A DNA stretch of 64,000 nucleotides, taken from contig NZ_CP096021.1 of assembly GCF_023115355.1 (NCBI RefSeq), positions 62,001 to 126,000 of the forward strand. The letters are read 5' to 3'. Source of the stretch: Halocatena salina (GTDB lineage: Archaea; Halobacteriota; Halobacteria; Halobacteriales; Haloarculaceae). Positions 1 to 64,000 of the stretch are shown piece by piece. The number at the start of each line of letters is the position of its first letter. Positions within the stretch are counted from its first letter, which is position 1. Position numbers and translations under genes: made by a program. Below the pieces are notes generated by a model. That model searched no databases, was not told where the DNA came from, and saw only the letters and a program-made list of their open reading frames with translations.

Positions 1-90
1 GACCCTGAGCACCGCAAAAATCCCCCCACCGACCATTCCACCGATGGCCATCGCGAGTGCCTCCGTGAGCTCCTTCCGAGACTGGATCTC
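1..90 (-). CDS. Amino-acid/APC-type permease, N-terminal fragment cut by window edge
   Basis: The reverse strand is open from the stop at 91-93 to the window edge. It reads a short lead, then MAIGGMVGGGIF, which matches the first membrane segment of APC-superfamily permeases with the glycine-rich substrate-binding break. Conserved-looking residues lie upstream of the first ATG (position 51), where an ATC codon stands where a start might be expected, so the true start is uncertain or lost. The next gene on the strand, LtrA, ends 18 bp upstream of this frame. Only about 30 codons are visible, so assignment rests on one motif. Confidence 0.4.
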
Positions 91-107
91 TTACAGTGAC
101 TCATCGT

Positions 108-1277
108 TCAGCCTGCACGGAGTCTGTTTCGATGTTCGGATCGCACCGTTTCGTAGGCCGCAAGCCCAACGAACAGCGCTGTGAGAACTGCGAGAGCGGC
201 GATAGCGGGAACCCGAACCGCTAGGGGGGTCAACACGAGGGCGGCGGCGGCCACAACGAGCCGCAGGACGCTGATGTTACCGTGGTCGCGGTATCGGAAG
301 GCGTTGTGTCCGATCAGATAGACTGCACCGCCACCGAACAGAGCGACGGCAGCGATTATCCCGAGCGGCTCGCCGGTGTGTGCGAGGGTTTGCTCGATAC
401 CGAGCGCGACGAAGATGATGCTCCCGACCATCAGGAGGTGGATATAGCTGTACGAATCACGCGCCATCTGTGTTTGTTCGTGGCCGCTGGCCGCAGCAAG
501 GGTTTGTTCTGCGGCAAGTACGACGTAGTCGAAGTAGAGCCACCACAGTGCGATGACGAGTACAATCCCGAGGAGGGCAGCGAGGACGACACTGAAACCG
601 AGTTCCAATCCCTCCGCCCCGACGCCGATCGCCACGAGCGATTCACCTAGCGCGATGATGAGAACGAGTCGGTGGCGTTCGACGAAGTGCTCAACATTGA
701 CGTGAAATCCCTTGACGCCGCGTACGAACACGATACCGTAATCGAGTGCGAGTGCCACAATCCAGAGTACCCCTTCGAACAGCCCATCGAAGAATCCGGC
801 GATGACAATCAGTGCTGGTCCGCCAAAGAATCCCGGCGCGGCTCGGAGGACTGCATTGCGCGTTTCGGGCGGAGTGGCAACTGCATAAAGAAGGACATGC
901 AGGACCCGAACGACGAAGTAGGCGACGCCGAAGAGCACCCCATCATCGCCGAACGCGCCGGGCACAGAAAGCGCGACGATAAGCATGGCCACCATCGCGG
1001 TGAGGATCACAGAGCGCGCAGGTAACATCTCCTCGGCGGGCACAGCACCAGTGAGCCACGAGTAAGTGACCCACGCCCACCACAGCATCGCGAACAGCGC
1101 CGCACCGCGCGCCATACCGGTCCACGTGAGGTTCTCGACGAGGAACCCGGTAACCTGAGTGAACGCGAAGACGAATACCAGATCGAAAAACAGCTCTAAG
1201 GGAGTGACATCCTGTTCTTGTTCGACGCCGTCTTGTTCTGCAACGACCGATCCGTTCGTGCTCATCAGTGTCTTCAT
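108..1277 (-). CDS. Low-temperature-requirement A (LtrA) family membrane protein
   Basis: A polytopic membrane protein of 385-389 residues. The conserved opening LELFFDLVFVFAFTQV is the LtrA hallmark, followed by hydrophobic segments through the whole length. Two ATGs lie close together (1277 and 1265) and both are plausible starts. LtrA proteins were linked to growth at low temperature in Listeria, but their biochemical role is not established, so no substrate is proposed. A decayed partial copy of the C-terminal end sits just upstream at 1475-1660, which suggests a past tandem duplication. The family call is firm from the N-terminal motif and length. Confidence 0.85.
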   Translation of the reverse strand: MKTLMSTNGSVVAEQDGVEQEQDVTPLELFFDLVFVFAFTQVTGFLVENLTWTGMARGAALFAMLWWAWVTYSWLTGAVPAEEMLPARSVILTAMVAMLIVALSVPGAFGDDGVLFGVAYFVVRVLHVLLYAVATPPETRNAVLRAAPGFFGGPALIVIAGFFDGLFEGVLWIVALALDYGIVFVRGVKGFHVNVEHFVERHRLVLIIALGESLVAIGVGAEGLELGFSVVLAALLGIVLVIALWWLYFDYVVLAAEQTLAAASGHEQTQMARDSYSYIHLLMVGSIIFVALGIEQTLAHTGEPLGIIAAVALFGGGAVYLIGHNAFRYRDHGNISVLRLVVAAAALVLTPLAVRVPAIAALAVLTALFVGLAAYETVRSEHRNRLRAG

Positions 1278-1474
1278 GGAGCAACAGCGACTTCAAAATT
1301 TACGCCTCCGGGGAAGTTCGCCGTCCACCATGAAGATGTCTGACCATCGTGAAGTGGATGGGCCTGTATGAATCGCGCGCTAGTACCGTCTGTTCGTGGT
1401 CACTCTCGCTGACGAGACCCTGCTCTGCTCGATGACTGTTTATCTCGTTGTCAGTCCAACAATCGAACGTCGAG

Positions 1475-1660
1475 TCATTCCCCGCGGATCAAGTGGCGCA
1501 ACTCGGAATATATCGTCTCGAAGATCGCGAGGCCGACGAACAGGACCACGAGCGCGGCAACGATCGCAGTAACGAGTCGAGGCGCGCTGACGCTGCCGAT
1601 ATCACGCAACTGTCAGGCTGTATCCCCGAATAGATAGAGCGCGCCGCCGCCACACGTTGT
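1475..1660 (-). pseudogene. Relic of a second LtrA-family gene (C-terminal end)
   Basis: Two reverse-strand pieces in different frames match the C-terminus of the intact LtrA at 108-1277. GGGALYLFGDTA corresponds to GGGAVYLIGHNA, and after a frame change VVLFVGLAIFETIYSEL corresponds to TALFVGLAAYETVRSEH. The second piece ends at a stop at 1475-1477. The helix between them is partly deleted. This is a degraded paralogue, not a functional gene. Reverse-strand text further upstream (about 1690-1890) also has short open pieces but matches nothing I recognise. Confidence 0.7.
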
Positions 1661-2435
1661 ACATCCTTCGTCTGATGACACATATATGATGCTACCCGTA
1701 TGAGCGCGATCTCCATGCTCGTGTGGCACGTTCCGTACGACACCTGCGACGGTGACAGATTCCTGTTCCAGTTTCTCGATGTCCTCGGTTTCGTCCGCGT
1801 ACTTTCGCTTCGGGATCGAGTCCCATCTCGTCGTACGCAGTCTGTACCGTCCGGCGCTCATCCATACCTATCTTAGTGATCAATTCCACTTTAATTCATA
1901 TAGAGAATATCTATATAATACACGACAGCGACACCGTGATGCTCGTCGGAGGCGTCTAGTATTTGCCGAAGATGTTCCTGAGGAGCCCCCGGTTCAATGG
2001 ACCGCTGTAATCGGCTCGGTTGAATCACTAAATAGCAGGGGGATAGATCGCTACATCAGAGGAACTGAAGCGGGTGACTGTGAGTGTCCACAATACAAAT
2101 CCTGCTCATTGGGACGTTGTGTCTGTTGCTCAAAGCGTTACTGGCGATTCACCACGACTCTCACTTGGGCGTGTGATCACACTCTCTCAGCCTTCCTCCT
2201 TCGCCATCAAGCCTATCGAGGATCAAAGAAATATGCACTCATAACCACTTGTACCTTTAATCGATAACGATATACAGCGTAGATGGGCTAAAAACGGCAG
2301 TTTAATATAATGTTACTACGAATACCAATTCTAAGAATGAAATTGGGTTATCATGATAAACGGTGTTTTGGTAGCTTTCAACGAGGGGTATGGTCGAATA
2401 GCAAATTATTGATATCTGAATATTGATTTAATATA
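1661..2435. other. Gap: unrecognised short frames, then AT-rich promoter region
   Basis: No supported gene. Open frames on both strands lack recognisable motifs and have low-complexity, arginine/serine-rich translations typical of antisense reading. The last 150 bases become AT-rich and probably carry the promoter of the secreted protein starting at 2436. Confidence 0.5.
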
Positions 2436-4283
2436 ATGACTAATCGATTCACCCAATCATCTGTTGGAAGACGATCCATCCTCAAAACCATCGGGACGAC
2501 GGGAATACTGGCTGGAGTCGGTGGAGTTGAGGCAAGTACCAATGCTGCTAGCACCCAGCGCACCGACTCGTTGAGTGCAGTCAATGCTTCGGCACGGCCG
2601 CTCACGGTCGATGATCCGTGGCAGACCTATGAATTCGCAGGCCAGTACGATTCGCCGGTCGTCATCGCTATGCCGCCATCGTATACCGGTCCAGATCCAT
2701 GTCATATTCGGCTACAGAACGTTTCCAGTGAACGCTTCGACGCTCGTATCGAAGAGTGGCGGTATCTAAACGGCGTTCATTACGAAGAAACTGCTGGCAG
2801 TTTAGTAATGGAGCCCGGAGAGTATGATCTCGACGGCGGGAGCGCTGTCGAGGTGGGGCGCACTGTCGCCGATCACACCTGGTCGACGGTGTCGTTCGAT
2901 CAGACGTTTGAGACGCCACCACTCGTGTTCTGTCAGGCCGAAACAGTCCAAGGGCCTCAGCCAATGATCACCCGCATCTCTGACGTTTCGACCGATGGGT
3001 TTGCCGTGAGAGTGCAGGAAGAAGAAGCAATCGGGGGCTATCACCGCACCGAATCGCTCGGCTACGTCGCTATCGAACCCGGTAGTGGCACTCTCAACGG
3101 GATGACGTTCGAGGCAGGACGGATGGATCTCGAAGATCAGTGGAGCCGACTGTCCTTCGACAATACGTACACGAACCCTGTCTTCCTCGCCGGGATGCAG
3201 TCGTTCAATGGCTCGAATACTGCCAGTCTCCGCCACCGAAATCTCTCGACAACCAGTGTCGAGGTGATGGTGCAGGAAGAACAGAGTCAGGACGATGAGA
3301 TGAGCCACGTGATCGAGCAGGTGGGCTATCTGGTGCTTGAAGCGAACCTCGATGAGGAGTCACCGCACCGGGGTGAGACGATCCCGAACGTTCCACACGC
3401 GCCGAGCGGAGTGACTCCTCCGACGGGAAGCAACTTCCGGCCGTCGGCTGCAACGCCCGTGTTGCGTGGAAGCGACGTGACCGACTACGGTGCGGTGGAC
3501 TACGTGGCTGATCCGTTCCTGTTCGTTGAGGACGGCACGTGGCACATGTTCTTCGAAATCCTCAACGCGAGTCGGGATGATGACGCGCCGATCGGCCACG
3601 CCACCAGCCAGAACGGGCTGGACTGGACGTACGATCAGGTAGTGATGGCAAACCGGTACCACCAGTCGTTCCCGCTGACGTGGAAACACCGCGGGAGCTA
3701 CTACATGACGATCTCGTATGGCAAGCGCGTAGAGCTGTACAAGTCTCGTCAATTCCCGACCAGTTGGCGCTACATCGGCAACGCGATCGACGTTGGGTAC
3801 TACTGTCACGATCCGACGTTCATTCGGTACGATGGGCGGTGGTGGTTGTTTACCGACCGTGGCAGTCGAAACGTAATGGTGTATCACTCCACAGATCTCG
3901 AACGCGAGGGGTGGACGCCACACGAGCAGAATCCTGTCGTTACTGATCGATTACAGGCAGGCCGACAGGGTGGCCGACCGATCGTCGTTGACGGTCAGTT
4001 GTTCCTGTACTTCCAGGACTGCGTCGAAAACTACGGCGACGCCATCCGGTGTTATGAGGTAACCGAGCTGTCTCCGTCTACGTACGCCGACCAGGAGGTG
4101 GCCGGATCACCTGTGCTCCACGAATTCGGTACCGGGTGGGCGAACAACGGGATGCACACGTTCGATCCATGGTGGCGCGGCCCAGAGAAGGGCTGGCGTT
4201 GTGCGGTCGATGGCGTCCGTGCACAGGAATCGACCGAGGATCTGTGGACAATCGGTATCGTCGATATCCCTCCTACTGGATAG
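2436..4283 (+). CDS. Tat-exported protein: beta-sandwich repeats plus GH43-like five-bladed propeller
   Basis: A 615-residue secreted protein. The N-terminus has a twin-arginine signal (GRRSILK at residues 11-17, then a hydrophobic stretch). Residues about 58-310 hold three tandem modules of about 85 residues sharing a pattern of W, F, PP and late E-G positions, resembling lectin-like beta-sandwiches. From about residue 340 the protein resembles glycoside hydrolase family 43/68-like propellers: VADPFLF with Asp359, repeated WHMFFE and WWLFTD strands, and HDPTFI. It resembles the propeller domain of a haloarchaeal group related to glucosamine inositolphosphorylceramide transferase N-termini. 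The role is probably carbohydrate binding or hydrolysis outside the cell; substrate unknown. The start follows an AT-rich promoter stretch. Confidence 0.7.
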   Translation: MTNRFTQSSVGRRSILKTIGTTGILAGVGGVEASTNAASTQRTDSLSAVNASARPLTVDDPWQTYEFAGQYDSPVVIAMPPSYTGPDPCHIRLQNVSSERFDARIEEWRYLNGVHYEETAGSLVMEPGEYDLDGGSAVEVGRTVADHTWSTVSFDQTFETPPLVFCQAETVQGPQPMITRISDVSTDGFAVRVQEEEAIGGYHRTESLGYVAIEPGSGTLNGMTFEAGRMDLEDQWSRLSFDNTYTNPVFLAGMQSFNGSNTASLRHRNLSTTSVEVMVQEEQSQDDEMSHVIEQVGYLVLEANLDEESPHRGETIPNVPHAPSGVTPPTGSNFRPSAATPVLRGSDVTDYGAVDYVADPFLFVEDGTWHMFFEILNASRDDDAPIGHATSQNGLDWTYDQVVMANRYHQSFPLTWKHRGSYYMTISYGKRVELYKSRQFPTSWRYIGNAIDVGYYCHDPTFIRYDGRWWLFTDRGSRNVMVYHSTDLEREGWTPHEQNPVVTDRLQAGRQGGRPIVVDGQLFLYFQDCVENYGDAIRCYEVTELSPSTYADQEVAGSPVLHEFGTGWANNGMHTFDPWWRGPEKGWRCAVDGVRAQESTEDLWTIGIVDIPPTG

Positions 4284-4607
4284 TCTCATAGAGTAGCTCG
4301 GGACGCCATACGCGGGGATCATTCGTGTACTGGTGACCACATCGATATCTTCCGCTTCGATGGACCGAAGTATCGCTTTCGTGGAGACAGTGGACGTAGC
4401 AGACGTCTCTATCTAGCGCAGTGAGTGAAAACGCTGCTGGAGATTGAAATCGGGGTCATTCAATACGTGATGTCCTAACTGCTGATGATGGGCATGCATG
4501 ATTCCCGATGCACGGTTTATCTCGAAATCCACCTGACAACCAAATTTTATATCTATTTATCATAAGCATTTTTATATCACTAATATGGTACAATTATTGA
4601 TAAAAGT
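4284..4607. other. Intergenic gap
   Basis: No gene or motif recognised. The last 80 bases are strongly AT-rich and include TATA-like stretches ahead of the relic at 4608. Confidence 0.5.
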
Positions 4608-5344
4608 ATGAACTGTTCGAACAGGATCATCTGTCCTGTGACTGGTAATCTTCGCTGTCACATATCAGAGGGATTTCGCAGCGATACGATCGACGGCAGC
4701 GAGGTGACTGGCTCGGTGGTGAGCGGGCGCGACAGCTATGTTTACACTGGTGAAATCCAAGCCAGCGACATCCCGTCCAGCATTCAGGTGCTCAAAAACG
4801 GGACGGAGGCCACCCCCGGCTCGTTGCTGCCCGAGGCGCAGTTCAATCCGGAAACCCTCCTAACAAGATGACGATCAGCATCGATCGACAAGAGCGGGTG
4901 GATTATGGATTTAGTGTCACTGGCAATCTCGAAGTTGGCCCGCTGGGCAATTCGAGCAGTGGCGATCGGGCTGCTAACGGGTATGGGCGCGGTTACGGTG
5001 CCAACACCGGTGCGGACGAGTATCTGTACTGTGGTGGACTGGAGAGTCTCAGTGACTTCACCTGTATCCAACTGGATGTCGACTATGACTACCAGCAGCT
5101 CATCGTCCGTGATCTTACTGACAGCGCTGATCCACCGTATGGCTATGAAATCACCGTGAGTGGATCGCTTTCGAAAGCAGACGCGAACAATGACGCAACG
5201 ATCAATGGAAACACGGTCTCCGGCAAGGTCACTGGCAAGACGGATGTCTTCGATTTTACCGGCGATCTCCTCGAAGTGATCTTCCCAACCTCGATCAAGG
5301 TCACATTCGAGACGCCGTATCCTCGGCTGACCGACGAGAACTAA
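4608..5344 (+). pseudogene. Relic of secreted protein C-terminal beta-sandwich modules (three copies)
   Basis: Two overlapping frames (4608-4871 and 4868-5344, sharing ATGA) encode three copies of one module: F-x-VTG-x-L, then a D-T-I-x-G run, VTG-x-V, a T-D-x-Y/F-x-F/Y-x-G strand and a final S-I-x-V strand. This module is common at the C-termini of large haloarchaeal secreted proteins. Here there is no signal peptide or catalytic domain, the reading frame changes between modules one and two, and the middle module is scrambled around a glycine/tyrosine-rich segment. I read it as the 3' remnant of a lost secreted enzyme. The ATGA overlap could instead mean two tiny cotranscribed proteins, but that is less likely. 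Confidence 0.5.
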
Positions 5345-5359
5345 CACCCCGATACATCC

Positions 5360-5686
5360 GTGGAAAAGCTCGCCATGGAATCGCTCGTGGATCCAAACAA
5401 CGACCGCATCGTGTTCACCTCGACCGCCGTCGAGGATCGGTTCGAACTGTACCTCGCCCACGGCGTCACTGCTGTCGATGAGGTGCCATCGGTGATCCAA
5501 CGTATCAGCGAAGAGATCGTGGTCGGCGTCAGCAATCTCGCGTGGGCTGAGCCCAACGTGCTCCAGTTCTGGCGGGACGGCTATGACTGTACTCAGGAAA
5601 TGAATCTCAACAACCTCATCTACAAACCAGTCGTATCGGCAGAAACACCATATCCAGATTCAGCATCGAATGGAGGTGGAGCATAA
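5360..5686 (+). CDS. Hypothetical protein, possibly a further relic module
   Basis: A 108-residue acidic frame starting with GTG, 15 bp after the preceding relic stops. It begins with a D-R-I-V-F strand pattern vaguely like the modules upstream, then contains no recognised domain. It could be another decayed copy of the same beta-sandwich module or a small gene. There is no signal peptide, membrane segment or cysteine motif. Function unknown and reality uncertain. Confidence 0.3.
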   Translation: MEKLAMESLVDPNNDRIVFTSTAVEDRFELYLAHGVTAVDEVPSVIQRISEEIVVGVSNLAWAEPNVLQFWRDGYDCTQEMNLNNLIYKPVVSAETPYPDSASNGGGA

Positions 5687-5688
5687 TG

Positions 5689-6330
5689 GGAGGAATAAAA
5701 TATGACTATTGTAAAGATATTTCTCCTTTCGTTTCCCACTTCTGGTTTGGGACACCATGGGTGGATGCGCTTGGTGGGGGGGAGCCGGGACGATTTGTTC
5801 GATTGTAAGAACTGGAAAAACCCATGGTGTATGGACGGAAGGCAGAAAACAGTGCAATGGCTATAAAACACCGGAGCTAAAATGGCTTCCATTTAAGGTC
5901 ACCACGAAGGGTCTAAACCATCTTTCTTACTCGGATCTATGGAAACGGGAAGGTCCATCAGACAATCCATACTATGCTTTAGATGTGTGGATTGGTATTG
6001 AGGAGAGAAATAGCGGCAAGAAATGTGTTTGGTTTGGTGTTGATGCAGGCCCAGGCGTCGATTGAGGGCCTGATGTAGGCTATGCGCTCAAGAACCTCAC
6101 TGCGAGCAAGGTGGGATCAGGTACGGCGACATCTACACCATAGTAGAAGAAGTCCTAGAAGCGATTGCTGGTGCAGTAGATAGGGACTCTGCGATTGATC
6201 TCATTATCAAAGCGGCAAAGTTCATCATCGTGGCTGCTATTGCTGTCGTAATAGCTTTTATAATAGTCAAATTAAGCCCAGTGGTTCTTCTGGGGCATTA
6301 GCAGCAGGGGCAATAGTAGGGACAACTGGA
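5689..6330 (+). pseudogene. Broken small secreted/membrane protein gene
   Basis: Several short frames on one strand appear to be pieces of one gene. An ATG at 5689 or 5701 gives about 40-55 codons. The frame 5757-6065 has WKREGPSDNPYYALDVWIG and a late Cys-Val-Trp-Phe strand, and continues after an in-frame stop as GYALKNLTASKVG. A separate frame at 6128-6301 encodes a charged stretch, then a strongly hydrophobic segment of about 25 residues (AAIAVVIAFIIV). Nothing is recognised by family. An intact membrane protein follows at 6399. Base composition is more AT-rich than the flanks, which suggests acquired DNA. Confidence 0.35.
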
Positions 6331-6398
6331 TAATATCGTTTTAATTATAAACACCACTTTTCTATTTTACGATCAATAAGTATATAATCGGCAGAAAT

Positions 6399-6926
6399 GT
6401 GGTAGATAAAGAGAGACAAATGAGATCTGTCAAAGTCGGCGTTGGACAGGTGACTATCACAGATGAAACTATACAGATCGACCAGGGGCCAATTAGGGTT
6501 TTGAAACGGCTTTATGAACAAAGCAAGCTACTCATTGCTTTTATAATTATCGGTTCTTTGTGTACAATTATTATGGCTATTTTTGAGTCCTCACCACTTC
6601 GCGAATTTGCACAAATCACAATTATATTTGTTATTATTGGTATTCCTCTTGCAACTCTATACCCAAAGATTAGGAATAATATTGAGAATGCTTCAGAAAT
6701 CTGCCGTGTAGATATCCGTCATATCAAGTATACGACCGGGTCACGACTGTCTGCTCCGAAGCTCCGCATCATCGTTGATGACGGCGTGGCAACTGGAGTC
6801 CGTACCGTCCCGTTGTCTCATCGACGACTGGGTGGCGACCAACAGTTAGAGGCAGCGATTCAAGCGTTTGAAGACGCTGGCATCGAGATTGTTCCGACCG
6901 ATGAAACACCTGACGAAGACGGGTGA
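6399..6926 (+). CDS. Hypothetical two-helix membrane protein
   Basis: A 175-residue protein from a GTG start (an ATG at 6420 gives 168 residues). It has an N-terminal soluble strand region with a QVTITDETI-type pattern, two hydrophobic segments at about residues 45-65 and 70-88, and a soluble C-terminal domain with a PLSHRR stretch and an acidic tail. The layout resembles small PH-like membrane proteins, but I cannot assign a family. A TATA-like TATATAATC lies just upstream (6381-6389). It follows the broken gene at 5689-6330 and may once have been its partner. Coding is likely; function is unknown. Confidence 0.5.
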   Translation: MVDKERQMRSVKVGVGQVTITDETIQIDQGPIRVLKRLYEQSKLLIAFIIIGSLCTIIMAIFESSPLREFAQITIIFVIIGIPLATLYPKIRNNIENASEICRVDIRHIKYTTGSRLSAPKLRIIVDDGVATGVRTVPLSHRRLGGDQQLEAAIQAFEDAGIEIVPTDETPDEDG

Positions 6927-7165
6927 TCTCATCCACGGCGAATCGAGCTATCAAATTCTCAAAAGCACACGACACCGAGCCAGCCCGGACGAAACCCCAA
7001 GCGACCGTTTCACCGGGAGTTCTCGATCACTTCGTTTCAGCGACGACCGTGTCACCGAGCAGACCGACGCGACGATGGCGACGGTACAGATACCCGAGCT
7101 CAACGACGGTTTTCGGCCCGAGATACGACAGAAGAATATTCATATAGTAAATTATTTCATTGTCT
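6927..7165. other. Intergenic region between convergent genes
   Basis: No gene recognised; the forward and reverse frames here have no domain signal. It separates the convergent 6399 and GH43 genes. Confidence 0.4.
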
Positions 7166-8707
7166 CTACGAGATAAATCGCCAGCGCTGATGATCTCCAG
7201 CGTTCCACGTCCATTGCTGAACGTTTGCGGCGTCCGACGTCGACTGGCTCGCGACGTCAGCGGCCTTGCCGCTATTTGCGTTCACTAGTTGGTAGGTGCC
7301 GTCGCCATTGTCCACGATGTCCCACTCCTGGCACGAGTGGCCCGTGTCCGTATACTGCCGGACGTTCGCGCCGTCTTCGGTAGACGCATTCGCCACTTCG
7401 AGGAACTGCCCGCTGTTGACGTTCGTGATGTCGTACGTCCCGCTGCTGTTCTGGGTAACGTTCCACTGCTGGCACGTACACCCTGTATCCGAGTACTGCC
7501 GGACGTTCGCGCCCGCGCTCGTCGATCCGTTTGCAACCTCCAGATGCAACCCGCTGTTGGCGTTCGTGATGTAATAAGTACCATCGGCGACCGGACCGCC
7601 GCCCTCGCAGTAGCCGCCTAGGCCGGGATTGGTCATCTGTGCGGATGGCGTCCCATCGCAGCCGATCACCGGCCAGCCATTCTCCCACTGGATCGGATCC
7701 AGGAAAAACTGTCGCGCGGGTGGCCAGCCGTTGTTTCCTGCGTACTCCGGGCCCTCGGTGTCGTAGGCATGATAGACGAACCACCAGGAGCCGTCGTCGG
7801 CGACCGTTACGTCGCCGTGGCCCGGTCCTACGAACCGAGCGTTGTCTCCGAGGTGGGTTGGACCTGCGTTCCACTCGTCGCGGTCGAGCATCGCGGTCCC
7901 GTTCATGTCGTAGTACGGTCCGAGGAAGTTCTCCGACCGCCCGACTTCGATCTCGTACGTACTGTCGAATCCGGCACAGCAGTCGCCGGTCGAGCCGAAG
8001 AAGTACCAGTAGCCGTCCCGTTGAAAGATGGTCGCACCCTCGTAGGCGCTCCCGACAATCTGGTCGAACGTCCCAGACCGGACGTCCTGAAGGTCGGCAG
8101 TGAGTTCTACCACGTACACGCCGGCGAAGTTGCCCCAGAAGAGGTACGGCGTCCCATTGTGGGAGACGAAGTACGGGTCGATGGTGTTGCCGGGGTAAGG
8201 ATGATCCGGGTTGGAGAGGATCTCCCCGTGGTCTGTGAAGGGACCGTCGGGCGTGTCGGAGGTGGCGAGGCCGATGCCGGGCACGAGACTGTCGTCGTCC
8301 TCCCGTGGCCAGAGCGAGTAGAACAGTACCCACTGGCCGTTGTGGTAATGAATGTCCGGCGCCCAGACCGAGCCGTACAGCCAGCCGGGTCGCGAGTCGA
8401 ACGCCTCGCCCTCGTACGTCCAGTTGACGAGATCCGGCGAGGAGAGGATCGGCACCAACATCTCGTCGGCGTCGTTGTTGTAGCTCATGTTCGAGGCGTA
8501 CGTCCACCAGGTTCCATCGTCGGCGCGATGAATCGTCGGATCCGCGAAGTCCGGGCCGTACAGCGGGTTGTGATAGTGTGTAGCGCTAGGATCTGCCGTC
8601 ACCGAACCGCTCGAGACGGCCATCCCCGCTGCTCCGAGTGCCCCCGTGCCGAGTATTTTCAAAATACTACGTCGATCTATTCCACAGTTGTCATGACTGT
8701 CTGTCAT
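7166..8707 (-). CDS. Tat-exported GH43 arabinanase-like enzyme with ricin-type (CBM13) lectin domain
   Basis: A 513-residue secreted glycoside hydrolase. The Tat signal is DRRSILK at residues 11-17. The GH43 catalytic propeller spans about 45-355. The expected acid triad is visible: Asp56 in FADPTIH (general base), Asp177 in TIDPYF (pKa modulator) and Glu223 in YEGATIF (general acid). The YGSVWAPDIH segment fits endo-arabinanase-type members. Residues about 375-513 form a ricin B-type domain with repeated Q-x-W motifs (CQQWNV, CQEWDI, HQRWRF), which would bind polysaccharide. The likely substrate is arabinan or a related pentosan, but GH43 specificities are mixed. The gene has its own leaderless-type promoter. 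A relic of a similar lectin domain lies upstream at 8830-8931. Confidence 0.88.
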   Translation of the reverse strand: MTDSHDNCGIDRRSILKILGTGALGAAGMAVSSGSVTADPSATHYHNPLYGPDFADPTIHRADDGTWWTYASNMSYNNDADEMLVPILSSPDLVNWTYEGEAFDSRPGWLYGSVWAPDIHYHNGQWVLFYSLWPREDDDSLVPGIGLATSDTPDGPFTDHGEILSNPDHPYPGNTIDPYFVSHNGTPYLFWGNFAGVYVVELTADLQDVRSGTFDQIVGSAYEGATIFQRDGYWYFFGSTGDCCAGFDSTYEIEVGRSENFLGPYYDMNGTAMLDRDEWNAGPTHLGDNARFVGPGHGDVTVADDGSWWFVYHAYDTEGPEYAGNNGWPPARQFFLDPIQWENGWPVIGCDGTPSAQMTNPGLGGYCEGGGPVADGTYYITNANSGLHLEVANGSTSAGANVRQYSDTGCTCQQWNVTQNSSGTYDITNVNSGQFLEVANASTEDGANVRQYTDTGHSCQEWDIVDNGDGTYQLVNANSGKAADVASQSTSDAANVQQWTWNAGDHQRWRFIS

Positions 8708-8730
8708 GCAATTCTAAATAAGATAGTAGT

Positions 8731-8740
8731 TTATAAATAA
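8731..8740 (-). promoter_or_regulatory. TATA box of the GH43 gene
   Basis: On the reverse strand the sequence TTATTTATAA lies 24-33 bp before the ATG at 8707. That spacing is what is expected when transcription starts at the start codon, so the message is probably leaderless, as is common in haloarchaea. No ribosome-binding site precedes the ATG. Confidence 0.6.
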
Positions 8741-8829
8741 TTTACCTTGGTAATTAACAATCTTTTATGAAAAATAAAATGGAACTACGCGTAGAAGGTG
8801 CTAGGTTGCGCTAAAGGATACCTCTGGTC

Positions 8830-8931
8830 TCAGTAGACCCACTGTTGGACGTTCGTGTGGTCGCTCCTGTCGGCGTTGGCGAGTTACATCACGAGGCCGC
8901 TGTTGACATTCTCGATGAAATAGCGACCCTG
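8830..8931 (-). pseudogene. Relic of a ricin-type lectin repeat
   Basis: The reverse strand reads GRYFIENVNSGLVM, a stop, LANADRSDHTNVQQWVY and a stop. This aligns with the lectin repeats of the GH43 gene downstream (ITNVNSGQFLEVANAST and VQQW). An in-frame stop interrupts the repeat and no catalytic domain precedes it. It is the decayed tail of a second lectin-bearing secreted enzyme, probably a lost paralogue of the GH43 gene. Confidence 0.65.
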
Positions 8932-9276
8932 CGCGGTGGGGGCTTACACGCTGTAGGCAAGACTACCCAGCGGGTGGTTGCCAGCGATATCGAGGTCAGA
9001 GAGACGGCCGAAACCCAAGGAAGCGACTGAATTTATCGAACTCCATTGTCTCATGGTTGACGAGGATGCTCGTATCTCCGATGATGGGTCCCCTCCACCG
9101 TTTGGACTAAAGTGGTAGGTAGACACCACTCACCATCTCCTATTGATCGAAGGACATCAACTCCCGTTTTATATGAATCATTGGCGATCACCATCCAGCA
9201 TACAAAGAGTTTCAGTTCGAGCTGTTGAGGGTACTCATTGATCTATGGCATGTGTGATGGAGTTAGAGCCGGGCCC
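8932..9276. other. Gap, nothing recognised
   Basis: Short frames on both strands without motifs. The reverse-strand text just upstream of the lectin relic (LSDLDIAGNHPLGSL) may belong to the same lost gene, but it is too short to assign. Confidence 0.4.
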
Positions 9277-10068
9277 TCAACGTTCGAGTGATCGGGGAGT
9301 AAGGAAGACGGCGATCGTTCCAGCGTGGAGACCGGCAACGAGCGCGGAGCCCAAGGGACCAACCAGTGGCACACTCATCCCGAGATGAGACAGCAGCCCT
9401 AAGAGTCCAATCACGGCGACCAGCGTCCAGCCGTGGCCGGTGGTACGCTGCCAGCTGTGCTGGCAGGCAGTGCGAACCGACGCCCCGGTAATCAGGAGAC
9501 CTGGAAGCGCAAACAGGCGAACGAGTACGAATACCCAGATGACGAAGACCGGGAGTGCTACCAGGAGTCCAGCGCCCTCGATGTGGACATCTGGGCCGAA
9601 TTGAAAGAGACCGACGAGTGCTGCGTAGCGCACGACGGCGGCCGTCGTAAGCGGCGTTCGGAGCAGTTGAGCGAGAGCGTAGGCACCTGCACTCACAACA
9701 ACGACGAAGTTCAGTAACTCCAACCCGATCGCCCACACCAACCACTGCGGTTTCAGGTCCACGAACGCTGAGAGTGGAACACTGGCGCGGGAGAAGACCG
9801 TGACAGGGAGACTGAGCAACACAGCCACACGCCCATCTTGGATCCCAGCGTATCCGGTTGTCGGGATCAAATCGTGGAGCCGGAGCCAATCGATGCCTGC
9901 TACAACGAGTCCAGCGAAGACCATGACAAGGACGACACGGGGGGTCGTACGAAGGCGACGATACGCCCCGGTCACAAGAGCAACGGTCGAGAGCGACGCG
10001 TTACTCTCTCGTACATCCTCCGACTCGTGGCCGGTCGCATCGGACTCCCCCTGATCGGCGGCCGTCAT
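9277..10068 (-). CDS. Polytopic membrane protein, partner of the PQQ-propeller lipoprotein
   Basis: A 263-residue membrane protein starting at the ATG at 10068, which overlaps the stop of the upstream gene as ATGA. Longer upstream starts exist but would run into the neighbouring coding sequence. A hydrophilic head of about 30 residues is followed by four to six hydrophobic segments. The sequence resembles haloarchaeal proteins with a glycerophosphoryl-diester/DUF-type membrane domain, but I cannot name a family with confidence. Translational coupling to the lipoprotein upstream indicates a joint function at the membrane. Substrate unknown. Confidence 0.6.
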   Translation of the reverse strand: MTAADQGESDATGHESEDVRESNASLSTVALVTGAYRRLRTTPRVVLVMVFAGLVVAGIDWLRLHDLIPTTGYAGIQDGRVAVLLSLPVTVFSRASVPLSAFVDLKPQWLVWAIGLELLNFVVVVSAGAYALAQLLRTPLTTAAVVRYAALVGLFQFGPDVHIEGAGLLVALPVFVIWVFVLVRLFALPGLLITGASVRTACQHSWQRTTGHGWTLVAVIGLLGLLSHLGMSVPLVGPLGSALVAGLHAGTIAVFLTPRSLER

Positions 10069-11276
10069 CGTTCCTCCAGGGCATAGAGTGTTCCATTTCC
10101 GAGGACGTAGATCGTCTTCCCAGCAAGCGCTACCGGTGACCACGTCGTGTGTTCGGATTCCAGTGTAAATCGCCATCGAACATGGCCATCTGTGATATCA
10201 ACAGCAGCAAGCCCACGGCGATTTGCAGGTACATAAATACAACCATCCGCGACCGCCAATGAAGACGACCGTGAGGACGCCATCTGGACCGCTTCACTCC
10301 GCCAGAGTTCGGTTCCATCTGTCGCATTGATTGCGAGGAGTCCGTCGCTGGAGCAGATGTATGCGACACCGTCAGCGACGGCGAGCGCTCTCGTCGTGAT
10401 GGACCACTTCTCAGGAGTGTGTGCCCAGCGGACTGTTCCGTCGTAGTTCAAACCGTACAAACTGCCACTCCAGATACCAATAAGGCCATCGGTGGTGGCA
10501 GTCACTGAGACCGCTCCTGCCTTTCCGATTGAACGCGTATGTTCACCGGTGGTGGTGTCATACTCGATGATCCCCTTTTGATAGTCAGCAACGTATACGG
10601 TCCCCTCATGGATCACCGGCCGATTCGAGTTATTAGCAGTTTGCCAGCGGATTCGACCACTGCTCCCGTCGATTGCACGGAGGTAACCACCGCCTGTAAC
10701 GAACACTGTTCCATCAACCGCAATGGGAATCTTCCGATTTTCTCCGGTAAAGATTGGAGTGTCGCCGCTACCACGAGTCTGCCATCGAGTGCGGCCAATC
10801 CGGTTGCCACCAATGGCGATCCCGCCTCGTGGGTGGAGTCCAACAGCGCCTGACACGGTACTGAACACGAGTGTCGGTGACTGGTACGCACGGGCGTGGG
10901 TGATCGCTGGTGGGGAGTTGAATTCTCGATCGATCCGGAAGACGACATCCCCGCTCGCAGCGTCGACACAAACTAGTTCTCTGCCGGTACAGTACACCAG
11001 TCCGTTGGCGACGATCGGCGATGGAAAGAAGGAGAGCGACCGCTGTATCTGATGCTTCCACCGGACGCGGACCCCATCTTTCGGCGGACGAGCGTCAGGA
11101 GCGTAACCGGTGCCTCCCGGATCGTGCTGTTCCATCGGCCAATCTGATGCATCGTTACTCTTATGTGAGGCAGTGATCTTGATCGCTCCATCGATGACGT
11201 TCTGACTTATAGGGATCGAGCCCACAAGCGCACCACAACCCGCAAGCACACGTCGTCGTGAGAGTTGCGAAACCAC
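10065..11276 (-). CDS. Tat lipoprotein with PQQ-like beta-propeller
   Basis: A 403-residue exported protein. The N-terminus SRRRVLAGCG combines a twin-arginine motif with a lipobox (LAGC), so it is probably a Tat-exported lipoprotein anchored outside the membrane. The rest consists of repeated PQQ-enzyme-type blades, with G-x-V/I-Y-V strands and D-G/T-G-x-x-R/L-W turns (SGRIRWQT, DGTELWRSE, DGHVRWRF). Such propellers usually serve as binding or scaffold proteins; no catalytic PQQ dehydrogenase residues can be confirmed. The stop overlaps the start of the membrane-protein gene at 10068. Two broken PQQ propellers lie elsewhere in the window. Confidence 0.8.
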   Translation of the reverse strand: MVSQLSRRRVLAGCGALVGSIPISQNVIDGAIKITASHKSNDASDWPMEQHDPGGTGYAPDARPPKDGVRVRWKHQIQRSLSFFPSPIVANGLVYCTGRELVCVDAASGDVVFRIDREFNSPPAITHARAYQSPTLVFSTVSGAVGLHPRGGIAIGGNRIGRTRWQTRGSGDTPIFTGENRKIPIAVDGTVFVTGGGYLRAIDGSSGRIRWQTANNSNRPVIHEGTVYVADYQKGIIEYDTTTGEHTRSIGKAGAVSVTATTDGLIGIWSGSLYGLNYDGTVRWAHTPEKWSITTRALAVADGVAYICSSDGLLAINATDGTELWRSEAVQMASSRSSSLAVADGCIYVPANRRGLAAVDITDGHVRWRFTLESEHTTWSPVALAGKTIYVLGNGTLYALEER

Positions 11277-11919
11277 ATGTCACAAGTATGTCCTCCTTAT
11301 CCAAATAGATTCTAATTGGTTATCGGGAATGAATCCTATCACAGTCCCCCGATTCGTGATGTCGATAAAGGCCGCGAAAAGTCAGCATCCGCTGTTTACT
11401 GATCAAAGGAGCCAAGTCTCTGAGAGAAATTGAGCTGGGGGTTCTGGATCGAGTCACATACCGAACCAAGCCTTCTATCGACGCTACACGGTGAATTCCG
11501 GGTTATCTCTTGTGAGAAAAGTCCATTTATAGAGCCCCACCCCAAAATAGGGATATCACGTTTTCGGGATATAGAGTGTCTACAAACGAATATCGACAGA
11601 ATCAAACGCAATCTGAAGAATCGTCGAGGACGATCTCTGCATCAATCACTGACTGATGGGAAAGGACGGCTCGATTGGAGGACAGCAGTCGAACGCACGC
11701 ACAGAATGGGAGTCCTGCGGCTTGCCGCAGGCGAGCGTGAGTCAGGGCACTCGCTACAGGTGTACTCGAACTCTGCGCGGACGTGTTGGCGACAGAACTG
11801 TGGGTCACCGCCTTCGTCGAAACTCGTTACCTCGTTCCAGTCGCCCAACTGATCTTCGAATTGAATATGCACTGACGTGACGTACTGTCGACGTACGCTA
11901 CTCGGCACGAAGACCACTA
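11277..11919. other. Gap with unassigned frames
   Basis: A reverse frame (11642-11917) reads a plausible N-terminus (SVHIQFEDQLGDWNEVTSFD, then two C-x2-C-like cysteines) but degenerates downstream into antisense-like sequence. It may be the start of a small broken gene. No family recognised. The first 100 bases upstream of the lipoprotein gene hold its promoter region. Confidence 0.3.
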
Positions 11920-12165
11920 TACGGAATTGCTCGTGCAGTCTTTGAGTGCACAGAGCGGGAAGATCTCCTCGGGGAGGCGGGACCGATAAAGCAGGAGTTC
12001 ATCGACTAATTGGAGTCCGGGAGCGTTGAGCGGGATTTCAGAGAACTGTTTTGGTCAGTCGCGGAGTTCTACGACCGACTGACCGACCTCTCGGACGTGG
12101 TTACTTCGCTCAAGGCCGAGTTCCTCGGCGAGGGAATCCACTGTCTCTTCGAGGCTCATACGTGA
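11920..12165 (+). pseudogene. C-terminal relic of an unrecognised gene
   Basis: One frame reads YGIARAVFECTEREDLLGEA, continues to KQEFID, hits a TAA stop, then goes on in the same frame with acidic, helix-rich residues (FRELFWSVAEFYDRL) to a TGA at 12163-12165. The composition is typical of real haloarchaeal protein, but there is no intact start and one internal stop. Family unknown. Confidence 0.35.
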
Positions 12166-12236
12166 AGGAAACCCTCCAAGCAGTAAGGCCCTCACTGGAA
12201 TAGCTGATATATAGAAAATGAACATCTATCGGTCAG

Positions 12237-12363
12237 CTATTCCCAATCGAGTTCAGCAGGAATCTTACTGAATCCGGACCCAAAATATCGATATGCAGTC
12301 CACGCAGCGTTTTTAGCACCACTAATATCTGCGTCTGCATCTCCTATCATCGCATAAGCCTCG
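12237..12363 (-). pseudogene. TnpB (IS200/IS605 OrfB) C-terminal relic
   Basis: The reverse strand encodes DADADISGAKNAAWTAYRYF, ending in a stop at 12237-12239. The D-A-D-x-x-x-A-x-N-A pattern is the third RuvC acidic motif at the end of TnpB proteins (D-x-N-A-A-x-N). Upstream of it the frame is lost and no zinc-finger cysteines remain. It is the tail of an IS200/IS605-type element. Confidence 0.55.
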
Positions 12364-12575
12364 GCTGGAAGCCGTTGTTCGGTTTACCGGTGTGGCTGCC
12401 GCCGGACTAGTGACCATCATGATCGGAGCGACGGGCAAACCGCGATACGAAACGCCACCATTAGGCAATTCAATCACGGTCGACCGATAGTCTCGCTCGG
12501 AGCACACTATCGATACCTCGGCTCGGGGAACGTTAAATAGTAGCATGAGGTACCACATACCAGGGCTACAATTCC

Positions 12576-13571
12576 ATGAAGAAGTTACTCAACGATCCGT
12601 CCGAAATGGTCGACGAGATGGTCGACGGCATCGTCGCCGCGTATCCGGACCATACCCGACGGTTGGACGATACGAACGTGATTGTACGAAACGATGCACC
12701 GGTCAGTGGAAAGGTCGGCGTCGTGAGTGGTGGTGGAAGCGGTCACGAGCCGACCCACGCAGGCTTCGTCGGCGAGGGAATGCTCGACGGTGCGGCTGCG
12801 GGTGAGGTGTTCACCTCTCCGACCGCCGACGAGCTGAGTGAGATGATTCAGGCCTGTGATGGTGGTGCGGGCGTGCTGTGCGTCGTGAAAAACTACGAAG
12901 GTGACGTGATGAACTTCGATACGGCCGCCGAAATGGCCGAGTTGTCGGGCGTCGACACGGTCGAGCAGGTCGTCGTCAACGACGATGTTGCGGTCGAAGA
13001 TTCGACGTACACCTCGGGCCGTCGAGGCGTCCAGGGCACCATTTTCGTCCACAAATGTGCCGGTGCACTAGCAGAGCGTGGTGCGGACATCGAGGAGGTG
13101 GTCCGCGTTGCGGAGAAGGTCATCGACAACGTGGGATCGATGGGGATGGCACTCACCTCCTGTGTGACCCCGGAGAAGGGTGAACCGACGTTCGACATCG
13201 ACGACGACGAGATCGAAATCGGCATCGGTATCCATGGAGAGCCAGGCGTCGAACGCACTGAACTCGTAGAAGCCGACGCGATCGCCGAGCGTCTCACCAA
13301 CGAGGTACTCGATGATGTCCAGCCGTCTGGCGAGGTTGCGGTCATGGTCAACGGGATGGGCGGGACACCCCAATCCGAGCTGTTCGTCGTCAATCGCACC
13401 GTTCAGGAGCTACTCGTGGACAACGGACTCGCCCCCTGGAACACGTGGGTGGGCAACTACATGACCTCGCTCGATATGGCTGGGTGTTCGGTTACGATAC
13501 TCGATTTGGACGAAGAACTGATGGAGTTGCTCGATTCACCAACCACCGCGCCCGCGTTCAAAACAAAATGA
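12576..13571 (+). CDS. dhaK: Dihydroxyacetone kinase, DhaK subunit (PTS-dependent)
   Basis: The dihydroxyacetone-binding subunit of the three-part kinase that converts dihydroxyacetone to its phosphate using phospho-DhaM instead of ATP. Length 331 residues matches the family. GGGSGHEP at residues 52-59 is the substrate loop, and His220 in GIGIHGEPG is the residue that binds dihydroxyacetone covalently as a hemiaminal. It is followed 60 bp later by dhaL and then dhaM, all on one strand, so one operon is likely. A TATA-like GTTAAATA lies about 40 bp before the ATG. Dihydroxyacetone produced by other halophiles (for example Salinibacter) is a known carbon source for haloarchaea. Confidence 0.95.
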   Translation: MKKLLNDPSEMVDEMVDGIVAAYPDHTRRLDDTNVIVRNDAPVSGKVGVVSGGGSGHEPTHAGFVGEGMLDGAAAGEVFTSPTADELSEMIQACDGGAGVLCVVKNYEGDVMNFDTAAEMAELSGVDTVEQVVVNDDVAVEDSTYTSGRRGVQGTIFVHKCAGALAERGADIEEVVRVAEKVIDNVGSMGMALTSCVTPEKGEPTFDIDDDEIEIGIGIHGEPGVERTELVEADAIAERLTNEVLDDVQPSGEVAVMVNGMGGTPQSELFVVNRTVQELLVDNGLAPWNTWVGNYMTSLDMAGCSVTILDLDEELMELLDSPTTAPAFKTK

Positions 13572-13631
13572 TACCCGATCAGATGACGATTACAAGACAC
13601 TACCACAGAGAGCTACGAGTTGGAGGACACC

Positions 13632-14300
13632 ATGGATCGAGCTGATCGACAACATGATGCGGTGTTGGCAGCGATACGGAACGTCGCGGCCCGGCTGGCC
13701 GAAGAGAAGGACTACCTGACCGAACTCGATTCGGCGATCGGCGATGCGGATCACGGTACGAATATGAATCGTGGATTCGAGGCAGTCCTCGAGAACATCG
13801 AGACGAAACAGGACGACGACGTCGCCGACATCGTCAAGGATGTCGGTATGACGCTCATTTCCGAGGTCGGCGGGGCTGCGGGGCCTCTGTATGGGGGGTC
13901 GATGCTGCACGCGAGTGAACAACTAGAGGACGGCTTGACTCGAGAGTCGACGGTCGCGTTCGGAGAGGCGTACCTCGAAAAACTCAGAGACCGTGGTGGA
14001 GCGAGCCTCGGCGACAAGACCATGGTTGATGCTGTGACGCCCGCCGTCCACACGTATAAGAAATCGATCGAGGAGGACGACCTGCCGCCCCAAGAGGCAC
14101 TAGCGAAAGCGGTCGACGCTGCCCGACGGGGGGTAGAGTTCACAGTTCCGATTCGGGCGAACAAAGGGCGTGCCTCCTACCTCGGCTGGCGATCGGTCGG
14201 ACACCGGGATCCCGGAGCAACGAGTACGTTGTTTATGCTCGAAGCCCTCCTCGAGACGGCGGAGCATCATCTCGATGAGGAAGTCATGGAGGAGTCGTGA
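13632..14300 (+). CDS. dhaL: Dihydroxyacetone kinase, DhaL (ADP-binding) subunit
   Basis: This subunit holds bound ADP/ATP as a cofactor and passes phosphate from phospho-DhaM to DhaK-bound dihydroxyacetone. It has 222 residues from the ATG at 13632, preceded by GGAGG five bases upstream, a genuine ribosome-binding site that decides the start. Asp33, Asp38 and Asp40 in DSAIGDADHG are the Mg-binding acids. GGAAGPLYGG and the C-terminal RSVGHRDPGATS loop are conserved nucleotide contacts. The stop overlaps the dhaM start (TGATG), indicating translational coupling. Confidence 0.95.
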   Translation: MDRADRQHDAVLAAIRNVAARLAEEKDYLTELDSAIGDADHGTNMNRGFEAVLENIETKQDDDVADIVKDVGMTLISEVGGAAGPLYGGSMLHASEQLEDGLTRESTVAFGEAYLEKLRDRGGASLGDKTMVDAVTPAVHTYKKSIEEDDLPPQEALAKAVDAARRGVEFTVPIRANKGRASYLGWRSVGHRDPGATSTLFMLEALLETAEHHLDEEVMEES

Positions 14301-14680
14301 TGGTCGGTATTCTCGTCGTCTCACACAGTTGGGATGCGGCCGTGGGGATCTGCGATATTGCTGCGGAGATGGGCAGTGAGGACACTGCTATCGTTCCGGT
14401 TGGAGGGGGACCGGATGATCGCATCGGGACCGTAGTCGATGACATCACGGCGGCACTCGGGACGATCGAGGACATGGAGGTCGTCGTCCTCGTTGACCTC
14501 GGCAGCGCGGTCATGAACGCCGAAGCCGCCATAGAGTCGTTCCAAGGGAAAGCAGTCATTGCCGATGCACCGCTTCTTGAGGGCGCACTCAACGCTACGG
14601 TCGAGGCCGCAAGCCCAAAGGCCACGCTCGATTCTGTCGTCAACGCAGCGGAAGAAGCGCGAGAGCTATCCAAGCTGTAG
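14300..14680 (+). CDS. dhaM: DhaM, PTS EIIA-type phosphocarrier for dihydroxyacetone kinase
   Basis: A single-domain phosphocarrier of 126 residues in the mannose EIIA fold. His9 in VVSHSWDAA is the expected phosphorylation site, charged by phospho-HPr. Unlike E. coli DhaM it lacks fused HPr and EI domains; separate ptsH and ptsI genes lie next door on the other strand. The start ATG overlaps the dhaL stop. The last 15 bases (14666-14680) also encode the C-terminus of ptsI on the opposite strand, so the two operons converge with an overlap and share no terminator space. Confidence 0.92.
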   Translation: MVGILVVSHSWDAAVGICDIAAEMGSEDTAIVPVGGGPDDRIGTVVDDITAALGTIEDMEVVVLVDLGSAVMNAEAAIESFQGKAVIADAPLLEGALNATVEAASPKATLDSVVNAAEEARELSKL

Positions 14681-16345
14681 ACGATCGCGGATGGCCGCTC
14701 GCGTCTCGGCGGTCAACACCGCTCTGGCGAGTGCTCGTGCCGCCTCCGAATCGATCCCAGCGACCGCCGCTTTCACCGACGGAATCGTCACAGCGCTCAT
14801 GCTGAGTTCGTCGACACCGAGTCCAACGAGCAGTGTCATCAGCTCCGGCTCACCGGCCATCTCGCCACAGACGCCCACCCATGCATCGCTCCGGTGACCT
14901 TCACGAACCGTCCGGTCGATAGCCCGTAGCACCGCCGGATAAAGGGGATCGTGCAGATCGGTGACGGTCTCGGTCCCACGGCTCGCCGCCATCACGTACT
15001 GTGTGAGATCGTTCGTTCCGATACTCAGAAATTCCACGCGCTCGGCAAGTTCGTGGGCACAGAACACTGCTGCTGGCGTTTCCACCATGACTCCGAGCTC
15101 GGGAACGGCGTGTGTAACGTCCTCCCGTTCGAGATCGTTGTCGACCGATGCGACCAGTTCGAGCACCCGATCGAGCTCCGCTACTGTCGTCACCATCGGG
15201 AACATAACCCCAAGGTCACCAGCACCGTCCGCAGCCGCCCGCAACAAGGCTCGCAGTTGAGCCTCGAAGAGTGCGGTGTTCTCCTCTAGCGACAGCCTGA
15301 TGCCGCGAGCACCCAAGAAGGGATTTTCCTCGTCAGGCAGGTCGAGGTAGGAAATCGGTTTATCGCCTCCAACGTCGAGCGTTCTGACGATGACCCGACT
15401 GTCTGGAAAAGCCTCGAGTGCTGCGCGATAGGTTTCGTACTGTTCGTCCTCGGTCGGTGGCGTCTCGCGATCAAGAAAAAGGAACTCGGTTCGAAACAAC
15501 CCGATACCGTCCGCACCGCGCTCGACCGCGGGTGTTAGTTCCTCGATCGTTCCGACGTTCGCCGCAACCTCGATTGCCCGTCCGTCCACGGTCGATACTG
15601 GATCCGGTTTGATCTCGACCGTCGCTGTGGCTGCCTGATCGTGTCCTGTGTCCGGATCGATTACCACCGCACCCGCCTCGCCATCCACGAGGACAGTCGT
15701 GCCATCGTCGACATCGAACAACGCGTTACCGATGTCGACGACCGCAGGAATGGCGAGCGATCGGGCGAAGATGGCGGAATGAGAAGTGCGGCCCCCACCG
15801 ACTGTGGCGAGACCCACGACGGCGTCGGGATCGAGCCGGGCAGTGTCGCTGGGTGTGAGATCTTCTGCCACCAGAACTGTTCCCTCGGGGAGCGTCGAGA
15901 GGTCAGTGTGCTCGCTGTCAGTCAGTATCCGAAGTAATCGATCGCGGAGATCGCGGAGATCAGCGGCGCGTTCGGCAAACCGTCCCTCCATCCCCTCGAA
16001 CTGCTCGACGTAAGAATCGAACGTCTCGGCGACAGCCTGTGTCGCCGTCGATCCTTCGTCGACAGCTGCCGTGACGTCCTCGGTGATCTGTGGATCGTCG
16101 AGGAATTCCAAGTGGGCCTCGAACACTTCGGCCTCGGCCTCACCGATCCGCTTGGCCGTTCGCTCGCGCTCAGCTGTGAGTTCCTCACGGGCGACATCGC
16201 GAGCGTGCTCGAAGGCTGCTAGCTCCGATTCGGGACCGGCCGCCTCCGAGTCTGTAGTCTCAGGAAGCTCAACCGCCGGATCGTACCACTGTACGGTACC
16301 GACTCCCGATAGCGGCGTGACGCTGATGCCCGTGAGTGTTCTCAT
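14666..16345 (-). CDS. ptsI: Phosphoenolpyruvate-protein phosphotransferase, PTS Enzyme I
   Basis: Enzyme I takes phosphate from PEP and passes it to HPr. From the ATG at 16345 it has 559 residues, typical for EI. His189 in GGRTSHSAIFARS is the phosphorylated histidine. The PEP-binding barrel shows GIGLFRTEFLF, DVGGDKP, GARGIRLSLE and the catalytic-cysteine region CGEMAGEP. GGAGGTG lies just before the start, inside the end of ptsH, whose TAA is one base before this ATG, so ptsH and ptsI are tightly coupled. No EIIBC permease gene is in view. The nearby dhaKLM operon is the obvious client. Confidence 0.95.
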   Translation of the reverse strand: MRTLTGISVTPLSGVGTVQWYDPAVELPETTDSEAAGPESELAAFEHARDVAREELTAERERTAKRIGEAEAEVFEAHLEFLDDPQITEDVTAAVDEGSTATQAVAETFDSYVEQFEGMEGRFAERAADLRDLRDRLLRILTDSEHTDLSTLPEGTVLVAEDLTPSDTARLDPDAVVGLATVGGGRTSHSAIFARSLAIPAVVDIGNALFDVDDGTTVLVDGEAGAVVIDPDTGHDQAATATVEIKPDPVSTVDGRAIEVAANVGTIEELTPAVERGADGIGLFRTEFLFLDRETPPTEDEQYETYRAALEAFPDSRVIVRTLDVGGDKPISYLDLPDEENPFLGARGIRLSLEENTALFEAQLRALLRAAADGAGDLGVMFPMVTTVAELDRVLELVASVDNDLEREDVTHAVPELGVMVETPAAVFCAHELAERVEFLSIGTNDLTQYVMAASRGTETVTDLHDPLYPAVLRAIDRTVREGHRSDAWVGVCGEMAGEPELMTLLVGLGVDELSMSAVTIPSVKAAVAGIDSEAARALARAVLTAETRAAIRDRLQLG

Positions 16346-16346
16346 T

Positions 16347-16619
16347 TTACACCTCCTCGGTCGATAATACGCTCTCAAGAGCGTTGAGAGCTGCCTCAGC
16401 GTCGTCACCGTCGGCGACGATGCTCACCGTTTCCCCATGTTCGACGCCGAGTCCGGTAACCGCGAGCATGCTGCGAGCGTTCACGAGGGTTGCACTCTCA
16501 TCGGCTGGCCCCACGCGAAGATCGCACTCGAACTCGTTCGCTGTCTGGACAAACCGGGATGCAGGGCGTGCGTGAAGTCCGGCCTCCGGAACGACGGTAA
16601 CGGCTCGATCAATCGGCAT
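16347..16619 (-). CDS. ptsH: PTS phosphocarrier protein HPr
   Basis: A 90-residue HPr. His16 in GLHARPASRFV is the site phosphorylated by Enzyme I. The second signature is NARSMLAVTGLGVEHG with Ser50 at the position of the regulatory serine of Gram-positive HPr; no HPr kinase gene is visible. It is the first gene of a two-gene operon with ptsI, with which it nearly overlaps. It relays phosphate to DhaM at 14300-14680 and possibly to sugar PTS proteins encoded elsewhere. Confidence 0.95.
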   Translation of the reverse strand: MPIDRAVTVVPEAGLHARPASRFVQTANEFECDLRVGPADESATLVNARSMLAVTGLGVEHGETVSIVADGDDAEAALNALESVLSTEEV

Positions 16620-17142
16620 TTACGAGTTCTCTTCTTGATACAAGAACTAAACTCTTTGTACCTCAATGCCAGCTTTGTGCTCCATGATATCTCATAGAAC
16701 CGTTTGGTGTCGTCGACAGGAACGGCCAGTTCTCCCATCGGAGATCTCTGCATGGGACTCTTCGTGCTGTACCGTGCGTCGCACCAATTTCGCGTTCGAG
16801 TATGTTTTTCGTCCGGACATGGCTGGAGCTGTTCATCATTCGATTACCCATATTGATTGGTTATCCAACACATACAGCTACGGAACAGATGCTCCGAAAA
16901 TACAGTGGTCTACAGCAGGATAGATGCGACATCGGTGTAGTAATTTATGTTTACTGCAGTTCATTGGAGATCCTCTGTTACTTCTTAGGATTGAACTCCT
17001 ATATCAATATATAGATATCATCAGTCTGTGAGAGGTAATGAGTTCGAAGGCAGCTGATGCGAGTGGGATCAATCCGGCCTACGACGAGCAAGACGGGTAT
17101 GAGAGTCGGTAGCCGCCGGATTAGGAGCCCGAAAAGAGGCGA
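16620..17142. other. Gap, nothing recognised
   Basis: Upstream region of ptsH followed by sequence with frequent stops. The part at about 17040-17140 may hold the last few degraded codons of the MFS relic that follows, since its reverse strand remains hydrophobic in broken frames. Confidence 0.4.
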
Positions 17143-18200
17143 TCAAGCGGCGCGATCTAACGAACTCACTAGGGCCAGCGAACTGATTATGGTCGCCCGA
17201 CCGGCGGAACCAATGCGGTGGTTGACATATCCACTAGCAAGCGAGCGTGTCGCGTCGAATGTCCCCGAGCAAACACGAACACTGGAAGGGCGAACAATGG
17301 AATAATCGTGAGTGACAACAAACCCCCAGCGATGAGCAACGGAACGGCGAAAAACCAGCGACGGTTCCCAACTCGGGTCGCAATCACAGCTGTGTTGTAG
17401 CTAATGATCGCAGCGAGGAAGCTGAATGCGGCGTACAGCTAACAAGGGACGTGACGGTACCAGATGCTACGCCAACGTTCACAAGCACAGTCTTCGTGAC
17501 CGGCTGGACTTGAAGAATGAGCATGTCAATGATGGGGACGAAAAGCATGAGATGGTAGACGATGAACCAGCGAAGCGATGGGTGAGAAAGCGACGTACTA
17601 ATCATACGGAAGATATCTCCAACACCCAGCGATTGTGACCCGCTCGATCTAGTCGGTTCCGGTAACGGGACGAGGGCGAGAAGACCAAGAGCACTCACAG
17701 CAGCCGCGACGAAAAACGGAAACGAGAGATCAATCTGACCCAAATATCCGCCGAGAATCGACTCAACACTTCCGACGAACGATCCGGCTGCTGTTCGTCC
17801 CTTGACCGTTGTGAATGCCATGCTGGACGATCGATCGGCGAGCGTATCGTATAACCACGCGTCGTCGCTTCCGGATCGGAAGTTGTACCCCATTGACCAG
17901 ATAACGTAGAAACCGATCAAGACGGTAAATGTCTCCGTGAGTCCGATACCAATCAGAGCGACTGTGATGAGAGCCGTACCGACCAGCAAACTATTACGAC
18001 GACCAAGCCGATCTCCAAGATATCCCGTCGGGACTTCACCGAGTACCGTCGTTAGCGCATAGAGTCCTTCGGGGAGTGCGACCTGTGTATGTCAACCCTT
18101 GTGCAAGCAGATAGAGAATGAGGATCGGTCGGTAGAACCCGACTGCTTTCGTTGCCTTATAGCAGTAATAGAGCGTAACTGGTCGGTGGGACGGTCGCAT
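17143..18200 (-). pseudogene. MFS transporter, broken by several frameshifts
   Basis: Pieces of one major-facilitator protein are found in order on the reverse strand. The ATG at 18200 gives VTLYYCYKATKAVGFYRPI. After a frame change comes LGEVPTGYLGDRLGRRNSL, the diagnostic MFS loop 2-3 motif. The frame 17384-17989 holds five or six membrane segments. A further shift leads to NRRWFFAVPLLIAGGLL, and another to GRATIISSLALVSSL, the usual C-terminal half. At least three frame changes make it non-functional. It is divergent from the regulator at 18306. Confidence 0.75.
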
Positions 18201-18305
18201 ACGCTCCCCCTATGAACCCATCAAATGAATGAATTCTGGGTGTATTATTACAAGCATATATCTGACATGAATTCTCAGTAGCGTCTATATCTCTCCACGA
18301 TAACA

Positions 18306-19174
18306 GTGTGTATAGATGATAGTTCTGGGATTGGAGATATCTTAGCAGCAGTCGGGAACGAGCGCCGGATCGCAATTCTCTATGAGCTCCAGCAAGCGTA
18401 TCGCCATGACGAATCTAGTCTTCCATACGCGACTCTCAAGCGACGTGTTGGCATCCGAGATAGTGGGAACTTTAACTATTATCTCCAGAAGCTCGTTGGA
18501 CGGTTCGTATTCCAGGCAGACGACGGATATGCGCTCACATATGCCGGTTGCAAGATCGTCAGTGCTCTCTCTGCGGGGATCTTCGCTGAACAGGCTGACA
18601 AGCGGCGCTTCGATGCTCCGGGAACCTGTTACGTCTGTGGTGAAGCAGCCCTCGTTGCGCGGTACGAACGGAACGTTTGTACATCACCTGTCGAGCGTGC
18701 GGTGAGGAAGTGTTCCACGGTCCGTTTCCACCGGCACCCGTTGCTCACCGTGACGATCGCCTCGACGCGTTCGAGGTGGGGTCACGGCGATGGAACGCAC
18801 TTGTGGCTATGGGTACGTGCCCGGAATGTGGCTCAGAAATGAACACGGCGTTGACGGCTCAGACTCCAATGACGAGTATCGGGAATGTGAGCCATCGATT
18901 CTTGTCCACTTGTACGAGCTGCTGGGCACGTGTGTATCTTCCCGTCGGTTGTGCGGTTCGCGATCATCCGTCCGTTATCGGGTTCCACACCTCTCATGGT
19001 GTCGAACTCGATACCCAACCGCTGTGGAATCTCTCTTGGGCGCTGAGTCGTGAATACACCACCTTCGATAGCGCTCAGTCCTGTGTTCATCTCCGAATAC
19101 CAATCGAGACCGATGAACTTCACCTATCAGTCAACGATGGTGGTACTATCGTCTCGATAGCTGAAACTGGGTAG
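18306..19174 (+). pseudogene. ArsR-like HTH / zinc-ribbon regulator with a frameshift
   Basis: The first frame (GTG at 18306) encodes a winged-helix domain (ERRIAILYELQQA, then a YYLQKLVG recognition region) and the first C-x2-C knuckle CYVCGEA. At about 18675 the frame changes by one base and the second frame continues with the matching knuckle CRACGEEV, then CPECGSE and CTSCWARV, ending at 19174. This order fits a haloarchaeal family of HTH proteins with zinc ribbons. A single indel explains the break; it could be true inactivation or a sequencing error. It lies divergent to the broken MFS gene, which it may have regulated. Confidence 0.65.
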
Positions 19175-19427
19175 GTCGATTCGTCATGTGTGGTTCCCTG
19201 TGAAGTCTGAGCTGTAGATACATATTCAGTGTATACTGTGCATGAGAAAAGCAGCTGCTGGCTTCAGATACCGTGACAGGCGAACGTACCTCATCCGTTC
19301 TCGTTCTGAGACTGCGTAACCAGATACGCACTCAACCAGCCTCGATAGCACTCACCAATCGGAACGACTGCACGGGTAACCGCCATGTCACGATCGCATT
19401 AGCGGGCCGTATCGACGGTCAGGACGT

Positions 19428-20855
19428 TCAGGCGCGCTTGACGAGCTGTTTGAGGTTGAGATGACCAGCACCGTGGTAGGCTTTATCGCCGGGAGCGTCG
19501 CTAGCAGTCGCTTGGATGAGTGATTCGACTTCCTCGACGCTGGCAGTGGGTCGAAGCGACCGCACCAGCGCGACTGCGCCTGTGACCTGTGGTGCAGCCA
19601 TTGAGGTACCCGCCTTCCAGCCATAGCCCGAGACAGTGGTGCCGTTCTCGGTGGTTTTGTAGACGGACGAGTAAACGAGATCTCGTTTTGCCCACTCGAC
19701 ACTGTCGAGCGCTTCGAGGTCAGCGTTTCCGCCAGCGGCGCTGACATCGACTGCACTACCGTAGTTGGTGTAAAAGGCCGGTTCGGTCGTCGGCTCCTCT
19801 AGTCGGTTGCCTGTGAGCCACTTCGCTTCGTTGGCGCTGTGCTTGCCACCCCACCCACAGCCGATGGGACCGGTCGCCGCCACGCCGAAAATCCCCTCAA
19901 CCTCGGTCGGGAGCGATAGAACGTTCGTCTTGTCCATATCGAGCGAACTATTGCCCGCGGAATTCACGAAGACCATGCCCTTCTTTCGGACGTACTTCGA
20001 CAGTCGCTGGTACATCGACTTGATCTCGCGGAGTTCTGGATGCTTCTCGGGATTATGATTCACGTAGCCGACGCTGAAGTTCGCGGCGTCACAGCCCTTG
20101 TCCGCAGCATCTGCGAGTGCCGCAATCGTATCCCCGGTCGATGCCTCTTCTCCCTTGACACCGGAGAATACCCGGTGAGCAACAATCTCGGTTTCAGGCG
20201 CGGTACCGAGAACACCGCCAGCCGGACCGTCGTTGCTGTTCGTTGCGGCGATGGTGCCAGCGACGTGGGTCCCGTGACTGCCAGCACCATGTGGCCGCCA
20301 GTCGTAGCGGTCCGTGGTGAAGTTCTTCGATAGCTCATCGTTGACAACGCCCTGAAGGTCGGGGTGGGCGTCATAGACGCCGGAATCCACGACTGCGACG
20401 CGAGTGCCTTCCCCCTTCGTCGTGTCATGAATAAACGTTCCGCCGCCCGGTTTGTCAGTTAGATCACCAACATTTTGAACGCGCTTGTCCCATTGGAGTT
20501 CGGTATTGGTGGGCGCTCCGTCGTGGTTATGGCTTCGACTCTTCTCGCTAACCGTTGGGCCGTCGTATTCGACTACTGGACCGGCATCGTGCTGATTGAC
20601 TTTGATGTCAGGTGTCGTCGCCGCTTTTCCCCCGACAGAATTCGGATCCCCACGGGCAGCCAACAGATCGATTTGGGAGATGTCGTGTATGATGTTGACG
20701 TCGCTCGGAATTGCAGACCGCGATACCTCGCGTAGATCGATGAGGAACCGTGAGTTCTCCCCCGTTGCTCCCGCCGTGGTTCCCACACCCGCCGTTGCAG
20801 CACCGAGCGTCACACCGGTCAACCGTAGAAACGTCCGTCTATTGTATCGTGCCAT
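19428..20855 (-). CDS. Tat-exported subtilisin-like (S8) protease, halolysin-type
   Basis: A 475-residue secreted serine protease. The ATG at 20855 gives a Tat signal (NRRTFLR at residues 5-11); an upstream in-frame ATG would bury it behind 21 extra residues. The catalytic triad is Asp157 in VAVVDSGV, His194 in SHGTHVAG and Ser418 in GTSMAAPQ, with the oxyanion Asn302 in NSAGN. The region before Asp157 acts as a propeptide, and there is a long insert around residues 255-295. Unlike classical halolysins there is no C-terminal extension. Probable role: extracellular protein degradation. Catalytic residues are all intact. Confidence 0.92.
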   Translation of the reverse strand: MARYNRRTFLRLTGVTLGAATAGVGTTAGATGENSRFLIDLREVSRSAIPSDVNIIHDISQIDLLAARGDPNSVGGKAATTPDIKVNQHDAGPVVEYDGPTVSEKSRSHNHDGAPTNTELQWDKRVQNVGDLTDKPGGGTFIHDTTKGEGTRVAVVDSGVYDAHPDLQGVVNDELSKNFTTDRYDWRPHGAGSHGTHVAGTIAATNSNDGPAGGVLGTAPETEIVAHRVFSGVKGEEASTGDTIAALADAADKGCDAANFSVGYVNHNPEKHPELREIKSMYQRLSKYVRKKGMVFVNSAGNSSLDMDKTNVLSLPTEVEGIFGVAATGPIGCGWGGKHSANEAKWLTGNRLEEPTTEPAFYTNYGSAVDVSAAGGNADLEALDSVEWAKRDLVYSSVYKTTENGTTVSGYGWKAGTSMAAPQVTGAVALVRSLRPTASVEEVESLIQATASDAPGDKAYHGAGHLNLKQLVKRA

Positions 20856-20951
20856 TGACAACCAATATGGTGGTAAGTGGCTATTAAGACTTATTATGTG
20901 TGTGATCAGTGAACACACATGACGGCTCTGTTGAATCCACGGATGTAGGGA

Positions 20952-21146
20952 TCAGTTGCCGATGGTTTGTTCGAGGTTGTAGACAGCGGCGGTAAGCACC
21001 GGTTCGCGAAACTCACGGTACCATGCACGCCCTGACAACGGACCCGTATCGGCGCTTGATGGCCGAGACGGCATTGTCGGCCATCCAACGCTGTCCGTAG
21101 AGTCGGTGTCCAACCGTGCCTTGTGAGCGTGATCGTAGTCGCTCAA
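20952..21146 (-). pseudogene. IS5-type transposase C-terminal relic
   Basis: The reverse frame contains RAWYREFREPVLTAAVYNLE, the C-terminal signature of many haloarchaeal ISH/IS5-family DDE transposases (W-Y-R-E-F-R-E ... Y-N). The preceding residues DYDHAHKARLD fit the same family, but the catalytic aspartates and N-terminus are absent. It lies between two intact genes. Confidence 0.6.
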
Positions 21147-21208
21147 CAGGTTACGGTGCTTTTTGGAATCGTATTAGATGGTTGGGTTTTATTCGTCTGT
21201 AGATGAAT

Positions 21209-21943
21209 TTACAAAGTGATTTGTTCTCCGTCATCGGGAACGTGAACACTCTCTGTCGCCGCCCGCAGTTCCTCGCGGGTGAGCAGGCAGTGGTTGATGG
21301 CTTCCATGTGCACAACGACAACTTCGGCGTCGGTAGCGTCACGGACGGCAGAGATATCCTCGACGCCCATTGTGATGGGTTCGCCCCGTTCGAACTGCGC
21401 TTCCCCACCGTTGAGGACGACCATATCGGGCTCGAACTGGTCGAGCGTCCGTTCGACCGGCTCGTACCAGATCGTATCACCAGCGAGGTACAACGTCTCG
21501 TCGCCTTCAAAGACAAACCCAGAAACTGGTCCCATCTCCTCAGCTAACTCTCCGTGGCCGTGGTGGCCGGGCGTCCGGTGGATAGTGATGTCGTCGAAAG
21601 ATTCTTCATCGTCAACGGGCCGAACGTCAGTGAACCCCTCGTCGGCGAAGGCGTCCGCCTCCTCAGGCTGACAGAACAACGGAACGTCCGCCTCGAGTTC
21701 CTCTTTTGCCGCTTCGTCCCAGTGGTCGGGGTGACGGTGGGTGACGACCACGGCGTCGTGGGACAGGTCGACGTCGGGCATTGAGACGAGTGGATTCCTC
21801 CGGTCATTCGGCGAATTTGGTGCGGGCGGATTCTCACCCGGTGATGTAAATATTGGGTCGACGAGGAACGTCGTATCACGAATGGTCACGAGGACGGTGG
21901 CGTTCCGGACGAGACGAACCGAGATGTCGGAATCGGGTGTCAT
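21209..21943 (-). CDS. UlaG-like metallo-beta-lactamase-fold hydrolase
   Basis: A 244-residue cytosolic protein of the beta-lactamase-like fold. The metal motif THRHPDHWD provides the H-x-H-x-D-H ligands. A second histidine comes from TPGHHGHGE and an aspartate from YLAGDTIW; a late HMEAINH supplies the last ligand. The set matches UlaG-type hydrolases (L-ascorbate 6-phosphate lactonase relatives). The substrate cannot be inferred from neighbours, which are a transposase relic and a truncated regulator. Length is normal for the family. Confidence 0.8.
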   Translation of the reverse strand: MTPDSDISVRLVRNATVLVTIRDTTFLVDPIFTSPGENPPAPNSPNDRRNPLVSMPDVDLSHDAVVVTHRHPDHWDEAAKEELEADVPLFCQPEEADAFADEGFTDVRPVDDEESFDDITIHRTPGHHGHGELAEEMGPVSGFVFEGDETLYLAGDTIWYEPVERTLDQFEPDMVVLNGGEAQFERGEPITMGVEDISAVRDATDAEVVVVHMEAINHCLLTREELRAATESVHVPDDGEQITL

Positions 21944-22024
21944 ACGAGCAAGCCTTCGGCCTGCGGAGGGTTGAGAATTACTTCGAAATATTTCAAATGC
22001 ACCGTGTTCGGATGCAGTAGGTAC

Positions 22025-22384
22025 TCACCGTATGAACTCGATGTCTTCGGGATCGACGTCGGGATCGACGTCCATCGAATCCGCCGCGAACTGTCGTGCC
22101 AGCCATGCCTCGGCTCGGTTTAGTCGGTACTGAAACGTCGAGCTCGAGACACCGATGTCGTCTGCGATCTCGGTGACCGACCGCTGCCGTGGAACTTCGT
22201 AGTACCCGTGTTCGATAGCGGCTTCGAGCGTCGACTTTTGTTCAGGTGTGAGGTTCTGTCGTACGCGACCGTCTTCGAGTAGACACGGGGGCGTCCCGAG
22301 TCGCTCGACGGTAAGAGACAACCCATCTCGAAGATTTCCACGGATGCCATCGTGAATCGCCGCCACTGTGTCGTACTCAGGCAG
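22025..22384 (-). pseudogene. HTH_10 (Bat-type) regulator, N-terminally truncated
   Basis: The C-terminal half of a Bat-type haloarchaeal regulator. It shows the linker LTPEQKSTLEAAIEHGYYEV and the helix-turn-helix VTEIADDIGVSSSTFQYRL, then a Glu-Ala-Trp-Leu helix. Family members usually carry about 120 more residues before this. Here the frame is closed by a TGA at 22385-22387, and the only starts inside are GTG codons such as 22366. I read it as a truncated gene, though a free-standing DNA-binding domain cannot be excluded. Confidence 0.6.
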
Positions 22385-22387
22385 TCA

Positions 22388-22836
22388 CCACTAGCTCCAT
22401 CCCAAGAGGCAGTGCTCCCTCGCTCGGTGAACAGGCTTCTCGGTTGAAAAGTCAGGGAGTGACGAGCAACGGACCTACGAATAGCCACGATATCGACCGC
22501 CTTCGGGTGGGCAGAAGGATTTCCTTTTCACATACCGTGTAAAACCGGTCACTCTCACAACTGACTCGATCACTACCAGCCCTAGAGCCGTCTCAGAAAC
22601 CCTCTTTTTGAGACACCGCTATTAACATTCTGCATCATGCTACCTATAGGACTATCTACCGATGCCAACAACGGCCCCGTCAAATCCGGTGATCGACACT
22701 ACAAAACAACCGTTCTGTTGGATTTCGAGGGCTTCGAAACGGATCGTCCGGAGTAGCCTGCAGCCCTCACTCACATCGAAAACGTGGACCCTCGACACGG
22801 TCATCGCCCCGGTGTTCCGACTCGTCTACTTTCTTA
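22388..22836. other. Gap holding one copy of a degenerate dispersed repeat
   Basis: About 100 bp (roughly 22395-22490) resembles 29917-30025: both carry TCCATCCCAA, a CGGTGAAC block and GAGTGACGAGCAAC in the same order and orientation. The rest (22500-22836) holds no recognised gene; its reverse strand has a short hydrophobic-pattern frame without a start. Confidence 0.4.
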
Positions 22837-23760
22837 TTATCGTGCTGTGATGCGATCTTCTGCGTCTTCGAGGGATTCCGTGTCGAGTAACCGTTCGAGT
22901 TTCCGTTCGAACTGTTCGTCGGTGAGGTCGCCCGCTGCGTAGCGCTCGCGCAGTCTCTCGAGAGGCGGTTTATCCACATCACCCGTGGTGGATCCTGATG
23001 CATTCTTCCTGGTTAATCCCTCATCCCCACACACTGTATAGTCGTCGCGCCTACGCCGGTTCCGTTGCTGCTCCCACCGGTTCTGGGCTGTCTGGCCCAT
23101 CTTCCGGAATTGGCTCGTTAGTGTCTGGAGTGCTGGCGCGAGATCATATCGCAGTGCGTGGACAGCAATGATGACGGTACTCACGACGCCAAGCACGAGC
23201 GTCACAACGAGGAGTGACCCCAGTACGACACCGAGATTCCCCACATTCACGGGCCGAAAAGCAAACGAATAGATGGACAGAAATAGCGTGCTAAAGAGCC
23301 CTGCACCCGCGAGTTTCACCAACCCAATCATCCGTTTCTCCCAGCGGCTCGCCCTGAATCGGTCTTCGGTCTGCTGACGTACCTCTGCCGTCGTGCGCAG
23401 ATCAAGCCGGGTGAGACTACTGACATCGGCTGTGTCCGCGGCGACATCCTGGGCGCGTCCTCGTGCCTCCTGGAGCACCTGATCACGATCGTAGCGATGG
23501 AGGTCACAAATCCGCTCTACGATCAGATAGGTGTCTGCCAGTGCCGCTCGCAACTCCTCGTCGACGTCGTCCTCAAAGGCCAGTTCGAGCTGACGATCCG
23601 GGTAGTCAGTCAGCAACCGAAAATCATGCATACCCGTCTGCACTCGCTCTCGGATCAGCTGTTGATCGCGGCGTTTTGCGTCCTCATCAAGCTCCTCGAA
23701 ATCAGATCGAAGACGGCGGCGTTGCGTTTTCGTGAGCAGCGACGCGGATTTGCCTGCCAT
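22837..23760 (-). CDS. SHOCT-domain membrane protein
   Basis: A 307-residue protein with a long charged N-terminal region (about 1-140, helical), two membrane segments at about 145-167 and 175-202, a basic linker (RRRRDD), and a C-terminal SHOCT module at about 265-293 (LERLRERYAAGDLTDEQFER). SHOCT modules are short oligomerisation or adaptor units in prokaryotic membrane proteins. No enzymatic motif is seen. It is transcribed alone, and the start ATG at 23760 is followed by a natural hydrophilic N-terminus. Confidence 0.75.
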   Translation of the reverse strand: MAGKSASLLTKTQRRRLRSDFEELDEDAKRRDQQLIRERVQTGMHDFRLLTDYPDRQLELAFEDDVDEELRAALADTYLIVERICDLHRYDRDQVLQEARGRAQDVAADTADVSSLTRLDLRTTAEVRQQTEDRFRASRWEKRMIGLVKLAGAGLFSTLFLSIYSFAFRPVNVGNLGVVLGSLLVVTLVLGVVSTVIIAVHALRYDLAPALQTLTSQFRKMGQTAQNRWEQQRNRRRRDDYTVCGDEGLTRKNASGSTTGDVDKPPLERLRERYAAGDLTDEQFERKLERLLDTESLEDAEDRITAR

Positions 23761-23985
23761 ATATCGCGCATTGTCAGTACAGGCCTTATACTCCGCGATT
23801 GTTGCAGATACGAAGCGAGGGGTGTATCGTGATATACCGCGTTGACCGGTGTCTGCTGTCCGGATATACTACTAAGAGGCAGCGGACGAACACCGGGAAA
23901 TTAGTGGTATACAGCCATATACTAACGAGGTTAGATACGAACTATCTCGTCATTTTAATAGAGTGGTGTGAAAGGAAACAAATGG

Positions 23986-24351
23986 ATGCCAGCGATCGAA
24001 ACGACAGGATTGACGGAACAGTACGGCGGCGTGACCGCCGTCGCGGATCTCGACCTCGCAGTTGAAGTCGACCGCGTACCGGAGGGGCCGTGCTCGGTTG
24101 GTGGCGTGGCTGGCGCGAGCGTCACCGACACGACGGTCATCGTGCAGTGTGGGGATGAGGCGAAGACGGGGGTCCTGACCGTGCTCGATGAGGCGGGAGC
24201 ATCGGTCCGTGATTTCGAGCTGACGGAGATCTCGCTCGAAGAGCCGTTCATGACGTATACGACAGATCATCCATCAAGCACTGGTGATACTCATCTCGAT
24301 GACTCACCCACGACCACTGACACGTCTGCCACTGTTGGAGGCCGCCAATGA
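23986..24351 (+). pseudogene. ABC transporter ATPase with the catalytic core deleted
   Basis: The 121-residue frame begins like an ordinary ABC-2-type ATPase (ETTGLTEQYGGVTAVADLDL) and ends like one (VLTVLDEAGASVRDFEL, SLEEPFMTYT). The middle is missing: no Walker A, no LSGGQ signature, no Walker B and no H-loop. A normal member is about 300 residues, so roughly 180 residues have been lost in frame. The stop still overlaps the permease start by ATGA. As it stands it cannot bind or hydrolyse ATP. The permease may use another ATPase or be silent. Confidence 0.75.
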
Positions 24352-25145
24352 GCACGCTGACGATCGCCAAGAAAGACTTTCGGGACGGGATTCGTTCACG
24401 GGCCCTGTTCGTCGTGACGGGGCTGTTCACGATGTTTACCGCGGTCCTGACGTACTTCTACATCGAATACGGAGCAACAGCCGATGGGAGCTCGCAAGCG
24501 ACGGCAGTCATCAATTCGCTGAGCGATCCAGTGAGTATCTTCCTACCGCTCCTGGGAACGATGTTGGGCTACAAGGCGGTCGTGGGTGAGCGCGAGTCAG
24601 GGAGTCTAAAATTCCTTCTCGGACTTCCCTATACGCGCCGAGATGTGGTGTTCGGGAAACTTCTCGGCTGCGCGAGCATCGTCGCGGTGACGGTGCTCGT
24701 TGGGATCATCATCGCCGGGATCATCATCGCTGTACGGGTCGGGACGCTTCCGATCGCTGCGTACACCCGCTTCACGGGCACGATGATCGTGCTCGGGATC
24801 GTATTCGTGGCGGTTGCGATCGCGTTTTCAGCAGTGACGTCCTCGACGACGGTAGCGACGTGGGGGGCGGTTGGATTGGTGATCCTATTCACGTTTCTGT
24901 GGGACACGGTTCTCCTGGTCGTGAAAGGCTTCGTTGTCACCGACATCGACCGCTCCCCACCTGAGTGGTTTTTCCTCTTCAAGCGCCTCAACCCACGGAA
25001 TGCTTTCGATGCGGCGTTGGGTGGGGCCAGTGGCCCGACTCCATTCTATCTCGAGCTATGGTTTGGGATCGTAATTTTCGGAGTCTGGCTGGTGGTGCCG
25101 CTTGGGCTTGCGTATCTGCGGTTTCAGCGGGAGGATCTTGCATGA
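24348..25145 (+). CDS. ABC-2 type permease subunit
   Basis: A 265-residue membrane protein with six hydrophobic segments. It starts with the typical permease N-terminus TIAKKDFRDGIRSRAL and carries VVGERESGSLKFLLGLPYTR, the amphipathic coupling region of NosY/ABC-2 permeases. It is coupled by ATGA to the gutted ATPase upstream and by ATGA to the small membrane protein downstream. The substrate is unknown. Because its own ATPase is defective, function depends on a substitute. Confidence 0.85.
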   Translation: MSTLTIAKKDFRDGIRSRALFVVTGLFTMFTAVLTYFYIEYGATADGSSQATAVINSLSDPVSIFLPLLGTMLGYKAVVGERESGSLKFLLGLPYTRRDVVFGKLLGCASIVAVTVLVGIIIAGIIIAVRVGTLPIAAYTRFTGTMIVLGIVFVAVAIAFSAVTSSTTVATWGAVGLVILFTFLWDTVLLVVKGFVVTDIDRSPPEWFFLFKRLNPRNAFDAALGGASGPTPFYLELWFGIVIFGVWLVVPLGLAYLRFQREDLA

Positions 25146-25618
25146 ACCGACGCATTCTCGCCGGCATTGCCATGCTCGTTGCTGTCTCACTGTTTGTCGC
25201 CCCGCTCGTCTCCCCCATTCCGAACCCAGAGACAGATGTGGTGGTGAGTATCGGCCCACCCGAGCCAGATCCTGTCCCAGCAGAGTACGGAAGCGTAGCG
25301 AAGACCACGTATCGATATCAGAACCTCCCGGCTGCCGCCCAGGAATTTTTCGATGACCAGGTCTCAACTGACTCCAGGGAATTGATCGTCCCGACTGAGG
25401 TTCCAGCACCATGGGCTCCGCCTAGCAAGGCCACTGCGGCTTCCATTGCGAATAATAGCGGACAAGTGCTGAAAAAGGGACAGTACTATCCTATGTATAT
25501 CGGTACCTACACTCCACAACCACCGCTCTTGGCGGCCATACCGCGGTTTGGGGCCCTAGTTGGAGCGATCGGGTCGGGAACTATCAGTGGCTATTTCATC
25601 CTCACAGCCGAGGATTGA
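25142..25618 (+). CDS. Small membrane-anchored protein of the ABC-2 operon
   Basis: A 158-residue protein with an N-terminal hydrophobic segment (residues 5-25, signal or anchor), an extracytoplasmic region with a conserved-looking YRYQNLPAAAQEFFDDQ stretch, and a C-terminal hydrophobic stretch (about 130-153). The start overlaps the permease stop as ATGA. Similar proteins accompany ABC-2 permeases in haloarchaea, but their role is not known. No binding-protein motif is seen. Confidence 0.6.
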   Translation: MNRRILAGIAMLVAVSLFVAPLVSPIPNPETDVVVSIGPPEPDPVPAEYGSVAKTTYRYQNLPAAAQEFFDDQVSTDSRELIVPTEVPAPWAPPSKATAASIANNSGQVLKKGQYYPMYIGTYTPQPPLLAAIPRFGALVGAIGSGTISGYFILTAED

Positions 25619-25862
25619 GAGACGGCCCCCAGACGTACAGGTAGGTACCTGAGATCAGGCAGGCGGATCGAGACCGTCGGAATGCTTCGCCACGGTCAGG
25701 ATCTTCTGCTGTACGCGACCCTCGAAGACGAGTGGGAAGGGGAAGAAACTGAAAGATTCTGATGAATGGATTATAGTATAAATATGTGGAAATAAACCAT
25801 TCATTACGGGTTGGGACTCACCTGCTCCGAATCTATTTGTCTGATCGACCTGTACCCCGTTC

Positions 25863-26237
25863 ATGGAGAAAGTCAACCTCGCAGAGGCGTTTGCCTCATT
25901 CAACGAGCAGTGGGCCCCGAAGCTGGTAGGCGAACTCAATGGTCAAGCGGTCAAACTCGCCAAGGTCGAAGGGGAGTTCGACTGGCACTATCATGACGAT
26001 GCTGATGAACTGTTTCTCGTGACAGCAGGTGAGGTTCAGATCGAGCTTCGAGATGAGCCGGATGTGACACTCCAGGAGGGTGAGTTCGCGATCGTCCCAT
26101 CTGGGGTTGAACATCGTCCAACGGCTGACAGTGAGGCCGAAATCATGCTGTTCGAACCGATCGAAACCCGTAACACGGGCAACGTCGAAACCGAGCGAAC
26201 ACGAACGGAGCTCGAACAAATCGAGGACTCTCTCTGA
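25863..26237 (+). CDS. Single-domain cupin protein
   Basis: A 124-residue cupin. The metal motif is WHYHDDADELFLV (His, His, Glu), followed by GEVQIEL and EGEFAIVPSGVEHRP, whose late histidine completes the site. This is the cupin_2 arrangement of small haloarchaeal proteins annotated as mannose-6-phosphate-isomerase-like; actual reactions vary widely. The acidic C-terminal tail (about residues 105-124) is unusual but typical of halophiles. It is transcribed alone after an AT-rich intergenic stretch. Confidence 0.8.
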   Translation: MEKVNLAEAFASFNEQWAPKLVGELNGQAVKLAKVEGEFDWHYHDDADELFLVTAGEVQIELRDEPDVTLQEGEFAIVPSGVEHRPTADSEAEIMLFEPIETRNTGNVETERTRTELEQIEDSL

Positions 26238-26879
26238 AAAGCTACCTATCTCGGTAGCTTCGCTGATCGTTCTGCACGAGACGGACGACATGACTGCGTG
26301 AATACCGAGGAGAACGACGAAGGGAGCCTTAGCCTCACTGTCGATGAGCGTTCGCAGAGTAGCCAGCAGAACAGACCACGCGCAGAAATCCCGTCTATAT
26401 CTTCACCTTGTTGCGAGAACGACTTAAATGGTCAACGGTTGCGTCCACGTGATCGATCACTGCGCATCCTGAATGGTCTCGGAAACGCATCTTTCTGATC
26501 CGGATCATCTCGCTTTCCCCTGTCAGCAATCCCGCGTCTTTATATAGTCGATCCAATCGGAGCGAGTATCACCGCCATCCTGTGATGCGATCAACCGCGA
26601 CGCCCGCCACCACCGTCGCGCGTACGGATTGTGGCCACCAGAGCAAGGCTGCTGCAAACGCAGCCGTCAATATCGCTACCCGCTGACTACCGAACTCTCA
26701 TCCCAGTGTGGGATATTGCACCACCCGAAAGTAGTGGGGTATGAAGACAGTCGTCCTCCAGCCAGACAGGCAGAGTGAACCGCACGCGGACGATCAGCGA
26801 ATTCATACGGTTGGTCGGCGGCATTTCGCCACCATGAGATCACGACGACAACAGTAGAAACGACGTACAACCGAACGTC
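26238..26879. other. Gap, nothing recognised
   Basis: Short frames on both strands (for example 26298-26498 and 26676-26870) have no motif and no convincing start context. A TTTATATAG stretch at about 26538 resembles a TATA box but has no gene downstream on that strand. Confidence 0.4.
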
Positions 26880-27662
26880 TCAGTCCTGAGTGAGTCTGTA
26901 TAGGTATACAAATAAGATGCCAGCGATGAAAACCATACACAGCGCAGCGATGAGGGTGCGATACATACTACTCCAGACATCGTTCAGTTCAGCCATCAGC
27001 GTGGCGTCATTCGAGTCCGACTGAGGAGATTGGTCGTCGATAAACGTGACACGTGTCGAGCGGTCGATGTGCTCGGTGGTTCTGTTGCCGTGCCACCGGA
27101 CGGCGGCGTCGGATCCCGTCGCTGACGCGTAGTCGCCCGTGACCGTATAGCCGTTCGGGGCGCGAAGCACAACCGTGTCTGCACCGGGATACGGCGTCCC
27201 TTCGCCGCCCATAACGAACGGGGACTGAGGCTCGGTAGCATGGAACCGAGTAAAAACGATAGTATCATCATGTGTCTCAGCAGCACCGGGATCACGATAC
27301 GAGACGGTAAGGGTCTGGCCCGAGAGATGACTGGTCACATGAGTTGGTTCAGCAACCATTCGAGCGCGATCGAAGACGTTCGAAACGACGGCTCTCCGCA
27401 GTGAATCGTTCCGAAGGGCGCTGGCACCATCTGAGAGTTGCACGGTCGCCGTCCACCGGGTGGAGGTGTTCTCATAGACCTGAATCACTAGCTTTGACTG
27501 TCCTCGAGTAAGCGTCACTCCCTGATCAGCAGCAGCCTGATCGAGAGCGTCAGTACAGATCCCACACGCCGCTTGGGGGGGAGCACGTGCTAACCCGGGA
27601 GCAGTACATCCGACGGTAAGGATCAAGAGAATCCCCACGAGGACAGCTTTTTGTCGAGACAT
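26880..27662 (-). CDS. Lipoprotein-like membrane-anchored protein of unknown function
   Basis: A 260-residue protein from the ATG at 27662. It has an N-terminal signal with a lipobox-like LTVGC, a mostly beta extracytoplasmic domain containing CGICTDALDQAA and VYENTSTRWTATVQL, and a single C-terminal membrane segment (TLIAALCMVFIAGILFVYLY) before a short tail. The frame stays open 525 bp further upstream, but that part is a chimeric relic of other genes, and the ATG at 27662 gives the only sensible signal peptide. A TATATTTTTATTG box lies about 25-35 bp upstream. Family unknown; widespread in haloarchaea by appearance. Confidence 0.65.
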   Translation of the reverse strand: MSRQKAVLVGILLILTVGCTAPGLARAPPQAACGICTDALDQAAADQGVTLTRGQSKLVIQVYENTSTRWTATVQLSDGASALRNDSLRRAVVSNVFDRARMVAEPTHVTSHLSGQTLTVSYRDPGAAETHDDTIVFTRFHATEPQSPFVMGGEGTPYPGADTVVLRAPNGYTVTGDYASATGSDAAVRWHGNRTTEHIDRSTRVTFIDDQSPQSDSNDATLMAELNDVWSSMYRTLIAALCMVFIAGILFVYLYRLTQD

Positions 27663-27787
27663 AGTACTTTCTCGTTCCTCTATCAATAAAAATATACAGT
27701 ACATGCCATATCGCCTCGCACTGGCGAGTGGCCCCAGTATGCTCCACGTCGGCAGCTCCGCTGTCCAGTACCACTTACGCATCGGGA

Positions 27788-27992
27788 CTGTCCTTGCAGA
27801 GCTGTGGATCGTTTGGCAGGTGACATCGGTACCGAAGATCTCACTGGCAAGTGTGGCGATCTCGCCGTAGTTCAGTCCCTTTTCGCGCCATTCATAGACA
27901 TGGTCCAGCTCGTCCGCATCGGGTTTCTTGGGCCGACCGATCGGTTTGCCTTCCTCCTTGCACCGTTGGACCATCTCGGTCGCGCGCTCAAT
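27788..27992 (-). pseudogene. Serine recombinase/resolvase C-terminal relic
   Basis: The reverse strand reads ATEMVQRCKEEGKPIGRPKK followed by LNYGEIATLASEIFGTDVT. This is the link helix, the G-R-P-x-K turn and the C-terminal helix-turn-helix of serine recombinases. The catalytic N-terminal domain with its serine is absent. The fragment is fused in frame to a piece of a PQQ propeller upstream, and the open frame runs by chance into the lipoprotein gene downstream. Confidence 0.5.
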
Positions 27993-28262
27993 ACCCGCGA
28001 GCGCGCTGATACCATGTCCTACCGGCGCAAAAACCACTCGACCACGAACAGACAGGGTAAGGGGTGGGCTTGACTCTCCCTCCCGTGCCCGCCAGACGAC
28101 AGGTGGTGGGGAGTGTTCAGCGTCCAGATCGATTGCAACCACGCCCGAGAGTTCAGTGTTGTCGTGCGCAGTCGTGCGGCGATCCACGCCAATGTATCGG
28201 GTTCGATCGGCAATTACCCAGTCCCCCTCAAGTGGGAAGTACTTCCTGATCGGTGTGCGTGC
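27993..28262 (-). pseudogene. PQQ-like beta-propeller relic
   Basis: One frame encodes FPLEGDWVIADRTRYIGVD, then GVVAIDLDAE, PPVVWRAREGESSPPLTLS and VVFAPVGHGISAL. These are the strands and turns of a PQQ propeller blade (G-x-V-V-A-L-D, V-W, S-S-P, V-Y-V-x-x-G). No start, signal or further blades remain. The fragment joins the resolvase relic at about 27993, a junction made by deletion. Confidence 0.45.
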
Positions 28263-28517
28263 CAGAAGATATCGCTGTCGAACACCTCCCTGACGCTGCC
28301 CAGGGGGTCGTTGGCGACATCCTTGAGAAGTATGCGAGCGTCTCAGCCGACACTGACGGAGCGCTCATAATTCGTCAGGTCTTAATTCGAACGAAAGGTA
28401 TGCAGCAGTTCTATCCTCCGGGATTGTGGTATATGGTCTCTGGAAAGTCAACAAGCTAATTCATCAGATAGGTAATACATAGATATATTACTGTCGGACA
28501 TCTTTTTGTGGATTCAT

Positions 28518-28760
28518 CTATGCTTCGACTGAAACATCGCCTTCGGCAGTCACGGTTATGGAGTAGCCACAGTAGTTAAACGTCACCTTCCCGTCCGTCC
28601 CGTCTCTGTCTACGAACAGAACATCCAGAGCGTCAGGGTTGAGGACCTCGTACAATGGCTCTGAAAGTTCTGTCGGGTGAATATTCATCTCTGTGGCGAC
28701 TGCCTCGATAACGTTCCTGCTGAGCGATTCATCGACGGAACGTGGTGGCGATGGACTCAT
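28518..28760 (-). CDS. HalOD1 output-domain protein
   Basis: An 80-residue single-domain protein matching HalOD1, a haloarchaeal output domain found alone or after response-regulator receivers. The recognisable core is VIEAVATEMNIHPTELSEPL, Y-E-V-x-N-P-D-A-L-D-x-L-F, then a V-T-F-N-Y-C-G-Y strand. It probably takes part in signalling, but its molecular role is unknown. It lies 61 bp downstream of a small winged-helix gene on the same strand. Confidence 0.8.
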   Translation of the reverse strand: MSPSPPRSVDESLSRNVIEAVATEMNIHPTELSEPLYEVLNPDALDVLFVDRDGTDGKVTFNYCGYSITVTAEGDVSVEA

Positions 28761-28821
28761 GTATTGATTTAGAAGGACAACTGTATACCACTACTGGTCG
28801 CCTAGACAGTATTGAAGGTAC

Positions 28822-29115
28822 TCAACACTCACCGGAGTCGTTCACCCATTTAAGTAGTGGGCGAAGCTCCCTAAACTGTGGTCCCTTGATGATCTCGTTC
28901 CTATTCTCATCCCATTGAATAAATCCGTAGTCTTCGAGTTTTGGAAGATGGGTATGGTACATCGCTATCTGCAACTGCCGGTCAGCGTCCGCTTGCTCTG
29001 TCTGCCCATCTGCGGTGCTCTGGTTCGTGACGCTCTGTGGGTTGTGTTCGAGCAGGTCAAGTAGCAGTTCTCGACGGTGTTCGTCTCTGAGCGCGTCAAA
29101 GATGTTGTCATTCAT
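28822..29115 (-). CDS. Small winged-helix protein (DUF7344-type)
   Basis: A 97-residue predicted transcription regulator from the ATG at 29115. It opens with IFDALRDEHRRELLLDLLEH, the first helices of the haloarchaeal DUF7344-like winged helix, and continues with MYHTHLPKLEDYGFIQWDEN, the wing and C-terminal strand pair. An upstream ATG would add 12 residues without pattern. Targets are unknown. It may be cotranscribed with the HalOD1 gene 61 bp downstream. Confidence 0.75.
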   Translation of the reverse strand: MNDNIFDALRDEHRRELLLDLLEHNPQSVTNQSTADGQTEQADADRQLQIAMYHTHLPKLEDYGFIQWDENRNEIIKGPQFRELRPLLKWVNDSGEC

Positions 29116-29332
29116 TGTGGCCCCAAGAAGTGTACCCTGAAGGCTAACCATCCATCAGGATCTCTTCACACTAGTGAGAGGACCGGCACGCAGATAAGAT
29201 TGTTGTAAACGTAGACGATCAAATGCGGATTTTCGCAGAATACGCGTGATGAAATTGTGATTTCCATATTAGGTGATGTGAGAACACGAAAATTTGCGCC
29301 CTATTCTGTGGAATCTCGAACTCAGCCATAGC

Positions 29333-29854
29333 TCACTCAGTCGGTAGCTCTTCGTCTGCTATGTTGTCTGTGCGTGCATCTGTCTCCTCAGTACCTTGCA
29401 GGAAGAAGTGGTTAAACGGTTGGACGTGGCGCTGTCGCATCATCTCTGACGACTCGATTTCTACCCCAAGGTCGTGGATCGTGTCGGTGACTGTGGTAAT
29501 GTCGTCTGTACTGGTACCGACCACATCGACATGGATATTTCGTCGGCCAGTCAACATCTCACGAACATCTATCACGCCCTGAATTTCGCGGATTTTCTCG
29601 GAGAACTCAACGAGGTTGGTTGGTGTCGCGGAGATGACGAACGTCACTTGCAACGGCAGATTCGCCGCTTCGTAATCGATCTCAGGATGATAGCCTTTGA
29701 TGATCCCATCGTCTTCGAGTCGATCGATTCGATTGCGAATCGTGCTGGCCGACACGCCGACCTTGTCAGCCATCTCTTCGGCTGTCGTCCGACGGGCGTT
29801 CCGCTGAAGCAGGTAGAGGATACTGCGGTCCACGTCGTCCAAATCGCGTCCCAT
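29333..29854 (-). CDS. Lrp/AsnC family transcriptional regulator
   Basis: A 173-residue regulator from the ATG at 29854; an upstream start exists but adds 30 residues without pattern. Residues 1-50 form the AsnC-type HTH (LDDVDRSILYLLQRNARRTT, VGVSASTIRNRIDRLEDDGI). The rest is a RAM/ACT-like effector domain (VTFVISATPTNLVEFSEKI, GRRNIHVDVVGT). A 20-residue acidic tail follows. No adjacent target gene is apparent. Confidence 0.85.
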   Translation of the reverse strand: MGRDLDDVDRSILYLLQRNARRTTAEEMADKVGVSASTIRNRIDRLEDDGIIKGYHPEIDYEAANLPLQVTFVISATPTNLVEFSEKIREIQGVIDVREMLTGRRNIHVDVVGTSTDDITTVTDTIHDLGVEIESSEMMRQRHVQPFNHFFLQGTEETDARTDNIADEELPTE

Positions 29855-29904
29855 AGGGAAACTTCGGGGGTGAAGCCACTGAAAGGTTTCTCTGCTGTGG
29901 AGGG

Positions 29905-30147
29905 TGATCACCTGCTTCCATCCCAACAGGCAGGGTTTCCTCATCCGGTGAACGCGCCCCCAGTCGGAACAGTCACTGAGTGACGAGCAACGAGCGATCT
30001 ACAATCACGAGGTCAATATCCGGACGAGATCCGTCACAGACTCGGGTAGAGTGTCGACAAACTCAGTACGTGAGGAGCCTCACTCGACCGGCACGGAGTC
30101 CAGAAGTAACGGAACAGATGGGGGTGAATCACCATACTGTGGTTGAA
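29905..30147. other. Gap with second copy of a degenerate dispersed repeat
   Basis: The segment at about 29917-30025 resembles 22395-22490 in block order (TCCATCCCAA, GGTGAACG, GAGTGACGAGCAACG). No gene is seen. The copies are too diverged to be recent. Confidence 0.4.
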
Positions 30148-30201
30148 TCATGCATTCATAGCTCGTTTGATGTTGTGAACAGTATACCTTGGCATTCCCA
30201 C
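30148..30201 (-). pseudogene. Transposase C-terminal relic (very short)
   Basis: The reverse strand ends with PRYTVHNIKRAMNA and a stop. VYNIKRA is the usual end of haloarchaeal IS5-type transposases. Only about 15 codons are recognisable, so the call is weak. Confidence 0.3.
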
Positions 30202-30546
30202 TCGAGTTCGATGACGCCGACGTAGAAACTCAGGAAACGAGGGTGTGGAGAGCAGACCAACTGAACCGGTCCGTAAGCGTATCGAATCTCTCACCGATCG
30301 GTCGGCGGTTTCCTGGTAGACGAGCACCGATTCGGGATGTCGACGGTCTGCGAGAAGGCGACAGAGAGACAACTGTTGTAATTGGACCCAAGTGGAACTG
30401 TTTGCCGCGGGATCAACTATTTATATCACAGTATATTAAATAATTTCTAGATACTATAAATAGCGTATTATATTATTTATATAATATTTCATATCATTTC
30501 ATTTTACAAGATAACGCAGGGTTCCGTTCCAACGGCTGAGTCGTCA
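30202..30546. other. Gap, AT-rich at its end
   Basis: No gene recognised. The last 120 bases are almost entirely A and T and adjoin the 3' end of the large protease gene. Confidence 0.5.
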
Positions 30547-33390
30547 CTATTCATCTACGACTGTTACTAACCGCATCCTCGTCTGGTTCGATCTGGGGTG
30601 GCTGTCTCGAGGTGAGCACACCGGTGGGCATCGGCTCGCGTACTCGACGGCGTTCGCCAGAATCTGGTCGGCTGGCTCATAGAAATGCTCGTTCTCGATG
30701 CCCTGTGCCCGACCGAGCGTGGCCGCAAGCACTGTTCTGGTCTGTGGATCGACGGCTACCGCCGGGCCGCTCTGGCCCGCGATCGGCGCACCGACAGTAG
30801 CGATCACCTGCCCGCTGTAGTTGGTGAACCAGCTTCGAGCGCTCCAGAACATGTTGTGAACAGCAACCGTTTCGCCGGGCTCCGCCACGTCCTCGAAGAT
30901 CGGGTGACTTTTGGTGACATTGTAGATAGCTGTCGCGGAGCCGGTGTTACTCTGATTCCTGCGTGCTGGATCCCCCGTTGCGTTCGAGAGCTCCCGAATG
31001 GCGTTGCTGTCCGAGCCCCAGTTGTCGAGCCAGACGACACCGGTCGCTGGGCTGTCGGTAGCCGCGACGAACGCCTGTACGTTGAGGTCGGCCGGGTCGA
31101 CGTCCTGCATGACGAACGTGTCGTACGCACCGACCCCCTCCATCGCGTTTTGGTCCTCGAGGAGCGTAATACGGTACTGAGCGGGCAGTTCCTCTTCGAG
31201 CACCGTGACGACTTGATCACCGAAATTCTGATCAGAGTCGACGACCGCGATGTCCGTGACCTCCGCGAACACCTCAGTTGGACCGGTTGTCCGTTCAATG
31301 GTATCACCCTCACCGTGGAAGGTGTGGGTTACGGAGAGTTCGCCGGCCGTTCCGGACGTCGTCTCGACGGCGACGTTGAGATCGCCGGAGTATCCACCAA
31401 GGAAAATCGGTTCGCCGAACGGCTGTTGGATTCCGTTGACGTACAGTGTCGCATCCGTGGGACTGTAGTTGCCGGTCAGCTCCGCGGTGTACGTATCGAG
31501 ATTCGCCACCTCGGCAGTTACTGACGCGCTCTCGCCGCCCTCGACTACGGGGGGCTGGCCGCTGACGATCCGCACGCCGAGCGCATCGACGAGCGTGAAG
31601 TTCTGTGTGGTGAAGGTGCCGTTTTCGACGGTAACCGACGCCGTTGCGTTCTCATAGCCGAACGCGGTGGCGCTCACGTCGTAGGTGCCAGGGCGGGCGC
31701 GTAGGATGTACTGACCGCTCGCGTTCGTTTCGACTGTGAACGATGGAGTTGAAACGGCCGCATCCTCGATGGGTGCACCGCTCGCATCCGTGACTGTGCC
31801 GGTGATGCCGCTTTGGGCCGCCACCCGATCGGTCGCGGCCGTGGCGTTGATGATACCCGCACCGTATCGGGTGTCATTGCCATCGCGTGGGTCACAGCTC
31901 GGCGAGCACTCCTCGGGTTTAAAGGCGGTCTCGAAGAGCGTTGATTTGATCTCACCTGTCGGCAGGTCGCCGCCAGCCGCCGAGAGCATCAGCGCGACCG
32001 TCCCCGCGGTATGGGGCGTGGCCATCGACGTCCCGGAGAGTTCCGCATAGTCGTCACCGGGAATCGCACTCTTCACGTCCACCCCCGGCGCGGCAACGTC
32101 GGGCACGACGTAGGAGTCAGGCCAGTCGTCGGGGGCGTCCTCACCCCAGTCTTCGGGGGTATTCACAACCTCTCCGCTTGAAAACGATGCGATACCGCGG
32201 GTTTCGTTTGATGCACCGACGGCGACTGCATCATACACGTTGCCAGGCGAATCGCTGTTCCCGCCCCCAAAGTTGCCAGTAGCGGCCACGGGAATTGCTC
32301 CGGCAGCCTCGATGTTTTGCGTCGGTTCGATCAGCGCCGAGTGGTAGCCCCACGAACCAAAACTCATGCTGACGACGTCGGCATCGTTGGCAACCGCCCA
32401 CTGCATCCCGGCAGCGATCTGCGTAAACGTGCCCTCACCGTCGGGGAGGACCAACCCGTGCATCAGACTGACGTCGGGCGCAACGCCGATGTATTCTCCG
32501 CTGGTATTGCCTCCCGAGACAGTTCCGCTCGTGTGAGTCCCGTGCTGGTCAGTGTCGTGCGGAACTGACCCTTTGACGCGGGTACCATTACTATCGAACT
32601 CGGCCCACCCGCCGGGATAGGTCTCGTTCGACTCGTTCGTGGTGTAGAGATCGATATCGGGGTGATCGATGTCGACGCCGGTGTCGAGCACTGCCACTTT
32701 CACGCCCTGGCCCATGGTGTCGTACTCGTTCCAGACCTCGGTCGCGTGGATCTGATCGAGACCGTAAGTCGTGTTGTAGGTGGCGGTAGCTCCAGCCCGG
32801 TTGGTGTTCAGTGTGCCGACATTTCCATCATCCGTCTCCGATGTCATAGGCTGTGGCAGACCGAGTTCGAAGTTGGCGTGCAGGCGCTTGACGCCCTCGA
32901 TCTGGGCGATGCTCTGCAGACTGACGTCGTTCTTATCGACCTCTAAGAGAACTGCGTTGGCGATCCACAGTCGACTGAGGACGGTCACCCCGTCTCCGTT
33001 CTGGTTGGCGACTCTGAGAACGGGCCGTTGAGTCTGCTGGGCGTGGCGTTTAAGCGACTGGATCGCCGCTTGCCGACTGGCCGTCATCGGGACATCAGCC
33101 GTCTCAAGCCGGACGACGACCGTGACTGTGCCCTCAGATTTTGTTAGAGCTGGATCGATTGTAGCCCCAGGTTGGTCCGGGCGAGTGGACTGCTCTATAG
33201 GTCCGTTCAGGTTGGAATGGTCCTGTCCATCATCGATGTTCTGGTATGCACTACTAGGTGTACTGCTGATACTACCGTCTCCCGCTTGCTGTCCCGCTCC
33301 CAGCATACCGATAAACGGTGCTGTCATAGAAAACGTGACGACACAAACGAGAACAATCGCTAGACGTTGGTTGCTTCGTTCGTATGTCAT
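30547..33390 (-). CDS. Large secreted subtilisin-like (S8) protease with carboxypeptidase-regulatory-like domain
   Basis: A 947-residue secreted protease. It has a Sec-type signal (residues about 10-32), an I9-like propeptide (about 85-180), and the S8 domain with Asp236 (VAVLDTGVD), His283 (QHGTHTSG), Asn373 (ATGNFGG) and Ser455 (SGTSMATP). A carboxypeptidase-regulatory-like beta-sandwich follows at about 530-605 (GTVTDASGAPIEDAAV). Further beta domains follow, with a segment at about 700-900 resembling extracellular modules of large haloarchaeal subtilases. The last 30 residues are basic and cysteine-bearing (CPPVCSPRDSHP), unlike the acidic rest, and no membrane anchor follows. The 3' end is probably altered by frameshift or truncation. 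Catalytic residues are intact. Confidence 0.85.
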   Translation of the reverse strand: MTYERSNQRLAIVLVCVVTFSMTAPFIGMLGAGQQAGDGSISSTPSSAYQNIDDGQDHSNLNGPIEQSTRPDQPGATIDPALTKSEGTVTVVVRLETADVPMTASRQAAIQSLKRHAQQTQRPVLRVANQNGDGVTVLSRLWIANAVLLEVDKNDVSLQSIAQIEGVKRLHANFELGLPQPMTSETDDGNVGTLNTNRAGATATYNTTYGLDQIHATEVWNEYDTMGQGVKVAVLDTGVDIDHPDIDLYTTNESNETYPGGWAEFDSNGTRVKGSVPHDTDQHGTHTSGTVSGGNTSGEYIGVAPDVSLMHGLVLPDGEGTFTQIAAGMQWAVANDADVVSMSFGSWGYHSALIEPTQNIEAAGAIPVAATGNFGGGNSDSPGNVYDAVAVGASNETRGIASFSSGEVVNTPEDWGEDAPDDWPDSYVVPDVAAPGVDVKSAIPGDDYAELSGTSMATPHTAGTVALMLSAAGGDLPTGEIKSTLFETAFKPEECSPSCDPRDGNDTRYGAGIINATAATDRVAAQSGITGTVTDASGAPIEDAAVSTPSFTVETNASGQYILRARPGTYDVSATAFGYENATASVTVENGTFTTQNFTLVDALGVRIVSGQPPVVEGGESASVTAEVANLDTYTAELTGNYSPTDATLYVNGIQQPFGEPIFLGGYSGDLNVAVETTSGTAGELSVTHTFHGEGDTIERTTGPTEVFAEVTDIAVVDSDQNFGDQVVTVLEEELPAQYRITLLEDQNAMEGVGAYDTFVMQDVDPADLNVQAFVAATDSPATGVVWLDNWGSDSNAIRELSNATGDPARRNQSNTGSATAIYNVTKSHPIFEDVAEPGETVAVHNMFWSARSWFTNYSGQVIATVGAPIAGQSGPAVAVDPQTRTVLAATLGRAQGIENEHFYEPADQILANAVEYASRCPPVCSPRDSHPRSNQTRMRLVTVVDE

Positions 33391-33725
33391 GGGTTCGTTG
33401 ATAATTTTCGCTTATCTCCGCATTGGGGTATCGTCACTACGAATTATTCCGTAATTCGGATGTATATATCCATATTATATGGGGATAAAAATATTACTTA
33501 AAGTTATACAATATATTGATTATAGGGAAGAATATATGTAAATATGTATCTTCATGTCTCCATTTGGAAATCATCCAGTATCACTGTATCTAGTCAAATA
33601 ATATATTATTTGTAAACGCTTGTGAGAGGTAGGCATTCGAGGTAGATCTCGATACTATCTATGTATGCAGATCGCCAGCGTGTAATCGCCACACAGTAGC
33701 AGTTCGGATCGTAGAATCTGAGGCG
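33391..33725. other. AT-rich intergenic region
   Basis: Strongly AT-rich for 250 bases upstream of the protease start; no gene. It probably includes the protease promoter. Confidence 0.5.
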
Positions 33726-33890
33726 TTGCACGATATTAGTGACGTTGCCGCGATTGACGCCGCCTACTTCGACTGCTCTCTAGCCACCTACCACTCCTGT
33801 CGCGGACGAACTACCGCAGTCAGACACTTGAAGCACCGAAACGCCTCGATACAGATCCCAAGCCATCGTCAGTCTATAGGGCGGTTCGGT
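33726..33890 (+). pseudogene. IS5-type transposase internal relic
   Basis: The forward frame reads DVAAIDAAYFDCSLATYHSC, matching the first catalytic-aspartate region of haloarchaeal IS5-family transposases (D-V-A-A-I-D-A-x-x-x-D-R-S-x-A-S-x-H-Y). After about 30 codons the frame is lost. Neither end of the element is preserved. Confidence 0.5.
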
Positions 33891-34017
33891 CGCAGCTTTC
33901 GAACGTCTTCATTTCGTCGAGGAAGGCGGATCGGTTCGAGTGTTTCTTTTTCGGGTTGGTGACGATCCCCTCGAACTCCTCGTCGAAGCCCCGTTCGCGC
34001 ATCTCTTCGAGGTACAT
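33874..34017 (-). CDS. Short hypothetical ORF (47 residues)
   Basis: From the ATG at 34017 the reverse strand encodes MYLEEMRERGFDEEFEGIVT, then PKKKHSNRSAFLDEM, ending in a stop at 33874-33876. The composition is protein-like and acidic/basic helical, but there is no known family. It overlaps the transposase relic on the other strand. It could be the tail or head of a gene cut by that element. Confidence 0.35.
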   Translation of the reverse strand: MYLEEMRERGFDEEFEGIVTNPKKKHSNRSAFLDEMKTFESCDRTAL

Positions 34018-34467
34018 AACTACTGACTTATATGTCATCTATGATAGAGTGTCGGATAGAGCCGAGCAGGGATACAAATTTGCGACGCTCTCAGTTGTCG
34101 GGTGGAATATCCAGGTGGTGATCGCTGTCGAACCAGTACGACATTCGTTCCTCCCACGTGGGAGAATGCGTACGAACGATCTGTTCGCGCCCGAACGACC
34201 TCAGTATTGTTGATGCATTTATCACATACATGACCGTTCGTGCCTGCTCATACTCCGCCAAACGCTTACCCGCTCGACTCGCCGAGGTGCTCTATTTTCT
34301 GTGAAATTCAGTAAATAAAATCATCATCCCAAATAAGTTTGGCACATATAATTATATTGATTATATTTAGATAGTTAAAATAGGGTTTATTACAGCTAAT
34401 ACCGATCCAACTCAACCATCTGTAGTCAATGAGAAAGCACTTTTCGCTGAAAGTTGAATATTTATCA
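34018..34467. other. Gap; AT-rich promoter region at the end
   Basis: No gene recognised from 34018 to about 34300. The final 150 bases are AT-rich with several TATA-like stretches and lead into the lipoprotein gene at 34468. Confidence 0.5.
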
Positions 34468-35754
34468 ATGGATCGAAGACGATTCCTTGAGCGAACAGCC
34501 ACGACAGTAGGAACGGGAGTCGCACTTGCAGGATGTTCGATGGATGACGAATCCGGGAACACGAGGAGCACAGATCCTAAAGAGAACGGATCAGAAACAG
34601 AACCGGAACCGGAACCGGAACCGGAACCGGAAGGGGGTGATGGCCGGCCGTACACCCACTACGATCTCAACGTTCGTACCGAGCGGGAGGCGGGCCAACC
34701 GGTCTGGATCGATCAGAACGGACGTATGTACGGGCGCGACGGTCCCGACGTGGTAGTCAGCGACGACTGGTGGGAAACGACCGAGACGCTCTACTCGTTC
34801 GAAGGTGATCCGAAGCTTGGGGATGAGCGTGTCGAGACAGTTATCGTTCCCGATAGTGGACGGATACTCGTCGGGATCGGTGGCCATTTCGACGAGACGA
34901 CGGGACGTCTAGAGCTACTCAACGAAGATCTCAGCGGATCGGAAACCCTCTATGAGTTTGACTGGGGTCGGACTTCCAACAGCATGGGCCATGCCGTCCA
35001 TGAGAATATCGTGGTAATCTCTTGCTATGAGGGATCGGACTTCGATAACGGGAACCATGCAAATGAGGTGTTGCTCTCAACCGACGGCGGGGAAAGCTTC
35101 GAACTGGTGCTTGAGCCCGAAACAGTCGACATGGATGCCGCTAATAACCATATCCACGACGTGGAGTACGATCCGTATGCCGAGCGGGTTTGGGTCGCTG
35201 TCGGCGATCACGGAAACTCACAGATCTACTGGAGCAACGACCATGGTAGCTCATGGAAGGAGCTCACCGAGCGCGGTGGAGTGACGATGATCACCCAGGT
35301 GGCGGCATTCAAAGACTGTGTCGTCTTCGGTACGGATGGAGCCCCAGAGGGTATCATTCGCTGGGAACGCGAAGGACCTGACGACGAGCCAAACGGAGCG
35401 GGCGATCTGGTCCGTCCACACGTACAGATAGAGACGGACCCTAACGATGACACGATGGAAATGTACGCCCGACGCCGATGGCACATTCGTGAAGACCTCG
35501 AGTCGGGCCGTGAACTCTGTCTCATGCCGTTTGGCTACTCGCCCATGCACGACACCGCAGAGGATTCAGTCGTTCTCGCGAGCGTCGACGGGGATGAATG
35601 GTACGAACTCTACCGAACCGAAACCCGGGAGATCTTGCTCACGAACGTCATGGGCCCACTGTCGATGGACGGTGATCGGCGAACGCTCATCTCTGACAGT
35701 AACCAGGGGGACGGATATCAGGTTGATGCAACAGTGCCGAAGTTTTGGGACTAA
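34468..35754 (+). CDS. Tat lipoprotein with sialidase/BNR-like beta-propeller
   Basis: A 428-residue exported lipoprotein. The ATG at 34468 gives MDRRRFLERTA and a lipobox ALAGCS, so Tat export and lipid anchoring are likely; an upstream ATG at 34429 would mask the signal. A Glu-Pro linker encoded by a hexamer repeat separates the anchor from the propeller. The propeller shows BNR/Asp-box-type turns (STDGGESFELV, SNDHGSSWKEL, SVDGDEWYEL). Such propellers bind or cleave glycans, but no sialidase arginine triad can be confirmed here. Function outside the cell; substrate unknown. Confidence 0.75.
   Translation: MDRRRFLERTATTVGTGVALAGCSMDDESGNTRSTDPKENGSETEPEPEPEPEPEGGDGRPYTHYDLNVRTEREAGQPVWIDQNGRMYGRDGPDVVVSDDWWETTETLYSFEGDPKLGDERVETVIVPDSGRILVGIGGHFDETTGRLELLNEDLSGSETLYEFDWGRTSNSMGHAVHENIVVISCYEGSDFDNGNHANEVLLSTDGGESFELVLEPETVDMDAANNHIHDVEYDPYAERVWVAVGDHGNSQIYWSNDHGSSWKELTERGGVTMITQVAAFKDCVVFGTDGAPEGIIRWEREGPDDEPNGAGDLVRPHVQIETDPNDDTMEMYARRRWHIREDLESGRELCLMPFGYSPMHDTAEDSVVLASVDGDEWYELYRTETREILLTNVMGPLSMDGDRRTLISDSNQGDGYQVDATVPKFWD
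34601..34630 (+). repeat. Hexamer tandem repeat coding for a Glu-Pro linker
   Basis: Five direct copies of AACCGG lie inside the lipoprotein gene and encode alternating Glu and Pro between the lipid anchor and the propeller. Slippage at this tract would change the linker length in steps of two residues without breaking the frame. Confidence 0.8.
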
Positions 35755-35812
35755 AAATTCTCTCTGCTCACTAATGTGCCCGTTTCGTCAATGAAGATCA
35801 CTTTTCCGGATA

Positions 35813-36740
35813 TTATTCGATCGTATAGTTATCGAATCGACGGACTGCATCTCGATAGAGAAGGTAGCTGGATCCAACAGTAATAACGATCCAGCCAATG
35901 AGACCGCCTACTCGAATTCCATAAGAAGACAGTACGACGCTCCCAGCACTAAGGATCACGAGTACGTCTTGAATCGATGAAGAGATAAGCAACACCAGAA
36001 TCCCGATTCCCCCCAATACAGAGATGGATATCAAGTAAAGTCCAATAGCTATCAGACGTGGCCGAACAGCCTCGTGGCTCTGTCCAATTGTGGGTGCGTC
36101 AAAACGGGGAAAGCGAATCCCGATCGCTGGAGCACTTACAACCGTTGCGATAGTCAGGACAGCACCTATTATAACAAAGCCAATAGCACGATCCAACTGA
36201 TACGGACTGAAAAGCCCGCAAGTGCTGTTGTTATGATCGTGAGAGGAAGTCCATACAAGAGACCTGGAAGCATCACACCACGAATATACTGTACCCCTGA
36301 AACTGATGACGTTAGTGTTGCTGGCAGTGCAGCACCTTCGTCACCGAGAGGATTGAGTCCAAACACTGCTCCAACAAGTATGGGAAGACAAAATGAACAG
36401 AGCACTAGAACAACTGCCATTAGATTGTCCATCCGGACTGAGATCATCCCCGCATAAACACTAATAGAAATAAATATAATAATAAATGATGCCTTCCTGG
36501 GTGTGCGACGAAGACGCAACACAACTAACTGTGCAACACGTCTTGTTGGGACGTTTACGATGTATGGTATGGTGATCGGAGCGATGGCTGCTGCAAGCGT
36601 GTTAGTACCACGGTGCTGAAACTGGGAGGGTTCTGATTCCTGACGAGCAGCACCACGATCAGTTGCCCAGTAAGCAGTGGCGAGGCGAACGGAGAGAACT
36701 CCACCAACGAGACTACCAGTCGCACTCCGACCGTTCGGAG
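35813..36740 (-). pseudogene. ABC-2 permease-like gene, truncated and frameshifted
   Basis: Two reverse frames carry consecutive parts of one permease. The first (to 36169) has the segment LNPLGDEGAALPATLTSSVS and membrane helices (LPGLLYGLPLTIITTALAGF). The second (35813-36196) continues with AIGFVIIGAVLTIATVVSAP and PRFDAPTIGQSHEAV and three more helices. The frame change lies at about 36170-36196. The N-terminal half of the usual ~550-residue protein is absent, and the remaining piece abuts the end of the PPC-type gene. No ATPase gene is near. Confidence 0.65.
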
Positions 36741-37792
36741 GCGTCAGCATCGGTATCATCTATCGTCTCTTCGAAATCTGACTGGTCGGTCCCATCCGTG
36801 TTCATGGATGACTCGTCTGTGGTATCGTCGACAGTAATGTCACCATCATCCACCGATTCGTCCGAGTCAGTCTGTTCGGTCTCGTCGGGTGTCTCGGTCG
36901 GTCCATCATCAGTCACCGAATCGTCTTCGTTTGGCGATTCGTTGTCATTATCACCGGAGACGCTGACAGACAGCTCGTAGGGATCTTCCATGTTATACGA
37001 TCCGATCCCTTCCTCGTAGGGATACGTGTGAATGAAATACGTCCCGCTCGCGTTTGCAGTGTGGTTGAGCTGGGTGGCCCAGGGCGGCTTATCAGTGACA
37101 ACGTACTCGTTATGGTGTCCAGTGATCGTCGCATCACTCGCATTCGGTCCAAGGAGTTGAGCGTTCATACTCGCCGTCACGCTGATCGTCTCACCTTTGT
37201 CGAGATCGATCGCGTACGTATCTCGGTCGGGACCACTCATCACTGCCGAGATCGTCTCACCCGACTCGATTGGGGTTGCCGACGCTGGCTGCTCGTTCGG
37301 ATCGTACTGATCGAGTCGCTGGGTCTCAACCGTGAGGTCGTACTGGGTGATATTTTCCCCTTTCACCCGAACGTAGTACGTCCCGGACTGTTGAGCCATC
37401 GTCCCACCCAATGCCTGCATGGTAGCACCAGCATTTGGCCGATAGACTGGACCCATCACATCGCTCGGGTATTCGTTCACCTCGTCGCCGGACGGCCCGA
37501 AGATGTCGAACCGTGCAGACTTGTTCTCGTTGATGATCGAATCGTTGGAACCAAGTTTGAGATGCACCCAAATCCGTTCACCCGCTTCCACATCGAACGC
37601 GTACCAGTCGACATCATCTGAGTCGAGCGCTCCGGTCTCGGTACTGTTGGCGGCCATCCCCATGGCGGTCTCGCGGCTGTCGCCGTCGTCCGACTCCTCG
37701 GCCAACACGCCTGTCGTCACCGCACCGCCGCCGCCGACGGAGAGGACCACCACTACTACTACTATACTGATCGTTAATCGTTTCCTAGTCAT
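36713..37792 (-). CDS. Secreted pre-peptidase C-terminal (PPC)-type protein
   Basis: A 359-residue exported protein from the ATG at 37792. The N-terminal signal has a short basic start (TRKRLT) and a long hydrophobic stretch. Two PPC-like beta-sandwich domains follow, each with DVDWYAFDVEAGERI or DRDTYAIDLDKGETI, a S-G-T-Y-x-x strand and a late Y-D/E-L-T/S-V strand. The tail (from about residue 260) is an Asp/Thr/Glu-rich linker. The last residues (SERSECDW) look foreign and come from joining to the broken permease downstream, so the original C-terminus, perhaps an anchor, may be lost. Role probably adhesive or structural at the cell surface. Confidence 0.65.
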   Translation of the reverse strand: MTRKRLTISIVVVVVVLSVGGGGAVTTGVLAEESDDGDSRETAMGMAANSTETGALDSDDVDWYAFDVEAGERIWVHLKLGSNDSIINENKSARFDIFGPSGDEVNEYPSDVMGPVYRPNAGATMQALGGTMAQQSGTYYVRVKGENITQYDLTVETQRLDQYDPNEQPASATPIESGETISAVMSGPDRDTYAIDLDKGETISVTASMNAQLLGPNASDATITGHHNEYVVTDKPPWATQLNHTANASGTYFIHTYPYEEGIGSYNMEDPYELSVSVSGDNDNESPNEDDSVTDDGPTETPDETEQTDSDESVDDGDITVDDTTDESSMNTDGTDQSDFEETIDDTDADASERSECDW

Positions 37793-37929
37793 CGTGTCAT
37801 GATCCGTGGACGCTACCGCCACTCAAGCGTTGACACCAGCGCTGTCGGATCATATATGTGTGTATTCATATTAATAATAAGTCTTATGGCCAACAGACAT
37901 GTTATTAAATAGTATGTCTTGTGGTTCCG

Positions 37930-38832
37930 ATTCCGCTTACACCCGACGAACGGGATCGACAGACAGCGACAATTGGCATGGAGATGCGGATATAATGGTT
38001 GCCCGCCGCGACTTCACCGAGCCGGCAGATCCGTCTGTGAAGTGGCTTGCATACCGCGTACACCCTGTTATCGCCAACTGTTTTCCAGACACCGTATTCG
38101 ACCGTACCATCGTCAATGATAATATAGCTTAAACTTTAGACATCATCCATCAGCGTTGTATCGCCGTCATCGGTAGGACGTGTCCATTCTTTTTCCCCGG
38201 TTGGGACATTGATCGCTGCGAGGGGTGATGGATCACTGTCACCGGCTAGTCCGACGATGAATCCGTCTGCGTACGCGTATGGGAGCACGCCGGTGGCAGT
38301 GGACGTTTTCCAGCGTTCGAGTCCCGACCGGAGATCGAGGGCCACGGCAGTGTCTCCGTTATTGATGTACACCGTTTGCCGACACGCAAGACTGCACTGG
38401 TGCCGCTCGTTCGACGTCCCCACTGCGCACTCCCGTCAGTCAGATCGACGGCAGCTAGGTGGTTGCGAGACCCGACGAATAACTGCTTGTTGCCGAGCGT
38501 GGGACCGTTTCTGACTCGAAGCGAGGGTTCGGTCCAGCGGAACGAGCTTTCGGTCCAGGGAAGGGTTCCGAGTTGGCTCGTTTGCCATCGTTGTCTGTGA
38601 TTGTGGCTTGCCAAGAGACGTTCGGTGTCCCTGTCAGTCCGTTCGCCACCGGAGTGTGGCCCGTTCGTGCCGGGTCATGTCGCTCCATCGGCCACGCTCC
38701 GGTTGTGATCTGCGGGGTACGTTCGGGAGGGCTGAGAAACCACCCTCGCGGGAGCATGAAACTCCCGATCGTCGCACCGACGCCGACCGCAAGTGCCTGC
38801 CGACGAGTGACGGGAGATCCGTTTTGAGTCAT
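37930..38832 (-). pseudogene. Tat-exported PQQ beta-propeller gene broken by frameshifts
   Basis: The ATG at 38832 opens a Tat signal (TRRQALAVGVGATIG) and the typical WPMERHDPARTGHTP start of haloarchaeal PQQ propellers. The frame is lost at about 38560; a second frame carries NKQLFVGSRNHLAAVDLTDG, a third (to 38136) carries NNGDTAVALDLRSGLERWKT, and after a stop a fourth has VEYGVWKTVGDNRVYAV. At least three frame changes make it non-functional. It resembles the intact PQQ lipoprotein at 10065-11276. Confidence 0.7.
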
Positions 38833-39358
38833 TAAGAGCTACTTCCATCATAATGTGATATTACTATATATTTATGTGTTGGGTATCCAGTCTACGAGGG
38901 ATCGTCGACCTGATCCGAGCGCTCAGGGAGTGGTGCTGGCTCGTTGCTTACGATTGTGCTGTTGTTTCCCAGAAGAAGCCGGTGTGCTGTGGTTCGGGGT
39001 GAATCTGAGTCAGTTATGTTCGGTTAGTAGCGGGATACAGACAGCTTGCGTATACTTGTTGTGTGTTTCCAGACGCTGACAGTCTGGAAAACCAACGGTC
39101 GATATCACAAGGATATGCATGGTGTGTATAAACTTCATGTCGCTATAGCAAATCCTGTATGCTAGTGATCACTAGTTTCACGAGAAACGAGCTTCAGAAT
39201 TATCTCTGCCGATTTATTACGTAGTAACACTTCGTGCAATTATGTTCGTTGTAGAATCACTTGGGTCGAACTCGGTGAATAACCGGTGAGAAGGGTAGGT
39301 ACTGCGGGGTTCAGAAAGTGTTGCCACTCACGAGAAAGCAAACCCGGAGACGAACTCG
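38833..39358. other. Gap, nothing recognised
   Basis: No gene on either strand. The right part may include the end of the insertion sequence that carries the transposase at 39359, but I could not find matching terminal inverted repeats by eye. Confidence 0.4.
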
Positions 39359-41434
39359 TCAGTCAGGCGGGTCCAACCCTACGTAGTCCTTCGCAATCGT
39401 CAGGAACAGGTCAGCTGTCACGAGTGGCTTGTGCCGGAATTCGGACTCGGCTAACAACTCCAACTTCACCAGCAAATCGACCAACCGCCACACATTGTAC
39501 AATGTGCAGGCGAAGAGGAAGTTGAAAAACCGGTACTCATGATCCATCGACGTGGTGCGAACACGGAAGCTCTTGATCTTCTTGAACCCGTTCTCAATCC
39601 CCCACCTGTGCTTGTACTTCCGAAGGATTCGGCTCACCATGTGGGCCTTCTCGACCTCCGACCTCCCCTCATCGCCATCGTCTCCTTCTTCCGGGATTTC
39701 GAGGTCCGGGTGATTCGTCTCGAACAACATATACAGCCGCGTGTCTTCCTCATTCCCTGGCAACTCGCGGTCTTCTTCCTCTTCACGGACCTCGTCGATC
39801 ACGTCACCAAACATCCGCCCAACATTCTCCACCTCCTCATCAGTCACCTCCGCAAACTCCTCAAGCAATTCCTGGCGAGTCTCATCGTCCTCATCTTCCT
39901 CAGGGTCTTCCGACTCGTCATCATCATCGTCGTCTGCGTCATCACTCGTCCGCTCAGCGTTCATCGCCGGAACGTACACACACTTCCGAACAGGGCCATC
40001 ATCCTCCGTCTCCTCGGGCTCTTCATCTTCGTCTACGAAGTCCGTAAGCTTCGTTCGACCAGTATCTTCGTCGGTAGGCGATTCATCACGCTTGATATGG
40101 ACGAGCTTGCCCTGGCGACGAAGGCGAGTACACTTCGCGCGTTCGCTCGACTGCATCTTCCCCGGGTTCAGATACCAGACATCGTGCTCTTCGCACACGT
40201 CTTTCACCGCGTCGTGAGCAAATTCACGGTCCATCATCAGCAACTCAATATCAACCATATCAGTGGCCGACTCTAACAGGAGATCGACAATTGCAGCCCG
40301 CGAAAGGCCCCGAGGCACCGGAAGTGCATCCAAGACGAGCGGGACATCTAACCCGACGATTTGGATGCTTGCCCACTGGAAGTACAGGTCTGGCAGGGCG
40401 TCTTCATCGTCACCGTCTTCTTTGTACCCGAGCAACCACCGATTCGCCAGATTCCCGTTCTCATCGAATTCGAGTTTCGTATTTTCCCGGTACGGGTTCG
40501 ACTCCGTAATGTCAATACTGGCGAGCACCCCGCTAACAAGTTCCGAGTCTCGCCGCGCTCGTTCGATCAACGCTTCGGTTGTATCGCGGTGCATTTGCCG
40601 TGCGGCATCCGGACCGATTTTCTGCAAGTGATACCGGTGCGTGCTGCCGGTCTGGACGCGGTCGCGCGTGGTTTCGGCTGCGAAATTCCACGTCCCGTCT
40701 TCCGCGTACATCTCTTCGCGCGACCCGATGAATGTGTGTCCCTCGAAAAACGTGTTTTCGTGGATTTCAGTATTCACCCCACGTGGAAGAGAGTAGTTCT
40801 TGGTCAACATCGGCTTCCCGTGCTTCCACACCTTCCGCGTGTTCGCTATCGTGCGATCCCGAACCGTGGAGTCATCCTGCGTCACGTCTTCGGGAGCATC
40901 GACACTCGGGTCCGGGTGGAACACCTCGTCAGGTGCAGGCACGTCATGCTCACGTACGACGTTCACGAGCACCTGCCCGATGGTCCGAATGACTTGCTTG
41001 TGGGTGTCTGTGAGTCTGCCGTCGTTCCAGACACGCCACAGCGTTGATTTCGACGCCCTTCCATTGTCGAATCCAAGGGACTTCACCAGCTCTGGATTGT
41101 CGTTGAGGTAGTCGATAAGCGCGGTCTCACCGCCCCACCCTTTGACAATACGGAGCAGGTGTGCCCTGAGTAATGCTTGGGGCTCTCGCTTATCGTGCCA
41201 CTCAGTAATGTCGTATCCGAACTTCCAAGGGTCCAACGGGAGGTGGCAGAGTGCTTCTTCTAGGTTGTTGTGAGCGAGGTGGGTGAACCATTCTTCGATG
41301 AATGCAGCGGCATCCCATGCGAGCGGCCACGGCTCACTGCTCACTGTGTCGTGAGAATCTGCGTACGGCCACTGTGGATGTGACTCTCGGACAGAGCTGA
41401 GCACCGCTTGCGTCGTGTCCGGGGTGGCTGTCAT
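39359..41434 (-). CDS. IS4-type DDE transposase, unusually long with an acidic insert
   Basis: A 691-residue transposase from the ATG at 41434. The catalytic pieces are an Asp in VLASIDITESNP, an Asp in LLMMDREFAHDAV, and the exact IS4 Y-(2)-R-(3)-E-(6)-K signature in YKHRWGIENGFKKIK. Between the second Asp and the Glu lies an insert of about 150 residues, including a run of acidic residues (SDDADDDDDDESEDPEEDED). Insertions of this kind occur in IS4 relatives, but the length is notable. The N-terminal 200 residues resemble a separate DNA-binding region. All catalytic residues appear present, so the element may be active. A winged-helix gene lies divergently 216 bp away. Confidence 0.85.
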   Translation of the reverse strand: MTATPDTTQAVLSSVRESHPQWPYADSHDTVSSEPWPLAWDAAAFIEEWFTHLAHNNLEEALCHLPLDPWKFGYDITEWHDKREPQALLRAHLLRIVKGWGGETALIDYLNDNPELVKSLGFDNGRASKSTLWRVWNDGRLTDTHKQVIRTIGQVLVNVVREHDVPAPDEVFHPDPSVDAPEDVTQDDSTVRDRTIANTRKVWKHGKPMLTKNYSLPRGVNTEIHENTFFEGHTFIGSREEMYAEDGTWNFAAETTRDRVQTGSTHRYHLQKIGPDAARQMHRDTTEALIERARRDSELVSGVLASIDITESNPYRENTKLEFDENGNLANRWLLGYKEDGDDEDALPDLYFQWASIQIVGLDVPLVLDALPVPRGLSRAAIVDLLLESATDMVDIELLMMDREFAHDAVKDVCEEHDVWYLNPGKMQSSERAKCTRLRRQGKLVHIKRDESPTDEDTGRTKLTDFVDEDEEPEETEDDGPVRKCVYVPAMNAERTSDDADDDDDDESEDPEEDEDDETRQELLEEFAEVTDEEVENVGRMFGDVIDEVREEEEDRELPGNEEDTRLYMLFETNHPDLEIPEEGDDGDEGRSEVEKAHMVSRILRKYKHRWGIENGFKKIKSFRVRTTSMDHEYRFFNFLFACTLYNVWRLVDLLVKLELLAESEFRHKPLVTADLFLTIAKDYVGLDPPD

Positions 41435-41650
41435 GCGTTGAGAGGGATGTACTTTGATTCGAAGTGTAAGTACGGGGGCGGTGGTTCCGGAATTTCCGGA
41501 TAGGACTACGTAGAGTGTGTATAAAATCAACAACCGCTTGAGCCGGATTCGCTCTGTCGAGTGATTGTATTCGAAGTGAGATATGAATCATAGCTAGCTT
41601 CGTTCGTCCAGAAGTTTCACTACGGCCGGCGTTGATACAGCGGGTAGTGC

Positions 41651-42085
41651 ATGGCTGACACGGTGAGGGAGTACTGTACCTCTCGCGGCGCTCTCGGTGT
41701 TCTCATCCTGCTGTATAGCGACCCGCAGCGGTTCACAGACCTCGCGGAGATGCTGCACATCAGCGACTCAACGCTCACGTATCGCCTCGCAGAAGCACGC
41801 GATCTCGGCCTCGTCACTCCCGAAATTGACGAGCAGGAAACGTCGGTCGGTGATCAGTACCGGCTGAGCGAACGGGGTGCGCTCATTGTGAAGAAACTGG
41901 ACCAGTTGGGTGTTACTCACGCGTATCGAACGATGCTGGACATGCACCAGCAGGTCGAAGACGGTCGCAGCGACCTTGACGAGTGGTTAGACGACGATGA
42001 AACAAAGAGGAAGTTAGCGCGGTGTAGTGACCAGGACCCGTACGTAGACCCGTTCGGTGATGACGTAACAGGGTACTCAGGGTAA
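41651..42085 (+). CDS. Winged-helix transcriptional regulator
   Basis: A 144-residue regulator. Residues 10-75 form an HxlR/ArsR-like winged helix: GVLILLYSDPQRFTDLAEML, then DSTLTYRLAEARDLGLVTPE and the wing. The rest is an acidic helical tail. It is divergent from the IS4-type transposase and may travel with it as an accessory gene or control its promoter. That is inferred from position only. Confidence 0.75.
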   Translation: MADTVREYCTSRGALGVLILLYSDPQRFTDLAEMLHISDSTLTYRLAEARDLGLVTPEIDEQETSVGDQYRLSERGALIVKKLDQLGVTHAYRTMLDMHQQVEDGRSDLDEWLDDDETKRKLARCSDQDPYVDPFGDDVTGYSG

Positions 42086-42213
42086 CTAGGCTCCGGTACA
42101 TTTTCTCATAGAGTCTGTCAGAGGAACACTTCGCGCAGCGACAGTTTCACTCGGAGCCGCTCTAGACCAACCGATGAGTCACGTTGTGTAATTACCAGGG
42201 ATTACGGCCAGTC

Positions 42214-43482
42214 TCACTGGCTCAGTTCTTCGGCCAATTCACGGGCTCGTCCAGCCCGAATATCATCTTCGGCAACCATCCGGGCCGCAATTTCCTCAAT
42301 TAGTTCATCGGGTGCGTCGGTCTCACGAGCAATATTTTTCGCATGAAGTTTCATGTGTCCAGTTTGGATTCCTTCATCAGCCAGTGCACGCATACTGGCG
42401 ATGTTTTCTGCGAGCCCAACGGCTCCGAAGATGGCCACTAACTCGTCACTCGATTCAACATCAAGGATCTTCATCGCTGCACTAGCAGTTGGATGGGCAC
42501 GAGTAGCGCCGCCAACAGTGCCCACTTGGACTGGTACCTCAATACTGCACGACAGATTGCCTTCTGTATCGATCTCGTAGGTCGAAAGCGGGCCGTATCC
42601 ATCATTGGCTGCAAAGGCGTGAGCGCCGGCCTCAATGGCTCGCCAGTCGTTCATTGTTGCAACAGCAAGCGCGTCCATCCCGTTCAGGATGCCCTTGTTG
42701 TGCGTTGCTGCCCGGTACGGATCACCGGCGGCGAAGGCCCACGCATCGACAATTCGGTCCCTGACCTCTTCTCCTGACAGCGAACTCTGCTCGCGCTCAA
42801 GCATCTCTGGCGTGATGGTACACCGAACACGCGCAACTCGGTGATCCGCTAAGTTTGATAACACACGGAGAACGGCTTCCCCACTGGTCTCTTCTTCAAC
42901 GAGCGGGGCCACTGCCTCTGCCATTGTGTTGACTGCATTCGCTCCCATGGCGTCCTGCACATTCACAAGGAGGTGAACGACAACCATGGGGCCACGAGGG
43001 GTGTCTACGACACGAGCAGTAACGTCCTCACACCCGCCACCGTGAGAGACGAGGACACCCTGATCATTAGCCATAGATCTAATCTCGTCAGCTCGTTCGA
43101 GAACTCGCATTTTCGCACTGAATGGGTCACTGATGTCTCGAATTTGGATTTGTCCGAGCATATACGGTCCCGAGACAGAGGTTGAGAATCCGCCCGTATC
43201 ACGCGTAAGTTTCGCCCCGTACGAAGCGGCTGCCACGACGGAGCTTTCTTCAACCGCCATTGGCACAAGTACGTCTTCGCCATCGATAACGAAGTTCGTC
43301 GCAACACTCAACGGGAGGGAAATACTGCCAATCACGTTTTCACTCAAACTATCCATGAGTTCGCTATTAGGCCCCTCCCGCAGAGCGTCAGAATCTTCTT
43401 CAGAGAGGAGGCAGCGACTCGTAATGATTTCACGTCGTCGCTGCGGAGTTTCTTCGTAGAAGTCCGGAATACGTGAGTCCAT
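42214..43482 (-). CDS. mvaA: HMG-CoA reductase, class II
   Basis: A 422-residue hydroxymethylglutaryl-CoA reductase of the class II (MvaA) type. Catalytic residues by alignment with Pseudomonas mevalonii: Glu79 in PMAVEESSV, Lys263 in THNKGILNGMD, Asp279 in MNDWRAIEA and His376 in TGHMKLHAKN. The C-terminal flap follows with the typical LHAKNIA and an acidic helix. Class II enzymes degrade mevalonate in some bacteria but are biosynthetic in others and in Archaeoglobus. Most haloarchaea rely on a class I enzyme for isoprenoid lipids, so this may be the main enzyme or a second copy. It stands alone, not in an operon. Confidence 0.93.
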   Translation of the reverse strand: MDSRIPDFYEETPQRRREIITSRCLLSEEDSDALREGPNSELMDSLSENVIGSISLPLSVATNFVIDGEDVLVPMAVEESSVVAAASYGAKLTRDTGGFSTSVSGPYMLGQIQIRDISDPFSAKMRVLERADEIRSMANDQGVLVSHGGGCEDVTARVVDTPRGPMVVVHLLVNVQDAMGANAVNTMAEAVAPLVEEETSGEAVLRVLSNLADHRVARVRCTITPEMLEREQSSLSGEEVRDRIVDAWAFAAGDPYRAATHNKGILNGMDALAVATMNDWRAIEAGAHAFAANDGYGPLSTYEIDTEGNLSCSIEVPVQVGTVGGATRAHPTASAAMKILDVESSDELVAIFGAVGLAENIASMRALADEGIQTGHMKLHAKNIARETDAPDELIEEIAARMVAEDDIRAGRARELAEELSQ

Positions 43483-43994
43483 AGAAGTTAGTCAAATTCC
43501 ATCCAGTTAGTTGATAGGGTTAGTGGAATGATTCTGTGGACCGTAGTCTCTATCCGACGATATCTCCATAGACTGCACAGAGTATTAGAGGGCGTAGTTG
43601 AACCTCCTCACATTAAGAACCATTTAGAACTACTGAAACGAGGGGTAGCTAGTGAACTCGTCCAGACCAATCCGTTGAGCCCTACTTCAGAGGATGGATT
43701 TCTGTAAACGGCTTTTACTCACGCAGGTTGAAATGGAATTTGCAATATCGTATCACAAAAAGGCTTCTATCAGTATGCTATTCGATCTGCGATACTGTGG
43801 CAAGACTCCCTGAAAACCCTGACGAGCGTGCGATCACCTCTGTTTGCCAGAAGTTGGCCCAGTAGATTTGTCATGCATAGCTACCTGCGAAATGTAGATA
43901 TCGAGTATAGATTTCGAGCCCAACTGTGCATGAGCAATCTACCACACCGACCTCAGATCTGTCGGAACCAGACCCTCGCTGTACATATTGTCGA
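43483..43994. other. Gap, nothing recognised
   Basis: The region upstream of the reductase gene; no gene on either strand. The reductase promoter should lie within the first 60 bases. Confidence 0.4.
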
Positions 43995-45062
43995 TTACTC
44001 GATATACGCTGTATCGATTGGATCCTCGATATCGCCCATAACCGACTCGAGAAGGTCCGTCACGGTGACCATCCCGAGCACCTCCCCATCCTCGATGACG
44101 AGTGCGAGTTCCTGGTTTTCGGTTTGGAACTGATCGATAGCGTCGCTCACGTCGACATCCGGTGAAAGAGTCATCGGAGGGGCTGCTAGCTTCGTGAAGT
44201 CGATATCGCCCTCAGCCATCCCGTCACGATATCTAACCAAGATCGGGAAGTACACGATTCCATGAAAATCTATCAACTCATCTCCGACCAACGGATAGCG
44301 TGTATGCGGATTCTCCTCCATCCGATGAAAATTCTCTTCGATATCATCCTTTGTCGAGAGGACGACGATATCGTCTGCGGGTATCATAACCTCACGAACA
44401 GGTTGTTCGCCGACATCGAGTGCATTCATCACTTCGTCGCGGCGTTCCTCGGAGAGATCACCCCTATCGAGAAGCGACCCGAGTCGGTTCCGCAGGTCGG
44501 CCCGGGACTCGATAACGTCTTTTTCCGTTTCGAGCCACGCGCCGGTCATCTCGATGCCGAACAGTCTGAGTGTCCACTTCGCGATCCAGTCACCGAGTGT
44601 GATGAGTGGGGAGATCGCCCAGTTGAACCAATACAGTGGTGTCGCGCCGTATCGACACACCATTCGGGACCGTTCGACACCGAGGTAGGTCGGTGTCTGT
44701 TCGCCGTGCGTCAGATGGACGAGATTGATGATGAGAAACGCGATAATACCACCCGAGCCGATAGCGGCCAGCACCGTGTTTTCGAATAGCGGCTCGAAAA
44801 TGGCTGCTAACGCGGGTTCAGCGACGATCCCAACCGCGATACTCGACGCCGTGATGCCAACCTGGCATGTCGTCAGATAGATCTCCAGATTCTGCGTCAT
44901 CTCCCACGCCCGCTCGAGCGCCCGATAACCATCACCCACGAACTCCTCCTCACTGAACTGTCGGGCCCGGGTGAGCGCGAACTCGATCGCGACGAAGAAT
45001 CCGTTCGCCAAGATAAGAAACACCCCCGCACCGAGACGGAGCCCAAGCTCTATCGAGTTCAT
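43995..45062 (-). CDS. CNNM/CorC-type membrane protein with DUF21 and paired CBS domains
   Basis: A 355-residue protein. Residues about 1-185 form the DUF21 membrane domain (ANGFFVAIEFALTRAR, TTCQVGITASSIAVG, with the acidic and glycine positions of the family). Two CBS motifs follow: DVGEQPVREVMIPADDIVVL and MTLSPDVDVSDAIDQF, ending in VLGMVTVTDLLESVMG. This is the hemolysin-C/CorC/CNNM architecture, linked to Mg2+ or Na+ transport. The usual C-terminal CorC/HlyC domain is missing, as in many short archaeal members. It is transcribed alone. Confidence 0.88.
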   Translation of the reverse strand: MNSIELGLRLGAGVFLILANGFFVAIEFALTRARQFSEEEFVGDGYRALERAWEMTQNLEIYLTTCQVGITASSIAVGIVAEPALAAIFEPLFENTVLAAIGSGGIIAFLIINLVHLTHGEQTPTYLGVERSRMVCRYGATPLYWFNWAISPLITLGDWIAKWTLRLFGIEMTGAWLETEKDVIESRADLRNRLGSLLDRGDLSEERRDEVMNALDVGEQPVREVMIPADDIVVLSTKDDIEENFHRMEENPHTRYPLVGDELIDFHGIVYFPILVRYRDGMAEGDIDFTKLAAPPMTLSPDVDVSDAIDQFQTENQELALVIEDGEVLGMVTVTDLLESVMGDIEDPIDTAYIE

Positions 45063-45131
45063 TAGCTGTATGTACTGACACAGCGGCTAAATAAGTACAG
45101 GAATCGCTAACCCTTTCAGAAGACCTCGGCG

Positions 45132-45997
45132 CTACTCTGGCTCTGCGAGGGTAATGACCGGGACCGGTGCAGAGTGGACCGTTTTTTCAGCAACGCTTCC
45201 CAGCAGTATGCGATCGGTCCCGCGCCTTTCTGTTGTGCCCATCACGACAGCGTGGATGTCGTTCAATTCGCTATAGTCAAGAATCGCCTCAACAGGCGAC
45301 CCACGTTCGATATGCCGAACGGTATTCGTATCCTCGTCTCTCTCTGCCTTCGAGATGATGTCCTCGACAGCGTCAATCGCGACTTGTTACGTCCCTGTTC
45401 AGAAATGGCTGACCGAACCATCCAGCCCGAGTGCGGTGTCGTCTATGACAGACAGAACGTGGACGGTGGCACCGAGGGACGCCGCGAGTAGGAGACCATG
45501 ACAGCGTGGGTCGCTGCAGTACTTCCGTCCGTTGGAAGGAGGATATTCTTGTAGGGAAACTCCAACTGCTCGTCGGGTTGCATCCGTACTGTGAGGACAG
45601 GGACGGAAGAGAGTCGGACGACCTTCTCAGAAACACTTCCAATGAGGTACCGTGAGAACCCCCCGCGGGCGTGCGTCGACATCACGATCAGATCGTACCC
45701 GTAGTTCTCGGCATACTCGATGATCGTCGGGGCCGGATTGCCCTGTACGACATCGGTATCGTACGCGACTCCAAGTGTGTCCAATGTTTTCGCGGCCTCG
45801 TCAACGATCTCCCCACCCTGTTGAACGAGTCCGTCGACCATCTGGTCTTCAACGATGGTGACACTGTCGCGAGTCGTATCAGCAACATAGGGACATGAAT
45901 GGTGGCATTAGTCCAGTGTAAAATTTCTCTGATATGATGGGAGCACCGCCGCTGCTCCGTCCCTACCGTCGAATGGGAGAAGGAGGTTCTCGTACAT
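45132..45997 (-). pseudogene. Two-domain UspA universal stress protein, broken
   Basis: From the ATG at 45997 the strand reads MYENLLLPFDGRDGAAAV, then an in-frame TAA, then DTTRDSVTIVEDQMVDGLV and a good first domain through RGGFSRYLIGSVSEKVVRLS. The second domain starts FPYKNILLPTDGSTAATHA and then loses frame. Its end is found in another frame (DIHAVVMGTTERRGTDRILL, then SAPVPVITLAEPE and a stop at 45132-45134). The middle of domain two is deleted. It is a dead paralogue of the intact UspA at 46600. Confidence 0.8.
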
Positions 45998-46104
45998 TGT
46001 TCAGTGCGAAATGCTACGATGGCCAAACCCTAATGGTTTTCACCAACTTCTTGAAGTGATAGTCTCTGATCGCGAAATAGCTAGGTAGTAGTTCATAGTC
46101 ATAG

Positions 46105-46338
46105 TCATCCCTCGCCACCCAATTCCGCGAGTGTAAGGAGAAGTCCCGGAACAATCAGCAAAATGAGGCCGCCAACGATCAGGACAAGCGGTAGCACGAG
46201 GAGTCCCATGTCCGTCAGCAACCAGAGCCCGAGACCACCAAGGAGAGCAAGCAGGCCGATGAGACGGAGGAGCCAAACGAGAGCACCTTCGAGTTCCGAA
46301 TCTGCGACTACGTCTGCGAGTTCAAGGATGTCGTCCAT
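46105..46338 (-). CDS. Small hydrophobic membrane protein
   Basis: A 77-79-residue protein with a short acidic head (MDDILELADVVAD) and two long hydrophobic helices separated by a short turn (LLTDM). Two ATGs six bases apart can start it. It has no known family. It sits between a dead and an intact UspA gene, upstream of and opposite to the latter. Proteins of this shape are common in haloarchaea, with unknown role. Confidence 0.6.
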   Translation of the reverse strand: MDDILELADVVADSELEGALVWLLRLIGLLALLGGLGLWLLTDMGLLVLPLVLIVGGLILLIVPGLLLTLAELGGEG

Positions 46339-46599
46339 TGACATGCAGTCCTCATAGCTGTAGCATCATATATTCCGGTGCCTCCGCTGTAGCCACGACC
46401 GTACCTGTGCTCTTTGTGTCGGGTGGCTCAACGGAAGCGTTCACCGGCGTGGCCCGTTTTGTCAGTAATTTGTTGTCGGGACGACAAACGGTGATGAGTA
46501 TAGGGTTCCTTTTCGTTGCCAAACCATAATCGTGGAAGAGAGACCTGCAGGTGACGGGACAGCAATTTTTCCTCCCCAGAGCGTCGATTCGAATAGTGT

Positions 46600-47493
46600 A
46601 TGTACGATACGATACTGATTCCGTGTGACGGGAGCGAGGCAAGCACCGCTGCCCTTGATCATGGCCTCGCCATTGCGGACACACACGACGCAACAGTCCA
46701 TCTCTTGCATGTTGTAAACGTTGGCACAGAGATCGCCGCTACGGGGATGGCTGTCGGAGAGGTGATGGATACGCTGACAGATGCAGGCCAAGAGATATTG
46801 TCCGAGGCAGCAACTCGTGCAGAGGACGCTGGCATTGCCTACGAGCAGGAGTTGCTCGAAGGGATTCCCTATGAAGCGATTGGCGAGTACGCCACCGACC
46901 GACCGATCGATCTCACTGTCATGGGAACAACAGGGCGTTCGGGGGTAACAGAACGTCTCTTAGGGAGTACGACCGACCGGGTGCTCCGTCGCACTGACAC
47001 GCCCATTCTGATTGCCCCGGACGCCGATGCAGCTAGCACCGACAGTGGATCGTATGCGCATGTCCTTGCCCCAACGGACGGGAGCAACAACGCCGAACGC
47101 GCAGCGCCATACGGCGCCGATATCGCACAGCACGCCAACGCGACGCTTCACATCGTCTCTGTCGTGGATGTACAGGCTGAGGGGGGCGTATTCAGCATCG
47201 GTGGGGTCTCCGAGGAGTTCATCGACCAACTCGAAGAGCAAGGCCATGAGGCCGTCTCTCACTTTGCTGACCGTGTCAGCGAAACCGACGCAGATGTGGA
47301 TCTCAGTAAAACAGTTACGCAAGGAACGCCACACGAGGCCCTCCGTGAGTACGTCGCCGATAACGGGATCGACATTGTAGTGATCGCCTCGCAAGGTACC
47401 TCAAATCTTGCTAGCCAGCATCTCGGGAGTGTCGCGGATCAGGTCTTACGCACGGTTGATAAACCGATACTGGTCGTACCACCAGCAGACTGA
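46600..47493 (+). CDS. Universal stress protein, two UspA domains
   Basis: A 297-residue cytosolic protein with tandem UspA folds. Domain one begins YDTILIPCDGSEASTAALDH and ends GTTGRSGVTERLLGSTTD; domain two begins YAHVLAPTDGSNNAERAAPY and ends ASQGTSNLASQHLGSVAD. The G-x2-G-x8-9-G-S signatures are the ATP-binding loops and are present in domain one. Domain two has ASQGTSNLAS, a slight variant. UspA proteins act in stress responses by nucleotide binding. No operon partner is evident. Confidence 0.9.
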   Translation: MYDTILIPCDGSEASTAALDHGLAIADTHDATVHLLHVVNVGTEIAATGMAVGEVMDTLTDAGQEILSEAATRAEDAGIAYEQELLEGIPYEAIGEYATDRPIDLTVMGTTGRSGVTERLLGSTTDRVLRRTDTPILIAPDADAASTDSGSYAHVLAPTDGSNNAERAAPYGADIAQHANATLHIVSVVDVQAEGGVFSIGGVSEEFIDQLEEQGHEAVSHFADRVSETDADVDLSKTVTQGTPHEALREYVADNGIDIVVIASQGTSNLASQHLGSVADQVLRTVDKPILVVPPAD

Positions 47494-47600
47494 TGGGAAC
47501 AACGTGACGACAATGAATCAGGAGACGGAGTTTCGTTAAATCACTCTGTGTCTCCGAGCGGTACTGGAGGTTTTTCCATCCAATTGCGTCTAGAATAGCA

Positions 47601-47887
47601 ATGGCCCCGCTACAGCGCTTAGTTATTGCTGTTCTGAAGCCCTATGAACCGACAACACACGCGTTTACTCAGCAGGTTGCAACCGCCGTCACCGTCACCA
47701 GTGTCAATGCGACGTTCGTCGAACTCGATAAAGACGTTCTGAATCTAAGACTCACCAGCGAGGGAACACGATTGAGTACGACAAGGTCGAGGCGAGTATC
47801 GAAGGTGCGAGCGGGACGATCCATTCAGTCGATCAGGTCGTTCGTGGAGAGTACATCGTCGAAGATACGCCGACACCACAGGACTGA
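47601..47887 (+). pseudogene. DUF211 protein with a frameshift
   Basis: The frame starting at 47601 encodes LQRLVIAVLKPYEPTTHAFT and VNATFVELDKDVLNLRLTSE, the conserved first half of DUF211. At about 47775 the frame changes by one base, and the remaining half is found in another frame (TIEYDKVEASIEGASGTIHS, then GEYIVEDTPTPQD and a stop at 47885-47887). DUF211 proteins are about 95 residues, small and archaeal, of unknown function. A single indel separates the halves, so either a recent loss or a sequence error. Confidence 0.7.
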
Positions 47888-48521
47888 TGGGACGAAACCC
47901 GATTCCAACTCTGACTTCGGATCATCGTATCAAGTTAATTGTCCCATTTCAGAGACGATCTTAGATGACGAGTCGGCTGATGAATCCGTAAGGCCAGGAC
48001 AACGAAAGAGATCAGCTTCCCTCTCGTCTATTCGGCCGCTGGAACTGTCGGCTACATTCACACCGGCTATCTGACCATCGCCGTCTGTCTGGCTCCGATC
48101 ATCTTCGTGAACGCATGGAGGGCTGACCGGTCCGGGCGACACAGACACACATCGACGGCGTGGTCTCAATCACCTCGGCGAACACGTCCGATCACGACTA
48201 TCACATCGAAGACGATACGACTCACAGCACCGACTGAGTTCAAATCAACGAGTAGGTACCCACTCGTGATTTTTTGACCAATGACTTATGCTGAAGCATA
48301 GGGTGGCTTCAGGAATCGTATCGGAGGGGTTTAACGCAACGAGTCGAAACGTCGACAGTAACAACGGTACAATCATAGCTCGTGGAGAAGGAAGCGATCC
48401 GACATGCTATTAAGTATATAAATATAGCAACCTTAATAAATAAGAAATAATATATAAAATATATTATTATATATGTATTGAATTGTGATAGAATATCATA
48501 TGTCGGTGATATATATTCTCG
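47888..48521. other. Gap with fragments of an unrecognised membrane protein
   Basis: At about 48010-48120 one forward frame reads KEISFPLVYSAAGTVGYIHT and TIAVCLAPIIFVNAW, a short hydrophobic pattern, and at about 48135-48238 a second piece ends in acidic residues. No intact gene. From 48400 the sequence is very AT-rich and leads into a transposase start. Confidence 0.35.
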
Positions 48522-49229
48522 ATGAGTTCTATGGATCCTTCTCAGTGGCTGCTTGATGATGTCCGCGATCGGCTCGAAACAGCCCCAACGCTTGCCGATT
48601 TCGTTCGACAAATAAATGTGATACTGGTTCTCCAAGACTCGGACTGCAAGGATTTTGAGACACGAAAATACGACGCTGGGCCACTCGTTCGTGCGTTGTT
48701 CTGCCGTGAGCTTGCCGGTCTCTCGTGGAACGGGCTCTACGAGTTCCTCTCGACGGAGCACCGAGCCGAACGGCTCGGATTCGATCCAACGAAATTCGGG
48801 AAGTACAACACGGCCCCAACCCGCCAAACACTCACGACTGCGTGGGATGTGGGCCTCTCAGATGAGATCAAGCGTGCTATTCTCTCGTTGAGCGAGCGCC
48901 TCGTCGCTGCTGCCTACGAGAACGATGCTGCACTGGATCTCCGGCTCCCACGGCACGTCGACGAGTCCGAGTCTGCCCTCCGTGACCGCCATGTTGGCGA
49001 CTTCTCGAACGAGCAGATTCGAACACACGTCCGGTACGCTCGGGAGATGGTCTTCGGAGCGTTCGACTCTGGACGGGCAGCGAACGCGACATATCTGGAT
49101 AGCCGGTTTGACGAACTCCAAGCACTGATGGCGCTGGGCGGATGGTCGAGCTATGACGCGATCGAACCGTACCTTGCTGCCCCGACCGAGGAGAACATCA
49201 TCGACTCGATGACTACCGTCGCGTTGTGA
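48522..49229 (+). pseudogene. Transposase-like protein, C-terminally truncated
   Basis: A 235-residue frame resembling the N-terminal part of a haloarchaeal transposase family: WLLDDVRDRLETAPTLADFV, then YDAGPLVRALFCRELAGLSW and STEHRAERLGFDPTKFGKYN. The catalytic DDE half is missing and the frame ends in SMTTVAL with no further recognisable part downstream. I could not name the IS family with confidence. The AT-rich DNA on both sides suggests an insertion hot spot. Confidence 0.5.
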
Positions 49230-49487
49230 GGGTCGATACGAAGAACGTGCATCTCATGGACTCGGGCGATTTCACGAAGATTGGGTATTCCACCGACCCC
49301 CAAGCGCCTTTGGCTCGTTGTTGTTCTCATATGAGGAAATTACTAGGGCTGGAGTGCTAGCAGTATGAGGAACTTCTATATCCATTCTACTTCACCTAAT
49401 GAATATATACCACCAAGAAAAATATATTATATTAATGATTTATAAATAGAATATTTTAAGTGCCACCATTTTGTAAATGGGCAGTGG
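49230..49487. other. AT-rich promoter region
   Basis: The first 100 bases hold the remnant downstream of the truncated transposase. The last 120 bases are very AT-rich (TATATTATATTAA-like) and precede the Tat-exported protein at 49488. Confidence 0.5.
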
Positions 49488-50462
49488 ATGGAAATGACAG
49501 AGGAAAATCCAAAGCCAGAAACCATTACACACAGTCGTAGAACGCTTCTTAAAAGTGCCGGGGCTGCTACTACTGTTTTAGCTTTTGGCCCAAAATCGGT
49601 GAGTGCTCTTAGTGAAGATCACGTTCCGGTGCCAGCAGGTGTGGAAGTCCCTAAGTCTAATATCACTGTAGAGCCCACTGCTGAACCACCAGTTGATATG
49701 GATATTAAAAAACGACGGGCACACAACCGTAGCCCAGTCGTAGACCCAAATGGCAAGGAAACTAGGGATAAGGAGCAAGAGTCAGATGAGGTTGACCCAA
49801 TGCCCGGCTCTAACAGTAATAGGTATCTTTCCTATGCGCGTGATGAGTATATCACGGGAAAATACCATGTGATGGAAGCAACCTTCAATGTTCCAAGTGA
49901 GCCTGCGGCGGGAAATTCAGCCGACGACACAATCATGTACTATTTCCCGGCGTTAATCAATTGTGATTCAATTTGTACTACTACTCAGTCTATTATCCAG
50001 CCAGTTCTTCAGTGGAATCAGGAGGATACAGATTTTGCATACGATTGGTCTATAGCCTCATGGTATGGTAGTGGAAGTAATGCAGACAATTATCATCGAA
50101 GTCCAGCATTAGCAGCAAACGCGGGAGATACCATATATGGTTCGATGGAATATCATTCTGACAGAAACCAATGGTATATATACACAGAAAATGTGACAGA
50201 TGGCCGTTATACCGCTATTTGGGCGCCTGAATCGTTTAGTGACTATGCATGGGATCGAGCATACTGTACCTTAGAGAGTTTTTACTGGGAACAAAACTGT
50301 GATGAGCTACCCGGAAGTTCGACATTTAGGAATGTATATTTAGAAAATGCTAGTGGAAACCGTGTAAAACCAGATTGGGGAGAGAATACAGATAATGTAT
50401 CATGCCTCCTAAGTTGTTTTGTGAGCAACCATGATAAAATATACCTTAGAACTCCTTATTAG
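49488..50462 (+). CDS. Tat-exported protein of unknown function with a beta-rich domain
   Basis: A 324-residue secreted protein. The Tat signal is HSRRTLLKSAGAA (residues about 15-27). A Lys/Asp/Glu linker follows to about residue 105. The mature domain has many Trp, Tyr and Asn (YHVMEATFNVPSEPAAG, SIIQPVLQWN, YDWSIASWYGSG, GDTIYGSMEYHSDRNQWYIY) and three to five cysteines. The strand pattern is reminiscent of beta-sandwich proteins such as G1/A4-type peptidases, but no catalytic Gln/Glu pair can be proved. Codon use is clearly more AT-rich than in neighbours, so it was probably acquired. A small membrane protein follows 77 bp downstream. Confidence 0.65.
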   Translation: MEMTEENPKPETITHSRRTLLKSAGAATTVLAFGPKSVSALSEDHVPVPAGVEVPKSNITVEPTAEPPVDMDIKKRRAHNRSPVVDPNGKETRDKEQESDEVDPMPGSNSNRYLSYARDEYITGKYHVMEATFNVPSEPAAGNSADDTIMYYFPALINCDSICTTTQSIIQPVLQWNQEDTDFAYDWSIASWYGSGSNADNYHRSPALAANAGDTIYGSMEYHSDRNQWYIYTENVTDGRYTAIWAPESFSDYAWDRAYCTLESFYWEQNCDELPGSSTFRNVYLENASGNRVKPDWGENTDNVSCLLSCFVSNHDKIYLRTPY

Positions 50463-50539
50463 GTAATGTGACATAAAGAATCTTTTTTGACATCTATACC
50501 AGAAGGCATATGTAATAACAGATATTGAATATCAACCAT

Positions 50540-50803
50540 ATGACTGAACCAACAGGATATCTCACCGCTTTGGGCCTCTATCTGAATTTTATAGAACGTA
50601 TGGGTGGCATTGGACTAATAATCACATCACTTGGTAGTTTCATAGTATATCGTTCTAATGTTGTCCAAATAGTGGAAAACAGGAATGATGAACAACTAAC
50701 AACAAGAACAGTCATCCAGATTATAACCGGGGGGATAATAATGATATTTGGGATCTATATGATATATAGATCATTAACTTTGCAACTGCCCGGACCTAGC
50801 TGA
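50540..50803 (+). CDS. Small two-helix membrane protein
   Basis: An 87-residue protein from the ATG at 50540 with two hydrophobic segments (IGLIITSLGSFIVY and IQIITGGIIMIFGIYMIY) around a charged loop. It shares the AT-rich composition of the Tat-exported protein upstream and is on the same strand, so the two may have been acquired together. It could protect the cell from, or help export, its neighbour; that is inference from position only. Confidence 0.5.
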   Translation: MTEPTGYLTALGLYLNFIERMGGIGLIITSLGSFIVYRSNVVQIVENRNDEQLTTRTVIQIITGGIIMIFGIYMIYRSLTLQLPGPS

Positions 50804-50981
50804 ATTATTATCTGAGAATGAACATATAAAAGTTTCAATTTTCCCAAAGGTACAAGGGTTCGCGAGCGTGCCATACACGGTGGGTCTGGGAACAAGCGAC
50901 CTCTGAGTGACAATCGCCCTGAAGACATTAGCGAGTTTTCTCCGTAGGAGTTCCTTCGAGGAGTCTGAAAAGAAGAACAGA

Positions 50982-51377
50982 CTATAGCCCTTCTAAGGCA
51001 CGGTCACGAACCGCTTCTCCCACTAACGCAAACTTGTCCGAGTCAGCTTGGCGAAGCCCCAACCGGAGCGCGAGCCGGACGAACTCGCTCTGCTCGATCG
51101 AGCCCTCAGCGTCGACGTCGAGCTGCCGGCGGAGCGACTCCCCGATCTTATCGCGCTGCTCGGGGTGCTCGGCAAGCGCACGGATGTACGCCGCTGCCGG
51201 GGCGTCCCAGATCGAGACGGTCTTCTGTTCTTCGCCCTCATCGATCCGCTCCAGTTCGTCGACGATCGCCTCTTTGAGTTCCTGCTGAGCGTCGTTATCC
51301 GCGTCCGAATCGATCCGATCTCCGTGCGACGTTTGGCGTTTGAGCTCGTCGAGATCGATGTCGTCTTCGTCGGGCAT
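50982..51377 (-). CDS. Small acidic protein downstream of parA, possible partition partner
   Basis: A 131-residue acidic protein. The N-terminal third is disordered and rich in Asp/Glu. The C-terminal part (KIGESLRRQLDVDAEGSIEQ, then VRLALRLGLRQA) is helical and could form a DNA-binding or ParA-contacting domain, but no known fold is evident. It starts three bases after parA ends, on the same strand, which is the usual place of the centromere-binding protein in a partition operon. That role is inferred from position and from the phased CTATAG repeats nearby. Confidence 0.6.
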   Translation of the reverse strand: MPDEDDIDLDELKRQTSHGDRIDSDADNDAQQELKEAIVDELERIDEGEEQKTVSIWDAPAAAYIRALAEHPEQRDKIGESLRRQLDVDAEGSIEQSEFVRLALRLGLRQADSDKFALVGEAVRDRALEGL

Positions 51378-51379
51378 GA

Positions 51380-52234
51380 TTAGTCCTCCAGTCGATCCAA
51401 GAGTGTTGACGCAGCACTCAGGTACGCCGACTGTGCTCTGTCGGCGGTCGTGGACGGTTCATCGATTGCGAAGGCTGTTTGACCGCTCTCAGTCGCGTTT
51501 CTGATATCCTGCGAGTATGGCACGTGCTCAGGCGCGATGCTCTCCGGGAATTTCTCTTCAAAGATCTCTAAGTAGTCCCGATCGAGCGTCCGACGGGTAT
51601 CAATTTTATTCGGCAACACCAGCGACAACGAAATCTCAACACCAAAGTTGTTCCCAATCTTCTCCAAATCGCGTTCGAGTTGCTCCGCCTGCCCATCCTC
51701 GAACGATCCGGGTTCGATCGGGACAACGACGTTTTTCGCCGCCCACAAGCCATTGTAACAGATGTTGTTACTCAGACCTGGGAGATCAATGAGTACTGCA
51801 TCGTACCCGAGCGGATCCACGTCTGAGTCCAGAAACCCATCAAGGCGGCTGTACCGGTCTCTCGCGTTGTCGATGTTGCCAAGATCGCCATCAAGCGAGT
51901 CTAAGCCCGGGTGAGCTGGAATGATATCTGGCCCTTCACCGGTGGCGAGGATCAAATCCTTCGTCGCCTGGTCACCGAGCTTTTTCTTGATCGTCCCCCA
52001 CGACTCATCGAAAACCGTAGCGATATTCGGCCAGGCGTCGTCGTCTGCAATCCGATCCTGATACTCCGACCAGACGCCAAAATGCTTGCTCAGATCGCCT
52101 TGTTTTCCGGCCAAATCCAGCAGCAAAACGTCCTTACCTTGCTCTTCGAGAGCCACCGCGAGGTGTGCTGTACTAGTTGTCTTTCCCACGCCACCTTTAT
52201 CCAGAAATGACGCGGCTCGGAGTGTCTTGCTCAT
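51380..52234 (-). CDS. parA: ParA/Soj-type partition ATPase
   Basis: A 284-residue ParA-family ATPase. The deviant Walker A is FLDKGGVGKTT (residues 10-20, with the signature Lys13 and catalytic Lys18). VLLLDLAGKQGD is Walker A-prime, and YDAVLIDLPGLS provides Walker B. No N-terminal HTH is present, so it is a type Ib-like or orphan ParA that does not bind its own operator by that route. The operon order is membrane protein, parA, small acidic protein. Three CTATAG palindromes at exact 12-bp steps lie 11-40 bp upstream of its start. Role: segregation of a replicon or positioning of a complex. Confidence 0.88.
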   Translation of the reverse strand: MSKTLRAASFLDKGGVGKTTSTAHLAVALEEQGKDVLLLDLAGKQGDLSKHFGVWSEYQDRIADDDAWPNIATVFDESWGTIKKKLGDQATKDLILATGEGPDIIPAHPGLDSLDGDLGNIDNARDRYSRLDGFLDSDVDPLGYDAVLIDLPGLSNNICYNGLWAAKNVVVPIEPGSFEDGQAEQLERDLEKIGNNFGVEISLSLVLPNKIDTRRTLDRDYLEIFEEKFPESIAPEHVPYSQDIRNATESGQTAFAIDEPSTTADRAQSAYLSAASTLLDRLED

Positions 52235-52236
52235 GA

Positions 52237-52635
52237 TTAGTATCCTATAGCGTTCGCTATAGTGATTCCTATAGCCATAAAGCTATCGAATAGTTGCTGA
52301 ATCCTCCGGTCGAACAAACAACCAGCGACGTCCGATCCCGCGATGGCTAGCCAGACGAGATACAACCCGGGGAGAACACCTGCTACTAGCGAAGTCATCG
52401 AGTCAGTCATTGATCCAGTGGCATTGCGAGCAGCGCGGAACACGGCCCGGACGACGATCATCGCCGAGAGGATTGCCAGTCCAAGCGCGAGCGCACGGAT
52501 CAACTCGCCATTGCCACCACACAAAACAGCCGTCGCTTCCGGGATGCCGACCGGACCGATCGGCAGGGCAGCCACAACACCCAGCTGCCGATCAATTGAT
52601 TGTGCGATTCGTCCGCTTCCGTCGTTCTGGCGCAT
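52237..52635 (-). CDS. Small membrane protein, first gene of the parA operon
   Basis: A 132-133-residue protein (ATG at 52638 or 52635). The N-terminus MRQNDGSGRIAQ is hydrophilic; three hydrophobic segments follow (GVVAALPIGPVGIP, ALALGLAILSAMIVVRAVF, LVAGVLPGLYLVWLAI). The stop is two bases before the parA ATG. Five CTATAG-type repeats lie 11-64 bp upstream of its start, and three lie in its last codons. A vestigial copy of its first 12 codons occurs at 55573-55610. A membrane partner for a ParA is uncommon and may tether the system. Function unknown. Confidence 0.65.
   Translation of the reverse strand: MRQNDGSGRIAQSIDRQLGVVAALPIGPVGIPEATAVLCGGNGELIRALALGLAILSAMIVVRAVFRAARNATGSMTDSMTSLVAGVLPGLYLVWLAIAGSDVAGCLFDRRIQQLFDSFMAIGITIANAIGY
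52245..52274. repeat. CTATAG iteron cluster 1 (3 copies, 12-bp period)
   Basis: Perfect palindromes CTATAG start at 52245, 52257 and 52269, exactly 12 bp apart, with unrelated 6-bp spacers. They lie just upstream of parA and inside the last codons of the membrane-protein gene. A half-match (CTATCG) follows at 52283, off phase. Likely protein-binding sites, either operator or centromere. Confidence 0.8.
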
Positions 52636-52645
52636 CATTACAACC

Positions 52646-52699
52646 CTATAGTATATACTATAGTGAATACTATAGTAGCTGCTACAGTTATTCCTATAG
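52646..52699. repeat. CTATAG iteron cluster 2 (5 units, 12-bp period)
   Basis: Units start at 52646, 52658, 52670, 52682 and 52694, all 12 bp apart; the fourth is CTACAG, the others CTATAG. The cluster lies directly upstream of the membrane-protein/parA operon and in the divergent region shared with tcmP. It is almost identical to cluster 4 at 55618-55671. Confidence 0.85.
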
Positions 52700-52758
52700 C
52701 CCGAAATCATCGATTATCGCCAGCGAAATCGAAAGGTGAAGCGAACGAACGTGCCGGG

Positions 52759-52807
52759 GCCTTAGTCAACAATCGGAGGAATATGGAGGAACAATGTTGA
52801 CTAAGGC
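52759..52807. repeat. Inverted repeat GCCTTAGTCAACA
   Basis: GCCTTAGTCAACA at 52759-52771 is followed by its exact reverse complement at 52795-52807, a 13-bp dyad with a 23-bp loop. A further single copy, GCCTTAGTCAAC, occurs at about 55728-55740 beside cluster 4. It could be a terminator, an operator or the arm of an element end. Confidence 0.7.
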
Positions 52808-52987
52808 AAAGAGAACAACTGGACACTAACGCGTGTAACCCCGCCATAGGAATAACAACAGCCCGGAAAGATATCCCAGGCAATGGGAGATCTAGTCCAT
52901 ATACCTTATCCGATTCGTACTGGCATCAATCATCGACCAATATAATATTCCTCCGTGAGGTTCTTTACTTCTTATGATTATACATAA

Positions 52988-54028
52988 ATGAATATGTCCA
53001 AAGGGCTGCTTGATAAAAATTGGATTAGCGACCAACTCGAGCGGTTTACAGCACATTCCGAGGCACTCATCGATCTCGCGCCCGATTCCGACACTGATCC
53101 CGACTACGGGCCGTTGACTGCACTCAAATTGTTTCTTATTGCCGCACAAGTCGATGTCTACACCAAAATCATCCCTAAACGGTTTGACCACACCTACTAC
53201 ATTGATGCTCTCGCTGGAAGCGGGCTCACTCACGTACGTGACTACGACGTTGCGATCGCCGGGTCACCACTCATCGCTGCGACTGTCTCCCATAAACCAC
53301 TGGAACGCTACTACTTCGTCGAGAAAGACCATAACCGGGCTAACGCCCTTGCAGCTCGGCTCGATTACTTGCATGACAACACCACTCTGTCTATCCCCCG
53401 TGATCGGTGCGAGATCCGGATCGGCGATGCGAATGACGAAATCCCGGCTATCATGGATGAGATTAAAGAACAGGGAGACGAATACGGGTTCGGTGGTGTA
53501 AACCGATGCGCTGTCGTCGATAACGAAGCCCTTGACTTCGAGTGGGATGCGCTCAAACAATTGCTCCAACCATGGGGCGATACCCTCATCAACTTCCCCG
53601 CGACTCGGATCAGCCGCGATCAAGGAAAACAAAAGCTCAAAGAAATCACCCGCTTCTTTGGATCCCCCGAGTGGGAACAGTGCAACTCGGAAAAGGCCTA
53701 TCGAGAGCTGTATACCAATCGGATCAAAGAGACGACATCGTATAACGTTAAACAACGTTCGATCAGAGTCGATAGCCGACCTGAAGCAAAACGTTACTAT
53801 TACGAACTCTTGTACACGACGCGTATTACTGGTAACGAAAGTCCCTACATCAAGGCTATAGACACAGAGAAACAGCGTCTCGAGCGACTTAGTGGGGCTG
53901 ACGTGGCAGCTATCCTTGATGTTCAGCACGGGGCTGAGCAAACGAATTTTCACTTCTTCGAAGAAGACACAGACACCGACACGGATGGGGCACAGCAGAC
54001 TCTCACTCGATATTCAGAAGAGCTATAG
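52988..54028 (+). CDS. tcmP: Three-Cys-motif partner protein TcmP
   Basis: A 346-residue protein matching the TcmP family, defined by its co-occurrence with three-cysteine radical-SAM (Gp37/Gp68-type) proteins. Recognisable parts are LKLFLIAAQVDVYTKIIPKR, YYIDALAGSGLT, AIAGSPLIAA and YFVEKDHNRANALAARL, which give a methyltransferase-like Rossmann start (D-A-x-A-G-S-G). A late acidic tail precedes the stop. The partner gene lies next to it, convergent, at 54077-55132. The biochemical role is not established. The stop codon lies inside the first CTATAG of cluster 3. The promoter side shares the divergent region with the parA operon. Confidence 0.8.
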   Translation: MNMSKGLLDKNWISDQLERFTAHSEALIDLAPDSDTDPDYGPLTALKLFLIAAQVDVYTKIIPKRFDHTYYIDALAGSGLTHVRDYDVAIAGSPLIAATVSHKPLERYYFVEKDHNRANALAARLDYLHDNTTLSIPRDRCEIRIGDANDEIPAIMDEIKEQGDEYGFGGVNRCAVVDNEALDFEWDALKQLLQPWGDTLINFPATRISRDQGKQKLKEITRFFGSPEWEQCNSEKAYRELYTNRIKETTSYNVKQRSIRVDSRPEAKRYYYELLYTTRITGNESPYIKAIDTEKQRLERLSGADVAAILDVQHGAEQTNFHFFEEDTDTDTDGAQQTLTRYSEEL

Positions 54029-54052
54029 CAACCTCTATAGCAGTTCCTATAG
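54023..54052. repeat. CTATAG iteron cluster 3 (3 copies, 12-bp period)
   Basis: CTATAG starts at 54023, 54035 and 54047, exactly 12 bp apart, spanning the end of tcmP and the gap to the convergent radical-SAM gene. The first copy contains the tcmP stop codon. Because it lies between two gene ends it cannot be a promoter operator for either, which favours a partition or structural role. Confidence 0.8.
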
Positions 54053-54076
54053 GATTAGATAGAAGGCGCTTAGCGC

Positions 54077-55132
54077 TTATGCCCACGTTCGAAGGTTCGG
54101 CTGCTCTAGCGACGGAGGCGATGTCGTCGGTGTCTCACGGTCGGCGAACCCTTCAGGGGATTGTCTGTTTCTCCATCCGCGTAACCAGTCTGCCACGTCC
54201 GTCGGGACGTGTTTTAGCAGCGATTTATCTGGCCACAGATGCACTGGCAGATCAAGTCCCTCACCGAGCTCCTGAACCCAGCGTAGCTGTGTGACGGCAT
54301 ACTCGGCCCACTGATCGCGATCTCGTAACCGCTCCAATTCCATCGCCAATTCATTCTGACCAGCCGCTTTCGCGGCCTGGACAGTCATCTGGAAATTGCC
54401 CGATCGGGGATTGATCGGTTCGTGGAAGATCACGGAGGGCTCGCATTCCGCAATTCGCTCTAACTGCTCGTGGAGGTCTGAACGGGACTGCGTTGGATAC
54501 GTCGGACTCAATGAAACGTAGGTGTTCACTCCCATCTCTGAGAACTCCTTTAGTCCTCTCAGACGGTGTTCTGGAGGAGGAGTGCGGGGTTCGATCGCAT
54601 GAACATGCTCTGCGTTCATACAAGGAATCGACGACCCAATCGTCACGTTCTCCCCTGCCTCAACGAAAACATCGGCATCTTGGAGTGCAAGAATCGGATT
54701 TCGAGTGAGTACCCGCGCATATCGATCGTGCTCAGCGAGTGACTGCACCACCTTACGCGTGATTTTTCCGGCGCGACCATCCATATAGCAGTCCGTCGCG
54801 AACGAGATCCCAACAATGCCACACCCCTGAGGCGTTCGCTTCCACGTTCGCTTCCGATTAAGGATACCATCAATCCGATCGATGATGCTGTCGCGGTAGA
54901 GAACGTACTGCCCCCATTCCCGTTGGGGCTGGTCAACGTCGGCATGCTCTTTGAGCATCTCGGGGCGAGCACGAATGTTCGGTGTACTTGGAACGTAGCA
55001 AAACTTACACCCGTGTTTGCAGCCGGTGGCGACGTTGATTACGTAGTCACAGAGGTGTTTACTGTGCAGCCCTGACTCACTCAACACCGCCTTCGTCGGG
55101 TCATCTCCTGTTGTGATTTCATTGCGTTTCAT
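54077..55132 (-). CDS. Radical-SAM protein with three-Cys motif (Gp37/Gp68 / DUF5131-like)
   Basis: A 351-residue radical-SAM protein. The cluster motif is Cys38, Cys42 and Cys45 in ATGCKHGCKFCYVPS, a C-x3-C-x2-C set. Further elements are GISFATDCYMDGRAG, ARVLTRNPILAL, VTIGSSIPCMNAEHV and IFHEPINPRSGN, the TIM-barrel strands of the spore-photoproduct-lyase/Gp37-Gp68-like group. Its family is the known partner of TcmP, and the two genes here are convergent with iteron cluster 3 between them. A nucleic-acid or peptide modification has been proposed for such pairs but is not proved. Confidence 0.85.
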   Translation of the reverse strand: MKRNEITTGDDPTKAVLSESGLHSKHLCDYVINVATGCKHGCKFCYVPSTPNIRARPEMLKEHADVDQPQREWGQYVLYRDSIIDRIDGILNRKRTWKRTPQGCGIVGISFATDCYMDGRAGKITRKVVQSLAEHDRYARVLTRNPILALQDADVFVEAGENVTIGSSIPCMNAEHVHAIEPRTPPPEHRLRGLKEFSEMGVNTYVSLSPTYPTQSRSDLHEQLERIAECEPSVIFHEPINPRSGNFQMTVQAAKAAGQNELAMELERLRDRDQWAEYAVTQLRWVQELGEGLDLPVHLWPDKSLLKHVPTDVADWLRGWRNRQSPEGFADRETPTTSPPSLEQPNLRTWA

Positions 55133-55572
55133 TGTGGGATATTACATATTAGAGCCATTAACTTCTCACTTGGATTGATGTGAAACGTATTGGTTATTAC
55201 ACTCTACTGCCAGCATCGTAATATTACCGCTAGTATCCCTATTTCGACTCTTAACAGAGGTCGAATGTTAGATATCGACATCACGAACACTCCAATTGAG
55301 CCTGTGTCGTTGCTGGCTCCGTCTCGAATGATGTCTGCCTCCTCGCTGGAGCAACCGGCGTCACCCCGATCACAGCCGTTCGCTGGTTCTCTTGCAGGGA
55401 TGCAACTGGACCAGCCATCGTCTCCTCACCGCGTTCGTACCGATTAGCTCGCTCGGATCAGCGAATCCGAACTATACGGTGATAAATGACAGCCACGGAA
55501 CCACTCCGACCGCTTACTCGAGCACCGACGCAACGTCGGGCGGTCCCACCACCCATCTGCCACCTATTTAAT
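55133..55572. other. Gap upstream of the radical-SAM gene
   Basis: Promoter region of the radical-SAM gene followed by unassigned sequence. A short reverse frame (about 55290-55405, 41 codons, MAGPVASLQENQRTAV) has no family match. Confidence 0.4.
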
Positions 55573-55610
55573 TATGCTATTCGTCCGTTTTCATTGTTCT
55601 GGTGTATCAT
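55573..55610 (-). pseudogene. Vestigial copy of the first 12 codons of the parA-operon membrane gene
   Basis: The reverse strand reads MIHQNNENGRIA and a stop, aligned with MRQNDGSGRIAQ at the start of the gene at 52237-52635. Its upstream DNA is a near copy of the iteron cluster in front of that gene. It marks a partial duplication of the operon's 5' end. Confidence 0.65.
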
Positions 55611-55617
55611 TGCATCC

Positions 55618-55671
55618 CTATATCATATACTATAGTATTCACTATAGTAGCTGCTACAGTTATTCCTATAG
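55618..55671. repeat. CTATAG iteron cluster 4 (5 units, 12-bp period)
   Basis: Units start at 55618 (CTATAT), 55630, 55642, 55654 (CTACAG) and 55666, each 12 bp apart. Order and spacers match cluster 2 (both end CTACAGTTATTCCTATAGCC), including the same CTACAG variant at unit four. It stands in the same orientation as cluster 2, about 3 kb away. Confidence 0.85.
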
Positions 55672-55866
55672 CCCGAGTTATCGACAATCCACATCGAAAT
55701 CAGGGCGCGAGGCGAACGGATCGTTAGGCCTTAGTCAACGATCAGGGAGAGAAAGAGGATATTGGACTCTCCCGATTCTAATGAAACACCTATACGAATA
55801 GTGAGTGCCAGACCCACAGGTGAGGGGTCACAAACGACTTAATAGGTGCCTGTGACAAACGACGTA
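55672..55866. other. Continuation of the duplicated segment, then HAD gene leader
   Basis: Similarity to the flank of cluster 2 continues in patches to the GGCCTTAGTCAAC box at about 55728-55740. The rest leads to the HAD gene; no further feature. Confidence 0.4.
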
Positions 55867-56559
55867 ATGACATTACGAGCGGTTCTGTTCGATCTTGATT
55901 CAACTCTCTATGTCCCTCGTCGTTCCCCCGATGCCATGGTTGCAGAAGCATTTGATCGAGCGAACGTCGAACCATACTGCACTGCCGCCGACCTCGGTAC
56001 AGTTGAGAGTGAGAGTCTTGCAGCGGCCGCCAACAATGAACTCAACTACTATACGCTCTCTTTCGAAGCCGCTGCTGAACTGGCTGGAGTCCCCTCCGAA
56101 GACGCGCCAGCAGTTGCCCGTGCCTATTATGCAATCGGTGGGCACTCCGATGTCGAATGCTTACCCGGAGCGAAAGACGTTCTTCGTCATTGCAACGAAA
56201 CATATACGCTCGGACTTATCACAAATGGGCTGAAAGAGATACAGCAAAAGAAAGTCGATACGCTCGGTATCAGAGAGTGGTTCGAGACGCTTGTGTTCGC
56301 CACCCCTGAACAAGGATATAAGCCCGACCCAGCCCCGTTCGAACAGGCACTTTCCGATCTCGATATAGCCTCGAACGAAACCGTTCACGTGGGGAATTCT
56401 CGAGTAGCGGACGTAGCAGGTGCTCACGCTGCCGGCATCCACTCAATATGGATCCCTTATGAAACACCTCACGAGGAAGCGACTGACAACGGCCCGGAAC
56501 CGGAACAGACGCTTGATACACTACACGATCTAAAAGCAGTACTAAAAATGGATTCGTAG
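55867..56559 (+). CDS. HAD-superfamily phosphohydrolase
   Basis: A 230-residue HAD hydrolase from the ATG at 55867, chosen because motif I follows directly: LFDLDSTLY with Asp9 (nucleophile) and Asp11. Motif II is LGLITNG, motif III the Lys in QGYKPDPAPF, and motif IV VHVGNSRVADVAGA, where the usual first Asp of GDS is Asn and the second acidic residue is kept. The cap region between motifs I and II is helical and fits the HAD subfamily IA of nucleotidase- or phosphoglycolate-phosphatase-like proteins. Substrate unknown. Confidence 0.85.
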   Translation: MTLRAVLFDLDSTLYVPRRSPDAMVAEAFDRANVEPYCTAADLGTVESESLAAAANNELNYYTLSFEAAAELAGVPSEDAPAVARAYYAIGGHSDVECLPGAKDVLRHCNETYTLGLITNGLKEIQQKKVDTLGIREWFETLVFATPEQGYKPDPAPFEQALSDLDIASNETVHVGNSRVADVAGAHAAGIHSIWIPYETPHEEATDNGPEPEQTLDTLHDLKAVLKMDS

Positions 56560-56682
56560 CTAACAGGTACTGAATCTTATTCCCTGGATTAGATCCTATC
56601 ATGAAGCACGTCCTTGCTTACAGAGTGGAAGATATATTTTCTATCTGACATCCTTCTTGCCCACTCCTTCTATCGAAATACG

Positions 56683-57733
56683 TCATTTCAGCCCGAAGTC
56701 AAGCTCGGCTGCTTTGAGAAAGCCCTGCAGGAGTTCCGGTTGCTCATCCTTGGCCGCAATCGACTGGTCAACACGGGCTTCTAAGGTATCAATGTCTTCT
56801 GGGACGTAGTTCGACAGTTCTCCATATTTCGTGTGCCCCCAAACCTGCTCGACAGGATTCAATTCCGGGGCATATGGTGGCAGATATTCTATGTCAAGCG
56901 CCAGTGACGTATCATCGAATGCCTCCTCAAGGAGTCGTGCTGCCTTTTTGTGACCGGCCCAGTTGTCCAACACGAGAATACTGTCCTGCCACCGATACCG
57001 CAGGTCATCGCGGAGCAGTTCGTAAATGATCCAGCCGGTATAGTGTTTCTCTCTGATCCAGAAGAACAGTCCCACGTCCGGAGGCTGTTCATTGTCACGG
57101 AGCGTTACCAAGAGAGCGGTGAACACTGAGAGCCGCCCCTGCCGCGTCCAACTGTACTGGACTGGTGTCTCACCGCGTGGGGCCCAGGTACGGCGCACGA
57201 CCGGATCTAAGTAGAATCCGCACTCGTCGACGAACACGAGAGTGTATCCCTCCGTTCGCGCTTTTTTTATCGCTGGCCAGGTTTCAGTCATCCAGCGGCG
57301 AATCTCCTCGTCGTCGCGCTCACGTGCGCGCTGTTCCGGTTTCTGGCAACTCCAGCCCATCTTCCGGAGATACCGCCACACCGAGGAACTGGAGACTGAG
57401 ATATCGAACTCTCGTTCGATGATCTCCGCGATACGGTCAAGGGTCCAGAGATTGGTCTCAAACCCATGTGCTTGAGGGCCTTCACGAGAGGCGTTCCTCA
57501 AGGGTTGGATAGTGTTCTTCGGCCAGCTTTGGCTTGCGGCCGTTCGTTCGCGGTGCGGCGGCGAGTCCCTCCTCGCCCTCCTCTTCATACGCAACGTTCC
57601 ACCGCGAGCCCGAGCCAGGATGGACGCCAACAACCTCGGCAACCTCTCGAACGCCGTGTCCGAGTTCGAGCAGATCGACCGCACGGCGTCTGCGCGCTTC
57701 GAGTTCAGCTTTGGTGCCGGTCGGTCGGGTCAT
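56683..57733 (-). pseudogene. IS630-type transposase split by a frameshift
   Basis: The first frame starts at the ATG at 57733 and encodes the HTH half (ARRRRAVDLLELGHGVREVA, then VVGVHPGSGSRW and KLAEEHYPTLEERLS). It stops at 57482. The second frame continues directly with EGPQAHGFETNLWTLDRIAE and contains the DDE domain: Asp in VFVDECGFYLD, Asp in LVLDNWAGHKK and Glu in APELNPVEQVWG. A one-base change at about 57485-57495 would rejoin them. IS630 elements sometimes use programmed frameshifting, but no clear slippery heptamer is seen at the junction, so inactivation is more likely. No terminal inverted repeats were found by eye. Confidence 0.8.
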
Positions 57734-57956
57734 AGTCGTTTGTTGGACCTGCAATTCTGTGTTTCTTTGTGCTCCGGGAAGTCAACAGCGGTTGTTATAT
57801 AAGACCACGATACTGCTAATGCAACTAGTCTCATAGTGATACCATACTGATCTCGATCCAGCGTCAGTTGAGGGTTTGACCAGACGCCACAGATGTCTCA
57901 TATGGTAGGTCACGAGCGACATGTTTATTGGCGACCTTCGAGAATATTTCACATGG

Positions 57957-57983
57957 CGTTGCACATGTGCCACATGTGCAACG
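57957..57983. promoter_or_regulatory. Perfect 27-bp palindromic operator of the toxin-antitoxin pair
   Basis: CGTTGCACATGTG at 57957-57969 is separated by one base from its exact reverse complement at 57971-57983. It ends nine bases before the antitoxin ATG. Each arm also holds a smaller palindrome, GCACATGTGC or its overlap. The position fits autoregulation by the antitoxin or the complex. Confidence 0.75.
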
Positions 57984-57992
57984 CTATTCACC

Positions 57993-58190
57993 ATGAGCGC
58001 AGACAAACGCATTCGAGTCTCGGAAGAACGGCGCGAACAACTACACGAACTGAAGGGCGTTGGGGAGTCCTACGACGAGGTGATCGAACAGCTCATTCAG
58101 GAGCACAATCGCAAGCGACTGGCCGAGAAGATGCGCGAGGTCGACGAGATGGATTCGGACGAATTTGTGCCACTCAATGATGACGAATGA
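57993..58190 (+). CDS. Antitoxin of a RelE/ParE-type pair
   Basis: A 65-residue antitoxin from the ATG at 57993. The N-terminus DKRIRVSEERREQLHELKG forms a ribbon-helix-helix-like start common in haloarchaeal VapB/DUF7557-type antitoxins. An acidic C-terminal half (EKMREVDEMDSDEFVPL) would wrap the toxin. It overlaps the toxin gene by ATGA and is preceded by a perfect palindromic operator. An upstream in-frame start would run through the operator and is rejected. Confidence 0.82.
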   Translation: MSADKRIRVSEERREQLHELKGVGESYDEVIEQLIQEHNRKRLAEKMREVDEMDSDEFVPLNDDE

Positions 58191-58474
58191 GTTACGAGGT
58201 TTTGCTGCATCCCGACGTTGATGAATTCCTCCGGTCGCTGGACGAGAAGAGCGAACGGATCTGTCGGGACAATCTCGCGTACCTTGAAGAGAATCCCTAC
58301 CCAGGTCGAGGACAGGGCGACAAAGAAGGGCTTGTAATCGACGGCGATGATCGGTACCGACAGCACATCAGCCATGAGTACACCGTGTTCTACGATATTT
58401 ATGAGGAGAGGAACGAGGTGCGTGTGACCGAAATCCTTCCGATTGACGACGCACACAAGCGTTACGGGTATTGA
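58187..58474 (+). CDS. RelE/ParE-family toxin
   Basis: A 95-residue toxin of the RelE superfamily, typically a ribosome-dependent mRNA interferase in archaea. Pattern: YEVLLHPDVDEFLRSLDEKS, RICRDNLAYLEENPYPG, then DRYRQHISHEYTVFYDIYEE and VRVTEILPIDDAHKRYGY, with the late Arg, His and Tyr residues used for RNA cleavage in RelE relatives. The start overlaps the antitoxin stop (ATGA). ParE-type gyrase inhibitors share this fold, so the target is not certain. Confidence 0.85.
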   Translation: MSYEVLLHPDVDEFLRSLDEKSERICRDNLAYLEENPYPGRGQGDKEGLVIDGDDRYRQHISHEYTVFYDIYEERNEVRVTEILPIDDAHKRYGY

Positions 58475-58540
58475 TAGGCGTTTGCGTTACCACCGTTCCG
58501 GGGGGTAGAATACGATGTTGACCGTTGAGAAGGCGTTGTA

Positions 58541-59032
58541 TCACGAGGTCGGCATGACGGCGATCTCCAGCCCCCAATGCTTTGCACACTCAACGATGTC
58601 AAACCAGCCGTTGCGCTGGCTTTGCTCGGGGTCTGCTGTCTTCGAGACCGACTGAATTTCAGGATGATACACGTGTATTGAGAAGATAGCAGGCTCACCG
58701 TCTTCATCAAGCCAGAGGGAAGCGTGATCCGAGTGCGGGGGCTTGTGTGGTGGCCTCTCGCCCTTTCCCACCGTTTCGAGTTCCCGATCGATCCAGGAGC
58801 GGTCACACGAACACTCGTCTTCTCCCGTGATTAGCCGTCGGAAGCATGGTTTCTCTGCCTGTTCATCAACCTTCCAAGCGTTCTTGAATCGCTCTCTCAA
58901 TTCGTCTTCGAGTGCATCAGCGATCGCTCGCCGGACACCCTCCCCCGGTTCCTGATCGTCGTCAGCGTACTCCTGCACGGTGGAAACGAATGCTTGGTAT
59001 GCAGGACTCAGGGAGCGATTGAAGCGGCTCAT
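58541..59032 (-). CDS. Hypothetical acidic protein
   Basis: A 163-residue acidic protein with no recognised domain. It starts SRFNRSLSPAYQAFVSTVQE, has a helical region (IADALEDELRERFKNAWKV), three or four cysteines (CFRRLITGEDECSCDRSW) and a C-terminal part with HASLWLDEDGEPAIFSIHVY. The codon use and acidity are normal for a haloarchaeal gene. It lies between the toxin gene and the trailer end of the CRISPR array but shows no Cas signature. Confidence 0.6.
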   Translation of the reverse strand: MSRFNRSLSPAYQAFVSTVQEYADDDQEPGEGVRRAIADALEDELRERFKNAWKVDEQAEKPCFRRLITGEDECSCDRSWIDRELETVGKGERPPHKPPHSDHASLWLDEDGEPAIFSIHVYHPEIQSVSKTADPEQSQRNGWFDIVECAKHWGLEIAVMPTS

Positions 59033-59320
59033 GCGCCGTTTCGACGGTCTAGCTGACTATGGTTGTTGTGACAATCCAAAAACAACGGAAGTGAGGGGTG
59101 TGATCGTTGTGCTCTCGGGTGATTTTCTGTTTGCAGATGGGGTGTCGTCGGTGCGATCGGTTGGTACTCTCTCAGGCACCACTGGAACCGGTGGTGTGGT
59201 ATCGTCGCGTAGTCCGTTGATTTTTCACTCGAAATTCGGTGTGTCCTCTCCTCGCGCTCGGGCAATGTGCCTCCAGCCCCCGAGTGAGAATCGGTCCCAG
59301 TGTGGGGTAACTCCCGGCCC
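59033..59320. other. Gap, nothing recognised
   Basis: No gene, no repeat. Short forward frames lack motifs. Confidence 0.4.
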
Positions 59321-59557
59321 TTACTCATCGACGAGTTCGCTTTCGCCACGATACTGCACCTCGTCGGTGTCCTGTTCCCACATCCAGAGGGAGAGACATT
59401 TACAGGAGTACTCGACGGCGATGGGGTCGCTGTCTCCGTCATGGATGACCGCCTGTCCGTGGAGTTGTCGTCCGCAGTTTGGGTAGTCATGCCAGTCCTT
59501 GGGGGATGCACCTCTAGGGAACGGTCGTGCCCCCGCCCACTGGGCTGATGGGGCGCT
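59321..59557 (-). pseudogene. 5'-truncated zinc-ribbon-like protein fragment
   Basis: The reverse strand reads DWHDYPNCGRQLHGQAVIHD, then DSDPIAVEYSCKCLSLWMWE and ends with ESELVDE and a stop at 59321-59323. The C-x-x/C-x-C pattern and strand spacing look like a small zinc-binding protein. The frame is closed upstream by a TGA at 59558-59560 inside a fossil CRISPR repeat, and no ATG, GTG or TTG lies in frame. The 5' end was lost at the array border. Confidence 0.5.
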
Positions 59558-59584
59558 TCAACACCAGCTTGGTACTTCTGAAAC
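59555..59584 (-). repeat. Fossil CRISPR repeat at the trailer end
   Basis: These 30 bases match the array consensus at 23 of 30 positions, with both ends intact (GCTTCAAC and CTGAAAC on the forward strand). The distance to the next repeat is 34 bp, a normal spacer length. It is a decayed, probably inactive, oldest unit of the array. Confidence 0.65.
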
Positions 59585-59618
59585 GCCATGTCGATCCGCG
59601 AGGGCGATCGACTATCAG

Positions 59619-62540
59619 ACCTCAACCCCACAAGAGTCCGTCTGAAACTCCGTGCATCACTCGGTTTTCGTCGAGTGGGATCGGCTTCAACCCCACAAGG
59701 GTCCGTCTGAAACAGGGATTGGGCAGATAAACGCTGTCCTGAAAATAACGCTTCAACCCCACAAGGGTCCGTCTGAAACCACTCGGCCCTCGAGTCGGCG
59801 ACCTATTCCGAGGACGCTTCAACCCCACAAGGGTCCGTCTGAAACTGGCCGAGAACATGTGTTTCGCGGTGGGTTCGTAGTAGCTTCAACCCCACAAGGG
59901 TCCGTCTGAAACGAGGATCTCAACCGCCATCCAACCGATCGCAAAGCTTCAACCCCACAAGGGTCCGTCTGAAACCGGACTCCTCGACGCCGTCGCATAG
60001 CAACCGAGAACTGCTTCAACCCCACAAGGGTCCGTCTGAAACTGGGAAGTGTTTTCCGGACACCATCCAATAGCAGTTGCTTCAACCCCACAAGGGTCCG
60101 TCTGAAACATTGCGGGCCGTAGACATTGGTGTGACGAAGCATACGCTTCAACCCCACAAGGGTCCGTCTGAAACCGACGACGATCTCGATGACTGGGACG
60201 AGATCGAGGTGGCTTCAACCCCACAAGGGTCCGTCTGAAACTTGTTGTTCGGGGTCTAAGACCAATGCGAGCCAGAGTCTTCAACCCCACAAGGGTCCGT
60301 CTGAAACCGGCGAGTACGACGCCGGGGGGATTTCGTTCGAGACTCTTCAACCCCACAAGGGTCCGTCTGAAACTACGTGACCACACTCCGGGCACGTCCG
60401 ATGTTCATTCTTCAACCCCACAAGGGTCCGTCTGAAACGCGCGAGACGTTCAAATCATCTGCCAAATTTGCGGTCTTCAACCCCACAAGGGTCCGTCTGA
60501 AACACGTGAACGCCCCCCATGCCCCCCGAGCCCAGTTCATTCTTCAACCCCACAAGGGTCCGTCTGAAACGCGCGCCTCTGTGTCGCTCTCCTGCTCGAC
60601 GGAGATCTTCAACCCCACAAGGGTCCGTCTGAAACTCAAGATCATCCAGATCGTCTGCGTCCATGCTACCGTTCTTCAACCCCACAAGGGTCCGTCTGAA
60701 ACCGACGGCGGAGATGTCCGCGAGTGCATCGTCTCGAATCTTCAACCCCACAAGGGTCCGTCTGAAACGCGTGCACGCAGTGGCGTCGAGTCGCCCAGAT
60801 CTCTTCAACCCCACAAGGGTCCGTCTGAAACTCGATGAGGCGGCACTGGTCGAGGACGGCGTCTATGATCTTCAACCCCACAAGGGTCCGTCTGAAACGA
60901 GGCGACCAGCGATGAGTAGCGTCTCGTTCAGCTGTCTTCAACCCCACAAGGGTCCGTCTGAAACCGTTGTATGGTTCTTGGCTCCCGTCTCGATCCCGGC
61001 TCTTCAACCCCACAAGGGTCCGTCTGAAACTCGCAACCGGTATCGGACCGACAGGGGAGATCACCTCTTCAACCCCACAAGGGTCCGTCTGAAACTGAAC
61101 GTTCCAGTTGTCTTCGGTGCAAACTCGTGAATCTTCAACCCCACAAGGGTCCGTCTGAAACGTGGCAGCGCGTTCTTCGTTCGCCGCGTAGACGCGTCTT
61201 CAACCCCACAAGGGTCCGTCTGAAACCGTGTTTCTCGCCGTAGCCGTCGCCAGCGTACAGCTCTTCAACCCCACAAGGGTCCGTCTGAAACCTCCGGAGG
61301 ATGTTATCGATGGGAGGGACATTGAATTCTTCAACCCCACAAGGGTCCGTCTGAAACTTGCGGGCACCGATGCCTGCGCTGCCGATTCGTGCGATCTTCA
61401 ACCCCACAAGGGTCCGTCTGAAACCCGTGGCTCGGCTATGCTCAGGACCGAGGGCGCATCACTTCAACCCCACAAGGGTCCGTCTGAAACGCGTTTCAAA
61501 TGGACCTCCTTGCCGTTCTTGCACGACTTCAACCCCACAAGGGTCCGTCTGAAACCTGTTCGGCTGTGAGACTCACCGCGATTCTCTCGCTACTTCAACC
61601 CCACAAGGGTCCGTCTGAAACTTGGTCTGCATCGCAGTCCGGATCGCGGGGAGCATACTTCAACCCCACAAGGGTCCGTCTGAAACGAGGGAGGGAAGAT
61701 GGGGAGGGTGTTCTGATGGCCACTTCAACCCCACAAGGGTCCGTCTGAAACAGCGCGCCCACGAGCATGGCTATTCGATCACGTCCCACTTCAACCCCAC
61801 AAGGGTCCGTCTGAAACGTAGATGTTGATGTACTCGGCGACCGATTCGAGCGCACTTCAACCCCACAAGGGTCCGTCTGAAACTTGATCTTCTTGAGCGA
61901 TTAGGGATGTCGCTTAGAACTTCAACCCCACAAGGGTCCGTCTGAAACCACGTGCTTCACGAGTCCACCCTTCACCCTGGGGGCGACTTCAACCCCACAA
62001 GGGTCCGTCTGAAACCAATGCCAGACGCCCTTGATGCTCTCATAGGAGTCACTTCAACCCCACAAGGGTCCGTCTGAAACTCGGTGTTGCCTCCCTCGTC
62101 GATATAGGCGCGCGACTTCAACCCCACAAGGGTCCGTCTGAAACCATGTCCATGCCTCCGGTAAGTCTTCGTCCTCTCACTTCAACCCCACAAGGGTCCG
62201 TCTGAAACTCGACGAAGGGGTACTTCCTCATCGAACAACAGACAACTTCAACCCCACAAGGGTCCGTCTGAAACAACGCATGGGGGTGCGCACGCGTCGA
62301 CGACGGTCCCACTTCAACCCCACAAGGGTCCGTCTGAAACAAACGGCACTATGCGCTGCCGAGTCGAGGCAACCAAGGACTTCAACCCCACAAGGGTCCG
62401 TCTGAAACAAGATTTATGGGGTTGTGGAATAGTGTGTTTGTTGAGACTTCAACCCCACAAGGGTCCGTCTGAAACGCGATGCGGCAGGGGATGTCGCTGA
62501 GATGGGTGATACTTCAACCCCACAAGGGTCCGTCTGAAAC
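59619..62540 (-). CRISPR. Type I-B CRISPR array, 45 repeats and 44 spacers
   Basis: Repeats are 30 bp. In transcribed (reverse) orientation they begin GTTTCAGACGGACCCTTGTG and end GGGTTGAAG plus one variable base. Spacers are mostly 33-38 bp. The first repeat by coordinate (59619-59648) has three changes, as expected at the trailer end; the last (62511-62540) is perfect and adjoins the leader. The final repeat base falls in blocks: C in repeats 2-10 (59684-60241), A in 11-28 (60278-61424), T in 29-45 (61461-62540). The repeat resembles known Haloferax type I-B repeats. Transcription is inferred toward lower coordinates, the same direction as cas2 and cas1. No spacer was seen to match this window. 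Confidence 0.97.
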
Positions 62541-62643
62541 CATAGCCAATTCACCGGCTATAGAGTCCCCTGTATCTGAATTCACATCAGAATTTCCATC
62601 GACCTTCGGTAGCCTCATTACCCCCGGGGGTCGATGGAATTGG
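62541..62643 (-). promoter_or_regulatory. CRISPR leader
   Basis: The 103 bases between cas2 and the first leader-side repeat. Two inverted repeats are present: ATAGCC/GGCTAT (62542-62547 and 62556-62561), starting one base from the first repeat, and CCATCGACC/GGTCGATGG (62596-62604 and 62629-62637). The first might anchor integration; the second could end cas2 transcription. No obvious TATA box was fixed. Confidence 0.6.
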
Positions 62644-62907
62644 CTACAAGAACTGCTGGTCGTCCATTGGATCCTCACCGAATACGAACCTCTCAACGTA
62701 CTTCTCCGAGGCCATTCGGTATACCATCACGGATTCACTAGGGTCGAGCATTGATTCCAGAGTCGTCTTCATCTCCTCAAGCGTGCCTTCGGTCAGCTCT
62801 CCTTCGAACACGGAGTTCTGAACGTGGGTCAGATACCTGCGGAGATACTTGAGAAACTTGGATGTCCGGTTGGCCTGCACGTCGTAGACGACGATGACAT
62901 ATGGCAG
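62644..62907 (-). CDS. cas2: Cas2, with a non-AUG (CTG) start
   Basis: An 87-codon Cas2. The N-terminal strand YVIVVYDV carries the conserved Asp. The middle KYLRRYLTHVQNSVFEGELT and the end YVERFVFGEDPM match haloarchaeal type I-B Cas2. The frame is closed by the cas1 stop two codons before CTG-CCA-TAT, so the only way to include the essential first strand is a CTG start at 62907; other Cas2 proteins have Met here. A GTG at 62880 would remove the strand and the Asp. The gene is probably made poorly or not at all. It follows cas1 with a 3-bp gap. Confidence 0.85.
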   Translation of the reverse strand: MPYVIVVYDVQANRTSKFLKYLRRYLTHVQNSVFEGELTEGTLEEMKTTLESMLDPSESVMVYRMASEKYVERFVFGEDPMDDQQFL

Positions 62908-62910
62908 GGG

Positions 62911-63657
62911 CTACCACCACCGTTCAAATGGGACGTACTCCTCGCCAGTGAGGAGATGTTTCTTCAGTTTGTATACTTCGATACGTAGTAGGTACTGGTA
63001 GCTCACCTTCCGATTCAACTGCGGATGTTCGATGGTTTCATCGAGCGTTTTCTCGAACGCCTTTGAGAACGTCTTTCGTCCAGTCTCGTCGAGCAGGCAC
63101 GAGTTGAGGTCGTTCTCGAACTCGTTCAGACCCAACTGGTTCCGGTTCACGACGCGGAAGATGACGCGGTCGGAGAGCAGTGGTTTGAACAGGTCTGCGA
63201 TATCGAGTGCAAGCGAGTATCGTCGTTCACCTGGTTCGTGGAGGAAGCTCACAGCCGGGTCCAGTGCGGTCGCACGGATTGCCGAAACGACGTTGGCGTA
63301 CACGAGCGAGTTGCCAAACGAGATGAGACTGTTCACCTCGTTGCTCGGTGGATTGTACTGGCGGCCAGCGAACACGAAGCCCTCCGGAAGCACGTCGTCG
63401 AAGATTGAGTAGTACGCACGGCGTGCGGTCGCCTCGACACCCATCAACTCCGTTGTGTCCATCCCTTCCTCAAGGGCTGCCGACTGAGCCTCCAGTCGCG
63501 TGATGACGTCTTCGAACTCGTGGTCACGTCGATCGTAGTACTTCACGTTCGATCGCATGTTGTGGATACTCCCCTGGATGATTTTTCGCGCGATTGATTG
63601 CCGTCGCTCGGGGGTGTCGTAGGCACGGACCTGTTCGACGACCGTCCGTCCCGATGT
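62911..63657 (-). pseudogene. cas1: Cas1, missing its N-terminal domain
   Basis: The C-terminal part of a type I-B Cas1. Present are the metal-binding residues Glu in GVEATARRAYY, His in VSFLHEPGERR and Asp in YSLALDIADLFKP, and a normal end. The frame is open upstream to a TAG at 63658-63660 and keeps conserved residues (SGRTVVEQVRAYDTPERRQS) before the first ATG at 63558. About 100 N-terminal residues forming the beta domain are absent, replaced at once by the end of the upstream cas gene. A 215-residue product could be made from 63558, but it would lack the dimerising domain. Integration activity is doubtful. Confidence 0.82.
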
Positions 63658-63665
63658 CTATCCTT

Positions 63666-64000
63666 CTACTCCGACAGCACGGGCGGCATGACGCCACGCC
63701 CATGAACAAGGGAATAGTCCTCAACCGAGGTGAGCACAGAGAGTGGCTCTTCCGTGTTAATCGCAAGCTCATCAAGGGCTGGCTGTGTCGTTGTGGTCTT
63801 CGGTATCGACACGAGGGTCTGTTTGAGTGCGGAGAGCAGTGCGTCCGCCGCCTCAAACGCGCGAGCATTCTTCGACACGTGGAAGTTCTCAAGATACTCG
63901 GTTTCATGCGCGATAGGAATCAGGATTTCCTCTGTTTCGTAGTCCTGCCTGATAAGCGATGCCTGCCGTAGCTCCTCCCCACAGGCGCGATCGACGTACC
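63666..64000 (-). CDS. cas3: Probable Cas3 C-terminal end, cut by the window edge
   Basis: A 111-codon open frame running in from the edge, with YVDRACGEELRQASLIRQDY, then EEILIPIAHETEYLEN and SVLTSVEDYSLVHGRG, ending at 63666-63668. It is neither Cas1 nor Cas4. Its place fits the cas3-cas4-cas1-cas2 order of haloarchaeal type I-B loci, so it is assigned to Cas3 by position and general resemblance. No cas4 lies between it and cas1, and only eight bases separate its stop from the cas1 remnant. A deletion from the cas3 end into cas1 would explain both losses. Confidence 0.5.
   Translation of the reverse strand, partial: YVDRACGEELRQASLIRQDYETEEILIPIAHETEYLENFHVSKNARAFEAADALLSALKQTLVSIPKTTTTQPALDELAINTEEPLSVLTSVEDYSLVHGRGVMPPVLSE

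Follow-up and report, generated by a model that had tools for sequence, protein, structure and literature searches.

Phased six-base repeat arrays as candidate centromere sites of a haloarchaeal parAB family

The parS repeats of the bacterial plasmid pSM19035 overlap the promoters of its partition genes (PMC9499535). Among the archaeal systems, SegB has as its motif the 13-bp palindrome TCTAGA-S-TCTAGA, copies of which are dispersed over chromosomes (PMC12284271), and AspA of the Sulfolobus plasmid pNOB8, a winged helix-turn-helix protein, acts on a single 23-bp palindrome and depends on a separate ParB (PMC5120986). A 2025 survey reported that chromosomal ParABS is generally absent in archaea (PMC12704722). 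In the open-access literature we found no description of a haloarchaeal plasmid centromere of the form reported here; subscription papers lay mostly outside the search, and the novelty is provisional. Here, we analysed a 64,000-bp stretch of haloarchaeal DNA (the window; positions 62001-126000 of contig C3, 415,306 bp), in which four clusters of phased CTATAG sites surround a parA operon. Judging from sequence comparison, these clusters are likely to be parS arrays that serve the ParB-like product of the gene behind parA and double as operators, in an archaeal variant of RHH type Ib ParABS.

Operon genes and repeat arrays of the window

The operon and the repeats comprise the following features, in window coordinates.

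50982..51377, minus strand: parB-like gene, 131 aa, pI 4.3, acidic product, RHH-like; proposed reader of the arrays
50982..50987, no strand: single CTATAG overlapping the parB stop codon, where relatives have a full array
51380..52234, minus strand: parA, 284 aa, with a deviant Walker A motif (KGGVGKT) close to the N-terminus and lacking an N-terminal HTH
52237..52638, minus strand: gene for a small hydrophobic protein, the operon's first, also kept ahead of parA on Actinarchaeum halophilum plasmid 3
52245..52274, no strand: array 1, three exact CTATAG sites (52245, 52257, 52269) at a 12-bp period, ending 10 bp ahead of the parA start codon
52646..52699, no strand: array 2, five sites at a 12-bp period (52646, 52658, 52670 and 52694 exact; 52682 is CTACAG)
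54023..54052, no strand: array 3, three exact sites (54023, 54035, 54047) in the gap where tcmP and a radical SAM gene converge
55574..55740, no strand: diverged second copy of the region around array 2, with array 4 and a stub of the operon's first gene
55618..55671, no strand: array 4, five sites (55618 is CTATAT; 55630 and 55642 exact; 55654 is CTACAG; 55666 exact)

A preliminary description of this DNA had listed 16 positions of CTATAG or variants at 12-bp steps, all of which were confirmed in the sequence. Its account of their surroundings also held: two clusters precede operon genes (array 1 before parA and array 2, 7 bp upstream of the first gene), one lies between the convergent gene ends at array 3, and one precedes the stub within the duplicate that carries array 4. 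The tcmP gene near array 3 belongs to TIGR04474, and its stop codon falls within the first site of that array, in the same register as the CTATAG at the parB stop. At the window's own parB stop this CTATAG is kept, without phased partners. The fillers are unlike from site to site within the arrays.

The pattern CTATAG-N6-CTATAG, with up to two mismatches, matched 17 times in the window, compared with 0.69 ± 0.83 (maximum 3) in dinucleotide shuffles. Across the whole genome (4,012,255 bp in five contigs), seven exact pairs were found, all of them within the four clusters. Contig C2 of the same genome holds three one-mismatch pairs, which we take as chance. Exact CTATAG triplets occurred in 5 of 391 Halobacteria genomes, and the reversed control pattern in one.

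In ParA, the KGGVGKT motif starts 12 residues behind the start codon; the protein matches AAA_31/CbiA, and its nearest solved relatives include Soj/ParA. For the 131-aa protein, we found no fitting Pfam or NCBIfam family, and no Pfam or NCBIfam ParB match, hence no ParB-CTPase domain, among 21 family members. Pfam RHH_1 matched the family weakly (E 0.034 or worse), and when the family was aligned with haloarchaeal RHH_1 proteins by hhalign, the score was 11.2, whereas none of 30 shuffles exceeded 7.0; this alignment matched the strands to each other and likewise the last helices, bridging an insert of 22 residues. Sequence matches in the PDB to WD-repeat proteins (Tako8 and others) arose through a short strand-like stretch and were set aside as repeat matches without family meaning. 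An AlphaFold2 model of the single chain (pLDDT 71) gave helices in the C-terminal two thirds, a poorly defined N-terminus and no strand; the strand pair that the two subunits of an RHH dimer form together would not be visible in a single chain. Foldseek returned no match for this model. An RHH fold is probable for this protein, hereafter ParB. A conserved N-terminal stretch of the family, DLEELRxQTxxGDRL, could, by analogy with other RHH partition proteins, be a tail that contacts ParA.

Distribution and placement of the arrays across the family

Relatives of the 131-aa protein are present on 22 sequenced haloarchaeal plasmids, where they are annotated as 'hypothetical protein'. When genome contigs were searched with the single ParB protein, no matches were obtained; a first alignment (A1) was too little conserved, and a narrower alignment returned 10 loci. 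The ParB family profile found the family in 80 of 391 Halobacteria species, at 97 places, and parA lay directly upstream of parB in 103 of 109 recovered reading frames. One contig of Halobacterium salinarum DSM 3754 carries a family locus (L231). In one genome (G338), a triplet lies near a contig end, and parA and parB, looked for nearby, were not found. ParB was absent from the viral contigs searched with two alignments and from phage records.

Every one of six close relatives (about 52-65% identity) has several CTATAG arrays of 12-bp period, and when all 64 six-base palindromes were scanned de novo at periods from 8 to 24, this combination ranked first in each. On the six plasmids scanned whole, 45 of 52 exact pairs lay within about 7 kb of parAB, and the reversed control gave 0. 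The preliminary description had asked whether phased runs are equally common away from parA; they instead concentrate at parAB, in the window's own genome and on these six plasmids.

We then analysed the flanks of 90 distinct parAB loci, taken as the 400 bp upstream of parA and the 400 bp downstream of parB. Six-base identities peaked at lag 12 (328 against 23.5 ± 5.7, z = 54), with further peaks of the series at 24, 36 and 48, and other branches contributed a second series at 13, 26 and 39 (z = 20 at lag 13). Per 10 kb, lag 12 reached 48 in the flanks against 10 in regions 1-1.4 kb away, and lag 13 reached 24 against 5.6. At lag 12 the parA coding sequence gave a weaker signal of 19 per 10 kb, as is expected from codon phase and shared ancestry, and at lag 13 it gave little (3.2). 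Placement was fixed as well: among the 25 loci of the CTATAG class, the commonest end point of the upstream array was 10 bp short of parA (13 loci), and in 17 the downstream array began 3 bp ahead of the parB stop codon, so that CTATAG provides the TAG.

These statistics bear on a chance or mutational origin, by which short repeats spread through slippage or recombination and have no function. Array 4 did come by duplication, and IMG/VR holds CTATAG triplets unlinked to ParB (66 stretches, taken as unrelated or chance: ParB was found neither in those stretches that were retrieved nor in 14 records searched from end to end). Slippage is nevertheless ruled out because the fillers differ between sites, and the shuffles, the genome-wide count, the 391-genome count and the periods at 90 loci all argue against chance, as do the fixed placement and the covariation of the word with ParB described below. 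We regard this origin as extremely improbable.

The placement also bears on what the arrays do. They might be transcriptional operators only, with ParB controlling parAB and a few other genes while partition proceeds via another site. Most loci have an array about 10 bp ahead of parA, another stands ahead of the operon's first gene in the window, and on A. halophilum plasmid 3 one lies ahead of a toxin-antitoxin operon, all as operators would. Arrays also occur where no promoter is expected, however: in the convergent-gene gaps that hold array 3 of the window and distal arrays on two other plasmids, over the parB stop in those 17 of 25 loci, and in a 3-kb stretch of Halocatena with ten arrays and no annotated genes, although the gene table of this plasmid is incomplete and calls for caution. 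We therefore judge the purely regulatory reading unlikely. The preliminary description had called the layout that of a centromere or iteron set rather than a simple operator, and its centromere reading is supported with one correction. The arrays are probably both centromere and operator, because one of them lies so close before the parA start in most loci, an arrangement shared with other RHH partition systems (PMC9499535).

Repeat word and ParB residues 55 and 57

The repeated word differs by branch of the ParB tree (CTATAG, GTTTNC, TATACG, TGTATC and others), while the 12- or 13-bp period is kept. We assigned loci to seven fixed word classes and compared these with the residues at positions 55 and 57 of ParB; several loci gave no recognisable word in the search. 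ParBs with SxW had CTATAG/12 in 25 of 31 loci (TATGGA/12 in 2, with 4 unassigned), those with AxR had GTTTNC/12 in 17 of 17, those with SxR had TATACG/12 in 7 of 14, and those with TxR had TGTATC/13 in 11 of 16, the rest of the last two groups being unassigned. Across these four groups, zero assigned loci fell in another of the four main word classes. In a separate check, a single genome among the 391 contained an exact TGTATC/13 triplet, located 98 bp downstream of a parB of the TxR type.

Ranked by information on word class, residue 55 came first among single ParB columns, and the pair 55 and 57 came first among 7,750 column pairs (0.93, next 0.79), above the best of 38,503 ParA pairs (0.76). 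Since shared ancestry inflates such scores, the control is the rank against other ParB columns and against ParA. Both residues occupy alternate positions of the predicted DNA-reading strand KTVSIWD, and RHH proteins insert a strand element into the DNA major groove.

As a held-out set, 18 further loci were fetched once the rule had been seen; 14 were new and agreed with the rule, some of them weakly. Loci with KTFAARD had GTTTNC/12 in 4 of 4, the KTLSLRD locus had TATACG/12 as its top class, and both KTVSFWD loci had CTATAG/12 as theirs, one weakly. Four SNITVRD loci had 13- or 26-bp words of the CTGTAT/CTGAAT/TGTATA type, and three with Y at position 57, a residue hardly sampled earlier, had 13-bp ATATAG or ATCTAT arrays.

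This covariation favours the small acidic protein, which the preliminary description had named as the possible binder and to which the linkage and the weak RHH signature also point. Another binder, such as ParA, a host regulator or a replication initiator acting on iterons or origin boxes, would find some footing in the equal linkage of ParA, in a distal triplet about 0.84 kb before an orc1/cdc6 gene and in the iteron-like tandem repeats of some relatives. ParB residues 55 and 57, however, track the word class better than any ParA pair, the word varies between plasmids as it would not for a host protein, and no replication initiator adjoins the arrays under study: on C3 they lie at 114-118 kb, about 96 kb from the replicon's own orc1/cdc6 genes (14.4-17.9 kb). 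Recognition by a protein other than ParB is thus very unlikely.

A second family member is located at 0.1-1.4 kb of the 415-kb C3, about 13 kb from the two orc1/cdc6 genes; its strand is of the TxR type, and its TTCGAA words are spaced by multiples of 13 bp. The presence of two par loci with unlike words suggests that C3 is a cointegrate or holds a captured plasmid.

More broadly, the loci may form one haloarchaeal partition family in which the 12-/13-bp frame is kept and two ParB strand residues (S, A, T or N at 55; W, R or Y at 57) set the word, a code that would define plasmid compatibility groups; we consider the case for this proposal evenly balanced.

Proposed mechanism and comparison with known systems

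In the proposed mechanism, each 6-bp word would be the core site for one ParB dimer, and the 12-bp phase would let adjacent dimers dock side by side in a short cooperative assembly, mostly of three dimers. ParB bound directly to several arrays would form a partition complex that engages and activates the ParA ATPase, moving the replicon towards both daughter cells. The same binding, at arrays right before parA and the operon start, would block transcription, and the operon would thus be autoregulated.

The arrays and their putative reader amount to a sequence-level candidate centromere system in roughly one fifth of the haloarchaeal species sampled, among them Halobacterium salinarum DSM 3754 through the contig noted above, and they open binding, specificity swaps and plasmid stability to direct tests. 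The family, now 'hypothetical protein', the arrays and a compatibility typing scheme could be added to annotation. If true, the two-residue recognition code would be readable and would define natural plasmid compatibility groups.

As in canonical ParABS, the locus combines ParA, a putatively site-specific partner and a candidate cis site; the partner has no ParB-CTPase domain, which sets it apart from ParABS with a ParB-CTPase. AspA-ParBA of pNOB8 is likewise an archaeal plasmid partition system with ParA and a site-specific DNA binder (PMC5120986), but neither AspA nor its separate ParB is present here. SegAB, found in Sulfolobales and other archaea, similarly has a ParA-type ATPase, an RHH DNA-binding partner (RHH only probable here) and sites upstream of the operon (PMC12284271); the SegB motif was found 0 times in the window and in 0 of the 90 locus flanks. 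The closest likeness is to delta/omega/parS of pSM19035, a bacterial type Ib system in which delta is the ParA and omega an RHH ParB, and which also has ParA with a small partner, several arrays of short phased repeats per plasmid and arrays at partition-gene promoters. Three features of type Ib recur in the haloarchaeal loci: a deviant Walker A ParA that lacks an N-terminal HTH, a small partner gene directly behind parA, and repeat arrays at the partition promoter, here in fixed register before parA. Omega reads 7-bp non-palindromic heptads, 7-10 per site (PMC9499535), whereas the haloarchaeal arrays consist of words of 6 bp spaced at 12 or 13 bp, mostly three per array and palindromic in the CTATAG class, and their ParB differs from omega in a longer insert between helices, no detectable sequence similarity and an archaeal host.

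A putative promoter element upstream of parA

Among the 90 distinct haloarchaeal parAB loci, 55 carried the coding-strand motif GTCTGAC between positions -71 and -41 relative to parA (e.g., L023, L024, L025, L026, L029, and L030). A naive expectation was approximately 2 loci, and in the same 90 loci the reverse complement was found in 1 and downstream occurrences in 8. The motif, directly followed by a TATA-like region, was common to ParB subfamilies whose array words differ. It is a putative conserved promoter element.

CTATAG in stop codons and five-site arrays

In the window, CTATAG forms the stop codons of tcmP (54023-54028) and parB (50982-50987) in the same register, CTA-TAG. Among the 25 loci of the CTATAG class, 17 have a parB gene that ends in this way.

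The five-site arrays at 52646-52699 and 55618-55671 were almost identical in sequence, with one filler inverted (TGAATA versus TATTCA), as if the segment between two palindromes had been flipped.

Other loci on the replicon and in relatives

Two further features were located on the replicon carrying the window:
G000:C3:1-1400, second parAB of the same family (L209), with the TxR strand (T and R at residues 55 and 57) in ParB
window 59600-60965 and beyond, CRISPR array with repeat CTTCAACCCCACAAGGGTCCGTCTGAAAC

The words at L209 were TTCGAA at multiples of 13 bp, and two orc1/cdc6 genes lie near this parAB, on the same replicon as the window locus. The CRISPR repeat CTTCAACCCCACAAGGGTCCGTCTGAAAC occurred in approximately 21 copies spaced 63-67 bp within 59000-61000 of the window.

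On plasmid NZ_CP110251.1, a lone CTATAG triplet (36091-36120) was located approximately 0.84 kb upstream of an orc1/cdc6 gene and 118 kb away from parAB; it is possibly a second centromere site or a tie to replication control.

In some relatives (loci L179 and L212), the arrays downstream of parB were near-perfect tandem repeats that resembled iterons in appearance: GTTTGCGCTTAC was repeated approximately 5 times at 12 bp, and a unit of the CCTGTAATTG type recurred every 13 bp.
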